From Deltaproteobacteria bacterium (GTDB lineage: Bacteria > Myxococcota_A > UBA796 > JAFGLY01), in assembly GCA_016927815.1 (NCBI GenBank), contig JAFGLY010000040.1:1-47734 (forward strand): a stretch of 47,734 bases of DNA, written 5' to 3'. The notes under the pieces are model-generated. The model had not been told where the DNA came from. It saw only the letters and a list, made by a program, of their open reading frames with translations, and searched no databases. The position numbers and the translations under genes are program-made. Positions 1 to 47,734 of this stretch are shown one piece after another. Numbering within the stretch: the stretch's first letter is position 1; every line of letters begins with the position of its first letter.

Positions 1-2
1 AG

Positions 3-347
3 GTCACGACCGACGCCGACCTCCTGACCGCGGCGATCGCGCGCATCCCGAACCACGAGGGCGGCGACGGACCCGAGGGCGACATCGAGGCGCTCTACCA
101 GGCGGCCACCGGCGCTGGCTACGACCTGGACTGCGACGGCGTGCACCTCGCCTCCGAGATCCTCCACGTGGTGGTCCCCGCCGCTGGGCGTCGCGCGTGG
201 ACGGGTCGCCGCAGACCATCCATCCGAGGAATCGTGGCAGGGGTGGGGACTCCTTGCCCCCGCCGTGACACTCCCGTGACAGGGCCAGGGCACGTTGCGC
301 CGCCCCTCCCCCCCCCGAGCGCCCCGTGCCCACACCCCGCGTCCTGA
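3..347 (+). CDS. C-terminal fragment of a probable VWA-domain protein (5' end outside window)
   Basis: The open frame enters from the left edge and stops at 347. The readable start, with NHEGGDGPEGDIEALYQA followed by TGAGYDLDCDG, resembles the end of a von Willebrand factor A domain in myxobacterial secreted proteins, where a Gly/Asp-rich GGGDGPE-type stretch precedes EALYQ and a DxDxDG calcium-type loop. This is pattern recognition, not an alignment. After about residue 46 the sequence turns into Arg/Pro-rich low-complexity text that does not look like a folded domain. The true gene may therefore be frameshifted or truncated near base 140. It overlaps the next gene by 22 bases, which also suggests that the tail is not under strong selection. 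Confidence 0.4.
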   Translation, partial: VTTDADLLTAAIARIPNHEGGDGPEGDIEALYQAATGAGYDLDCDGVHLASEILHVVVPAAGRRAWTGRRRPSIRGIVAGVGTPCPRRDTPVTGPGHVAPPLPPPSAPCPHPAS

Positions 348-1993
348 TGTCCAGCGTCGCCGCCCCCCTCGGCCCCCGTCACGGAGACGGTGTCGCCGTC
401 GGATACGAACTGCTCCACGCCCAGGTCACGCGTGCCCAGGGGGTGTTCAGCCCCCGTGCCGTCCACGTGCAGTACGGAATCGACTACATCGCGGCCAACC
501 TGGACACCCCGGTCACCACCCTGCACTACCCCTCAGAGCGCGACTTCGTCCGGGAGCTCCAAACCGGCGGCTACACGCACGTCGGCATCTCGTTCAACCT
601 GTCCACCTCCCACCGGATGCGGCGGATGTCCCAGCTCGTCCGACGGCACGCACCCGACGCCACGATCGTGCTCGGCGGGTACGGGACCATCCAGCCCGAC
701 GAGGAGTTGGCGAAGCACGGCGACGTCTGGTGCCGGGGCGAGGGCGTGGCGTTCATGCGGGATCTCCTCGGCGAGCCCGTCAAGATGCCGCCCTTCAATC
801 ACCCCCTCTCCGTGAGCACCCTCAAGGTGATGGGCTTGCCGTTCTCCCAGACCGGCCTGGTCTTCGGCGGGCTGGGATGCGTGAACGGCTGCGATTTCTG
901 CACCACGAGCCACTACTTCCATCGCCGCCACATCAAGCTCCTGCCCACCGGGCGCGACGTGTTCGAGGTCCTCCAGGCCTATCGTGAGCTCGATCCCGAC
1001 ATGGAGTTCACGGTGCTGGACGAGGACTTCCTGCTCGATCGGCGTCGGGCCATGGAGCTGCGCGAGCTGGTCATGGCGCACGAGATGCGCCTGGACCTGT
1101 TCGTCTTCGCCTCGGTCAGGGCGCTGTCCATGTACACGCCCCAGGAGCTGGTGGAGATCGGCGTGGGCGGCGTGTGGGTGGGATACGAGGGAACCCGGGC
1201 GGGCTACAAGAAGCAGCAGGGCAGGCCCATTGACGAGCTCTTCGCCGATCTGCGCCGCCACGGCATTCTCATCCTGGCAAGCATGATCGTGGGCCTGGAC
1301 TACCAGACCCCCGAGATCGTCCGAGCCGAACTGGACGGGCTCCTCGCGCTGCGTCCCACGCTGTCCCAGTTCCTCATCTACGGCCCCACGCCGGGGACGC
1401 CGTTGGGAGATCGGATCGAAGCGGAGGGGCGATGGCGGCCCGATCTGAGGGACGACCCCGAACGGCGCTGGCGCCTGTCCGATGGGTTCACCTGCCTCGT
1501 CACGCACCCCCACATGGCACCCGAGGAGATCGAGGCGCTTCAGCGGTGGTGCTACACCGAGGACTACCGACGGCTCGGCCCGGCCATTCTCCGGTCGGTG
1601 GAGACCTGGCAGACCGGGTACGAGCACCTGAAGGGCAGCCCGATCCCCGCCTTCTCCCGACGTGCGGAGTACCTTGCCCGGAAGGGTGCGGTCGGGGCCG
1701 CGCTCATTCCGATCGCCCGCGCCCTCGCGCCGTCTGCCGAGGTGCGCCGGGACCTGGGCGACCTGAATCGCCGACTCAGGGCGATAGCGCCCCTCGGTGT
1801 CCGCGCCAAGGTCGCCTTGTTGGGCGCGGCCTCCTTTCCGGCCGCCGCTATCGCGGCTATGGCCCGAAAGCTGGATGTGAACCAGGACCCCCGCCCGGTC
1901 CGATCCGACTGGGCCAGCGCCGATCATCCGCCGGTCGTGACCCTGGCCCGCCCGGAGGTGACGCAAGCCGTCTCCGGGGGCGAGGCGGCCTGA
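326..1993 (+). CDS. B12-binding-domain-type radical SAM protein
   Basis: This 555-residue protein carries the radical SAM cluster motif CVNGCDFC (Cys185, Cys189, Cys192), which binds a [4Fe-4S] cluster and S-adenosylmethionine. Residues 1-160 have the alternating layout of the cobalamin-binding fold that precedes the SAM barrel in this class (YTHVGISF near 83, IVLGGYG near 114). I do not see the DxHxxG cobalamin-ligand motif, so B12 use is doubtful. The barrel continues through GVWVGYEGT and LIYGPTPGTPLGDRI, as in methylthiotransferase-like and hopanoid/lipid-modifying relatives. The C-terminal 200 residues are helical with an Ala-rich hydrophobic stretch. GTG at 326 keeps the first beta strand (RVLMSS) intact; an ATG at 347 is the alternative. 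The substrate is unknown. The class call is firm and the reaction is open. Confidence 0.85.
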   Translation: MPTPRVLMSSVAAPLGPRHGDGVAVGYELLHAQVTRAQGVFSPRAVHVQYGIDYIAANLDTPVTTLHYPSERDFVRELQTGGYTHVGISFNLSTSHRMRRMSQLVRRHAPDATIVLGGYGTIQPDEELAKHGDVWCRGEGVAFMRDLLGEPVKMPPFNHPLSVSTLKVMGLPFSQTGLVFGGLGCVNGCDFCTTSHYFHRRHIKLLPTGRDVFEVLQAYRELDPDMEFTVLDEDFLLDRRRAMELRELVMAHEMRLDLFVFASVRALSMYTPQELVEIGVGGVWVGYEGTRAGYKKQQGRPIDELFADLRRHGILILASMIVGLDYQTPEIVRAELDGLLALRPTLSQFLIYGPTPGTPLGDRIEAEGRWRPDLRDDPERRWRLSDGFTCLVTHPHMAPEEIEALQRWCYTEDYRRLGPAILRSVETWQTGYEHLKGSPIPAFSRRAEYLARKGAVGAALIPIARALAPSAEVRRDLGDLNRRLRAIAPLGVRAKVALLGAASFPAAAIAAMARKLDVNQDPRPVRSDWASADHPPVVTLARPEVTQAVSGGEAA

Positions 1994-2010
1994 TCGCGTC
2001 GAGGCTCGAT

Positions 2011-2038
2011 CGTCGGACCGCCTCGGAGGCCTCCGACG
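2011..2038. terminator. Imperfect hairpin between convergent genes
   Basis: CGTCGGA (2011-2017) pairs with TCCGACG (2032-2038), and GCCTC/GAGGC can pair inside. It lies between the stops of the radical SAM gene and the kinase gene. There is no T-tract on either strand, so intrinsic termination is only a guess. Confidence 0.25.
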
Positions 2039-2098
2039 GCGACGTTCCTCCTCCTCTCCGAAGAGGTGGGGTCGGTCAGGACAGGGCCCCTCGCCCCG

Positions 2099-4264
2099 CT
2101 ACCGGAGCAGGCAGGACGTGCGCGGAGGGTTCCGGGAAGCCTCGAAGGCGGCCTTCCAGGGGGGTTCCACAGGTGTCTCGGTGAGGCCCATCATCTCGGA
2201 CAGCGTGCGGGCGAAGGGCCAGACGACGGGGTCGTGTTCTGCCCGGAGCCGCTCGGCATCCTCCCGGCACCCGAGGGCCAGCAGCCCGGCGTAGCCGCAG
2301 AACAGGACGGGGGACTCCAGGGTGGCGTCCGCCGGGACCCACACGACGCCGGTGTTCCGCTGCACCGGGACCTCCGCGCAGTCCGGGTGGGCGCTGCGGG
2401 TCAACCAGGCCACGACTGCGGGGGAGGAACGCACACCCGAGCGCGCATCCCAGGCGATGCGGCGGTCGGCCCACCTCAGGTATGCGGCCACATCCCCCGA
2501 GAGGGCGGCCACCCTCACGCAGTCCTCCACGAGTTCCACACCGTTCACCGGCGCAGCGGCCAGGAGCGATTCGGCCGCCGTGCAGCGCTCCAGGATCCTC
2601 CTCCCCTCGGCACGTGCTCCGGCTCGATCTCCGGCCTCCCAGATCCGAGAGGCGATCTTGCGCTCGACCATCTCGGCCGCCCAGAGCACCTCCAGGCGGA
2701 TCCAGTCGCGCTCGGGACCCGGGTGCAACTGCGCGAGGGCAGCCTCGAGTTTCCGGATCGCCGCATCGCACGCTCGCTGGCGCTCGGCGTCGGCCGAGGG
2801 CCGGTGGATGCAGATGGCCCCTTCGTACATGCCTCGTGCGAAGAGCCCCTCGGACGTCGGACCCGAGCCGAGGGCCGTGATGGCCTCACCCTCGGCCTGC
2901 CGAGCCGCGGTGAAGGTCCGACTGCCGGACTTGTGGTGCCACTGCGTGGACCAGATCCAGGCCAGGGCGTGGGCGCCCCGGGTGCGGGGCGTGTCGGATC
3001 GCTCCCGGGCCGCTCCGGCTCGCGCCACGATGTCCTCCAAGGCCCGGATGTCGCGGTTCTTCACGGGATCGGTCTTGAACGCGCGCAGGTCGGCCAGCGC
3101 CGCACTCGCTTCGGTTTCGGCCGCCCGCCGTTCCCAGATCGCCCAGCCCACCCGGCCGGCGAGACCCGCCAGCGCGAGGATCGGCACGGCGAGGAGAAGG
3201 CCCGAGATCCAGCGACACCGCCGGGGCCTCGGAGCGGAGCCGGTCGGGCCGCCGCCCCCGGCGGTCTGCGTGCCCGTCTCCTCGGTCGGAGGCTCGTCCG
3301 GGGGCTCGGCCACCCGCTCGGTGGCGCCCCCGTCCGGCTCCGGCACGCGATCGGTGTCGTCGCCGCCGGCCGCAGGCGTACCGTCCCAGGCGTCCAGGGG
3401 GGTGGCCGGATCTCGCAGGGCCGCGAGCAGGGTCTCGGGCCTCGGCCGGTCGAAGGGACGGGCCCGGAGGCAGGCGGCGATCACGCGGTCCCACGGAGCC
3501 CGCACAATACGAGGCACCGAGGGATCGTCCCGTGGAACGCCGCCCAGGAGCCGCGCCGCCATCACGCCGAAGGCGTAGAGGTCGGAGGGCAGGAAGGAGA
3601 CCCGGTCGCGCTGCTGCTCCGGCGCGGCGTAGTGGCGCGTGAGATCCACGGTGGCCGCCGGTGCGTGGTCGTCGGCCACCTCCCGGATCGTGTCCAGGTC
3701 GATGAGGGAGACCCCCCCATCGGGGCCGAGGACCACGTTTCCCGGCTTGAGGTCTGCGTAGACGACCCGGGCCGCGTGGACCTCCCGGAGGCGATCCAGC
3801 ACCGCACGGAGCGCGGCGTCCTGCTCGGCCTCGGCCAGTCGCGGCCAGGCCTCGTCGAGCGCCTGGCCCTCCATCCACCGGGTCGTGACGAAGAGACGAC
3901 CCGCGCCCCCAGGCAGGCACGCCGCCCGGGGATCGCCCGGGTCCACCGAGAGCACCCCTGCGTCCAGGACCTCCGGGATGCCCGGCACGTGTCGGATCCG
4001 GGCCGCGCTGCGGTAGCCCTCCAGCACCAGGATGGCGTCCTCGGGAAGACCCGCGGCCGCGCCCCGGCCATGGACGGCGAGGGCGCGAACGATGGGTCCG
4101 TACTGCCTCGGGATGGGCACGGTGGTGCCCACGATGCGCGTGACCGCTTCCTCCTGGCCGTACCGGGTCCGCAGCACCACCCGGGCGCCCGGCCCCTCCC
4201 GGACCTTGAGGATCGCCAGGACCTCGTGGCCCGGCAGCACGTCGATCCAGCTCTCGCCGTTCAC
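2099..4264 (-). CDS. Membrane-anchored Ser/Thr protein kinase-like protein with C-terminal extracytoplasmic domain
   Basis: This protein of 721 residues is the last gene of the peptidoglycan-regulation module. Its GTG start overlaps the TGA of the SEDS-PBP gene (GTGA). The C-lobe of a Hanks-type kinase is clear: catalytic loop YADLKPGN (169-176, Asp171 and Asn176), a metal-binding DLD in place of DFG (189-191), APEQ of the P+1 loop (214-217), and SDLYAFGVM (227-235). The N-lobe is poor, with no convincing Gly-rich loop or VAIK lysine. A Pro/Asp/Glu/Thr-rich linker (295-350) leads to one transmembrane helix (about 353-376). About 345 helical residues follow, which would lie outside the cytoplasm. 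They contain no PASTA repeats, unlike PknB, and look more like TPR-type helical repeats. Expected role: phosphorylating the FHA partners or the synthase. Activity is uncertain because of the weak N-lobe. Confidence 0.8.
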   Translation of the reverse strand: MNGESWIDVLPGHEVLAILKVREGPGARVVLRTRYGQEEAVTRIVGTTVPIPRQYGPIVRALAVHGRGAAAGLPEDAILVLEGYRSAARIRHVPGIPEVLDAGVLSVDPGDPRAACLPGGAGRLFVTTRWMEGQALDEAWPRLAEAEQDAALRAVLDRLREVHAARVVYADLKPGNVVLGPDGGVSLIDLDTIREVADDHAPAATVDLTRHYAAPEQQRDRVSFLPSDLYAFGVMAARLLGGVPRDDPSVPRIVRAPWDRVIAACLRARPFDRPRPETLLAALRDPATPLDAWDGTPAAGGDDTDRVPEPDGGATERVAEPPDEPPTEETGTQTAGGGGPTGSAPRPRRCRWISGLLLAVPILALAGLAGRVGWAIWERRAAETEASAALADLRAFKTDPVKNRDIRALEDIVARAGAARERSDTPRTRGAHALAWIWSTQWHHKSGSRTFTAARQAEGEAITALGSGPTSEGLFARGMYEGAICIHRPSADAERQRACDAAIRKLEAALAQLHPGPERDWIRLEVLWAAEMVERKIASRIWEAGDRAGARAEGRRILERCTAAESLLAAAPVNGVELVEDCVRVAALSGDVAAYLRWADRRIAWDARSGVRSSPAVVAWLTRSAHPDCAEVPVQRNTGVVWVPADATLESPVLFCGYAGLLALGCREDAERLRAEHDPVVWPFARTLSEMMGLTETPVEPPWKAAFEASRNPPRTSCLLR

Positions 4265-7200
4265 GGCCGGGCCTCGAAGTACCCGAGTCGGTGGGCGGCC
4301 CCGAGGATGTCCAGGGCCACCGGCCCGGCCACGGTGGCACCCGTGCCGCTGCGGGGTACGACCACGGCCACCGCGAGGCGCCCTGGCGTATCGGCCTCGC
4401 ACGGATCGGCCGAACCGGGCTCGGCCAGCGCCACGAACCAGGCGTGAGGCGCCTCCGACTCGGACCGTCTCCGGATGCCCCAGGGTGCCTCCTCGGCCCG
4501 GCCGGGGTCGTCCGCCGTGCCGGTCTTGCCGTAGATGCGCACGCCCTGGAGGGCGGTGAGCGAGCGGGCGGTACCGGCATCCACCACGCGGCGCATGCCA
4601 GCCAGGAGCATGGAGATGCCCGCGTCGTCCTGGACGATCCGGGTCTCGGTGCAGTCGCTCCCTTGGACGGGGCTCCAGCGCATCGTGGGGTCGCACCTGC
4701 GGTAGACCCCGCCGCTGCCGATGGTGGCCGCCACGCGAGCGGCCTGCAGCACGTTGAGCACCGCGGATCCCTGGCCGAAGGCCGTGGAGGCCAGCAACCG
4801 GCTGCCCGCCGGGCCCGGATCGAAGTCCGACGACCACCCCACCTCCAGGCCGTCCGCCACGATCCTCTGGAACGGCTCGGGTCCGAGGGCGAGCCCGAGC
4901 TGGGCGAACCAGACGTTGCAGGAGACGGCCAGTGCCTCGGTGATCTCCAGCCGGCCGTGCGGCCGATCGCGCCGATGGTCGTGGATGGGTCGGGTCCAGC
5001 CGGGAGCCGTGAACATCGGGCCGTGAGCGTCCTCATCCGTGCAGGAGAAGAAGACGTCTCCCCTGCGCGCGCAGCGCCGTCCCTCCCCCGGATGCCCCGA
5101 TCGGACCGCCGCCATCGCGGTCACCAGCTTGAAGACCGATCCGGCCTGGAAGAATCCCCGGAGCCCGGTCTTGTCGGGCCAGGGCCCGTATACGCCGGTG
5201 AACCGGGGATCGCCTCTGGTCAAGCGATCCCGCCACCGGTCGTCCGCAGGGTCGAAGTCCGGAACCTGGGCCCGGGCCAGGACCTGGCCCGTGTCCACGT
5301 CGAGGACCACGGCGGCGGCCGCCCGGCCCCGTCGCAGGGCGGGCTCGAGGGCTGCGGCCACCGCCCGCTGAAGGCGGGCGTCGAGCGAGACCTGGACCGA
5401 CCGGCCGTCCACGTCGGCCGCAATCTCGGCTATCCGGGCCTGGCGCCCGCGCCGGGGCCGGTGGAGCAGCGCGGCGAGGGAGGACAGGTCCGGGGCCGGG
5501 AGCGGCAGGAGGCGCGCGGAGGCGGGGTCGAGCCCCGCCTCGCCGGCCCGCACCCGTGCGCGGTCGGCGTCGCCCGGCACCCCGGCACGCGAGGATTGCG
5601 CGAACAGGAGCCGCTCCCGCCCGCCTCCCGTGGGTCGAGCCACCCAGACCGCGGGGCCGTCCGCGAGGTCGGGCCAGCCGCGAAGCTCGACGTCGAACGC
5701 CCGCTCCATGGACCAGGCAGGCCGAAGGACGGCGTCGTCGGGCGGCCCCAGCAGCGTGCCCAGGTCATCGCCGAGAGGCCAGGTGCGCCGGCCGTCCGGC
5801 CCCGTACCGGCCAGGGGCTCGCCGTGGCGATCGCGGATCTCCCCCCGGGGGATGGCCCTCGCGATGGCCTCCAGCCGGGGATCGTGGCGGTGGACCACGG
5901 TGCCGTCGGCGAGTGTGGTGACCGCTCCCCGGATCGATGTGGCGCCTCCCAGCATTACGCCCTGCACGAAGATCACGGCCAGGCCCGCCAGGAGCAGCCC
6001 CATGGCCCCGAGGCCGACCCGGACGACACCCGTGCCGAGCTCGTGCAGGTCGTCGGTGGGGGCGCGGGCGGCTCCGTCCTCGGCCAGCCGGGCCAGGAGG
6101 GCGGCGACCGCGAGGAAGACCACCTGGCCGCTCCTCCCGGACGAGAGGAACGGCACCACGACCCCCGTGAGCGGGACCGCCCCCACCGTGCCCCCTCCGA
6201 TGACCGCCACCTGGGCGATGAGCAGGAGGGCCAGGCCCGCACCCACGAGGACCCTCTCGGGGGTGCGGTTGCGGGCGGCGACGACCAGGCCCTGCGCTAC
6301 GACCGCTCCGAGACAGGCGATCCACACGCCTGCCGCGAGGACGCCTCCGTCCTCCACGACGCGGGCCAGGACCAGGTCCGTGTGGCCGGCGGGCACCGCT
6401 CCGAGGGCTCCGTGTCCCAGGCCCTGGCCCAGCAGCCCCCCGGCCGCGAGGGCCCAGCGGGCGGAGGCCACCTGGTCGCCGTGGGGCAGCCCGTTGAGCC
6501 AGGGATGGAGCCACATGCGGATCCTGAGCTCCAGCATCTCGGACCCCGCGAGATCCGGGTGGAACGCGAGCAGAAGAACGAGGCCCCCCACCAACGTGAG
6601 CGCCATCAGGACCCAGCCCGGCGACCGCGCCACGACGTGGAACAGGGCCAGGAAGAGACCCGCCAGGATGAGCGTGGGCCCCAGGTCGCGCACCGCCAGG
6701 AGCCCCAGGAATGTGGCCAGGAGCGCGAGCACCGCGGGCAGCAGCAGCTTGGGTCGGGGGAACCTCAGAATCCCACTACGGACGCGCTGCCAGCGGATCT
6801 TCCCCGCCCGGCGGCCCATGTAGACCGCCAGGAACAGGACGAACCCCACCTTGGCCACCTCCAGGGGCTGGATGCCCAGGAGGTTGATGCGGGTGCCCCC
6901 AGGGCCGTGTCCGAACCCACCGAGGGCCACGAACACGGCGATGGAGGCAGCCAGGATCCAGACATGGATCCGTTCGATCCAGCGGAACAGATCCAGCGGG
7001 AGCGCCAGGATGACGCCCGCCGTAAGGCCGCCCCAGAACACGCCCTGTCCGAAGGCCAGGCCGGGCCAGATCCAGGTGGCGCCGGGCGCCGGGGCCAGGG
7101 TTCCGCACTGGATCCCGAGCCCGAGGGCCGCCGCGAGGAACGCCCCGGGCAGGATCAAGAACGCGGGCAGGTGCTCGCCTTGGCGCAGCAGACTCACGAG

Positions 7201-7392
7201 CCGCCCCACGCATGCGGCCAGCACGCCGCCCGAGAACCAGAGCGCGGCTCGTGCGGCCGGATTACCGGCCAGGGCGGTCGCGGCCTGGGCGGGGTGCGCC
7301 TCCCGGAGGCCCTGGAGCGCAGCCGGAGCGAGCACCCAGGCCACCAGCCCCACGGCCGCGAGTGCCGCGACCTCCAGGCCGATGCGCCGCAT
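4261..7392 (-). CDS. SEDS glycosyltransferase-class B PBP fusion (RodA/FtsW + transpeptidase)
   Basis: A single chain of 1043 residues holds both activities needed to build peptidoglycan. Residues 1-480 form a polytopic SEDS domain with GIQPLEVAKVGF (173-184), HTD (337-339, the position of the catalytic Asp of RodA), and PLTGVVVPFLSSGRSGQ (407-423). Another hydrophobic segment (455-478) leads into a periplasmic class B penicillin-binding protein. Its transpeptidase triad is complete: SVFK (Ser752, Lys755), SCN (824-826) and KTGT (956-959). The SEDS part polymerises lipid II and the PBP part cross-links. In most bacteria these are two proteins that form a complex. The ATG overlaps the upstream phosphatase TGA by one base (TGATG). 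Whether it serves elongation or division cannot be told from sequence. The fusion is in one uninterrupted frame with no sign of a frameshift. Confidence 0.92.
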   Translation of the reverse strand: MRRIGLEVAALAAVGLVAWVLAPAALQGLREAHPAQAATALAGNPAARAALWFSGGVLAACVGRLVSLLRQGEHLPAFLILPGAFLAAALGLGIQCGTLAPAPGATWIWPGLAFGQGVFWGGLTAGVILALPLDLFRWIERIHVWILAASIAVFVALGGFGHGPGGTRINLLGIQPLEVAKVGFVLFLAVYMGRRAGKIRWQRVRSGILRFPRPKLLLPAVLALLATFLGLLAVRDLGPTLILAGLFLALFHVVARSPGWVLMALTLVGGLVLLLAFHPDLAGSEMLELRIRMWLHPWLNGLPHGDQVASARWALAAGGLLGQGLGHGALGAVPAGHTDLVLARVVEDGGVLAAGVWIACLGAVVAQGLVVAARNRTPERVLVGAGLALLLIAQVAVIGGGTVGAVPLTGVVVPFLSSGRSGQVVFLAVAALLARLAEDGAARAPTDDLHELGTGVVRVGLGAMGLLLAGLAVIFVQGVMLGGATSIRGAVTTLADGTVVHRHDPRLEAIARAIPRGEIRDRHGEPLAGTGPDGRRTWPLGDDLGTLLGPPDDAVLRPAWSMERAFDVELRGWPDLADGPAVWVARPTGGGRERLLFAQSSRAGVPGDADRARVRAGEAGLDPASARLLPLPAPDLSSLAALLHRPRRGRQARIAEIAADVDGRSVQVSLDARLQRAVAAALEPALRRGRAAAAVVLDVDTGQVLARAQVPDFDPADDRWRDRLTRGDPRFTGVYGPWPDKTGLRGFFQAGSVFKLVTAMAAVRSGHPGEGRRCARRGDVFFSCTDEDAHGPMFTAPGWTRPIHDHRRDRPHGRLEITEALAVSCNVWFAQLGLALGPEPFQRIVADGLEVGWSSDFDPGPAGSRLLASTAFGQGSAVLNVLQAARVAATIGSGGVYRRCDPTMRWSPVQGSDCTETRIVQDDAGISMLLAGMRRVVDAGTARSLTALQGVRIYGKTGTADDPGRAEEAPWGIRRRSESEAPHAWFVALAEPGSADPCEADTPGRLAVAVVVPRSGTGATVAGPVALDILGAAHRLGYFEARP

Positions 7393-8807
7393 CAGGACCC
7401 GGCGGGGTCCACCGGGGGCGTCCCCGGCCCCCCGCCCGGATTGGAGGGTCCGCCATCGATCCACTGCAGTCCGACCAGCTCGGCCCCGCGCGAGGTGATC
7501 GGCTGGTCGGGCTGGGCCAGGAGCCGCACGCGGCCTCCGTCCACCTCGAAGCGTCCGGGTCCTTGCACCGTGAGCGACTTGAGATCCATGGCGCACGATC
7601 TCAAAACCAGGCGGCTGCCTGCTTCCAGGATCACCCGTACGTCGGGCGCCTCGCCCCGGACCGCCACCTGGCGGAGGACCAGGGAGGCGCCCTCCTCCAC
7701 CTGGAGCTGCCAGTGGGCCTGGCTGGCGAGGAAGCGGAACTCCCCTCCCCTCATCTCCGGTGTACGGGCGACCCGGGTGACGCTCTCCGGGCTGTCCACG
7801 AAGAGCAGGCCCAGCGCCACGAAGGGTCCGTCGGCGTCCATCCAGCCGGTCAATCCTGCCGGCCCCTCGGCGACGATGCTGCCGGCCCGGGCCCGCGTGA
7901 CGCCCTGGACCACGAGATCGTAGCGTGTGTCCCGAAGCCCGATCCAGAGGACGAACACCGTGATTACGGCAAGCAGCACCGAGAGGAGCACACCCGGGGC
8001 ACCGCCCAGCCGGGGGAGGATGCGCTGCAGGTTCATTCGCTTCGACGGGTGCTTTCCAAGCCGTACCGCGACCACCGTGACGTTGTCGATCCCCCCGCGC
8101 TCGAGCGCGAGCGTCACCAGGCCGGACACCAGGGCTTCGGGCGCTTCTCCTTCGCGCCTGGACTTCGCGAGGATCTGGGCCAGCTCGGTGCCGTCCACGA
8201 GATCGTGGAGGCCATCGGTGCACAGGACCAGCAGATCCCCCTCCGCGAAGGCCACCATGCTGTGGTCGATCCACCGCAGGTCGGGGTGGATCTCGCGACC
8301 CACGTCCCGGGTGACCTGGTGCCGACCTGCCACGGACCGGGCCTGGCGCTCGGTCATGCCGTAGGTCTCCTGCGCCTGGGCGACCGCGGTGTGGTCCCGG
8401 GTGAGCTGCTCGCATCCCGCCTCGGACACGAGGTAGGCGCGCGTGTCCCCCACGTGTCCGACGTCGAGCAGGTCGCCCTCGATCCTCACCGCGGTGACGA
8501 CCGCACCCATCCCCGCCACGTCCGGATCGGACAACCCGTGCTCGATGATGGCGGCGTTGGCCACCTGGATGGCCTCGCGCGGGTCCGGGTGGGTCGCGAA
8601 GGCATCCCGTACGAACGCCGCGGCTACCTCTCCGGCCTTCTCGCCGCCCATGCCGTCTATGACGGCGAACACGCCGCGCCGGGGGTCGCAGACCCAGGCG
8701 TCCTCGTTGTGGCTGCGGACCCGACCCTGGTGGGTCAGGACCGCCGCCTTGACCTCGCGGTGGGTCTTCACGATCGCCCCGCCCAGCGCCTGGCCCTTCC
8801 GGCTCAT
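7392..8807 (-). CDS. Transmembrane PP2C-family Ser/Thr phosphatase (PstP-like)
   Basis: This protein has 471 residues. Residues 18-250 are a PPM/PP2C phosphatase with the metal-binding and catalytic motifs SHNEDAW (32-38), VIDGMGG (49-55), GDTRAY (120-125), TDGL (197-200) and GGIDNVTVV (238-246). A transmembrane helix at about 271-291 is followed by some 180 residues rich in short beta strands, ending in a Pro/Gly tail, predicted to face the periplasm. Actinobacterial PstP has the same plan of cytoplasmic PP2C, one TM helix and an outer domain. It sits between the FHA proteins and the SEDS-PBP fusion, sharing ATGA with the FHA gene and TGATG with the fusion gene. The likely role is to reverse phosphorylation by the module's kinase. 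The phosphatase call is strong; targets are inferred from synteny. Confidence 0.92.
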   Translation of the reverse strand: MSRKGQALGGAIVKTHREVKAAVLTHQGRVRSHNEDAWVCDPRRGVFAVIDGMGGEKAGEVAAAFVRDAFATHPDPREAIQVANAAIIEHGLSDPDVAGMGAVVTAVRIEGDLLDVGHVGDTRAYLVSEAGCEQLTRDHTAVAQAQETYGMTERQARSVAGRHQVTRDVGREIHPDLRWIDHSMVAFAEGDLLVLCTDGLHDLVDGTELAQILAKSRREGEAPEALVSGLVTLALERGGIDNVTVVAVRLGKHPSKRMNLQRILPRLGGAPGVLLSVLLAVITVFVLWIGLRDTRYDLVVQGVTRARAGSIVAEGPAGLTGWMDADGPFVALGLLFVDSPESVTRVARTPEMRGGEFRFLASQAHWQLQVEEGASLVLRQVAVRGEAPDVRVILEAGSRLVLRSCAMDLKSLTVQGPGRFEVDGGRVRLLAQPDQPITSRGAELVGLQWIDGGPSNPGGGPGTPPVDPAGS

Positions 8808-9628
8808 GCGGTTCCCTCCGGTCCGTGGATGTGTACGACCAGGGCCCCGCTCGACAGCGACAGCTCCGCGGGGAGTGCCTCCAGGGTGAGGGACCCGCCG
8901 GGCTGCAGCGCGCGGCCGTTCACCTGGACCGGGTTGGCCGCGGGCACGCGGCCCACGAGGACGGACTCCCCGGTGTTCTCGACCCAGGCGTGTCGCCGGC
9001 TGACCTTGGAGCCCGCACCGTGGAGCGCCACGAAGGACCCCTGGGGAGCCTCGTGCGGCCTGCCCAGGACCACGCGGACGCCCGAGGGCACACTGGCGTG
9101 GCCGCCCGGCCAGGAAAGAACGAGCGTGCCCGGGCCCAGGGGCTCGGAAAGGCGCTCGGTCGAGGCGGCGGGCGACATCCGGCCCAGTCGGATGGTGATC
9201 TCGCCGTCCTCGGGGGAGGGCTCGGCACCCGGGGCGAACGCGGCACGGATGCGGGCGACCCCCTCGGGCAGATCCGCGGACTCGTCCACGAGCAGGCGCA
9301 CGGTGAGCGGGCCCTCGGTGTCGGCCTCGAGCCGGCGGATCTCGGCGTGGAGCAGCAAAGGAAGCTCACGCTGCAGGCGCGGTTCCAGGGGACGGAGCCG
9401 GTCGTGGTCCCGCCGGGAGAGGAACACCCGGTACTCGTTCCAGAGCAGCCGTTCCCCCCGGGCGGACCGGACGGTGCACCGCTGCATGACGGCCAGCACG
9501 CCCCGACCCACCGCAAAGGGGTCGATGGCCGCACGCTGGCCCGAGACCAGCCGCTTCCAGGAGGACACCCCGGCCAGAGCGGAGAGGTCGACCCGGTAGA
9601 GGTCCTGGGCCTCCTCCTGGAGGGTCAT
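8804..9628 (-). CDS. DUF3662-like/FHA-domain protein (FhaA-like)
   Basis: This protein has 274 residues. Residues 30-130 resemble the DUF3662 domain of actinobacterial FhaA: LLWNEYRVFLS (61-71), RLRPLEPRLQRELPLLLH (77-94) and GPLTVRLLVD (106-115). Residues 185-270 are a forkhead-associated domain with the phosphothreonine-binding signatures GR (189-190), SRRHA (210-214) and VNG (236-238). FHA domains read phosphothreonine marks left by Hanks-type kinases, so this is the expected partner of the kinase at the end of the operon. In mycobacteria FhaA links PknB to lipid II export. The ATG overlaps the upstream TGA (ATGA), and the same overlap joins it to the phosphatase gene downstream. Confidence 0.85.
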   Translation of the reverse strand: MTLQEEAQDLYRVDLSALAGVSSWKRLVSGQRAAIDPFAVGRGVLAVMQRCTVRSARGERLLWNEYRVFLSRRDHDRLRPLEPRLQRELPLLLHAEIRRLEADTEGPLTVRLLVDESADLPEGVARIRAAFAPGAEPSPEDGEITIRLGRMSPAASTERLSEPLGPGTLVLSWPGGHASVPSGVRVVLGRPHEAPQGSFVALHGAGSKVSRRHAWVENTGESVLVGRVPAANPVQVNGRALQPGGSLTLEALPAELSLSSGALVVHIHGPEGTA

Positions 9629-10353
9629 GCGTCCTCCAGCACGAGCGAGATGGCGTGACCCTCGCCGTCGTCGAGCACCACGCTGTCCCCGGGGCCGATC
9701 CGCACGCGGCCCCTGGCGGTGCGGGCGGGTCGGATCCGGGTGCCGTTTGCGCGCACCACGTGGAGACACTCCCCCTGGTCGCGTGTCTCGACCTCCAGGA
9801 CGGCTCCGTGCTGCACCAGCAAAGCGGCGGCGCGACTCACGAACGCGTCGGATTCGCTGACCACGACGTCGTTGGCGAGAACGCGATCCCGACCGTGCCA
9901 GGGACCCCGCCCGACACGCAGCTCCCGCTGGCCGACACCGATCGACACGCACACCCCGTCGCGATCGCCTCCCTGGATCCGGAGACGGGCCACGCGGGGC
10001 CGGGGATCCTCCGCCACGGTCACGGCGTCCACCGGGCCGGCGGACACCTCCCATCGGCACGCTGGCAGGCGATCGGACCTGGGATCCGCAAGCCGGTTGA
10101 GCAGGCGGGCCTCGAGGTCACGCGCGAAGGAGGGGTCCTCGATCAGGGCGCGTGCGACGTCGGGGCTGCCCGACGCGACGGTGACCCGCACCTGGACCGC
10201 GGGCGGAAAGCACGACTCGCCACGCGCTCCATAGGTGCCCAGGTGCCAGATCCCCTCCTCGGCCCGGCGAAGCAGGTCGTCGCGGTGCAGTTCGTCGCTG
10301 CCCCCGCCGAGGACCCTCCGGAGGGTATCGATGCCGTCGCGCACGCCGGGCAC
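9625..10353 (-). CDS. FHA-domain protein, first gene of the peptidoglycan module
   Basis: This 242-residue protein is paralogous in layout to the next gene. Residues 45-115 (AVQVRVTV, DLEARLLNRL) look like a shortened DUF3662-type domain, and residues 140-240 look like an FHA fold (RVGRG at 146-150, ANGTRI at 202-207). The usual SRxH signature reads SRAA (173-176), so the conserved His is missing and phosphothreonine binding may be altered. The start chosen is GTG 10353, with GGAG seven bases upstream; GTG 10344 is the alternative. It opens the operon and faces the divergent rhomboid gene. Confidence 0.75.
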   Translation of the reverse strand: MPGVRDGIDTLRRVLGGGSDELHRDDLLRRAEEGIWHLGTYGARGESCFPPAVQVRVTVASGSPDVARALIEDPSFARDLEARLLNRLADPRSDRLPACRWEVSAGPVDAVTVAEDPRPRVARLRIQGGDRDGVCVSIGVGQRELRVGRGPWHGRDRVLANDVVVSESDAFVSRAAALLVQHGAVLEVETRDQGECLHVVRANGTRIRPARTARGRVRIGPGDSVVLDDGEGHAISLVLEDA

Positions 10354-10470
10354 GGTTCGTCTCCAGCCTGGCGACGGGACGTATCGCGGCGGCCCACGCC
10401 GGTCCACGCGCGATCCGGGCTCTTCGGCATCCGTGGAAATACGCTGGCCGTCCACCCCCGAAGGTGATGC
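10354..10470. promoter_or_regulatory. Divergent intergenic region between the peptidoglycan module and the rhomboid gene
   Basis: This 117-bp gap must hold promoters for both directions. A GAAGGTG Shine-Dalgarno lies before the rhomboid ATG, and GGAG lies before the FHA gene GTG. I found no confident -35/-10 pair. Confidence 0.4.
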
Positions 10471-11862
10471 ATGGACGTGGAGGTCCGACACCGTGGCACA
10501 GCCAGGCGGATGGACTGGCCCGCCTTCGAGGACGCGGTCCGAGCGGGGGCCGTGCCGGCCGAGGCCGAGGTCCGCTGCACGCCGATCACGGGCGACCGCT
10601 TCGTGCCCGCGGGGGATCTCGAGGCGTGGCAGGGGCTCGCCCGAAGCCCGGAGGCCGCGATCCGGCACGCGATCCAGACGCGACGCGTCCCCTGGCTCAC
10701 GATCGCGGTGGGCCTGCTCCTCGCGCTGGCCTGGGTTCTCTCCCTCGGACCCGAGGCCGAGCCCGTGACCCGCTGGGGGGCACGTCTGCCGAGTGTGCTC
10801 GAAGAGGGCGAGGCCTGGCGCCTCCTCACCGCCACAGGGGTCCACGCGAGCCTCCTGCACCTCGGGGGCAACCTCCTGTTCCTGCTGTGGTCCGGCACCT
10901 GGCTGGAGCGGGCCTGGGGTCGGGTGGACCTCGCCCTCCTGCTCGTCGCCGGCGCACTTGCCGCCAGCGTAGCCTCCATGGCGGGTTCGCCGGACCGGAC
11001 CAGCATCGGTGCGAGCGGGGTCGCCTGCAGCCTGCTCGGCGCGGCGGCCATGTTCGGCTGGCGCCACCGGCTGGCGATCCCGAGGCGGGCCCACCTCCAT
11101 TTCGGAACCTTCTCCTTCATCTTCGTGGCACTCGCGCTCGTGTCCGGCCTTCGATCCGCCCAGATCGGCCTCTGGGGCCACCTGGCCGGCTTCGGGACGG
11201 GCAGCCTGCTCGGCCTGGTCCTGGGACCGGGCCGCTGGCGCCGCGTGGCCCGCATCGGAGTGCTCGCGCCCGCTGTCGCGATCCTGGCCATCCCGGTGTG
11301 GGCCGGGCCTGGGATCGCGCCCCTGGCGCCATGGACGATGGACGGAATCGCCTGCAGGGGTCCGGCGACCTGGATCCCGGCCCACGCGCCCCCCGGGGAA
11401 TTGCGGGCGGATCACCCGTCGGGAACCGCGCTCGTGGTGCTCCAGACGACCGTCGGGGAGGGTGGAGCCGACCTGGACACGGCGGTGGACGCGCTCCTCG
11501 ACACGGTGCACGAAACGTCACCAGCGGCACAGGTCCGGGAGCGCGTGCCGGTTCTCGTGGACGGTTTTCCGGCTTTGGACGTCGTCCTTGCCTCTCCACG
11601 GCCCGGATCCGACCTGCGGTGGGACCCCACGATCCGTGCGTGCGTGGTCGTGCGCGGATCCTATGTCCACAGCCTCCGCCTCGAAACGGGCCCCTCGGGC
11701 CGATGGGCGGTCGTCTGGCGCAGGATCCGCGCCTCGGTGCGGCTCGTGGAGCCGGATGCGCTGGTGGAGGCCCGTGCCGTGGCTCGGAACAGCCCCGGAT
11801 CGGCGCGGGCTCGGGAGGGGGTGACCCGGGCGCTCGAGGCGGCTGGAACGCCCCAGGACTGA
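10471..11862 (+). CDS. Rhomboid-family intramembrane serine protease
   Basis: This protein has 463 residues. After a 65-residue cytoplasmic segment of alternating charged and hydrophobic residues, a rhomboid core of about six transmembrane helices spans roughly 72-285. HASLLHLGGN (125-134) supplies the HxxxN motif (His130, Asn134), GASG (180-183) the catalytic Ser182, and GLWGHLAGFGTG the catalytic His237. The catalytic Ser-His dyad is complete. A C-terminal domain of about 170 residues (290-463) follows, soluble in composition and of no family I recognise. The protein would cleave transmembrane substrates within the inner membrane. It is divergent from the kinase/phosphatase operon, whose single-pass membrane proteins are possible but unproven substrates. 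Confidence 0.9.
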   Translation: MDVEVRHRGTARRMDWPAFEDAVRAGAVPAEAEVRCTPITGDRFVPAGDLEAWQGLARSPEAAIRHAIQTRRVPWLTIAVGLLLALAWVLSLGPEAEPVTRWGARLPSVLEEGEAWRLLTATGVHASLLHLGGNLLFLLWSGTWLERAWGRVDLALLLVAGALAASVASMAGSPDRTSIGASGVACSLLGAAAMFGWRHRLAIPRRAHLHFGTFSFIFVALALVSGLRSAQIGLWGHLAGFGTGSLLGLVLGPGRWRRVARIGVLAPAVAILAIPVWAGPGIAPLAPWTMDGIACRGPATWIPAHAPPGELRADHPSGTALVVLQTTVGEGGADLDTAVDALLDTVHETSPAAQVRERVPVLVDGFPALDVVLASPRPGSDLRWDPTIRACVVVRGSYVHSLRLETGPSGRWAVVWRRIRASVRLVEPDALVEARAVARNSPGSARAREGVTRALEAAGTPQD

Positions 11863-11868
11863 CCGTCC

Positions 11869-11893
11869 CCTCCGGAGCGCCGCCGGGCGGAGG
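11869..11893. terminator. Hairpin between convergent rhomboid and aminotransferase genes
   Basis: CCTCCG (11869-11874) pairs with CGGAGG (11888-11893) around a 13-nt GC-rich loop. It lies in the 32-bp gap between the two stops. There is no T-tract, so this is weak support for a terminator. Confidence 0.3.
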
Positions 11894-11894
11894 T

Positions 11895-13199
11895 TCAATC
11901 GGGGAGATCCTCCACGATGCGCGCCGCGTCGAACCACGCGCAGAGCCGTTCGATGGCGTCCACGGTGCGGTAGCAGTGGTGCCGCAGGAACGCCTCCCCT
12001 CGCGGCTCCGTGAGCGGCATGGCCTCGCTGGCGGTGAGCGCAGCCGCACCGTCGAAGTTCACGTACGCAATCCTCAACGTCAGTTCCTCGGGCGGGCGAC
12101 CGAACGCTTCTCCGGGCAGCAACGCCACGCCCGTCTCGTCGAGGATCCGGATGGCCAGGTCCCTGCTCCCCTCGATGCCGAACGCCTCCAGCCGGTCCCG
12201 CAGGGGTTCGAAGTCGGGGAAGAGGTAGAACGCTCCCTCCGGGTCGTGGAGACGGGCACCGGCCCTCCTCAGACGCTCGGCGGAGTGCTGTCCTAACGCG
12301 GCCAGGATGCTCCGCGCGTGGGCGAGGTAGCGCTCGATCTCCTGTCCACCCTGGAAGGCCCGAACGGCAGCGTACTGGATGGGCGCGCTGGTGGACGTGT
12401 AGGTCTCGCTGGCCAGAGCCTCCATGGCCTGTAGCAACCAGGACAGGCGGGGCGGGAAGATGAACAGGCCCAGGCGCCAGCCCCCCGCGCCGCACCACTT
12501 GGAGAGGCCCGAACTCACGATGGTGCCCTCCGGGTAGAATCGCGCGATGGAGACGTGCCGGCCCCGGTGATCCAGTTTCCCGTAGATCTCGTCGCTCAAG
12601 ACGATGATCTCGTGTTTCCGCGCGATCTCGGCAATCCGGCGGAGTTCTTCCTCCGAGCAGGTCAGGCCGTCCGGATTGCTGGGGTAGTTGAGGACGAGGA
12701 GCCTCGGTCGCCCCTCGTCCTGGAGGCACAGCGCCTCCAGGTCCTCGGGCACCAGCCGCCAGCGGTGCTCGAAGGAACTCGGGACGAACCGGATGGGATG
12801 ACCGACGATCCGTGCCTGGGGCGCGTAGGACACCCAGCACGGGGTGGGCACCACGAGCTCCCCGTAGAAGGCGACCTGGAGGAGGAACATCAACTCCTTC
12901 GAACCGGGCCCGATGAGCACGAGGTCCGGGTCCACGGAGATTCCCTCGTTGCGATGGAAGTAGGCGGCGACGGTTTCCCTGAGCCGTCTCAAGCCCCGGA
13001 CCTCGAGGTAGTCCTTCTCGTGGGCGTGGAGCTTCAACGCGTCCACCACGCAGCTCGGCACGGGAAAAGGCGACTGTCCGAGCCCGAGCTTCCGCACCGG
13101 ACGGCCCTGGCGGATCAACGCGTTCGCATGCTCGTTGATGGCCACCGTCGCCGAAGGATGCATGCCGCGGACGTTCAGGTTCAAAGAGACGTGTTCCAT
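11895..13199 (-). CDS. Class I/II PLP-dependent aminotransferase
   Basis: This protein has 434 residues and a fold-type I aminotransferase architecture. NYPSNPDG (171-178) holds the cofactor-contacting Asn, DEIY (203-206) the Asp and Tyr that contact the pyridine ring and phosphate, and SSGLSKWCGAGGWRLG (229-244) the Schiff-base Lys234 followed by the phosphate-binding Arg. Near the C-terminus LRIAYVNFDG contains the Arg that would bind the substrate carboxylate. Family members transfer amino groups between amino acids (Asp, Ala, aromatic) and 2-oxo acids. The exact substrate cannot be read from these motifs. It is followed on its 5' side by the TPR-like gene, 36 bp away on the same strand. 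Confidence 0.9.
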   Translation of the reverse strand: MEHVSLNLNVRGMHPSATVAINEHANALIRQGRPVRKLGLGQSPFPVPSCVVDALKLHAHEKDYLEVRGLRRLRETVAAYFHRNEGISVDPDLVLIGPGSKELMFLLQVAFYGELVVPTPCWVSYAPQARIVGHPIRFVPSSFEHRWRLVPEDLEALCLQDEGRPRLLVLNYPSNPDGLTCSEEELRRIAEIARKHEIIVLSDEIYGKLDHRGRHVSIARFYPEGTIVSSGLSKWCGAGGWRLGLFIFPPRLSWLLQAMEALASETYTSTSAPIQYAAVRAFQGGQEIERYLAHARSILAALGQHSAERLRRAGARLHDPEGAFYLFPDFEPLRDRLEAFGIEGSRDLAIRILDETGVALLPGEAFGRPPEELTLRIAYVNFDGAAALTASEAMPLTEPRGEAFLRHHCYRTVDAIERLCAWFDAARIVEDLPD

Positions 13200-13235
13200 G
13201 CGGACGGGCTCCGTTCGGCAAAGAGGAGGGAGGGG

Positions 13236-13955
13236 TCAGCGCCGCGGCTGAGGAAACCCACGGCCCCGGGGGGCCTGGGCGGCCACGCGCTGAATGGGGA
13301 TGTGCTCCGGGAAGAAGGCGTACCATCCGGGCCCGAACACCTTCATGCGCACCTTCCGATCGTTGGAGATCGACTGGTGCAGGGCCTTGAGCGGCTCGCT
13401 GGAGGGCAGTTGCTTGAGCCCCTTGCCCAGCACGGCCAGGGCCTCGTCCCGCCGGCCGCCCTCCACGAGCAGGTACGCCCACAGGCCCCAGAAGAGGGCC
13501 TCCTTCCGGCCCGGGCCCTCGGACTTCTTCAGGCGGGCAAGCGCGGCGTCCACCTTGCCCTCCCGGAAGTCCAGGGCGGCCAGCATGCCCTGGGCCTGCC
13601 AGTTCCGGCTCCAGGCCTTGGCGAGGTACCTCCGGGCCCGGGTCCAGTCCTTCTCGAAGTAGGCGAGGGCGCCCACCTGGGCGTCCACCTGGGCCTCGAC
13701 CAGGAACTGCCAGCGGCCCAGCGAGCGGGCCGACTCGAGCAGCGCCTTGGCATCGCCGACGCGCTGCTTCTTGAGCGCCGCGGTGACCTTCTCCATCACC
13801 GCCTGGAGGCGGTTCCCGGTGCGCCGGGCCAGCAGCACGTAGGCGATGCCGAGGGCGAGGGTCGCGGGGATGAAGCCCGCGATCCATCCTGCCACGGCGG
13901 TTCCGAGCAGGAAGGTGGCGGTTGCGATCCCAAGAGCGATGAGGAGGTTGTACAT
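13236..13955 (-). CDS. Membrane-anchored TPR-like protein of unknown function
   Basis: This protein has 239 residues. Two hydrophobic segments at residues 3-45 anchor it, separated by a short Gly/Ile turn. The following 150 residues are Ala/Leu/Arg-rich helices with TPR-like spacing (ALLESARSLGRWQF, GALAYFEKDWTRARRYLAKAW, EALAVLGKGLKQLP). Such repeats usually scaffold protein complexes. The C-terminal 40 residues are Pro/Arg-rich and look unstructured. No catalytic motif is visible. The gene is 36 bp upstream of the aminotransferase and probably cotranscribed with it. The product name rests on repeat pattern only. Confidence 0.65.
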   Translation of the reverse strand: MYNLLIALGIATATFLLGTAVAGWIAGFIPATLALGIAYVLLARRTGNRLQAVMEKVTAALKKQRVGDAKALLESARSLGRWQFLVEAQVDAQVGALAYFEKDWTRARRYLAKAWSRNWQAQGMLAALDFREGKVDAALARLKKSEGPGRKEALFWGLWAYLLVEGGRRDEALAVLGKGLKQLPSSEPLKALHQSISNDRKVRMKVFGPGWYAFFPEHIPIQRVAAQAPRGRGFPQPRR

Positions 13956-14018
13956 GGCCGCCCCGATAACCCCCCGACGGAACGGTGACAGGCGTTGCGT
14001 TCGGGATTGGAGGACCGC

Positions 14019-15065
14019 CTAGAACGCCGCGACGGCCACGAAGGCGAGGGCGAGGCCGAGGGCCGCGAGGAGCCTGAGGGCGCCGGCTCGGAGCACGCCC
14101 GGGCCCGCCACCACCAGGAGGGCCAGGAGGCTGCCCACCCCTGCGCCCGCCACGACGAGCGCGTGCAGGGCGGGTCCGATGAGCGAGGGATCGGCCGACG
14201 TCGCCACCCGCACCGCCACCACGCCGGGAAAGGGCGTGACGAGCAGGCTCATGGCCAGGCTGGCGGCTCCGACGAGCGGCACGCCGAGGCCGCCCAGGCT
14301 GGACGGTGCCCACCTCAAGGCATCCGACAGCCACGTGACGGCCCCCGACGGGGCCAGAATCCAGGCGGAACCGAGCACGGCGACGGCCCAGGCCAGGCGG
14401 GAAGGCCGGGGGATCGGGCCCGGGCTCCGACGGATCCAGGCGGCCCCCCCGGCGGCCAGGAGGCCGACCAGCAGGCCCACGTTCGCGCCGAGGCACAAGG
14501 CGGTGGCCCAGGCGACGGGAGCCGCGACCCCGAGGATGGGGCTGCCGCCACCCTCGCGCGGCAGCGGTCGACCGACGGCCGCGACCCCGGCCAGGGCAAG
14601 CCCCAGCGGCACGGTGGCGATGCCTGGGAAGCCGAGGAGGAGGGCCGCCTCGTTGCCGAGGGGGCCGCACAGCCCACCCCCGGCGGCGCATACCACGATG
14701 CGGGCGGCGGACCGCGGATCGCGGCCGTACGCGAGGGCCAGCCCCGCGGCAGGTCCGCCGAACGCCGCACCCCCCACGAAGGCCCCGAGAAGTGGGAAGC
14801 GCGCCGGTCCCACCCCTCGAGCCGCGTGCACGAGCACGCCGAGCAGCGCCCAGGCCGCGAGTCGGACCGCCGCCTCGGTCGGTACCGCCGCAGCCAGGAC
14901 CTTGAGACCGCTCGGGTCGATGACGCCCAGGCACAGGGCGCTGCCCAGGGCCAGGGCCAGGACGATCCAGGCCACGAGCCCGTGCCGTCGCCTGAGAAAG
15001 ACGGCCGCGGGTACGAGGACGGCCAGCCCCCCCACCACGACCGCGTTGCGGATCTGCGGGTCCAT
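14019..15065 (-). CDS. Polytopic inner-membrane protein, unknown family
   Basis: This protein has 348 residues and about ten hydrophobic segments of Ala/Leu/Val/Gly with few charges. The stretch AAGGGLCGPLGNEAALLLGF near the middle looks like a substrate loop of ion or organic-acid permeases, but I cannot place it in a family. Its ATG follows directly on the TAG of the SIR2-like gene (TAGATG), so translation is very likely coupled and the two products probably act together. The C-terminus ends in a hydrophobic helix with no tail. Transport or membrane-effector roles are both possible. Confidence 0.7.
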   Translation of the reverse strand: MDPQIRNAVVVGGLAVLVPAAVFLRRRHGLVAWIVLALALGSALCLGVIDPSGLKVLAAAVPTEAAVRLAAWALLGVLVHAARGVGPARFPLLGAFVGGAAFGGPAAGLALAYGRDPRSAARIVVCAAGGGLCGPLGNEAALLLGFPGIATVPLGLALAGVAAVGRPLPREGGGSPILGVAAPVAWATALCLGANVGLLVGLLAAGGAAWIRRSPGPIPRPSRLAWAVAVLGSAWILAPSGAVTWLSDALRWAPSSLGGLGVPLVGAASLAMSLLVTPFPGVVAVRVATSADPSLIGPALHALVVAGAGVGSLLALLVVAGPGVLRAGALRLLAALGLALAFVAVAAF

Positions 15066-15854
15066 CTACGCAGCGATCCCGGCCTCGATCTCGGCCATGC
15101 ACTCGATCGGGTCCGCCGTGAAGAGCGCACATGCGCGCCAGATCCACTTCTGCCACAGGAAGTCGTCCATCCGGCCCTGGACCACCGCCAGGTGGCACCG
15201 CGGCAGCTCACCGCCCCACAGGTCGGTGAGATCCTCCCACAGGCGGTCCAGCTCCTCGTCGTCCGGTCCGTATCCGACGAACAGGAGCAGGTGGCTGCGG
15301 AGCAGCGCGCGGAAGGCCCGGTGGGCGTCGGCCGAGGGAGGCACGGCGTGGTCCCGAGCCGTGACCACCAGCGACGCCGGCTCCGCGAAGGTTCCGCGCA
15401 TGCAGAGCACCACCGGACCGTCCGCGGGCTCGCACAGCGGCTGGCCCCGGTGCAGGAACCGGGCGGCAATCCCCTCCTCGCGTGCACAGCGCTGGAGGAG
15501 GCCGTCCCAGGCGGTGGTGAGGATCACGGGGAACCGCCGGAGTGCGGTGCGGTGCGCGGCGGTGGGCGGTACGTCCTCCAGGCCCACGAGGCCTCGGAGG
15601 AGGCGCACCAGGGCGTCCCGGCCGTGGGTGGCCTCGAAAGCCGCGGCTCCCTCCTCCACTGAGGGCACCAGGTGTCGGCCCCGCTGGCCCGCGAGGCGTC
15701 TGGGCGGCGCCCAACCCAGTCGTCGGGCGAGATCGGGAGCCAGATGCCACACGCGGCCTACGGCTCGGGCCGCCTCCTCGCTCGCGTGGGTGCCGAGCGC
15801 GAGGATGCAGCGCCCTGCCTGCACTGCCTCGAGGACCTCCAGGGGCAGGGTCAC
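15066..15854 (-). CDS. SIR2-like domain protein with substituted catalytic positions
   Basis: This protein has 262 residues and the order of motifs seen in SIR2_2-type NAD-binding domains: LALGTHASEEAARAVG (18-33) where GAGxS is usual, VILTTAWDGLL (110-120) where TTNxD is usual, VVLCMRGTF (148-156) where KLHGS is usual, then LVVTARDHA and LLFVGYGPDDEEL (190-202) where FIGYSxxD is usual. The Asn of TTNxD reads Ala and the His of the HGS motif reads Arg. Both are catalytic in active sirtuins and NADases, so hydrolase activity is doubtful and a binding or scaffolding role is more likely. The GTG start overlaps the pfkB TGA (GTGA), and the stop abuts the membrane-protein ATG. SIR2-like proteins are common in phage defence, but no other defence hallmark is here. 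Confidence 0.75.
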   Translation of the reverse strand: MTLPLEVLEAVQAGRCILALGTHASEEAARAVGRVWHLAPDLARRLGWAPPRRLAGQRGRHLVPSVEEGAAAFEATHGRDALVRLLRGLVGLEDVPPTAAHRTALRRFPVILTTAWDGLLQRCAREEGIAARFLHRGQPLCEPADGPVVLCMRGTFAEPASLVVTARDHAVPPSADAHRAFRALLRSHLLLFVGYGPDDEELDRLWEDLTDLWGGELPRCHLAVVQGRMDDFLWQKWIWRACALFTADPIECMAEIEAGIAA

Positions 15855-16870
15855 GGGTGCTCCCAGCAGGCCGCCACCGAGGCCGCGAGCGCCGACCGGT
15901 CGCGGCAGACGGCGCCGAGCTGCCCCACGGCCAGGGAGGCCACGCGGGCGCCCAGACGCCCGGATCGGCTCGCACTCCAGCCTCTGGTGTAGCCGAACAG
16001 GAAGCCCGCCGCGTAGGCATCGCCGGCACCTGTGCTGTCCACGGCTTGGACGGGGTGGATCCCCAGGGGCGTGACCACGCCCTCGTGCTTCACGAGGCTG
16101 CCCCTCCGACCGAGCTTCACCACCACGGTGGGCACGTGCTCGGCAATCCGCTCGAGGGCTTCCTCGGGTCCCGCCCCGTCACAGAGCGCCGCCGCCTCCT
16201 CCTCGTTCAGGAACACGAGATCCACCGTGCGCTCCAGGATGCGCCAGAGATCGTCTCCGAGGCCCCGGACCACGAAGGGATCGGACACGTCCACGGACAC
16301 CGCCCGGCCCGCCCTGTGCGCGATCTCCATGCCTTCGAGCGCCACGGCCCGGATGGGCCCGCCCTGCAGGGCATACCCGGTGCAGTGGAACACCCGGCTC
16401 CTGCGGATGGTCTCCGCAAAGGGACCCAGGTCGTCGAGAAGGGGCGCGGCGCCCAGATCCACCAGCATGGTGCGCTCGTGGTCCTGGCGGGACACCAGAG
16501 CGAGGCACGCGCCGGTGTCGAGACCGGGTGCGATTGCCAGCGCGTGGCCTCCGCACGCCTCGAGGAGACTCGCCGCGCACCGCCGTCCCATCTCGTCGTC
16601 CCCGACCTGGCCCCGGAACACGGCCCGTCCACCGAGCAGGCCGATGCCGGTCAGGGTGTTGGCCCCGCTGCCGCCAGCGTGGACCTCGGCGTCCGGGGTT
16701 GCGAAACGCGCCAGCGCCTTCTCCCAGGCCACACGGTCCACCAGGTGCATGGCCCCGCGCGCCCGTTCGAGATCCGCGAGCTCGGCATCGTCCACCCGGA
16801 CGAGTGTGTCCACCATCGCGTTGCAGAGGCCCGCGACGTCGTAGAGCAGGGGCAGGCCGGTCACGCACAC
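15851..16870 (-). CDS. PfkB-family carbohydrate/nucleoside kinase
   Basis: This protein has 339 residues. The PfkB signature near the C-terminus, DSTGAGDAYAAGFLFG (278-293), carries the anion hole and the catalytic base Asp284. The N-terminal half has GGSGANTLTGIGLLGG (66-81), the substrate-lid and glycine-pair region, and GQVGDDEMG (88-96). Enzymes of this family transfer the gamma phosphate of ATP to adenosine, ribose, fructose or related substrates. The layout is closest to adenosine kinase-like members, but the substrate is an inference. The start is GTG 16870; GTG 16864 is possible. It heads a three-gene run with the SIR2-like and membrane genes. A decayed gene lies directly upstream. 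Confidence 0.88.
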   Translation of the reverse strand: MCVTGLPLLYDVAGLCNAMVDTLVRVDDAELADLERARGAMHLVDRVAWEKALARFATPDAEVHAGGSGANTLTGIGLLGGRAVFRGQVGDDEMGRRCAASLLEACGGHALAIAPGLDTGACLALVSRQDHERTMLVDLGAAPLLDDLGPFAETIRRSRVFHCTGYALQGGPIRAVALEGMEIAHRAGRAVSVDVSDPFVVRGLGDDLWRILERTVDLVFLNEEEAAALCDGAGPEEALERIAEHVPTVVVKLGRRGSLVKHEGVVTPLGIHPVQAVDSTGAGDAYAAGFLFGYTRGWSASRSGRLGARVASLAVGQLGAVCRDRSALAASVAACWEHP

Positions 16871-16916
16871 CTCGAGGGTTCGAGCCGTGGCGGATCGTAC
16901 CCTCCCCCCGGGTCCG

Positions 16917-17117
16917 GCCGCCAGCCGGGGCGAGGGCGACGTCGAGAAAGTGCAGGTGCTCGGCTTCGGAGCTGAGGGCGCACCCTTCGACGAGGGTCGA
17001 GGGAATCGACACCGCCCCGCGTCGGAGCTGGGCGATCAGGCCGAACCCCTCGTCGCGGGGGAAGCGGCGCGTGTGCTCGCACCCCGCGAGGGACAGGCGG
17101 TCTGCCCGTTCAAAGGC
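16917..17117 (-). pseudogene. Remnant of a four-helix-bundle (S23 / 23S rRNA intervening-sequence protein family) gene
   Basis: Reading from the in-frame TGA at 17118-17120 gives FERADRLSLAG, then TRRFPRDEGFGLIAQL, then RRGAVSIPSTLVEG, then SSEAEHLHFLDVALA. This closely follows the conserved core of the small four-helix-bundle proteins (RRFPxDExFGLxxQxRRAAVSIPSNIAEG, then SxAEFxRFLxIALGS). There is no usable start codon between the stop and the match. The expected third and fourth helices are lost after VALAPAGG, where the frame runs on into unrelated sequence. It therefore looks like a decayed gene rather than a working one. Within the 328-bp stretch between pfkB and the lipoprotein gene, this remnant and the heptamer repeats beside it are all I can identify. 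Confidence 0.55.
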
Positions 17118-17166
17118 TCATCGCTTCGTGCAATCGCGCGCAGTTCCGTACCGGAAGAGCCTCGCC

Positions 17167-17194
17167 CCTACCGTCTACAGCCTACAGTCTACAG
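17167..17194. repeat. Tandem heptamer repeat, four units of YCTACMG type
   Basis: The units are CCTACCG, TCTACAG, CCTACAG and TCTACAG, back to back. CCTCCTACGG follows, overlapping the stop codon of the lipoprotein gene. The remnant of a four-helix-bundle gene lies 50 bases away. Confidence 0.6.
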
Positions 17195-17198
17195 CCTC

Positions 17199-18641
17199 CT
17201 ACGGCTGGGTCACGTCGGCCTGGACGACCGTGGCCTGGAAGGTCACGTTCTTGGGGGTGTCGTTGTAGATGCTGTCGGTCTCCCACGTCCGGGCCACGCC
17301 GCCGACCACTACGTGGGTTCCATCCGCCGAGGGCGCCAACATGGGGGCCTCCAGCCCGTGGAGGCGCTCCAGGCTCTCGCTCTGGCCCTGCTGTGCGTAC
17401 AGGGTGGTCACCGTCCAGCGATCACCCGTCCGGACCGCGTACCGGATCTGGCCGTCGATCGCGTTGGCGCGGGCTTCGTCGTCGTACCACAGGGAGGTGT
17501 CGCTGAACACGATGTGAGGCCGATCCGTAGCGTCGAGCACGAGGTTGGGATGGACGCCCGTGAACGCGGTCCCCCGGCCGCCCTGGTAGGTGTCCGACTC
17601 GCGGGCCACGGTCTCGTAGCACCACTCCCCCGTGCTCTCGCGGACGGAGTAGACCCGAAGCTGGGTGCGCGAGAGCGCGCCGGTCCTCGCGCGCTCCAGC
17701 CAGGTGGCGGCGAAGATGGGGAGGCCGGTGGAGGTCACGACGAGGGAGACGTCGTAGGCGTACTCGTCTCCCGGACTGGCCCAGACCGAGGGCTCGACCA
17801 GGGTTTCGGTCCAGACCCCTCCGAGGGGGAGGTACCCGTAGTAGAGCCCCACGTCGCACGGGCTGCAGGGGTACTCGGTGATCGTGTACACGGCGTGCAG
17901 CCCACCGTTCGCGTCCGTGCGGTACGTGGCGATGTCCGTGATCGGGGGGGCCTCGAACCCCTCGAAGGTCCAGGAGGCTCCCGCGGCAGGCGCGCGGACC
18001 CCGTGCACGATCCGGGGGTTGGCGCCGAGCGTGGCCACGGCCGCGAGGTGCATGTTGCCGTCCGCGTCGGTCCAGGCCTCGACCGAGCCGAGCGTGGTCG
18101 GAGGGCCGCCGATGCCGGCCGTGACGTCGAGTTCTGTGGGCTCGGGCCAGGTGCCCTTCGGGTCGCGGACCTGCTCCAGGAAGCCGTCCGGCGCGTTGAG
18201 GCGGATCACGACGGGCGCACAGTCCTCGTCGTAGAACAGCGCGGCTTCTTCCAGGGCGCTCTCGGACTCCGCGACGATCTCGGGCACGGGCTTGGGCTGG
18301 GTGACGTCCACGTACAGCAGCGGCAGCTCGTCGTCGGAGGGATCCCGCGCCAGGATGCCCACGGTTCCGCACGCGCCGCGTGCGAGGAGGCGCTCCGATG
18401 CGAAGGGGATGGGGCTCTTCTCATCGACGGTGACGATGCTGGCCCAGCCCTGGAACTCGTACGCCACGGTGGCGGGGCCCTCGGGGGTGATGGTGGCCTC
18501 GCCGGACACCCCCATCACGGGAAGGCACGGAACGTACTCGGGCGCGGTGTCCTCGGGGGGGCTGGTGTCCTCGTCGTGCAGGTAGCAGCCGGCGGTCGCC
18601 CAGCAGGCGAGGAGGAGGAAGGGGAGCGGGGGGCGGATCAT
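17199..18641 (-). CDS. Large secreted lipoprotein, unknown function, possible beta-propeller
   Basis: This protein of 480 residues starts with a lipoprotein signal: hydrophobic PFLLLACWATAG and the lipobox Cys19. A short Asp/Thr/Pro/Glu linker (HDEDTSPPEDTAPE) follows. The mature part contains recurring blocks in which a comparison with data or time is followed by aromatic-rich strands, for example VEAWTDADGNMHLAAVATL, ATYRTDANGGLHAVYTI, and LVLDATDRPHIVFSDTSLWY. The [DA]-x-[DN]-G/R-x-[LMP]-H pattern followed by A/V strands resembles the repeat of bacterial six- or seven-bladed propeller lipoproteins. GGAGG eight bases before ATG 18641 decides the start. It should be attached to the outer membrane or face the periplasm. 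No enzyme motif is visible. It is divergent from the thioredoxin-like lipoprotein gene. Confidence 0.7.
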   Translation of the reverse strand: MIRPPLPFLLLACWATAGCYLHDEDTSPPEDTAPEYVPCLPVMGVSGEATITPEGPATVAYEFQGWASIVTVDEKSPIPFASERLLARGACGTVGILARDPSDDELPLLYVDVTQPKPVPEIVAESESALEEAALFYDEDCAPVVIRLNAPDGFLEQVRDPKGTWPEPTELDVTAGIGGPPTTLGSVEAWTDADGNMHLAAVATLGANPRIVHGVRAPAAGASWTFEGFEAPPITDIATYRTDANGGLHAVYTITEYPCSPCDVGLYYGYLPLGGVWTETLVEPSVWASPGDEYAYDVSLVVTSTGLPIFAATWLERARTGALSRTQLRVYSVRESTGEWCYETVARESDTYQGGRGTAFTGVHPNLVLDATDRPHIVFSDTSLWYDDEARANAIDGQIRYAVRTGDRWTVTTLYAQQGQSESLERLHGLEAPMLAPSADGTHVVVGGVARTWETDSIYNDTPKNVTFQATVVQADVTQP

Positions 18642-18843
18642 GTCGGGAACCTCCATCGGGATGCCCTTAGCATGGCAGGAGCCGGAGCGGATCGCTCGGC
18701 CGGCGGAGAATGTGGATCGTGGCCGCAGGTTGCGATCGGGATTCCCGGGTGTCGAACCCGACGGATCGCCGACGAAGCGCGCCGTCCGGCTCCCCGGGGT
18801 CCCGGCTGCCGGGTACGTTCCTCCTCCCCTGCCGGAGGCCCTC
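18642..18843. promoter_or_regulatory. Divergent intergenic region between two lipoprotein genes
   Basis: This 202-bp region carries the start signals of both genes: GGAGG before ATG 18641 (minus) and GGAGG before TTG 18844 (plus). It is GC-rich with short inverted repeats such as CCCGGG and GGCTGCC. I could not fix a -35/-10 pair. Confidence 0.3.
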
Positions 18844-19986
18844 TTGGACGTTCGCCCCCTCGCCTGGTGCCTGGGGCTCTCGGCCTGCCAGCCGGGCCCG
18901 GCCGACACCGCTCCGGCCGACACCTGCGCGGACACCGACTCGCCCACCGATCTCCCCCGGGTACCCGCCCACCGGTTGCAGGCCTCCGTGACCTGGATCC
19001 TCGACTACGATGCCGTCGCCGAGGGAGAGGGCTACGTCGATTGCACCTACACCCGAGTCTTCTCGGGCGTGCAGTTCCTCGACCAGCCCTACCTCTGCCC
19101 GGCCTGCGACGTCCTCACCAAGGGAACCGCCGCGATGACCGAGGGATTCGCCGACTGCTACGCGCCCGTCTTCGGAGGCACGGCCGACCGGGTGGAGTCC
19201 TGGGGATTCGACTGGCCCGACAAGAGCGACGGCACCGCCACCCTCTACCGGGGCGGCGTCGAGAACCTGATCCTCCGAGAGATGGCCGAGGTGGCTCTGG
19301 CCTCCCTCGACACCCCGCTCGCGGTGGCCTGGACCGCCGCGTACACGCTCGCCGACTTCGATCTGCCCGCCAAGGGCGGGTTCACGATCGACGCAGAGGG
19401 CGAGGTCACGGTCACGGTGGACGGGTCCACCCTCATCGAGGATCCCCTGCATCCCCGCGCCGAGCCCTACGTCTGCGGCTGGCCGCTGGGGAATCCGGGC
19501 ACGCTCGCGACCGACTGGCGGCTCCGGCCTGACGCCGTGCTCCCGACGGCCTGGCTCCACGATGCCTGCGACGAATCCGTGGACATCTGGGACTTCCACG
19601 GGACCTGGGTCGTCCTGGTCGCCTCCCAGCCCAACTGCGGGTACTGCACCGTCCTGGCCGAGGCCACGCCCGCCTTCCGCGCCGAGATGGAGGCGCTGGG
19701 CCACCCGGTCCGCGTGATCACGGTGCTGGGCGAGAGCCTCTCCAACGTGGTCGGCGAGCCCTCGGACGACGATCTGAACCGCTGGCTGCTCGCCTACGAC
19801 GACGGAGAGCCGGTACTCAAGGACAGGGGGTACGGGTACGCGATGTTCAAGCCGTTCTTCGAAGACGAACTCGGATACCCCTCGTACTCCGTCCAGCGGC
19901 CGGACATGACGGTGCTGGCCGCCTACCACGGGTTCTCCTCCTGGGACGCCGTGAAAGCCGACATCCTCGAGGACGCCGGGAAGTAG
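18844..19986 (+). CDS. Lipoprotein with C-terminal thioredoxin-like (TlpA-type) domain
   Basis: This protein has 380 residues if translation starts at TTG 18844. That start has GGAGG five bases upstream and gives a proper lipoprotein signal (MDVRPLAWCLGLSAC, lipid Cys15) followed by an Asp/Thr-rich linker. Residues 45-235 form a domain of unknown type with several Cys (including CPAC at 95-98). Residues 245-380 read as a thioredoxin fold: GTWVVLVASQPNCGYC (253-268) with the redox pair Cys265/Cys268, then PAFRAEMEALG and VRVITVLGE. The usual cis-Pro near GYPSYSV (344-350) is plausible. Such proteins exchange disulfides or carry redox tasks outside the cytoplasm. The partner is unknown; the neighbouring Cys-rich lipoprotein is one candidate. 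Confidence 0.75.
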   Translation: MDVRPLAWCLGLSACQPGPADTAPADTCADTDSPTDLPRVPAHRLQASVTWILDYDAVAEGEGYVDCTYTRVFSGVQFLDQPYLCPACDVLTKGTAAMTEGFADCYAPVFGGTADRVESWGFDWPDKSDGTATLYRGGVENLILREMAEVALASLDTPLAVAWTAAYTLADFDLPAKGGFTIDAEGEVTVTVDGSTLIEDPLHPRAEPYVCGWPLGNPGTLATDWRLRPDAVLPTAWLHDACDESVDIWDFHGTWVVLVASQPNCGYCTVLAEATPAFRAEMEALGHPVRVITVLGESLSNVVGEPSDDDLNRWLLAYDDGEPVLKDRGYGYAMFKPFFEDELGYPSYSVQRPDMTVLAAYHGFSSWDAVKADILEDAGK

Positions 19987-20003
19987 CGCCGGATCCTCGG
20001 CGG

Positions 20004-20020
20004 GGCCGGCTTACCCGGCC
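20004..20020. terminator. Perfect hairpin spanning the 3' end of the Cys-rich lipoprotein gene
   Basis: GGCCGG (20004-20009), loop CTTAC, then CCGGCC (20015-20020). The loop holds the TAA stop (minus strand) of the Cys-rich lipoprotein, and the stop of the convergent thioredoxin-like gene is 18 bases away. It is very stable but lacks a T-tract. Confidence 0.4.
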
Positions 20021-20730
20021 GGGGCGCAGGTCCCCGGGGTGGAGCGGCACCATTCGTCGCACGCGCACAGCATCGCGCCCTTGCACGATCCGCCGTAGCA
20101 GTCGGCGTCGGTCCAGCATTGGGGGTAGGCGAGGAGCCCGTGGCACGTGTCCGTGCCCTCGAACGGCATGCAGAAGGTGTGCTCCGGGCACACGTCCGCG
20201 GCGTCCTCGCAACAGGGGCCCGAGGCGGGCGAGCACGTTCCGGGGCCCTCCCACGTGCAGTCCATCTCACACGGGCACACGTAGACGCCCGCGCAGAACT
20301 CGTGGGATTCACAGTCCGATCCGGCCCAGCAGGTGGTGCCGGTCTTCACGGGCTTGCACACCCCGAATCGGTCCTCCACGCCCTCGTCGTAGGTGGCCAC
20401 GCAGCGTTCCGAGGCCCCGTCGCAGGGGCATGCGTCCGAGCAGCAGTGGGAGGGCACGTCCGTGCACGGATCGGTGTCGGCATCGGCGTCGGCGTCGGCG
20501 TCGGTGTCAGCGTCGGTGTCGGTGTCGGTGTCGGCATCGGCGTCGGTGTCGGCATCGGCGTCGGTGTCGGTGTCGGCGTCGGTGTCGGTGTCGGGCACGC
20601 ATGCGTCCCCGTCCCAGTGCTGGCCGTCCGGGCAGGCGGGTTCGTCGTTGCCGCCGCGCGTGCAGGCCGCGATCGCCAGGCCGAGGAGCGCGAGGCCCGT
20701 TCTCGTGGGGCGCGTGAATTCCGGACGCAT
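20011..20730 (-). CDS. Cys-rich lipoprotein with Asp-Thr/Asp-Ala repeat linker
   Basis: This protein has 239 residues: lipoprotein signal with lipobox AIAAC (Cys23), a short Cys-containing knot ([15 protein letters not shown]), then a 41-residue stretch made only of Asp-Thr and Asp-Ala pairs (47-87). The remaining 150 residues contain over twenty Cys in short loops ([34 protein letters not shown]-like turns), suggesting many disulfides outside the cytoplasm. The acidic linker probably extends the head away from the membrane and may bind calcium. Proteins of this plan are frequent in myxobacterial secretomes and their roles are unknown. GGAGGG before ATG 20730 supports the start. Confidence 0.75.
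20470..20592 (-). repeat. Hexanucleotide microsatellite coding (Asp-Thr/Ala)n
   Basis: On the coding strand this is a 123-bp run of GAC followed by ACC, GCC or GCT-like codons with a 6-base period. Insertion or deletion of whole units would keep the frame and only change linker length. Confidence 0.85.
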
Positions 20731-20753
20731 GGAGCCCTCCTTCCGCCCGCATC

Positions 20754-20783
20754 AGTCTACGGCCCCGGTCCGGGCACCCGCAA
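20754..20783 (-). promoter_or_regulatory. Candidate sigma-70-type promoter of the Cys-rich lipoprotein gene
   Basis: On the minus strand TTGCGG (20783-20778), an 18-bp spacer and TAGACT (20759-20754) lie 24 bases before the ATG. The -10 resembles the TAGTCT of the pgk promoter in this window. The -35 matches only three of six consensus bases. Confidence 0.4.
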
Positions 20784-20818
20784 GGTGGAACCGATGCTCG
20801 GCGCGACCCGCTTCGTGC

Positions 20819-22369
20819 CTACGGCCCGGATCCGCTCCCGGCCCCGAGGAGCCGCGCCTCGGCGCTCGGAGCGAGATTCCAGGCCTCCCCGAGGTCGAGG
20901 GTCGGGTCCTCGAGCCACGCCCGGGGCACCGGGAGGTCGCGCACGTCGTGGGGGTACAGGTCCAGACGGGCACCGCGCTCGAGGCGCAGGATGCCGCGCA
21001 CCCGCGGATCGGCGAGGAGATCGCATAGGCGAGCTGGGGGCACCCGGCCGTCCCGAGGGCGGATCACGATGCAGGTGTGCCCGGCGATCGTGTCCTCTTC
21101 GTCGAGCCAAACCCGGACCGGCCCACGGCCCGCAATCCTGCCCACGAGGATCTTGGGGGGGGCGAAGAGGTCGAGGTCCTTGGGCCGGTGCATGCGATCC
21201 GGCACCCAGTCGATCCAGCGCCGGCAGCCCGCCACGAGGTCCGCGGCGTCGACCCAGGGTTTCCGGCCGGGTTTGGGGGCGTCGTGGACGAGGTCGTCGC
21301 GGCGGTGCCCTGGCCCGTGTGCCACCGTTCCGGTGTCCACGCGGGCCAGGTCGCCGAGGTGGATCGAGCGAGCTCGGATCCAGGCCAGGATCGAGGCATC
21401 GCCGGGCTCGAGGCCGGGGAGGATAGGGGCGTCGGCCAGCGCGAGCACCTCGGATGCGGGCACACCCCACGGCGCCACCGGGCCAGGCCCCGCATCCACG
21501 GTCAGGGCGAGGATGGCCACGCGCACCGAGGCGCCGGGGAACGGACGTGACGCGCCCACGTGGACGATCCGGTGACGGGTGAGCCAGATCCGCCTCAGCG
21601 CACGGCCGTAGGGCTGCACCAGGAGCGGTGCGGGCAACACCAACGCGGCGGCGCCGCCGGATCGGACCCGCTCGACCGCAGCCGCGGCGAAGGGAACGGA
21701 GAGGTCGAACCGGCCGTGAAGCCAGGGGAAGCGAGCGGCGAGCGCCCGGCGGGCCGCTCGCTCCTGCCGTTCGGGCGGGACGAAGGGCGGGTTGCCGACC
21801 GCGAGGTCGGCCGGGTCGCCGGGGGTGAGGCCGTCGCGCCGCACCACACGTGCGCCGGGTGCGACCACCCGGGCCACCGCAAGGGCCGCCTCGTCGAGAT
21901 CCTCCCCCACCACCTCGACGACCCCGGCCTCCTCGAGGGCGGCCAGAAACGCCCCGGGGCCGCACCCCGGATCGACCGCGCACCGCACGGGGCCCCTGGC
22001 GGCCGCCAGTCCGCGAGCCACGGCCTCCCGGGCGAGGTCGGGCGGCGTGTCGAAGGCGCCCCGTGCACGGCGGCCGTACGGATCCGGTACCGGGAGGGGC
22101 GCTCCGGACGGGACCTGGACCAGGGCCCGTGGGTCGCCCGGCGGCACGGGTCGGAGCCGGGCATCGAGGCCTTGGTCCGTCTCGGCGATCCCGCGCCCCG
22201 CACGTGCCAGGGGCCCTGCGGCCTCCAGCACCCGCCACGGATCGGCGCCGCTCGCATCCCAGGCGGCCTCGGCCGCGGCGGTGCACGCCCCCACGTGGTC
22301 CGCTCCGGCGGCGGCCGTGCGCAGGTACGCGGTGAAGGCCGCTCCGATCGCGGGGTCCCGCGCCTTCAC
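20819..22369 (-). CDS. N6-adenine-type DNA methyltransferase (TaqI/Eco57I-like), no cognate nuclease seen
   Basis: This protein has 516 residues. RGAFDTPPDLA (103-113) matches the FxTPxxLA motif in front of the SAM site, AVDPGCGPGAFL (131-142) the SAM-binding loop, and NPPF (193-196) the catalytic (D/N)PP(F/Y) motif of amino-methyltransferases. The C-terminal half reads like a target-recognition region: DLDLFAPPKILVGRIAG, DTIAGHTCIVIRP, LDLYPHDVRDLPVP. It would methylate adenine in a specific DNA sequence. No restriction endonuclease gene is next to it. It is the last gene of a glycosyltransferase operon, with GTG 22369 overlapping the previous TGA (GTGA) after a strong GGAGGAGG. It could be a solitary epigenetic methylase or part of a fused restriction enzyme. 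I see no nuclease motif in it. Confidence 0.78.
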   Translation of the reverse strand: MKARDPAIGAAFTAYLRTAAAGADHVGACTAAAEAAWDASGADPWRVLEAAGPLARAGRGIAETDQGLDARLRPVPPGDPRALVQVPSGAPLPVPDPYGRRARGAFDTPPDLAREAVARGLAAARGPVRCAVDPGCGPGAFLAALEEAGVVEVVGEDLDEAALAVARVVAPGARVVRRDGLTPGDPADLAVGNPPFVPPERQERAARRALAARFPWLHGRFDLSVPFAAAAVERVRSGGAAALVLPAPLLVQPYGRALRRIWLTRHRIVHVGASRPFPGASVRVAILALTVDAGPGPVAPWGVPASEVLALADAPILPGLEPGDASILAWIRARSIHLGDLARVDTGTVAHGPGHRRDDLVHDAPKPGRKPWVDAADLVAGCRRWIDWVPDRMHRPKDLDLFAPPKILVGRIAGRGPVRVWLDEEDTIAGHTCIVIRPRDGRVPPARLCDLLADPRVRGILRLERGARLDLYPHDVRDLPVPRAWLEDPTLDLGEAWNLAPSAEARLLGAGSGSGP

Positions 22370-23496
22370 CACCCCTCCTCCCAGGCCTTCTCCAGGACGT
22401 CCGCCTGGGCGCCGGGCACGCATCCCCGCTCGACGAGCCTAGCCGGCCCCCGAGCCCCCCGCGCCCGCCGCTCCTCGGGCCGATCGGCGGCCTCCCGGAG
22501 CGCGTCCCGGAGCGCGTCGGGGTCGTCGGGCGGAACCAGCCACCCCACGGATGCATCGACCACCTCGGGGATCCCGCTCACACGGGTGGCGAGCACGGGC
22601 AGGCCCGCGGAGAGGGCCTCGAGCAGGGCCACGGGCAGGGCGTCCATGTCGCCGTCCTCCGCCTGCCGGCAGGGCAGCGCGAAGAGACCGGCCTCGGCCA
22701 GCAGCCGTCGCACCTCGCCGGGGGGCTGCAGGCCGAGCGGGAAGACCCGCGCCGAGGCGAGTCCGGCCGGCGCGTCGGACACGAGCAGGAGCCGCACCGG
22801 CCGGTCGAGGGTCTCCACCGCGTCCACCAGGCGATCCAGCCCCTTCTTGGGCCGCCATCGCGCCACGGCGATCACGACGAGCGGCTGCCGGTCCGGTTCG
22901 GGCCGCCTGCCGGTCCATCGGGGAATCGCGTATGGGACGATGCGGGCCTCCACGCCGTGGTCTCGGAGGAGGAGAGCCGCGTTGTGGCGGGTGGGCGTGA
23001 GCACGGCGTCCGCCAGGGCCAGCACGTCCCCGAGGCCCGGGCGGGGCTTGAAGAGGTCCACCGCGTGCACCATCACGCTGTACCGGGTGCCGAAGAGCAC
23101 CCGTCCGGCGCGGGCCCACTCGCCGGCCTCTCCGGCGAAGTGGACGTGAACCCGAGGGAACCCACCGACGAGGCGGGCCATCCACAGCGCCTCGAGCGCG
23201 CGCCCGAGCCGGCGGCCCTGCCACAGCCACCAGAGCACCGACCAGAAGGCCCGCCGGCGAAGGACCGGGGCCAGGTCGCACAGGATCCGGACCCAGCCCG
23301 GCGGTCGGACCACGCGGACGGGCGGCAGGTCGGCCTGCAGGGCACCGTCCCGGCGGGCCCCCAGGGTGCCCACCGTGAGGCACCAGCCTCGGTCCGCCAG
23401 GAGGGCCATCTCCCGGTACACGAAGGTCTCGGTGAGCGTGGGGTAGTAGCGGAGCAGGTAGAGCACCCGCCGGTCGTCGGGCCCGGAGTCGGTCAT
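22366..23496 (-). CDS. GT4-family glycosyltransferase
   Basis: This protein has 376 residues with a GT-B fold. The N-terminal acceptor domain begins VLYLLRYYPTLTETFVYREM, typical of colanic-acid or teichuronic-acid type transferases (TETF and YRE are hallmarks of this group). The donor domain has VAVARWRPKKGLDRLVDAV, the strand and Lys/Arg that hold the nucleotide diphosphate. Near the C-terminus EALSAGLPVLATRVSGIPEVV contains the Glu of the EX7E motif. It transfers an activated sugar to a growing surface glycan on the cytoplasmic side. ATG 23496 overlaps the previous stop (ATGA), and its own stop overlaps the methyltransferase start. The sugar is unknown. Confidence 0.88.
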   Translation of the reverse strand: MTDSGPDDRRVLYLLRYYPTLTETFVYREMALLADRGWCLTVGTLGARRDGALQADLPPVRVVRPPGWVRILCDLAPVLRRRAFWSVLWWLWQGRRLGRALEALWMARLVGGFPRVHVHFAGEAGEWARAGRVLFGTRYSVMVHAVDLFKPRPGLGDVLALADAVLTPTRHNAALLLRDHGVEARIVPYAIPRWTGRRPEPDRQPLVVIAVARWRPKKGLDRLVDAVETLDRPVRLLLVSDAPAGLASARVFPLGLQPPGEVRRLLAEAGLFALPCRQAEDGDMDALPVALLEALSAGLPVLATRVSGIPEVVDASVGWLVPPDDPDALRDALREAADRPEERRARGARGPARLVERGCVPGAQADVLEKAWEEGW

Positions 23497-24596
23497 GGCA
23501 GAGCCTCCAGGAACGCCTCCAGTTCGACGGCCCGATCGTCCCAGGTGCGCAGACGGCGGGCACCTCGCCCACGGGCAGCCGCCGCTTGGATGGCCCGGGC
23601 CAGGGAGGCGGCATCGCCCGGCCGGTACGGGTGGAAGCCGTCCGGGCAGATGGCCGCCACCGACGGATGATCCGGAGCGACCACCGGCAGCCCGGTGGCG
23701 AGGTAGTCCCATAGCTTGAGCGGCGAGGCGAGGCGCCGGGCGTAGAGGTCGTCGCCGAGCGAGAGCACGAGCACGTCGAGGCCCGCCAGCACGCCCGGCA
23801 CGTCGGCACAGGCCACGCCGGGTCGGACCTCGACACGAGGGCTGGCGGCCGCGGCCAGCGCGTCGAAGTCGCCATCCTGCGGGTCCCCTCCGACCAGGCG
23901 GACCCGGAAGCCCTCGGGCAGGTGCTCGGCTGCAGCGAGGAGACAGCGGACGTCCTTGAAGGCCCTCGGGCTCCCCACGTACCCGGCCACCACCCCGGGA
24001 TGGGGGATCGGATCGCATGCCCGCGACGGGTCCGTGCCGTTGTGTACCACGCACCGGGCCCCAGGCAGTCGGTCACCGTGGATCTCCTCCAGCACGGCCA
24101 GCGTGCCCTCGCAGTTGGCGACGAGGCCGTGGAGCGCCGTGAGCACGCGGGCCTCCCGCCGGGCCGCCGCCTCGAAGGGAGCCCCTCGCTCGCGGGCCTG
24201 GGCCGAATCCACCTCGTGAGCCTCGAACACCAGGTGGAACCGGGTGAACCTTCTCAGGATGCGGACCTGGTCCGCGTGGCGCCAGGAGCGAACGAAGAGG
24301 ACCGGAGGCCTGGGCTCCCGCCGGGCGCCCAGGCGCCGCGCCACGCCGGCGCGGAAGGCCAGCCCGGCCAGCCCGGGATGGCGGAGACCCAGGATCTCCA
24401 GATCGAAACACGGGTGGGGGGAGAGGCCGTAGGGCGCCAGTGCCTCCGCCACCCCACCGGTGAAGCCCGGTCCGCGCTCGGCGAAGCAGGTCACCGCGTG
24501 GCCCCGGCGGGCCAGGGCGTGGCAGGTGTGGAGCACCTGGAGGCTCTGGGCCCGCATCCGGGGCAGGCTGGGACGGTGGAGGTGGATCAGGTGCAC
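23493..24596 (-). CDS. GT4-like glycosyltransferase
   Basis: This protein has 367 residues and a GT-B layout. The N-terminal domain (MHLIHLHRPSLPRMRAQSLQ, then HALARRGHAVTCF) includes EAHEVDSAQARERG, a region often found in exopolysaccharide transferases. The second domain holds VAGYVGSPRAFKDVRCLLAA, RVRLVGGDPQDGDFDALA, and LWDYLATGLPVVAPDHPSV where the nucleotide-sugar contacts and the C-terminal Glu/Asp motif lie (the typical EX7E appears reduced). GTG 24596 overlaps the previous gene by 10 bases, and the stop overlaps the next ATG. The role in surface polysaccharide assembly is inferred from the run of five glycosyltransferases. Confidence 0.82.
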   Translation of the reverse strand: MHLIHLHRPSLPRMRAQSLQVLHTCHALARRGHAVTCFAERGPGFTGGVAEALAPYGLSPHPCFDLEILGLRHPGLAGLAFRAGVARRLGARREPRPPVLFVRSWRHADQVRILRRFTRFHLVFEAHEVDSAQARERGAPFEAAARREARVLTALHGLVANCEGTLAVLEEIHGDRLPGARCVVHNGTDPSRACDPIPHPGVVAGYVGSPRAFKDVRCLLAAAEHLPEGFRVRLVGGDPQDGDFDALAAAASPRVEVRPGVACADVPGVLAGLDVLVLSLGDDLYARRLASPLKLWDYLATGLPVVAPDHPSVAAICPDGFHPYRPGDAASLARAIQAAAARGRGARRLRTWDDRAVELEAFLEALP

Positions 24597-25651
24597 GGCC
24601 CGACCTTTGCTGCGGTTCGAATGGCTTCCCGCGTCCGCGCCGCCCCGTGGGTGGCCGCCAGCCAGGCCCGCGCCCGCTCGCCCACCCGGACCTCCGCCAG
24701 GAAGGCGCACACGCGGTCCACCGCGGCCTCCAGGTCGTCGGGATCCCGGAGCACGCAGCCTGCCCGGGCGGCCTCGGGCAGCCCACCCACGTCCGAGACC
24801 ACGGCCGGAGTGCCCCGGGCCGCGGCCTCCAGCACCACGAGGCCCAGTCCCTCGGCCCCTGCCCCCCGGTCGTCGGGCCGCGAGAGGAGCACGAGGCAGG
24901 CCGTGCGGCGGTAGAGCAGGTCCAAGGCCTCCCCTTCCCGTCGCCCCGTGAAGATCGCGTCGCTTCCCAGCGCTCCCGCCAGGCGGCCGAGTCGGGTCCG
25001 CTCGGGTCCCTCCCCGGCCACGGTGATCGGCCAGCCCAACGCCGAAGCGAGCTTCAGGGCCCGATCCACCCCCTTGAGCGGGGTGAGTCGGGCCACGACC
25101 AGGAGGCCTTCCCGCGCTTCCGCCGAGATCGAGCAGGGGTCCACGGGGCTGGGCACCACCGAGGCGGAGACGCCGTGGGTCGCGAGCGCACGGACCAGGA
25201 AGGCGGACACCGCCAGGAATCGAGCCGACCCGGAGAGCGCGACGAGGCCCGGGGGCGTGGCGAGACCGAGCCGGGTCACGTCCGATCCGTGCGCCAGCAC
25301 CACGAGCGGCACGCGCCGATCCCGGCAGGGTGCCGCGAGGTCCACCGCCAGGGTCCACGTCGCGGCCAGGACCCGGTCCTGGGCTGAGAGGCGGGGAAGG
25401 ACGGCCCGGGCCACGTGGGCGGTCTGGCGCGCGTTCCAGGATCGGCCGGCCACTCGATGGACCTCGAAGGGCAACGTCCTGTCGAAGCGCCGCTCTGCAA
25501 CGGTCCACCCGATCCCGCTGGCCCGTGCGTGGACCACGACCCGCCCTCCATCCCCGGCCAGCGCGCGGGCAGCCCCGAGCATCCAGGTGGCCACACCACC
25601 CGAGAAACGCGGCGGAAAGTCGCCGGTGACCACGTGCCACGTGCCGCTCAC
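24587..25651 (-). CDS. GT4-family glycosyltransferase
   Basis: This protein has 354 residues. The opening WHVVTGDFPPRFSGGVATWM is the standard GT4 acceptor-domain start (FPPxxGGVxxW). LLVVARLTPLKGVDRALKLASAL and ITVAGEGPERTRLGRLA form the donor site, and AEGLGLVVLEAAARGTPAVVSDVGGLPEA carries the EX7E motif with both acidic residues. A retaining transferase using a nucleotide-diphosphate sugar is expected. GTG 25651 overlaps the GT9 stop (GTGA). It is the clearest GT4 of the three in this operon. Confidence 0.9.
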   Translation of the reverse strand: MSGTWHVVTGDFPPRFSGGVATWMLGAARALAGDGGRVVVHARASGIGWTVAERRFDRTLPFEVHRVAGRSWNARQTAHVARAVLPRLSAQDRVLAATWTLAVDLAAPCRDRRVPLVVLAHGSDVTRLGLATPPGLVALSGSARFLAVSAFLVRALATHGVSASVVPSPVDPCSISAEAREGLLVVARLTPLKGVDRALKLASALGWPITVAGEGPERTRLGRLAGALGSDAIFTGRREGEALDLLYRRTACLVLLSRPDDRGAGAEGLGLVVLEAAARGTPAVVSDVGGLPEAARAGCVLRDPDDLEAAVDRVCAFLAEVRVGERARAWLAATHGAARTREAIRTAAKVGPCT

Positions 25652-26550
25652 TCCAGGCCTCCAGCCCGACGCACCGCCGAAGAGACCGCCTCCACGGAGA
25701 GGAGGTCCATGCACCGGTGGTCGCCGAAGGGGCACTCCCCACGTCCAAAGCGCGTGCAGGGGCGGCACTCGAGGTCCGCCTCGACCGAAAGGCAGCGATC
25801 CTCCCAGAAGCCATCGATCGCACTCGTGGCGCCGAACACCACCACCGTGGGGATGCCCGCGGCGGCGCACAGGTGCGCGAGCCCGGCGTCGTTGCCGAGC
25901 GCCGCCCGGCCTCGACCCAGGGCAGCCAGCACACCCGAGAACCCCGGATCCGCCACCACCTCGGCCCTGGGGCCCACGGGGCCGGCCACGGCGGCACACA
26001 GATCCTCCTCGCCCGGTCCGCCCAGCACGACCACGGGTCCCTCCCAGGCCGCCGCCACCGCGGCGAAGCGCGCCGGCGGCCAGCGCTTGACCGCCCACCG
26101 GGATCCCGGTGCCACCAGGAGGGCATCCCGGGGGCCATCCGAACGGATCCAGGGTGGAGGGACAGCGGACACCCCGGCCGCTGCCGCGTACCGGGCCACG
26201 ACCGTCCTGCCGGGAGCCGTCTTGAAGGCCACGCGCAGGTGGCGCCGGCAGGCATCCTGCTGGATCCGGCGCCAGGAGCCCCCCGACCACGCGCCCAACA
26301 GGCGTGCCCGAAGCGAACCGTGGAGGTCCACGCGGAGCACGCCGGCGGGCAGGCGCGACGCGAGGGCGGCGAAACTGTCCCCCTCCTTCAAAGCCACGAC
26401 CCGTGCCACGCCCGGCAGCCGTGCGGCTACCTCGAGGTACCGGGCCCGGGTCACGAACGTGACCGGCTCGAGCCCGCCCGTGACGGCCCCGGAGAGCACC
26501 ACGTCGCCCAGCGACGAAAATCGCACCACCACGGCAGGCCCGATGCTCAC
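25648..26550 (-). CDS. GT9-family glycosyltransferase (heptosyltransferase-like)
   Basis: This protein has 300 residues. It begins VVVRFSSLGDVVLSGAV, the GT9 hallmark (RxSSLGDVxxxxP). The donor half has LLVAPGSRWAVKRWPPARFAAVA, the ADP-heptose phosphate-binding strand with WxxxR, and AALGNDAGLAHLCAAAGIPTVVVFGAT, the conserved DxGxxHxAAAxGxPxVxLFGxT motif. A short Cys cluster near the C-terminus (ECRPCTRFGRGECPFGDHRC) is also typical of the family. It would add heptose or a related sugar to the lipopolysaccharide core. GTG 26550 overlaps the neighbouring GT9 stop. The exact symbol (waaC/waaF) cannot be assigned. Confidence 0.9.
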   Translation of the reverse strand: MSIGPAVVVRFSSLGDVVLSGAVTGGLEPVTFVTRARYLEVAARLPGVARVVALKEGDSFAALASRLPAGVLRVDLHGSLRARLLGAWSGGSWRRIQQDACRRHLRVAFKTAPGRTVVARYAAAAGVSAVPPPWIRSDGPRDALLVAPGSRWAVKRWPPARFAAVAAAWEGPVVVLGGPGEEDLCAAVAGPVGPRAEVVADPGFSGVLAALGRGRAALGNDAGLAHLCAAAGIPTVVVFGATSAIDGFWEDRCLSVEADLECRPCTRFGRGECPFGDHRCMDLLSVEAVSSAVRRAGGLE

Positions 26551-27416
26551 CGGAGGGCCTCCCACACGCGCTCGGGCAGGATCCCCGAGAGGCACGGCAC
26601 TCCCGGATGGGGGCAGCGCTTGCGGTAGCAGGGGCGGCAGGGCAGGTCGGGCCCCTCCACGGCCTTGGATCCGGCCGGCCCGGTGCGCAGGGCGGTGGTG
26701 GAGCCGTGGATCACGACCACCCGGGTGCCGCAGGCCGCGGCGAAGTGCGCCACGCCCGTGTCGTTGGACACCAGCACGCGGCAGCGGGCCAGCGCGCCCG
26801 CGAGCGACCCGAGGTCCAGGCCGGCCAGCGGCTCGACCCCCGGCACCCGGGCGGCGGCCGCGGCCTCCTCCCCCGGACCGGCGTAGACCCGCACCGGTTC
26901 CCGGAGATGCGCTGCGAGCTCGGCGTAGAAGGGCCACTCCACCGTCGGCCCCGACCGGGACACCGGGTTGAGGCCCACGTGCACGGGCAGCCCTCCAAAG
27001 GCCTCTCGCTCCGCCGGGGTGGCGCGAAACCGCGGGGGCTCCTCCACCTGCAGCCCGAGCCGGAGGGCCAGTGCCGCGTAGTCGTCACGGCGGTGTCCGG
27101 AACCGGGCTCCAGGCCGTCGGTCAGCAACAGGCCGCGGCCGTTCGTGGTCAGCCCGATCCTGCGCCGGGCACGGCGAGCGAGCCAGGCGGAGCGGAAGGA
27201 CGGAGGGAAGAGCACGGCGGTCTCCTCCGGCCTGGCCTCGGCCCGGGGACCTGCCCGATCCCCGGGCAGGTCCCGGTAGAGGACCTCACCCCAGGCCGGA
27301 CAGGCGATCCGGACCGGGCCGCCGGCCGCCGCCAGCGCCGAGAGGGCGGGCAGGGCCATGACCCCGTCCCCGAGGTGGCGGGGAGCGCACAGGAAGAGGG
27401 GTCCCAAGTCCGCCAT
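26547..27416 (-). CDS. GT9-family glycosyltransferase (heptosyltransferase-like)
   Basis: This protein has 289 residues. LFLCAPRHLGDGVMALPALSAL resembles the GT9 start with LGDxVxxLP. HVGLNPVSRSGPTVEWPFYAEL lies where the donor phosphates bind, and RCRVLVSNDTGVAHFAAACG with TRVVVIHGSTT carries the DTGxxHxAAAxG motif. C-terminal DLPCRPCYRKRCPHPGVPC is the Cys-rich loop seen in heptosyltransferases. It is shorter than the usual 320-350 residues and starts close to the first beta strand. Together with the next GT9 gene it probably extends a heptose core. Ten bases separate it from ffh. Confidence 0.88.
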   Translation of the reverse strand: MADLGPLFLCAPRHLGDGVMALPALSALAAAGGPVRIACPAWGEVLYRDLPGDRAGPRAEARPEETAVLFPPSFRSAWLARRARRRIGLTTNGRGLLLTDGLEPGSGHRRDDYAALALRLGLQVEEPPRFRATPAEREAFGGLPVHVGLNPVSRSGPTVEWPFYAELAAHLREPVRVYAGPGEEAAAAARVPGVEPLAGLDLGSLAGALARCRVLVSNDTGVAHFAAACGTRVVVIHGSTTALRTGPAGSKAVEGPDLPCRPCYRKRCPHPGVPCLSGILPERVWEALR

Positions 27417-27425
27417 GGCGCGCGG

Positions 27426-28937
<1,512 letters not shown>

Positions 28938-28950
28938 GGGGTCTCCGAGG

Positions 28951-29412
28951 CTAGGCCGTGCCGGTCGAACCGAAGCCGCCCGCGCCGCGGCCGGTTGCAG
29001 GCAGCGTCTCCACGGGCACGAGCGTCGCCGTGCCCACCGGGCACAGGACGAGTTGGGCGATCCGCATGCCCCGCTCGACGCAAAAGACCGCCTCTCCGTG
29101 GTTCACGAGGATCACCTGGACCTCTCCCCGGTAGTCCGCGTCCACGGTGCCGGGCGCATTGAGCAGGCCCAACCCGTGACGGGCGGCCAGGCCCGAGCGG
29201 GGGCGGACCTGGCCCTCCCAACCCTCCGGCACGGCCAGCGCGAGGCCCGTGGGTACCCTCGCACGGCCACCCGGCGGGATGAGGAGCGGCTCGATCACGG
29301 CGGCGCGCAGATCCAGTCCCGCGCTTCCCGGGGTCGCGGGGGCGGGCAGATCGAGGCCCTGCCCGTGGGGCAGGACGGTGACGGGGACCTGGAGTCGCGG
29401 GGCGGACGGCAT
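28951..29412 (-). CDS. dut: dUTP diphosphatase (dUTPase)
   Basis: This protein has 153 residues, normal for trimeric dUTPases. All five family motifs can be read: AGLDLRA (motif 1), RPRSGLA (2), [17 protein letters not shown] (3, with the catalytic Asp), [12 protein letters not shown] (4, degenerate), and GAGGFGSTG (5, the P-loop-like tail that closes over the substrate). It converts dUTP to dUMP and pyrophosphate, keeping uracil out of DNA and feeding thymidylate synthesis. It is the first gene of the leftward dut-ffh operon and divergent from pgk. Confidence 0.97.
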
Positions 29413-29440
29413 CGGGGTCGCCTATCCCGGTCGACCGTTC

Positions 29441-29469
29441 TTGACGCACCCGGAGGGCCTGCCTAGTCT
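29441..29469 (+). promoter_or_regulatory. Sigma-70-type promoter of pgk
   Basis: TTGACG (29441-29446), 17-bp spacer, TAGTCT (29464-29469). It is followed by a short leader with GAGGAGG before ATG 29492. The spacing is ideal, and five of six -35 bases match consensus. Confidence 0.65.
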
Positions 29470-29491
29470 CCCTCCCACTCGAGGAGGACCC

Positions 29492-30754
29492 ATGTCCAAG
29501 CTCTCGGTCATCGATCTCGACGTCGGCGGGCGGCGCGTGCTCGTCCGCGTGGACTTCAACGTCCCCATGAAGGAGGGCCGGGTCACGAACACCCAGCGGA
29601 TCGACGCCGCCCTGCCCACCCTCCGGTACCTGCTCGACCAGGGCGCCTCCCTGGTGCTGGCCAGCCACCTCGGCCGTCCCGAAGGGCTGCCGAAACCGAC
29701 GTACTCACTGGCTCCACTCGTGCCGCTCGTGGCCGAGCGCCTGGGCCGACCGGTCCGCTTCCTGCCCGACTGCGTGGGACCCGAAGTCGAGGCCGCCTGT
29801 GCCACGCTCCGGCCGGGCGAGGTGGTGCTGTTGGAAAACCTCCGCTTCCACCCCGAGGAGGAGGGCAAGGGCAAGGCCGCCGACGGCACGAAGGTGAAGG
29901 CGGACCCCGCCGCCGTGGCCGCGTTCCGGGCCTCGCTCTCCCGCCTGGGCGATTTCTTCGTGAACGACGCCTTCGGCACCGCCCACCGCGCCCACTCCTC
30001 GGTGGTCGGCGTGGACCGTCCCCGCGCGGCCGGCTTCCTGCTCCAGCGGGAGATGGAGGCCCTGGGCGCCGTGCTGGAGGCCCCTGCCCGTCCCTTCCTG
30101 GCCATCCTCGGCGGGGCCAAGGTGGCCGACAAGATCCAGCTCATCGACCACCTGCTGGAGAAGGTCGATGCGATGGTCATCGGCGGCGGCATGGCCTTCA
30201 CGTTCAAGAAGGTCGGCTGGGGCACGTCCATCGGCGCCTCGCTGTTCGACGAGGAGGGGGCGAAGCTCGTGCCCGACCTGCTCGCCAAGGCCCGAGCCCG
30301 CGGCGTCGCGCTGCACCTCCCCGTGGACTACGTCACGGCCGACCGGTTCGCGGTCGACGCGGCCGTGGGCAGCGCCGACGACGCCTCGGGCATCCCCGAC
30401 GGCTGGATGGGCCTCGACGTGGGGCCCCGCTCGCGCGTCCTGTTCGGGGAGGCCGTCGGCGCGGCCCGTACCCTCGTCTGGAACGGCCCTCCGGGCGTCT
30501 TCGAGTTCCCTGCCTTCGCCGAGGGCACCCGGGCGTTGGCCCGGGACGTGGCCAGCGCCACCGAGGCCGGCGCCGTCACCATCGTCGGCGGCGGCGACAC
30601 CGCAACGGCCGCCGAGGTCTTCGGGATCGCCGGCCGCGTCACCCACGTCTCCACGGGCGGCGGCGCCTCCCTCGAGCTCCTCGAGGGCAAGGTCCTGCCC
30701 GGCCTGGCGGCGCTCACCGACCGGGTTCCGGGCGGAACGCGGGCAGGACGATGA
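29492..30754 (+). CDS. pgk: Phosphoglycerate kinase (eukaryote-like sequence)
   Basis: This protein has 420 residues. [20 protein letters not shown] and [10 protein letters not shown] form the 3-phosphoglycerate site; [20 protein letters not shown] and GGGDTATA (366-373) line the nucleotide site. It makes ATP from 1,3-bisphosphoglycerate in glycolysis. The sequence is strikingly like the eukaryotic cytosolic enzyme: [49 protein letters not shown], and the end [18 protein letters not shown]. The length (about 417 in eukaryotes, about 390 in most bacteria) agrees. GAGGAGG supports ATG 29492. Base composition fits the neighbours, so if it was transferred it was long ago. The stop overlaps the next start (ATGA). 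Confidence 0.97.
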
Positions 30755-31254
30755 CGACCGATGCACTCGGCGCCGGGTCCTTCGTCTCCGCGCCCCCCCG
30801 GCCGGGCCCGGGTCGTGCCCTGCTGCTGTTCCTCGTCCTCGGGCTCACGGGGCTCGTGTGGGTGCTGGAGGCCGACGTCGTGGCGCTGGCGGTCTGCGTG
30901 GCCACGAGCGGGCTTCTGGTCGGGTGGATGATCCTGGGGCCGCGTCGCCTGAGGTACGAGGTCGTCCAGGGGCACCTCGTGGTCCGTACCGTGCTCGCCA
31001 CCCGGCGGTTCGCGCTGTCCGGCCGCTCTGCGCGCCGTACGGGGGTGCATGCGCGCCTGCGTCTCGCGGGCACCGGGATACCGGGGTACCACACCGGCTG
31101 GTTCCTGCTCGACGTCGGCGCCACCCGTGCGTACGCCACACGGTTCGACGACGGCGTGCTCCTGGAGGGGAAGCCCCGCGTCTTCGTGAGCCCCGCCGAC
31201 CCCGAGGCGCTGCTCGCCGCGCTGCGGGCCCGGGGGGTGCGCGACGGGGTGTAG
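30751..31254 (+). CDS. Small membrane protein, possible bacterial PH-like domain
   Basis: This protein has 167 residues. A Pro-rich start precedes two hydrophobic helices (about 23-63: [38 protein letters not shown]). The remaining 100 residues alternate short strands ([39 protein letters not shown]) and end with a helix ([13 protein letters not shown]). Two TM helices followed by such a beta-rich part fit the PH-like proteins of the bacterial bPH/YdbS-type group. I cannot name the function. ATG overlaps the pgk TGA (ATGA). Confidence 0.65.
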
Positions 31255-31260
31255 GGATCC

Positions 31261-31758
31261 TCACCCCTCGGATGGCACCGAAACGTCGAAGGCCACGCGT
31301 ACCCGGTCCTGGATCCGCATGGCGCCCAGGAGCGCGGAGAAGGGGGGGATGCCCCAGCGGCTCGGCGCGAACTCCACCTCTCCCCGCACCCGTCCGCCCG
31401 TGTACGTGACCGGGAACGCGAGCGGCCGTACCCGGCCATGGAGATCCAGCTCGCCCTCCACCCGGGACGCCACGAGTCGGCCGCGGAAGCGGATCAACGG
31501 GTAGCGATCGGGGTGGAGGACGTCTTTGCGGGTGTGGGCGTCGATGTCTGCGAGGTCCTTGCGCGACAACGTGCGGTCGTCGGGGCGGCCGTCGCGGATC
31601 GCGCCCTTCGCCCTCAGGCTGTCGGCCCGGACCGTGACCTCGAAGGCATCCGCCCCGGTGCGCTTCACCTCGAACGCGCCCACCTCGAGGACGAGGTCGT
31701 GCGCGAGGCGGGCGAGCAGCCCTTCCTTGAAGGTGAAGACCTCGACGCGGTCGGGCAC
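31261..31758 (-). CDS. YceI-family protein
   Basis: This protein has 165 residues. RVEVFTFKEGLLARLAHDLVLEV at the start and DIDAHTRKDVLHPDRYPLIRF in the middle are the YceI motifs (extended barrel of lipocalin type that holds a polyisoprenoid or lipid). LHGRVRPLAFPVTY and APSRWGIPPFSALLGAMRIQDRV follow in family order. There is no signal peptide, so it is probably cytoplasmic, unlike the periplasmic E. coli YceI. The usual start is GTG 31758, three bases after the pnp stop, so it is likely the last gene of the rbfA-pnp run. It is convergent with the small membrane protein, with the stops 6 bases apart. Confidence 0.82.
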   Translation of the reverse strand: MPDRVEVFTFKEGLLARLAHDLVLEVGAFEVKRTGADAFEVTVRADSLRAKGAIRDGRPDDRTLSRKDLADIDAHTRKDVLHPDRYPLIRFRGRLVASRVEGELDLHGRVRPLAFPVTYTGGRVRGEVEFAPSRWGIPPFSALLGAMRIQDRVRVAFDVSVPSEG

Positions 31759-31761
31759 GGG

Positions 31762-33849
31762 CTACCCGTCGATGGCTTCCTTGCGGGACAGGCGAATCTT
31801 TCCGGCGCGGTCGATGTCGATCACGCGCACCAGCACCTCGTCGCCCTCGTTCACCACGTCCGTGACCTTGTCCACCCGTTCCTTGGCCAGGTGCGAGATG
31901 TGGATGAGGCCGTCGGTCCCGGGGAAGATCTCCACGAAGGCGCCGAAGTCCGTGACCCGCTTGACCACGCCCACGTAGAGCTTGCCAATCTCGGCCTCCT
32001 GGGTCAGCTCGCGGATCATGGCGATGGCCTTGGCCGAAGCCTCGCCGTCGGTTGCAGCCACGTCCACCTTGCCGGAGTCCTCGACCGTGATCCGGGTGCC
32101 GGTCTTCTCCTGGATGGAGCGGATGACCCGACCTCCGGGGCCGATGATGTCCTTGATGCGGTCGGGCTTGATCTGGATGGTGGTGATGCGCGGGGCGTGT
32201 TTGGAAAGCTCCGCGCGCGGGGCGTCCAGCACCCGGGCCATCTCGCCCAGAATGTGGATCCGGCCCTCTCGGGCCTGGGCCAGGGCCCGGCTCATGACGT
32301 CGCGGGACACGCCGGCGATCTTGACGTCCATCTGGAACGCCGTGATGCCACGGGCCGTGCCGGTGACCTTGAAGTCCATGTCGCCCAGGTGGTCCTCGTC
32401 TCCGAGGATGTCGGACAGCACGGCCCACCGTTCGCCCTCCTTGACGAGGCCCATGGCGATGCCCGCCACGGGCGTCGAGATGGGCACGCCCGCATCCATG
32501 AGGGCCAGGATGGTCGCGCAGACCGTGGCCATCGAGGACGAGCCGTTGGACTCCATGACCTCGGCCGTGGAGCGCATCACGTAGGGGAAGACCTCCCGGG
32601 AGGGGAGCACCGGCTCGATGGCGCGGTGCGCCAGGGCGCCGTGGCCGATCTCGCGGCGACGGGGGCCGCGCATCATGTAGGCCTCGCCCGTGCAGTACGG
32701 CGGGAAGTAGTAGGTGAGCATCCAGGAGCGGCGGCCGTCGGGGTCGTCGGCGAAGTCGGTGCGCTGGGCGTCCATCTCGGTGCCGAGCGCGATCGTCGCG
32801 AAGACCTGGGTCTCGCCGCGCGTGAACACGGCGCTCCCGTGCGCTCGCGGCGCGACCCCCACCTCGCAGGTGATGGGCCGGATCTCGTCGGTGGCGCGGC
32901 CGTCCACGCGGATCCCCTGGTCGAGGATCCGGGTCCGGAGCTCGCGCCGGGTCAACGCCTCCCAGGCGTGCTCGAGATCGGACTCCGTCGGGGCCGCCTC
33001 GGGGTCGGAACCCAGCGCGCCCGCCACCGCCTGGCGAGCGGCCCGGAGCGCCTCGGACCGGGCGTGCTTGCCCGGCACCGCCATGGCCTCGCGGAGCGAC
33101 GTGAGGCCGACCTCCTCCACGCGCGCCACGAACGCCTCGGAGGGAACCGCGGGGGGGGTGACCTGGATGGCGGGCTTCCCGGCCTTGTCCTTGAGTTCCA
33201 CGATGGCGGCGATGATTCGCTGGATCACGGCGTGGGCCGTGTCGAGGGCGTCGAGCATGACGACCTCCGGGATCTCGCGCCCACCCCCCTCGACCATGAT
33301 TACGGCGTCGGCGGTGCCGGCCACCGTGAGGAGCAGGTCGGCCTCGTCCTCCTGGGGCCCGCTCGGGTTGACCACGAGTTCGCCCTTGACCCTCGCGACC
33401 CGGACGCCGGCCACCGCCTGGGACAGGGGGGCGCCGGCCACGGAGAGGGCCGCGCTGGCGCCGCAGAGCGCGAGTACGGCGGTGTCGTTGTCGGGGTCGT
33501 AGGACATCGCGGTGGCGATGACCTGGGTCTCGTTGCGGAAGGTCTTGGGGAAGAGCGGGCGCAGCGGGCGGTCGATCACCCGGCTGACGAGGGTCTCACG
33601 CTCGTTCTGCCGGCCCTCGCGCTTGAAGTAGGACCCGGGGATGCGGCCGTAGGCGCCCGTGCGGTCCTGGTAGTCCACCGTGAGGGGGACGAAGTCGGTG
33701 TCTCGGATGCCCCCGATGACGGCGGTGACGAGGACGACCGAGTCGCCCTGGCGGATGACGACGGCACCGGTGGCCTGGCGGGCAAACCGCCCGGTCTCGA
33801 TGACGAGCGGGCGACCGCCGACGTCGACGGAAACGGATTGGAATTCCAT
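31762..33849 (-). CDS. pnp: Polyribonucleotide nucleotidyltransferase (PNPase)
   Basis: This protein has 695 residues, normal for the family. It has two RNase PH-like cores (first: ETGRFARQATGAVVIRQGDS, RVIDRPLRPLFPK; second: VDGRATDEIRPI, GETQVFATIALGTEMDAQ, GDMDFKVTGTARGITAFQMD with the catalytic acids). These are followed by a KH domain (560-620, RIKDIIGPGGRVI) and an S1 domain (622-690, GAFVEIFPGTDGLIHISHL). It degrades RNA from the 3' end by phosphorolysis and can add tails in reverse. ATG 33849 is chosen because MEFQSVSVDVGGRPL is the usual start. It is downstream of rpsO as in E. coli, with hairpins in its leader. Confidence 0.97.
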   Translation of the reverse strand: MEFQSVSVDVGGRPLVIETGRFARQATGAVVIRQGDSVVLVTAVIGGIRDTDFVPLTVDYQDRTGAYGRIPGSYFKREGRQNERETLVSRVIDRPLRPLFPKTFRNETQVIATAMSYDPDNDTAVLALCGASAALSVAGAPLSQAVAGVRVARVKGELVVNPSGPQEDEADLLLTVAGTADAVIMVEGGGREIPEVVMLDALDTAHAVIQRIIAAIVELKDKAGKPAIQVTPPAVPSEAFVARVEEVGLTSLREAMAVPGKHARSEALRAARQAVAGALGSDPEAAPTESDLEHAWEALTRRELRTRILDQGIRVDGRATDEIRPITCEVGVAPRAHGSAVFTRGETQVFATIALGTEMDAQRTDFADDPDGRRSWMLTYYFPPYCTGEAYMMRGPRRREIGHGALAHRAIEPVLPSREVFPYVMRSTAEVMESNGSSSMATVCATILALMDAGVPISTPVAGIAMGLVKEGERWAVLSDILGDEDHLGDMDFKVTGTARGITAFQMDVKIAGVSRDVMSRALAQAREGRIHILGEMARVLDAPRAELSKHAPRITTIQIKPDRIKDIIGPGGRVIRSIQEKTGTRITVEDSGKVDVAATDGEASAKAIAMIRELTQEAEIGKLYVGVVKRVTDFGAFVEIFPGTDGLIHISHLAKERVDKVTDVVNEGDEVLVRVIDIDRAGKIRLSRKEAIDG

Positions 33850-33991
33850 GTAGATCTCGATGGGACGCCACTTCGCTGGCCCTTCACGCGAAACGACGCC
33901 TCTCAGGTACGGATGCGCCGACGGCGATACCCGCCGGGCGGCGCACGTGCAGATCACCGGGCAAAGGCCACGCCGGCCAACCCCCCATCCA

Positions 33992-34042
33992 CCTGTGGGA
34001 TGCCCACAGGCCTGCCGGGGCCGGGGGGCGGCGCCCCCCCGG
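33992..34042 (-). promoter_or_regulatory. Two tandem hairpins in the pnp leader
   Basis: CCTGTGGG/CCCACAGG (33992-33999 with 34003-34010, loop ATG) is perfect. CCGGGGGG/CCCCCCCGG (34021-34028 with 34034-34042, loop CGGCG) is stable. Both are palindromic, so they also form on the transcribed minus strand. In E. coli such a pnp leader duplex is cut by RNase III and controls pnp. That function is inferred here. The rest of the 306-bp gap holds the candidate promoter and terminator listed next. Confidence 0.5.
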
Positions 34043-34069
34043 TCCGGGGAGACCTGCGGGGTGAGGGTG

Positions 34070-34099
34070 TTGGTAGACGACCCGGACGACCCGTGGCAA
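34070..34099 (-). promoter_or_regulatory. Candidate promoter of pnp
   Basis: On the minus strand TTGCCA (34099-34094, five of six -35 bases), 18-bp spacer, TACCAA (34075-34070, weak -10). It lies between the rpsO terminator and the pnp leader hairpins, where E. coli also has a second pnp promoter. Confidence 0.35.
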
Positions 34100-34129
34100 C
34101 ATCGCCGCGGGCCCTGCAAACAGGAGTGG

Positions 34130-34160
34130 AAAAGACGGGGTGGCGCCCCTGGGCGTCACC
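34130..34160 (-). terminator. Candidate rho-independent terminator/attenuator at the rpsO end
   Basis: A 10-bp stem (34139-34148 with 34151-34160, one mismatch) overlaps the rpsO stop. On the minus strand it is followed, after CCGTC, by TTTT (34133-34130). It is the only clear T-tract hairpin in this AT-poor window. It probably limits read-through from rpsO into pnp. Confidence 0.5.
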
Positions 34161-34425
34161 GCCTGAGGCCGAGAGACTGGATGAGGGCCTGGTAGCGGTC
34201 GGGATGGACCCGGGAGAGGTACTTGAGGAGCCGCCGCCTCTGCCCCACCAGCCGGAGCAGACCCCGGCGCGAGGCGTGGTCCTTGGCGTGCACCTTGAAG
34301 TGCTCGGTAAGGTAGTTGATCCGCTCGGTGAGGAGCGCGATCTGGACCTCGGCGGATCCCGTGTCACCCTCGTGGACCTGGTAGGTCGCGATCAGTTCCT
34401 TCTTCCGATCCTCGGTCATCGCCAT
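34156..34425 (-). CDS. rpsO: 30S ribosomal protein S15
   Basis: This protein has 89 residues, exactly the family length. [27 protein letters not shown] and [22 protein letters not shown] are the S15 core that binds the 16S rRNA three-way junction; [21 protein letters not shown] is the normal end. GAAAGGA before ATG 34425 fixes the start (a second ATG follows two codons later). The gene order truB-rpsO-pnp is the classical one. Confidence 0.98.
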
Positions 34426-34474
34426 GAGTGGGTTCCTTTCTGGGCCGGATACCGAGGGTGGGCGTTCATGGCGC

Positions 34475-34540
34475 GGAGGCTGCGATGCCTCCACCCGCCG
34501 CACCCCAGGAGTCCGGGTGGACTGCCGCCTCATCGGCGGC
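34475..34540 (-). promoter_or_regulatory. rpsO 5' leader with two hairpins
   Basis: GCCGCC/GGCGGC (34524-34529 with 34535-34540, loop TCATC) and GGAGGC/GCCTCC (34475-34480 with 34487-34492, loop TGCGAT) lie between the rpsO promoter and its start codon. S15 represses its own translation through such leader structures in several bacteria. The use here is inferred. Confidence 0.45.
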
Positions 34541-34546
34541 ACCGTC

Positions 34547-34575
34547 CATATGCCCCGTTCTCGACGGAACGTCAA
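34547..34575 (-). promoter_or_regulatory. Sigma-70-type promoter of rpsO
   Basis: On the minus strand TTGACG (34575-34570), 17-bp spacer, CATATG (34552-34547). The -35 is identical to that of pgk. It starts transcription of rpsO(-pnp) independently of rbfA-truB. Confidence 0.55.
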
Positions 34576-34605
34576 TGGTCGCACCCACCAGCGTGGGTTC
34601 GCGCG

Positions 34606-35574
34606 TCACTCCGTGGAGGCCCGCCACAGGGCCAGGGACCGTCCTCCGCCGCGCGACTCGGCCACGGCCACCGCCACGTCGGCGGCCACCACCAGGAACC
34701 GGCCCCCAGGTCGGATCCCGGGGGGTGGCGCGGGCAACGGACCCCCTCGCAGGATCACGTCCGCCACGCTGTGGGCCACGGGCAGGAGCGGCAGCCCGAC
34801 GAGCGCGTCCACGGGCCTCAGGCAGGAGGGCTCGAGGCCCGCGTGGACCTCCTCCCGGGGCAGCCAGGGAACGCGTTCCTCGCCTCGATGGGGCCGCAGC
34901 GCGCGCTCCCAGTCGGGGGTGCCGGCCGCCAGCTCGGACAGGCGGGAAAGCGAGATGGCGTGCTCCAGGAGGAACGGACCCGAGCGGGTGCGCGTCAGCG
35001 CCTCGAGGTGCCCCGCCGTGCCCAGCGCCTCGGCGATCTCGTCGGCCAGGCCCCGGGCGTAGGTGCCCCGGGAGCACGTGAGAAGGACGCGGATCGCGTC
35101 GGGGCGGACCTCGGTCAGCGCAAGCCCGTGGATGCGGATGGGACGGGGCTGGGCCTCCACGACCACGCCCTGCCGGGCGTACTCGTACAGGCGACGGCCC
35201 TGCACCTTGACCGCCGAGAAGCGGGGAGGACGCTGGAGGCGCTCGCCCACGAACCCCTCCAACACGGTCCGGATCCGCTCGGGGTCGAGAGGGGGCACCG
35301 CCACCTCGCGGATCACGCGGCCCGTGGGGTCCCCCGTGTCCGTGGCCGCACCCAGCGCAATGGTGGCGTCGTAGACCTTCTCGGATTCGTCCAGGAACTG
35401 CACCAGGCGGGTGGCAGCGCCCAGCGCGAGCGGAAGGACCCCTCGGGCGAAGGGGTCGAGGGTCCCGGTGTGGCCGACCTTCCGGAGGCCCGTGACGGCC
35501 CGGACCATGGCCACCACGTCGTGGCTCGTGAGCCCTGGAGCCTTGTCCACCACCAGGAAGGACGGCCCGATCAT
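34606..35574 (-). CDS. truB: tRNA pseudouridine-55 synthase TruB
   Basis: This protein has 322 residues. SFLVVDKAPGLTSHDVV and VGHTGTLDPFARGVLPLALG (34-53) contain the catalytic Asp40, and KVYDATIALGAATDTGDPTG and RFSAVKVQGRRLYEYAR are the further TruB motifs. CSRGTYARGLADEI is the third RNA-binding block. A C-terminal PUA-like part of about 90 residues completes it. It makes pseudouridine 55 in the T loop of tRNAs. ATG 35574 overlaps the rbfA stop (ATGA). Confidence 0.97.
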   Translation of the reverse strand: MIGPSFLVVDKAPGLTSHDVVAMVRAVTGLRKVGHTGTLDPFARGVLPLALGAATRLVQFLDESEKVYDATIALGAATDTGDPTGRVIREVAVPPLDPERIRTVLEGFVGERLQRPPRFSAVKVQGRRLYEYARQGVVVEAQPRPIRIHGLALTEVRPDAIRVLLTCSRGTYARGLADEIAEALGTAGHLEALTRTRSGPFLLEHAISLSRLSELAAGTPDWERALRPHRGEERVPWLPREEVHAGLEPSCLRPVDALVGLPLLPVAHSVADVILRGGPLPAPPPGIRPGGRFLVVAADVAVAVAESRGGGRSLALWRASTE

Positions 35575-35933
35575 TCCTCCTCTCCCCCTTCCTCGGCGGC
35601 CAGCCGACCCAGCAAGGAGGTCATGCGTACGGCCTCCTCCAGCCCTTCATCCAGCACGAACGTCAGCTCGGGCGTGTACCTGAGCGTCAGGACGCGGCCC
35701 ACCTGGCGGCGCAGGTAGGGGGAGGCGGCCTTCAGGCCGCGCAGCAGATCGGCGGGGTCGCCCTCGCCCCCGAGCGGGAGCACGTGGACACGGGCAGCGC
35801 GCAGGTCGGCAGAAACCCGGACCCGCGTGACGGAGCAGGCCGCCAGCCGGGGATCGGAGACGTCTTCGCGGAGGAGCCGGGCGATCTCGGCGTGGAGCAG
35901 CTCGGACACGCGCTCGGGACGGTTGTGGGACAT
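35571..35933 (-). CDS. rbfA: Ribosome-binding factor A
   Basis: This protein has 120 residues, normal for RbfA. RPERVSELLHAEIARLLREDVSDPRL is the N-terminal helix pair, and SVTRVRVSADLRAARVHVLPLGG and LRRQVGRVLTLRYTPELTFVLDEG are the strands of the KH-like type-II fold. The acidic Glu/Gly tail is species-specific. It helps mature the 16S 5' end at low temperature. Gene order infB-rbfA-truB is usual, but here an FGE-like lipoprotein lies upstream instead of infB. Confidence 0.93.
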   Translation of the reverse strand: MSHNRPERVSELLHAEIARLLREDVSDPRLAACSVTRVRVSADLRAARVHVLPLGGEGDPADLLRGLKAASPYLRRQVGRVLTLRYTPELTFVLDEGLEEAVRMTSLLGRLAAEEGGEEE

Positions 35934-36013
35934 GGCAGACCGGAGGGGGGGGGACGCGGCGGCGTCTTACGGGGGAACGTGGGGGCTGTCAACCCGCCGG
36001 AGCGCGGCCCGCG

Positions 36014-36847
36014 TCACAGGTCGGCGCAGCAGCGGAAGCCGCGTGCGGAGGGATTCCAGTCCGGCACGAAGTCGCAGCGTTGGTTCTCCACCGAGTCGGC
36101 ACAGTTGTAGGCCCCGCCCTTGAGCACCGGCGTGGAGCCGTCCATCGTGTACTCCCAGAGGTTGCCGCTGATGTCGTACACGCCGTATTCGTTGACGCAA
36201 CCCGGGCTGCCTCCGGTGGTCCGGAGCCGGAAGACGCCCCCGCAGTCCCGCCAGCAGTAGGCGTACCTCTCCCCGTCCTCGCAGTGACACGTCTTCCGGC
36301 CGCCCTCGCAGTCGCATTGGGTATCGATCCCGTTGCAGGTCTCGGCCTCGTAGGTGTCACCGTAGGGGTAGACGCTGGCGTCGGGGCCCTGGCAGGCGGG
36401 GATCCACTCGGCGGTGGTGCACAGGCGCTTGCCCGCCGCGTTGCAGGCGGCCACCGCCAGCGTCGCGTCCGCGACCATCCACGGGAGGACCCCCTGCCGG
36501 GAGGTCGCACGGGAGGTGTCGGTTCCGAAGGAGGAAGCCGTGGCGTCGGGCCGGGAGGCCTCCCACCGGTCCATGCAGACCGTCGCGGAGATGGGGACCA
36601 TGCCGTCGGGGCAGGCATGGGCGGTGTCGTCCGGGGTGTCGCCGGTGTCCGGCGGCGAGGTGTCGATCGGGATGGTGGTGTCGCTCGTGTCGTCGACACA
36701 CTGGGAACCGGTGTCCGGACCCGAGTCGCCGGTCTCGCCCGGCGCGGTGTCGTCGATGGGGGGCCTGCAGGCCGCGACCAGGCCGGACGCCGCCACGGAC
36801 CCGCCAGCGAGCACCAACGCGATGCGCATCCAGTTCGTGGGTTCCAC
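36014..36847 (-). CDS. Lipoprotein with FGE/SUMF1-like (formylglycine-generating enzyme fold) domain
   Basis: This protein has 277 residues. GGAGG six bases before GTG 36847 decides the start. A signal with lipobox LVAAC (Cys27) follows, then a 50-residue Asp/Thr/Pro linker (TGDSGPDTGSQ, TSPPDTGDTPDDTA). Residues 85-277 show the FGE-sulfatase fold: CMDRWEASRPDA, LPWMVADATLAVAACNAAGKRLCTTAEW, NEYGVYDISGNLWEYT, and the end GGAYNC...ARGFRCCADL. In human FGE the active Cys pair follows GGSY; here only the first (Cys249) is kept and the partner position reads Glu254. Catalytic formylglycine formation is therefore doubtful; a binding or scaffold role is possible. About ten other Cys suggest disulfides. 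Confidence 0.82.
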   Translation of the reverse strand: MEPTNWMRIALVLAGGSVAASGLVAACRPPIDDTAPGETGDSGPDTGSQCVDDTSDTTIPIDTSPPDTGDTPDDTAHACPDGMVPISATVCMDRWEASRPDATASSFGTDTSRATSRQGVLPWMVADATLAVAACNAAGKRLCTTAEWIPACQGPDASVYPYGDTYEAETCNGIDTQCDCEGGRKTCHCEDGERYAYCWRDCGGVFRLRTTGGSPGCVNEYGVYDISGNLWEYTMDGSTPVLKGGAYNCADSVENQRCDFVPDWNPSARGFRCCADL

Positions 36848-37015
36848 GGCGGGCCTCCAGGTAGAGAATGCCCGGTCCGGGGTCGACCTGCCAGAGGATC
36901 CGGCGCACGCTTTTACCGGCTGAGCACACAGAGGCGCGAGGACCGGCTCCGGCGAGGTGGCGGGACGAATGGCCGTTCAATATACGAGGGGACTTCTCAC
37001 AACGGGTGCCCAGCG
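36848..37015. promoter_or_regulatory. Divergent intergenic region, FGE-like lipoprotein / etfBA
   Basis: This 168-bp gap includes TATACG (36981-36986) as a possible -10 for the etf genes, 30 bases before ATG 37016, without a good -35. No clear minus-strand promoter was found. Confidence 0.3.
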
Positions 37016-39106
37016 ATGAGCCACGCCATCGTCCTCGTCAAGCAGGTCCCAGACGTCTCCAAGATTACGGACAACGCCTTCGATCCGGAAACGGGCAACC
37101 TCATGCGGGCCAATCTGCCCTGCGTCGTCAACGAGCTCGACGTCCAGGCACTGGCCTTCGCAGCCCGCATGCAGGCGCTGCAGACAGGGTCCGGGGGTCG
37201 GATCCTGGTGCTCACGATGGGCCCCCCCGCGGCCGAGGAGGCCTTGAGGTTCTGCCTGGCACGCGGGGCAGACCAGGCCGTGCTGCTCTCGGACCGGCTC
37301 CTGGGCGGGGCCGACACCTGGGCCACCGCCAATCCGCTCGCCTACGCCATCCGTCGCATCCAACGCGATCTGCTCGACGGCAGCAGCGACGTGTACGTGG
37401 TCGCGGGCATGCAGTCGGTGGACGGCGACACGGCCCAGGTGCCTGCCCAGGTGGCCGAGGAGCTTCAGGTGCCCTGCGTGGCCTATGCCACGGACGTGGA
37501 ACGGGTGGACGATCGACTCCGGTTCACCCGCATCATCTCGGGTGGCCGTCAGATCGTGGCACCCCTCCGGATGCCGGCCGTGATCACGGTGGCCTCGTAT
37601 GCGTTTCCGCTCTACCCCACGGTGGCTCGGACCCGGTGGGCGCAGCGCGCAGAGGTGGTGCGTTGGGGAGCGGCGGACGTCCAGGCCCGCTCCATCGGGT
37701 CCAAGGGCTCCAAGACGACGGTGATCCGCGTCTTCCCTCCGCCGAAGACGAGCCGCCGTTGCGAGGACGCCAGGGACGCCGCCGGCCTGGCACGGGCCCT
37801 GGAGACCTCCCGCCAGGTCACCAACGCTCCCACCGCGCGGTCCAACCGGCGGTACGTGCTGCCCCGCCACCGGGCCGATCCGCTCGACCGCTCCTTCGAA
37901 GGGCTCGAGAAGCAGGTGCAGGCGTTCAAGGACCTGGCCCGCATCCTCCGGGACCGAGGCGCGACGGACCTCGCCTCCATCCCGACCGACGTCCGGGAGC
38001 AGGTCCACGGCGAACTCGACGCGAGCGTCGGGAAGGCCGCCGTCGAGGGCATGATGCAGAACCTCTCCCAGGTGGACCCCTCCTACCGGGGGGACGTCTG
38101 GGTGGTGGCCGAGGAGCAGGGAGGTGAGATCCACCCCGCCACCTTCGAGCTCATCGGCAAGGCCCGCGACCTGGCGGACTCCCTCGGAGTGAAAGTCGGC
38201 ACGGTTCTCGCCGGGTCCGGGGTCGCCGACCACGCACGGCCGCTCATCGAAGCCGGCGCGGACACGGTGCACCTCCTGGACGATCCTCGTCTTAGCCCCT
38301 TCGATCCTGGGTTTCATCGCAAGGTGGTCTCCGCCGCCATCCTGCGACACGAGCCCCAGATCGTGCTCTTCGCGGCCACGCCCCAGGGACGGGTGCTCGC
38401 GCCCATGGTCTCCTACCGGTGCGAGTGCGGGCTCACCGCGGACTGCACGGGCCTCGACATCCTGGACAACACCCGCAGAGGCGAGGTCGGCATCCTCCAC
38501 CAGACCCGTCCTGCGCTCGGTGGAAACGTCATGGCCACCATCTGCACGAGAGGGTCCCGATCCCAGATGGCCACGGCGCGGCCGGGCGTGATGCAGCGCC
38601 TCCCCCCCGATCCGGCCCGCACCGGCGAGGTGTTCCACGAACCCGTGGATCTCCAGGAAGACGATCGACACATGGAGATCCTGTTCACCGAGGTGGGTAC
38701 GGCGCACGTGAACTTCGATGCCGATGTCATCGTGTCGGGCGGCCGAGGCCTGGGAAGCCGGGAGGCGTACGAGCGGCTCGTCGGCGACCTGTCGGGTGCC
38801 CTCGCCCGTCGGTTCGGCGTCACCGTGGAGCGCGGCGCCTCCCGTGCGGCCGTGGAGGAGGGCTTCTCCGACCGAAGCCACCAGGTCGGGCAGACGGGCA
38901 CCGCAGTGGGCCCGAAGATCTACGTGGCGCTCGGCATCTCCGGCGCCATCCAGCACATGATCGGAGTGGCCAACAGCCAGACCATCGTGGCCGTCAACCG
39001 CGATCCTCAGGCGCCCATCCTCAAGCAGTGCGACTACTACCTCGTGGGCTCCGTGGAGCAGATCGTCCCCGAGGTCGTCCGAGTGCTCGAAGGGGAGAAC
39101 CCGTGA
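37016..39106 (+). CDS. Electron transfer flavoprotein, beta and alpha subunits fused (EtfB-EtfA)
   Basis: This protein has 696 residues. Residues 1-250 are EtfB (IVLVKQVPDVSKITDNAFD, NELDVQALAFAARMQ, VAGMQSVDGDTAQVPAQVAE); it holds the AMP site. A linker with Arg/Pro and an amphipathic helical segment spans about 250-350. Residues 355-696 are EtfA: VVAEEQGGEIHPATFELIGKA, GLTADCTGLDI, and the FAD-binding end QVGQTGTAVGPKIYVALG (623-640) with SGAIQHMIG, NRDPQAPI and the rest of the normal alpha C-terminus. ETF carries electrons from acyl-CoA and related dehydrogenases to ETF:quinone oxidoreductase, encoded next. Subunits are normally separate chains. No frameshift is visible, so the fusion is real in this sequence. 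The etfB-first order agrees with usual operons. Confidence 0.95.
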   Translation: MSHAIVLVKQVPDVSKITDNAFDPETGNLMRANLPCVVNELDVQALAFAARMQALQTGSGGRILVLTMGPPAAEEALRFCLARGADQAVLLSDRLLGGADTWATANPLAYAIRRIQRDLLDGSSDVYVVAGMQSVDGDTAQVPAQVAEELQVPCVAYATDVERVDDRLRFTRIISGGRQIVAPLRMPAVITVASYAFPLYPTVARTRWAQRAEVVRWGAADVQARSIGSKGSKTTVIRVFPPPKTSRRCEDARDAAGLARALETSRQVTNAPTARSNRRYVLPRHRADPLDRSFEGLEKQVQAFKDLARILRDRGATDLASIPTDVREQVHGELDASVGKAAVEGMMQNLSQVDPSYRGDVWVVAEEQGGEIHPATFELIGKARDLADSLGVKVGTVLAGSGVADHARPLIEAGADTVHLLDDPRLSPFDPGFHRKVVSAAILRHEPQIVLFAATPQGRVLAPMVSYRCECGLTADCTGLDILDNTRRGEVGILHQTRPALGGNVMATICTRGSRSQMATARPGVMQRLPPDPARTGEVFHEPVDLQEDDRHMEILFTEVGTAHVNFDADVIVSGGRGLGSREAYERLVGDLSGALARRFGVTVERGASRAAVEEGFSDRSHQVGQTGTAVGPKIYVALGISGAIQHMIGVANSQTIVAVNRDPQAPILKQCDYYLVGSVEQIVPEVVRVLEGENP

Positions 39107-40770
39107 CCGTAGAACCCATCGTCCCGAACCCCGACCTCGTGGTGGTCGGCGCTGGCTGTGCCGGCCTGGCGGCCGCCATCGCCTTCAAGCGCGCCCGCCC
39201 CGAAGCTCACGTGGTCGTCCTCGAAAAGGCCGCCGGCCCCGGGTTCCACAACCTGTCCGGAGCCGTCCTGGAGGCCGGTCCGATCCACGCGCTCCTCGAC
39301 ATCGCGGATCCCAACTGGCGGGACACTCCCGCCGCTCGACACGTCCTGGGCCAGCGGGTGCGGCGGGACGACGTCCTGTTCTTCACGGACGCCCGCTCCG
39401 TGGTTTCCCTGAAGCCCGCGTTGAAGGCTGCCCGTTCGATGGGCCTCGGATTCGGAGGGCTGCTGCACGACGGTGACCTCATCGTGTCCGTCAGCCAGCT
39501 CACCGCCTGGCTCTCGGACCTGGCGACCCGGGCGGGCGTGGAGGTGCTCCACGGATTTCCCGTCCGCGACGTGATCCTTGACGAAAACGGACTCGCAACC
39601 GGCATCCGGACGATCGACCAGGGGCTGGACCACGAGCGCCGACCCCAGCCCAACTTCCTGCCCGGGGAGATCGTCCATGCGGGCGCCGTCGTGCTGGCGG
39701 AGGGCCCTCTGGGGTACGCCACCGAGGACTTCGTGGCCCGAGGCGGGCTCGTCCGGAACAACCCTCCGGTCTTCAGCGTCGGGATCAAGGAGATCGTCGA
39801 GGTCCCCGAGGAGCGCTACGCCAAGTTCGGCTCGGGCCGCGTGATGCACGCCCTCGGATGGCCTCTCTGGACACCGGTGGTCGGCCCGGCCATGTTCGGC
39901 GGCGGCATCCTGTACTCGATGGGCGCCCGGCGGATCGCGGTCGGGATCATCATCGGGGCCGACTGGAACTACCACGACTTCATCCCCCAGGACGCCTATG
40001 CCCGGTTCAAGGAGCACACGCTGGTGCAGCGGTTCATCGCGGGTGGAACGGTGGTGGAGGCCGGCGCCAAGATGATCCCCGAGGGGGGCTTCCACGCGCT
40101 CCCCCGCGACCCGGAGACGGGGGCCATCGGACGCAAGAACGTGGTGATCGTGGGGGATTCGGCCGGTTTCGTGAACGTGAACAAGATCAAGGGCCTCCAC
40201 AACGCCATCGCCTCCGGCCTCGCCGCAGGCAACACCGTGGCCGCCTCTCTCCACGCCCCGGCCGAGATCGCTCCGATCTACACAAGGGAATTGGAGGCGC
40301 AGGGCGTACTCCTCGAGATGAACGGCGCCCGCAACGTTCGACAGACGGTGGCCCGCCTGGGCAACCTGTGGGGCCTGCCCCTCTCGGCCGTCACCGGCCT
40401 GTTCCCACGCATCTCGGTGGAGCCCGATCGCGCCGCCATGACCCGCGAATCCTATTCCCTGAAGCTCAAGCGCCCCTTCGACAAGGATGCGTTCGTGGCC
40501 GCCGCCAAGGTGGAACACCGAGAGGGGCAGCCCATCCACTGCGAGGTGCTGGACCCGACCCTCTGCGCGACCACCTGCGCCGAGACCTTCGATCGTCCCT
40601 GCGTGAAGTTCTGCCCGGCGGGTGTCTACGAGGTCATCCAGGGCACGATGAAACCGGTCAATCCCACCAACTGCGTCCACTGCAAGACCTGCCAGAACAA
40701 GTGCCCCTACGACAACCTGCGCTGGCACCCGTTGGAAGGCGGAGGCGGTCCGAAATGGGAGGGCATGTAG
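39103..40770 (+). CDS. Electron transfer flavoprotein-ubiquinone oxidoreductase (ETF-QO)
   Basis: This protein has 555 residues. DLVVVGAGCAGLAAAIAFKRA (11-31) is the FAD dinucleotide fold. The middle has LPGEIVHAGAVVLAEGPLGY and the ubiquinone-site region HALGWPLW, GGGILYSMG. NVVIVGDSAGFVNVNKIKGLHNAI is the second FAD motif. The end is the membrane-facing [4Fe-4S] module: Cys in FCPAGVYE plus Cys524, Cys527, Cys530 (CVHCKTC) and an extra Cys534 before GGGGPKW. It oxidises reduced ETF and passes electrons to quinone. GTG 39103 overlaps the ETF stop (GTGA), so the two are cotranslated. Confidence 0.96.
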   Translation: MTVEPIVPNPDLVVVGAGCAGLAAAIAFKRARPEAHVVVLEKAAGPGFHNLSGAVLEAGPIHALLDIADPNWRDTPAARHVLGQRVRRDDVLFFTDARSVVSLKPALKAARSMGLGFGGLLHDGDLIVSVSQLTAWLSDLATRAGVEVLHGFPVRDVILDENGLATGIRTIDQGLDHERRPQPNFLPGEIVHAGAVVLAEGPLGYATEDFVARGGLVRNNPPVFSVGIKEIVEVPEERYAKFGSGRVMHALGWPLWTPVVGPAMFGGGILYSMGARRIAVGIIIGADWNYHDFIPQDAYARFKEHTLVQRFIAGGTVVEAGAKMIPEGGFHALPRDPETGAIGRKNVVIVGDSAGFVNVNKIKGLHNAIASGLAAGNTVAASLHAPAEIAPIYTRELEAQGVLLEMNGARNVRQTVARLGNLWGLPLSAVTGLFPRISVEPDRAAMTRESYSLKLKRPFDKDAFVAAAKVEHREGQPIHCEVLDPTLCATTCAETFDRPCVKFCPAGVYEVIQGTMKPVNPTNCVHCKTCQNKCPYDNLRWHPLEGGGGPKWEGM

Positions 40771-40778
40771 GCCCACGG

Positions 40779-40793
40779 CCGGCTATTGGCCGG
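40779..40793. terminator. Hairpin between convergent ETF-QO and membrane-protein genes
   Basis: CCGGC (40779-40783), loop TATTG, GCCGG (40789-40793), overlapping the TAG stop of the minus-strand gene. The plan is the same as the hairpin at 20004-20020. No T-tract. Confidence 0.35.
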
Positions 40794-41661
40794 TGACGAC
40801 CGCACTCGCTGGCGTCGTGCCGGCGTCCGTCCGAGTGTAGTCGAGCGTGCTGCCCCTAAGCGAGTGCGGGACCAGGTAGACGGCCAGAGTCCCCAGGCCC
40901 ACGGCAAGCACGAGCATCCGCCGGCCGAGGCTCGCATCCACCCGCGGCCGGAGCGCCAGCGCCGCGACGAGCCAGCCCGTGAACAGGACGAGGGTCTTGG
41001 TGTCGGTGAGGTCGCCCCCGAGGGGCCAACCGGTCCAGAAGGCTCCGAACGCGTACTTCTGGACGACCGGCCCGAGCACCATTCCCCCCAGCGCGAGCAG
41101 GATCACCGTGGCCCAGGCCAGGCCCCGAAGCCCCCGGCCGCCAAGGGAGGCCTGGAGGATGGTGCGGCAGCCCACGACGAGGGCCAGGAACATGGCCAGG
41201 ACGTGGGGGACCAGGACCGCGGCGGGCACGGCTCCCTTGTAGCGGAGCACGGCGTTCCCACCGGGTGGGAGCGCCACGGTGGACGCTCCGGGCTGGGCGA
41301 GTTCGACGTGGTACTCGACCTTGCCCGCGGGCGGCTGCGTGGGGAGGCGCGCGCGCCGCCATCCGTCCTCGGCTTCCATGGGGACGCGGGCGAAGGCGTC
41401 GGCGGTGGGGTAGCGGCGCCAGACCAGGGTAGCCTCCACCCCCGGACCCGGGTCGGGCACGGCCACGCGGGCCTCGGTGCCCGACGTCTCACTGCGCGGA
41501 AGCCGCCAGGCGATCTCCACGCCGTTGGGCGCAACCCCCCGGCCCCGGGCGGGATGCGTGGGCCCCGTGCGACGCTGGTACCCCGCGAAGACCACCATGG
41601 CCGTGAAGGCCAACACCCAGAGCCCGGCGGAAACCCGCCGCGAGGAGGAGGACGGGGTCAT
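40783..41661 (-). CDS. Conserved membrane protein of unknown function, next to ccm operon
   Basis: This protein has 292 residues. One N-terminal TM helix (11-30) is followed by about 110 residues with an immunoglobulin/fibronectin-like beta pattern (VEIAWRLPRSETSGTEARV, VEATLVWRRYP, GKVEYHVEL). Four or five TM helices follow from about 140, including the conserved-looking block MVLGPVVQKYAFGAFWTGWP and GGDLTDTKT. I recall this GPxVQKYAFGxxWTGxPxGxDLTD block from uncharacterised membrane proteins of other phyla, but know no function. It is divergent from ccmA, so a role in the respiratory or cytochrome context is possible. ATG 41661 is the best start; there is no strong Shine-Dalgarno. Confidence 0.7.
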   Translation of the reverse strand: MTPSSSSRRVSAGLWVLAFTAMVVFAGYQRRTGPTHPARGRGVAPNGVEIAWRLPRSETSGTEARVAVPDPGPGVEATLVWRRYPTADAFARVPMEAEDGWRRARLPTQPPAGKVEYHVELAQPGASTVALPPGGNAVLRYKGAVPAAVLVPHVLAMFLALVVGCRTILQASLGGRGLRGLAWATVILLALGGMVLGPVVQKYAFGAFWTGWPLGGDLTDTKTLVLFTGWLVAALALRPRVDASLGRRMLVLAVGLGTLAVYLVPHSLRGSTLDYTRTDAGTTPASAVVTGQ

Positions 41662-41875
41662 GGACGGTTCACCGTCATCTCCCGCGTGGGTGCGGATCCG
41701 GGGCACCTCGGAAGGTCCCAGGTTCCGGAACGTACCCCGACCGGGCGAGAGCCGCCGTCTCGGACCCTCGCGGTTATCCTGGGCGCGCCCCACCCTGCCG
41801 GGCGAGCCGACGCCGCATCGCGAGGACACACGATGGACCGCCCCCACCCCGCTCCGATGGCCCGGAGAACGCCCG

Positions 41876-42565
41876 GTGCCTGAACCGGTGGTCCGAGCCC
41901 GAGATCTCGGCCGGCGCTTCGGCGGGCGCTGGGCGCTCGGACGCGTGGACCTGGACCTCCTCCAGGGGGAACGCCTGCTCCTGATGGGCCGGAACGGCGG
42001 GGGCAAGACCACGCTCCTGCGCCTCTTCTCCACGCTCCTGGCCCCGTCGCGCGGCACGGTCGCGATCTTCGGCCTCGATCCCGCCCGCGAGGCCTACCGC
42101 ATCCGCCGTAGGCTCGCCCTGCTCGCGCACCTGCCCTTCCTCTACGAGGATCTCTCGGGGCCCGACAACCTGCGCGTGGTGGCCCGCCTCGTGGGCCGGG
42201 CGGACGATCCCGCGCCCTGGCTGGCCCGTGTGGGTCTCGATCCACGGCCGGACCCGGTCCGCACCTGGTCCGCGGGGATGCGCAAGCGGCTCTCGTTCGC
42301 ACGCCTGCTGCTCCAGGAGCCGGAACTCGCGCTGATCGACGAGCCGTACGGCCAGCTGGATCCCGACGGCCACGCGTGGGTGGACGGCCTCCTCAAAGAG
42401 ATGGCCTCGGCCGGGACCACGGTGATCGTGGCCTCCCACCTCGTGGACCGCGCCTCGGCCCTCTGCCAGAGGGCGCTGTTGCTGCACGACGGGCTCCCCC
42501 GCTGGTCTGGCCCGTCGGACCAGGCGCCCCGCGCCTGGACGTGCTTCCAGGAGCGTGCGTCGTGA
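41876..42565 (+). CDS. ccmA: Heme exporter ATP-binding protein CcmA
   Basis: This protein has 229 residues. Walker A GRNGGGKTTLLRL, ABC signature SAGMRKRLSFARLL, Walker B LALIDEPY, and the H-loop SHLVD form an ABC ATPase. It powers release of holo-CcmE from the CcmBCD complex in cytochrome c maturation System I. GTG 41876 with GGAGA seven bases upstream is chosen, and its stop overlaps the ccmB start (GTGA). A weak -10 (TATCCT, 41775-41780) lies upstream. Confidence 0.92.
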   Translation: MPEPVVRARDLGRRFGGRWALGRVDLDLLQGERLLLMGRNGGGKTTLLRLFSTLLAPSRGTVAIFGLDPAREAYRIRRRLALLAHLPFLYEDLSGPDNLRVVARLVGRADDPAPWLARVGLDPRPDPVRTWSAGMRKRLSFARLLLQEPELALIDEPYGQLDPDGHAWVDGLLKEMASAGTTVIVASHLVDRASALCQRALLLHDGLPRWSGPSDQAPRAWTCFQERAS

Positions 42566-43263
42566 CCGGACCGCGTGGCGGTCGCGGCAAGGGGTCGGGG
42601 ACCCTCCTCCAGCTCGTCCGCAAGGATCTCCTCGTGGGATGGCACGGCCGAGCCCGCCTCGTGGGCCTGTCCACCTACGCCGTCACGCTGCTGCTCGTCT
42701 TCTCCTTCGCCCTCGGCCCGGATACCGCGACCCTGCACGACCACGCCTCTGCGTACGCCTGGGTGGCGCTCCTGTCGGCCTCCACGCTGCTCCTCGCCCA
42801 GTCGTTTCTCCAGGAGGTGGAAGGTGGGGCTCTGGAGGGCCTGCTCCTGTTGCCGGTGAGCCCCGTGGCCCTGTTCTACGCCAAGGCCCTGGCCAACCTC
42901 CTGCTGCTCCTGGTCCTCGCAGGCGTCCTGCTGCCACTCGGCGCGGTGCTCTTCGACGTCTCGCCCTCGGGCCCGCCGCTCGCACTCGCAGGCATCCTGG
43001 CGCTCGGCTGCGCGGGGCTGGTGGCGCCCGGCACGCTCTACGCTGCCCTCACCGCACGGGTGGCCTCTCAGCAGGTGCTCCTGCCCGTCCTGCTCTTCCC
43101 CCTGGTCGTGCCCCCGGTCCTGGCGTCCGTCAAGGCCACGGCGCTCCTCGTGGACGGCGACCCCATGGGCCAGTTGGGCGCCTGGGCGGGCCTGCTGGTC
43201 GCCTTCGACGTACTCTACTGGAGTCTGTGCGGCGTCCTCTTCGGACGGGTGCTCGAAGCATGA
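42562..43263 (+). CDS. ccmB: Heme exporter membrane protein CcmB
   Basis: This protein has 233 residues and about six TM helices (VTLLLVFSFAL, YAWVALLSASTLLLAQ, ALANLLLLLVLAGVLLPLG and others). FLQEVEGGALEGLLLLPVSPVALFYAKA is the cytoplasmic coupling loop seen in CcmB, which contacts the ATPase CcmA. LARVASQQVLLPVLLFPLVVP-type helix follows. Its GTG overlaps ccmA and its TGA overlaps the ccmC ATG. It forms the permease of the CcmABCD complex. Confidence 0.92.
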   Translation: MTGPRGGRGKGSGTLLQLVRKDLLVGWHGRARLVGLSTYAVTLLLVFSFALGPDTATLHDHASAYAWVALLSASTLLLAQSFLQEVEGGALEGLLLLPVSPVALFYAKALANLLLLLVLAGVLLPLGAVLFDVSPSGPPLALAGILALGCAGLVAPGTLYAALTARVASQQVLLPVLLFPLVVPPVLASVKATALLVDGDPMGQLGAWAGLLVAFDVLYWSLCGVLFGRVLEA

Positions 43264-43955
43264 GGTGGACCCTCCTCCTCGGGATCCTCGCCCTCGTGGC
43301 CCTGACGGCGGGGCACGGGATCGGTCTGTTCGCCTCCCCGCCGGACGCAGCCATGGGTCAGACGGTCCGCATCCTCTACCTCCATGTGCCCAGCGCGTGG
43401 ACGGCCATGCTCGCCTTCACCGTGGCGGCGGTGGCCGCGGTGGGGGTGCTCTGGAGCGGTCGCCCTGGTTGGGACGCGCTCCTCGAGGGCAGCGTGGAGG
43501 TGGGCGTGGTGTTCTGCGGCATGCTGCTGGTCCAGGGGTCGATCTGGGCGCGTCCGACGTGGAGCGTCTGGTGGACCTGGGATCCGCGGCTCACCACCAC
43601 CGCCGTCATGATGATGGCCTTCCTGGGCATTCTCCTGCTCCGACGCCTGGTAGACGAGCCCGGGCGCCGCGCGACCGCGTCCGCGGTGGCCACGATCGTC
43701 TCGTACGTGGACGTACCGGTGGTCTACTTCTCCGTCGAGTGGTGGAGCGCGGCGCACCAGGGGTTCTCCTCCGCCCGCACGGTGGACGAGGGGATGCGCC
43801 TGCCGCTCTGGGTCTCCCTCCTGGGCACCGTGCTCCTCGGTGCGACGCTCGTACTGTGGCGGACCCGCATCGCCGCCGAGGCCCGGCGCCGCGAGGAGGA
43901 CGCGCCGGATCTCCCGCCCGCACCGCCCCCCCTCGACCTGGAGATCGCGCCATGA
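43260..43955 (+). CDS. ccmC: Heme-handling protein CcmC
   Basis: This protein has 231 residues and six TM helices. RILYLHVPSAWTAML contains the first heme-ligand His, and IWARPTWSVWWTWDPRLTT is the WWD tryptophan-rich domain that presents heme, with VDVPVVYFSVEWW and WSAAHQG as the second His region. CcmC loads heme onto CcmE. The C-terminal Glu/Asp/Pro tail is species-specific. ATG shares ATGA with both neighbours. Confidence 0.95.
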   Translation: MRWTLLLGILALVALTAGHGIGLFASPPDAAMGQTVRILYLHVPSAWTAMLAFTVAAVAAVGVLWSGRPGWDALLEGSVEVGVVFCGMLLVQGSIWARPTWSVWWTWDPRLTTTAVMMMAFLGILLLRRLVDEPGRRATASAVATIVSYVDVPVVYFSVEWWSAAHQGFSSARTVDEGMRLPLWVSLLGTVLLGATLVLWRTRIAAEARRREEDAPDLPPAPPPLDLEIAP

Positions 43956-44071
43956 GCGGCAGCATCGAGGGCGGCTGGTCCTACGTGGTCGCAGCCTACG
44001 CCTTCTCCTGGATCGCGTGGGGGATTTATGCCGTGTCGCTCGCCCTGCGCAGCCGCCGGAGGTCTCGGTGA
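43952..44071 (+). CDS. ccmD: Small membrane protein CcmD
   Basis: This protein has only 39 residues: MSGSIEGGWSYVV, then AAYAFSWIAWGIYAVSLAL, then RSRRRSR. The single TM helix with Tyr/Ala at the start and a basic tail is the CcmD plan (WxYVxxAYxxxWxxxxxYxxxLxxR). It stabilises CcmC and helps release holo-CcmE. Its position, with ATGA to ccmC and GTGA to ccmE, supports the call despite the length. Confidence 0.88.
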   Translation: MSGSIEGGWSYVVAAYAFSWIAWGIYAVSLALRSRRRSR

Positions 44072-44514
44072 CCGGCACCCGGAGCCGCCGGCTCGCGCTG
44101 GGGATCTCGCTCCTCGTCGCCCTGGCCGCCCTGGGTCTGCTGGCCTCCGGACTCCTCGGCCGCAACATCGTCTACTACTGGACCCCCACCCAGCTCCTGG
44201 ACGCGGGCGACCAGGCCCAGGGCGCGCGCATCCGGCTCGGCGGCCGGGTCGCGATGGGGTCGATCGCGTTCGACGAGGCCACGGCCGAGCTCCGGTTTCG
44301 GCTCCACGACGACTCCCGGGAGGTCTCGGTCCGCGCGGTCGGCACGCCACCCGAGATGTTCCGCGAGGGCATCGGTGCGGTGGTCGAGGGCACGCTCGCT
44401 CGAGACGGCGTGTTCGAGGCCCGACGCCTCCTGGTGAAGCACGACAACCGCTACCGGGCTCCCGTGGAGGGGCGGCACTCGGGCGACCCGTTCGAGAGCG
44501 TGGAGGACCTGTGA
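44068..44514 (+). CDS. ccmE: Cytochrome c maturation protein CcmE (heme chaperone)
   Basis: This protein has 148 residues. A signal-anchor helix (9-30) is followed by an OB-fold core (GARIRLGGRVAMGSIAF, LRFRLHDDSREVSVRAVG, EMFREGIGAVVEGTL). LLVKHDNRYRAP (121-132) carries the covalent heme His125 and Tyr129, as in the HxxxY motif. It takes heme from CcmC and gives it to CcmF/H. GGAGG before GTG 44068. The gap to ccmF is 31 bp. Confidence 0.95.
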   Translation: MTGTRSRRLALGISLLVALAALGLLASGLLGRNIVYYWTPTQLLDAGDQAQGARIRLGGRVAMGSIAFDEATAELRFRLHDDSREVSVRAVGTPPEMFREGIGAVVEGTLARDGVFEARRLLVKHDNRYRAPVEGRHSGDPFESVEDL

Positions 44515-44545
44515 TTCGCGTGTCCCGCCCGCGCCCGGAGGCCCG

Positions 44546-46497
<1,952 letters not shown>

Positions 46498-46501
<4 letters not shown>

Positions 46502-47013
46502 ACTGGAAAGTCCTCCTGGTCGCCCTGATCGTCATCGTGCCGCTCGTGTGGGTGCTGGCCTCCGCTTTCGGGCACGATCCCCACGCCCTGCCCTCCACGC
46601 TCGAGGGCCGACCCGCAGCGACGTTCTCGCTTCAGGATCTCGACGGCCGGGAGGTGTCGCTCGCCTCCTACGAGGGCCGACCCGTGGTCCTCAACTTCTG
46701 GTCCACCTGGTGCGTGCCCTGTGTGCGTGAGCACGCGGTGCTCCAGGCCGCAGCCCGCGCCGAGGGACCGGACGGCGCCGTGTTCCTGGGCGTCCTGTAC
46801 GGGGACGAGCCCGCACGGGCGCGCGCCTGGGTGGCCCGCGCCGGGAGCGCCTACCCCACGGTGGTGGATCCCACCGGATCCCTGATCGTGGACTACGGCG
46901 TAGGGGGGGTTCCCGAGACCTTCTTCCTCGACCGCCGTCACGTCGTCGCGGCCAAGGTCACCGGCCCGCTCGACGTCGAGACCCTGGCCCGCCACCTGGA
47001 GGCCATCCGGTGA
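46498..47013 (+). CDS. Thioredoxin-like protein CcmG/DsbE
   Basis: This protein has 171 residues. An N-terminal membrane anchor (4-24) is followed by the thioredoxin fold: TFSLQDLDGREVSLASYEG, VVLNFWSTWCVPC with the redox Cys72/Cys75, and GVGGVPETFFLD with the cis-Pro. It reduces the apocytochrome CXXCH disulfide through CcmH. ATG shares ATGA with ccmF and its stop overlaps ccmH. Confidence 0.93.
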
Positions 47014-47495
47014 TCCTCCTGCTCCTCCTCCTGCTCGCAGGCCCGGGCGTCCTTGCCGCGGAGGCGCCCGTCCCGCCGGCCGGCCCACCGGTGACCGACG
47101 CGGCCACGGTGCAGGCCCGCGGCCGCGTGCTCGCCGACGCGCTCCGGTGCCCCGTCTGCCAGGGGCTGTCCGCCGGCGACTCCCAGGCCGAGGCCGCCGT
47201 GGCCATGCGCCTACGGGCCGAGCAGTTCGTGCGGGAGGGCTACTCCGACGCGCAGATCCAGGCGTGGTTCGTGGATCGCTACGGGGAGTGGGTCCTCCTG
47301 GAGCCCCCACGCCGGGGGCGGCACTGGATCGTCTGGTTGGCACCGGTCGTCCTGCTCGCCGCGGGCGCCGGCCTGGTGATCCTCCGCCTTCGGGCCGCCG
47401 CCACCGTGCCGCCCTCCGTGGAACCGGATTTGCCCGCCGACCTCGCCGCGGATCCCTTCGTCCAGCGGGTCCTCGCGGACCTGGAGCGCGGCTAG
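47010..47495 (+). CDS. ccmH: Cytochrome c maturation protein CcmH
   Basis: This protein has 161 residues: signal peptide (1-17), then LADALRCPVCQGLSAGDSQAE with the conserved Cys47/Cys50 (LRCPxCQ), EQFVREGYSDAQIQAWFVDRYGEWVLLEPP, and a C-terminal TM helix (about 106-126), followed by a short cytoplasmic tail. It holds apocytochrome thiols for heme ligation together with CcmF. GTG 47010 overlaps the ccmG stop. Confidence 0.94.
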   Translation: MILLLLLLLAGPGVLAAEAPVPPAGPPVTDAATVQARGRVLADALRCPVCQGLSAGDSQAEAAVAMRLRAEQFVREGYSDAQIQAWFVDRYGEWVLLEPPRRGRHWIVWLAPVVLLAAGAGLVILRLRAAATVPPSVEPDLPADLAADPFVQRVLADLERG

Positions 47496-47498
47496 CGC

Positions 47499-47734
47499 AT
47501 GGACCCCTGGCTCCTTCCGATCCCCGCCGTTCTGGGCGGCGTCCTGCTCGGTGCGATCCTGGCCGCCCGCTCCCGGACCCGCGACGCCCCGGCCGAACCT
47601 CGGGTGGAAACCCGCTACGCCCTGGCCCTCGAGCGCCTCAAAGAACTCGACGCCGAGCAGGGGCGCCTGCCGGAGGAGGCGTGGCGGAGCGAGCGACACG
47701 CACGGCTCAAGGAGGCGGCGGACCTCTTGCGTGC
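47499..47734 (+). CDS. CcmI-like c-type cytochrome biogenesis protein, 5' part (gene runs off window)
   Basis: ATG 47499 follows four bases after the ccmH stop. The readable 78 residues start with one TM helix (LLPIPAVLGGVLLGAILAA) and continue as charged helix (RYALALERLKELDAEQGRLPEEAWRSERHARLKEAADLL). This is the CcmI plan: membrane anchor, then coiled-coil, then TPRs in the missing part. It brings apocytochrome to the heme lyase. The name is tentative because the TPR half is not visible. Confidence 0.65.
   Translation, partial: MDPWLLPIPAVLGGVLLGAILAARSRTRDAPAEPRVETRYALALERLKELDAEQGRLPEEAWRSERHARLKEAADLLR

Follow-up and report, generated by a model that had tools for sequence, protein, structure and literature searches.

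Organization of the locus

The window, i.e. the complete stretch of 47,734 nucleotides that was analyzed, harbors on its forward strand a fused etfBA gene, followed by a gene for a quinone oxidoreductase (QO) of the ETF-QO type (Table 1). The fused frame runs without an internal stop, also between residues 250 and 350, in agreement with the preliminary description of a single 696-residue EtfB-EtfA fusion. The third-position GC amounts to 0.87 in the EtfB part, 0.94 in the linker, and 0.87 in the EtfA part; since it is high across all three parts, the linker is coding. Pfam detects two ETF-domain stretches and ETF_alpha in the fused protein, and Fer4_ETF_QO and ETFQO_UQ-bd, both over the cut-off, in the QO. 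The coupling of both genes via GTGA is exact, with the GTG of the QO gene lying within the end of the fused gene. The overlap was also considered as a special feature, an idea that was dropped, as such overlaps are ordinary and occur in 12 of 77 relatives (own start calls). An Rfam search of the window gave no match at the gathering score.

Table 1. Features of the fused ETF gene and the adjoining quinone oxidoreductase gene
Feature	Position	Strand	Basis
Fused etfBA gene	37016-39106	+	ATG start; 697-codon frame, i.e. 696 aa plus TGA (39104-39106)
EtfB (beta) part, residues 1-246	37016..37753	+	Pfam ETF; PDB matches to bifurcating beta subunits; beta tree
Arg31, corresponding to T. maritima R38 (RXGV; here RANL)	37106..37108	+	Alignment
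DGDTAQV, residues 136-142, common to bifurcating beta subunits and FixA	37421..37441	+	Alignment
Linker, residues 247-356	37754..38083	+	Alignments; AlphaFold2 models; Pfam, PDB, and Foldseek without a known family
Low-confidence linker stretch, residues 269-276	37820..37843	+	pLDDT under 50
Three predicted linker helices, residues 298-313, 324-338, and 340-349	37907..38062	+	AlphaFold2 models
EtfA (alpha) part, residues 357-696; domain I followed by FAD-binding domain II (estimated boundary near residue 560)	38084..39103	+	Pfam; PDB matches; tree
Arg498, corresponding to T. maritima R140 (RPXFGG; here RPALGG)	38507..38509	+	Alignment
GTGA, stop/start overlap	39103..39106	+	Read from the sequence
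ETF-QO type quinone oxidoreductase, 555 aa	39103..40770	+	GTG start; Pfam; PDB alignment
Cys-rich stretch of the QO with eight Cys (488, 492, 500, 504, 524, 527, 530, 534)	40564..40704	+	Alignment to T. maritima EtfX

The fusion family

A scan of genome contigs yielded 172 relatives, the best 80 of which were retained for analysis (two of these loci, L089 and L110, are truncated by contig ends). All 80 encode the fused form, with 53-63% identity over nearly the full length. As these loci stem from other genomes and share the fused frame, the fusion cannot be due to chance or a sequencing error. Planctomycete titles are carried by 67 of the 80 loci, and the labels of the remaining 13 include Bacteroidales, Spirochaetes, Latescibacterota, Balneolaceae, and UBP9. 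Some of these non-planctomycete labels may represent mislabelled bins.

Among the same 80 loci, 77 harbor an ETF-QO homologue on the same strand. Two of the three loci that lack it (L050, L089) stop at a contig end; the third (L046) has space for the gene and none is present. The QO gene starts -20 to +100 bases from the fused gene in 67 of the 77 cases, again by own start calls. Besides ETF and QO, only genes for a corrinoid protein (32/80, divergent) and a sigma-70-like protein (27/80) recur in at least 20 of the 80 loci. They were discarded as a functional clue, since neither is adjacent to the operon in the window.

Fused EtfBA proteins occur in Sulfolobales; likewise, these are fusions of both ETF subunits as such. 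A partial literature search, covering titles and abstract openings, retrieved no description of a fused bifurcating EtfBA together with an ETF-QO, and a text search of PMC6085437 for a fusion gave no hit.

The linker

The preliminary description presented the linker as new, with helical and Arg/Pro-rich segments. Its composition is as described: residues 247-290 contain 30% Arg plus Pro vs 15% in the whole protein, and helices are present in the AlphaFold2 models of both the full-length protein and the linker. The claim of novelty is not borne out, as a linker of about the same length (approximately 110 residues) is found in the best 80 of the 172 relatives and contains a core that is ordered and moderately conserved. 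In residues 251-356, the commonest residue has a mean frequency of 0.54, vs 0.80 in EtfB and 0.77 in each of the two EtfA parts. Among 55 aligned sequences, Tyr280 and Arg286 are invariant in the linker, and Leu282, Pro283, Arg292, Glu295, Leu307, Met346, and Pro355 are nearly so.

The AlphaFold2 model of the full protein, computed from the 55-row alignment, reaches a mean pLDDT of 86 and a pTM of 0.85. A helix at the start of the linker (residues 255-267) probably corresponds, judged from its position, to the usual C-terminal helix of EtfB. The three helices that follow the low-confidence stretch show block pLDDT values of about 75-89 and are reproduced when the linker is modeled separately (pLDDT 79, pTM 0.61). 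The linker of the window has no match in Pfam, where the 55 members gave scattered weak matches only, none below E 0.13 among PDB sequences, and, with the linker-only model, none below E 3.6 in Foldseek. It is thus a conserved, partly ordered element without a known family or fold match. Weak or absent fold matches do not demonstrate a new fold. In two aligned Fix pairs, FixA is extended at its C-terminus and FixB, by about 30 residues, at its N-terminus; a derivation of the linker from remnants of these ends was rejected, as its core (residues ~278-350) has no clear counterpart in either pair.

A bifurcating-type ETF

Both parts of the fused protein resemble bifurcating rather than canonical ETFs, the main point, which the preliminary description had missed and which would change the likely function. 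The EtfB part matches five bifurcating beta subunits in the PDB with 146, 132, 122, 113, and 90 bits vs at most 49 bits for canonical ones. The EtfA part reaches 262-182 bits with bifurcating and at most 102 bits with canonical chains; 3ih5, an EtfA fragment of unstated type, scores 111 bits. In phylogenetic trees of 14 of the 81 fused proteins with ten canonical rows, two FixAB pairs, and bifurcating references (five for beta, three for alpha), the fused proteins form one clade within the bifurcating plus FixAB side, apart from the canonical ETFs (100/99 for both subunits); the reference set is small and raised a long-branch warning, and the trees do not settle the placement inside the bifurcating plus Fix side.

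All 55 aligned fusions retain Arg31, DGDTAQV, and Arg498 without change. In canonical ETFs, an Arg at position 31 is missing (absent in 10/10 rows), as are the bifurcating-type motifs. The fused protein, in turn, lies outside the canonical clade and does not show the canonical motif pattern. According to PMC10734219, RXGV and GXXSPTXV are beta-subunit motifs of group 2 (bifurcating ETFs), RXGV being found in most group-2 sequences, and the alpha-subunit motif RPXFGG carries a critical Arg, with an Arg of the R140 type in all five ETF groups. The conservation of Arg498 is for this last reason weak evidence. RXGV is altered across the fusion family, with the Arg kept and GV replaced (RxxL in the 14/14 fusions shown). 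GXXSPTXV is altered family-wide as well (GSKGSKTTV), its Pro being exchanged for Lys or Arg and the rest retained, and in the fused EtfA, Leu replaces the Phe of RPXFGG. These changes count against electron bifurcation, less clearly so in RPXFGG, where the Arg (Arg498) is invariant. Since the trees group the fused ETF with group 2 but RXGV and GXXSPTXV are altered, it appears as a branch attached to group 2, not as a proven member.

A second ETF of the host, encoded by two separate genes on another contig (C143), served as a canonical control. For its EtfB, canonical chains score highest (167 and 148 bits vs 140); its EtfA is less clear, with the bifurcating 5ol2_A best at 189 bits, followed by a canonical chain at 182.

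The quinone oxidoreductase

The QO shows the domains and the full-length alignment of an ETF-QO: residues 3-555 align with pig ETF-QO (2gmh) at 212 bits. The alignment with T. maritima EtfC is partial (59 bits), and the closer relation to the pig enzyme counts against a function like that of EtfABCX. The C-terminal part of the QO aligns with all eight cysteines of T. maritima EtfX, which holds two [4Fe-4S] clusters according to PMC10734219, and the QO is likewise predicted to carry two, a feature that the preliminary description did not note. The eighth position is occupied by Cys534 in the window vs Asp in pig 2gmh and in 4/4 canonical ETF-QOs read from relatives (39 other genomes had a match), i.e. 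the Asp pattern of single-cluster ETF-QOs is absent here. The corresponding CxxCxxCxxxC motif is present in 70 of 72 complete neighboring QO frames, the exceptions being a broken (L088) and a misread frame (L064); five more QOs are truncated by contig ends. A stricter Cys pattern is found in 69/72, with L111 as the third miss. The window QO is the sole Fer4_ETF_QO match in the host genome and therefore may also serve the canonical ETF.

Comparison with known systems

T. maritima EtfABCX (PDB 7KOE; PMC10734219) shares with the window bifurcating-type relatives of EtfA and EtfB, a quinone-side partner, and a ferredoxin part with eight Cys and, by prediction in the window, two clusters. It differs in consisting of four separate polypeptides with an EtfC-type quinone part, whereas the window encodes an ETF-QO type enzyme in a two-gene arrangement, and in lacking a long EtfB-EtfA linker and having RXGV and GXXSPTXV intact. 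In rhizobial FixABCX (R. etli pB, P. phenoliruptrix pSYM), FixA and FixB share 36-39% identity with the corresponding fused parts, and the gene order of beta, alpha, and quinone part is the same. However, fixA, fixB, fixC, and fixX are separate genes beside nif genes and do not encode a linker domain; R. etli FixX has fewer Cys than T. maritima EtfX. The four separate subunits and the EtfC/FixC-type quinone part that characterize EtfABCX and FixABCX are thus not found in the window. Among canonical systems (Paracoccus ETF, 1EFP; pig ETF-QO, 2GMH), the likeness concerns the QO; differences lie at its eighth Cys and, in the ETF, at Arg31 and the bifurcating-type motifs.

Proposed function and alternatives

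The operon probably encodes (at a rough probability of 0.65) a membrane-associated electron-bifurcating complex of two polypeptides that works like T. maritima EtfABCX. Directly observed are the fusion, the conserved pairing with the QO, the phylogenetic placement, the retained key residues, the eight-Cys pattern, and the patchy distribution of horizontal type. Within the fused EtfB-EtfA core, a bifurcating FAD would accept electrons from NADH. Of these, one would then pass to a low-potential carrier such as ferredoxin, and the other would travel via the mobile FAD of the EtfA domain and two [4Fe-4S] clusters to the FAD in the QO and on to (mena)quinone; the complex may also run in reverse. 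The linker would hold both subunits together and may restrict how far the FAD domain swings. The cofactors, NADH and ferredoxin as partners, the direction, and any role of the linker are putative. Such a two-protein system may be easier to produce than the four-subunit EtfABCX, and the fusion could mark genomes of poorly cultured planctomycetes with NADH-ferredoxin-quinone coupling.

A more far-reaching version is tentative and, taken as a whole, rather doubtful. The fused protein might represent a natural, minimal single-chain bifurcating ETF, with the ordered linker as a third tether from the core to the mobile FAD domain, gating its movement between the bifurcating and the quinone-reducing position, and with an ETF-QO bearing a second [4Fe-4S] cluster, the two-gene cassette having moved horizontally into a lineage that abandoned oxygen respiration.

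Two alternatives, both improbable, dispense with bifurcation. The operon could encode an ordinary ETF:ETF-QO pair by which acyl-CoA dehydrogenases or similar enzymes pass electrons to quinone; the fusion would then be a device for stoichiometry only. This agrees with the sequence type of the QO, the host's only one, which the separate canonical ETF on C143 may also need. However, the fused ETF groups with bifurcating, not canonical, ETFs, and no acyl-CoA dehydrogenase is named among the families recurring in at least 5 of the 80 neighborhoods, a count in which two recurring families lacked a Pfam match and one cluster was left unscanned. Alternatively, a bifurcating-type ETF could have lost bifurcation and act as a simple NADH (or NADPH):quinone oxidoreductase, with the family-wide changes in the two group-2 motifs marking the loss. 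T. maritima variants at the RXGV and SPTXV places show lowered ferredoxin reduction, although not its abolition (PMC10734219), which fits such a loss in part. Against it, the fusions keep the critical Arg of T. maritima without exception, and the host has several POR-type ferredoxin enzymes.

Linker and mobile FAD domain

Electron bifurcation by ETFs relies on a mobile FAD domain, which, as the preliminary description suggested, the linker might restrain. In T. maritima, the mobile (shuttle) domain is held by two tethers, an alpha-chain loop and the beta C-terminal peptide, where the alpha chain is named EtfB and the beta chain EtfA; a B-state has not yet been identified experimentally (PMC10765413). 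In the fused protein, the linker begins just past the C-terminal peptide of EtfB. This peptide would continue via the linker into domain I of EtfA and thereby form a third connection. Restraint of the FAD domain is plausible on anatomical grounds, because the linker starts after the peptide that tethers the shuttle domain in T. maritima. With the tether of the domain naturally joined to the core, the fused family offers a direct test of whether coupling changes under restraint.

The EtfA part of the model superimposes on A. fermentans 4kpu_A with 3.1 A over 325 residues, on T. maritima 7koe_B with 6.7 A over 317, on C. difficile 5ol2_A with 9.0 A over 312, and on human ETF 2a1u_A with 2.7 A over 310. 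The compact conformation was rejected as proof of a locked state and is uninformative on the linker, since human ETF fits as well.

Origin and host

At E 1e-120 or better, the fusion is found in one of 377 genomes sampled from the host's phylum, namely the host itself, and in 11 of 294 from the phylum of one planctomycete carrier. In the phylum of a further carrier (G383), 53 of 296 genomes pass a looser threshold of 1e-80, with a full-length match in G383 only. The polynucleotide phosphorylase (PNPase) encoded on the same contig is 68% identical to that of a same-family genome, 61-66% to full-length order members, 54% to G005 (partial match), and 44-49% to eight carriers from elsewhere. Judged by these identities, the contig is native to the host genome, and contamination, at which the single occurrence in the phylum might hint, is very improbable. 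As the fusion occurs in 1/377 genomes of the phylum while the PNPase is native, the fusion/QO operon was likely gained horizontally into a native chromosome. The rbfA-truB-rpsO-pnp block of G001 is free of ETF, QO, and ccm genes over the 16 kb examined; it was rejected as a clean empty site, since the flank differs.

The host lacks a match to the COX1 family (haem-copper oxidases), found in 53 of the 58 genomes searched (host included) and in 26 of 27 high-quality genomes (host and relatives). The other four COX1-negative genomes are 73-89% complete, so the host is the single exception among those of high quality. POR-gamma matches number five in the host, six in G001, and one each in G002, G003, and G005; the host also has one partial RnfC-type match over the cut-off. 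Among 11 other carriers, eight have no COX1-family match and three exceed the cut-off, and the fusion family is therefore not tied to strict anaerobes. The absent COX1 match and the five POR-gamma matches of the host speak for the proposed bifurcating complex, the three COX1-positive carriers against it. The pattern as a whole is compatible with a part in anaerobic energy metabolism but is no proof of it. Also against the proposed complex, genes for cytochrome c maturation (ccm) adjoin the operon in the host, which suggests respiration of some kind.

Genomic neighbourhood and relatives of the fused ETF

Among the best 80 of 172 loci with relatives of the fused ETF, 32 (L036, L049, L062 and 29 others) carry upstream of it a divergently oriented gene for a methyltransferase-type corrinoid protein. 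No corrinoid protein gene was found beside the window operon. Since corrinoid reactivation requires low-potential electrons, a link between the fused ETF and the corrinoid protein is possible. In the alignment, an insertion of about five residues precedes the TRPALGG motif of EtfA in all 14 fusions and in none of the 15 other rows.

The host possesses two ETFs, the fused one and a separate canonical EtfB-EtfA pair on another contig, and its genome gave no match to a second ETF-QO beyond that of the window. At L046, a locus with one fused ETF, a homologue of this quinone oxidoreductase is absent across nearly 6 kb downstream. No haem-copper oxidase was matched in the host genome. Downstream of the operon lie genes for cytochrome c maturation, which encode an ABC transporter, CcmB, a CcmC-type protein, CcmE, CcmF and a thioredoxin-like protein. 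The N-terminal part of the FGE-sulfatase-domain protein is Asp/Thr-rich.

Features of the window and of the host's second ETF locus
Feature	Position	Strand	Remark
FGE-sulfatase-domain protein	window 36014-36847	-	divergent from operon
Insertion in fused EtfA, ~5 residues	window 38450-38530		directly N-terminal of TRPALGG
Cytochrome c maturation genes	window 41477-47013	+	after operon
Canonical EtfB-EtfA pair	L121 119-1894 (host genome G000, contig C143)	-	separate
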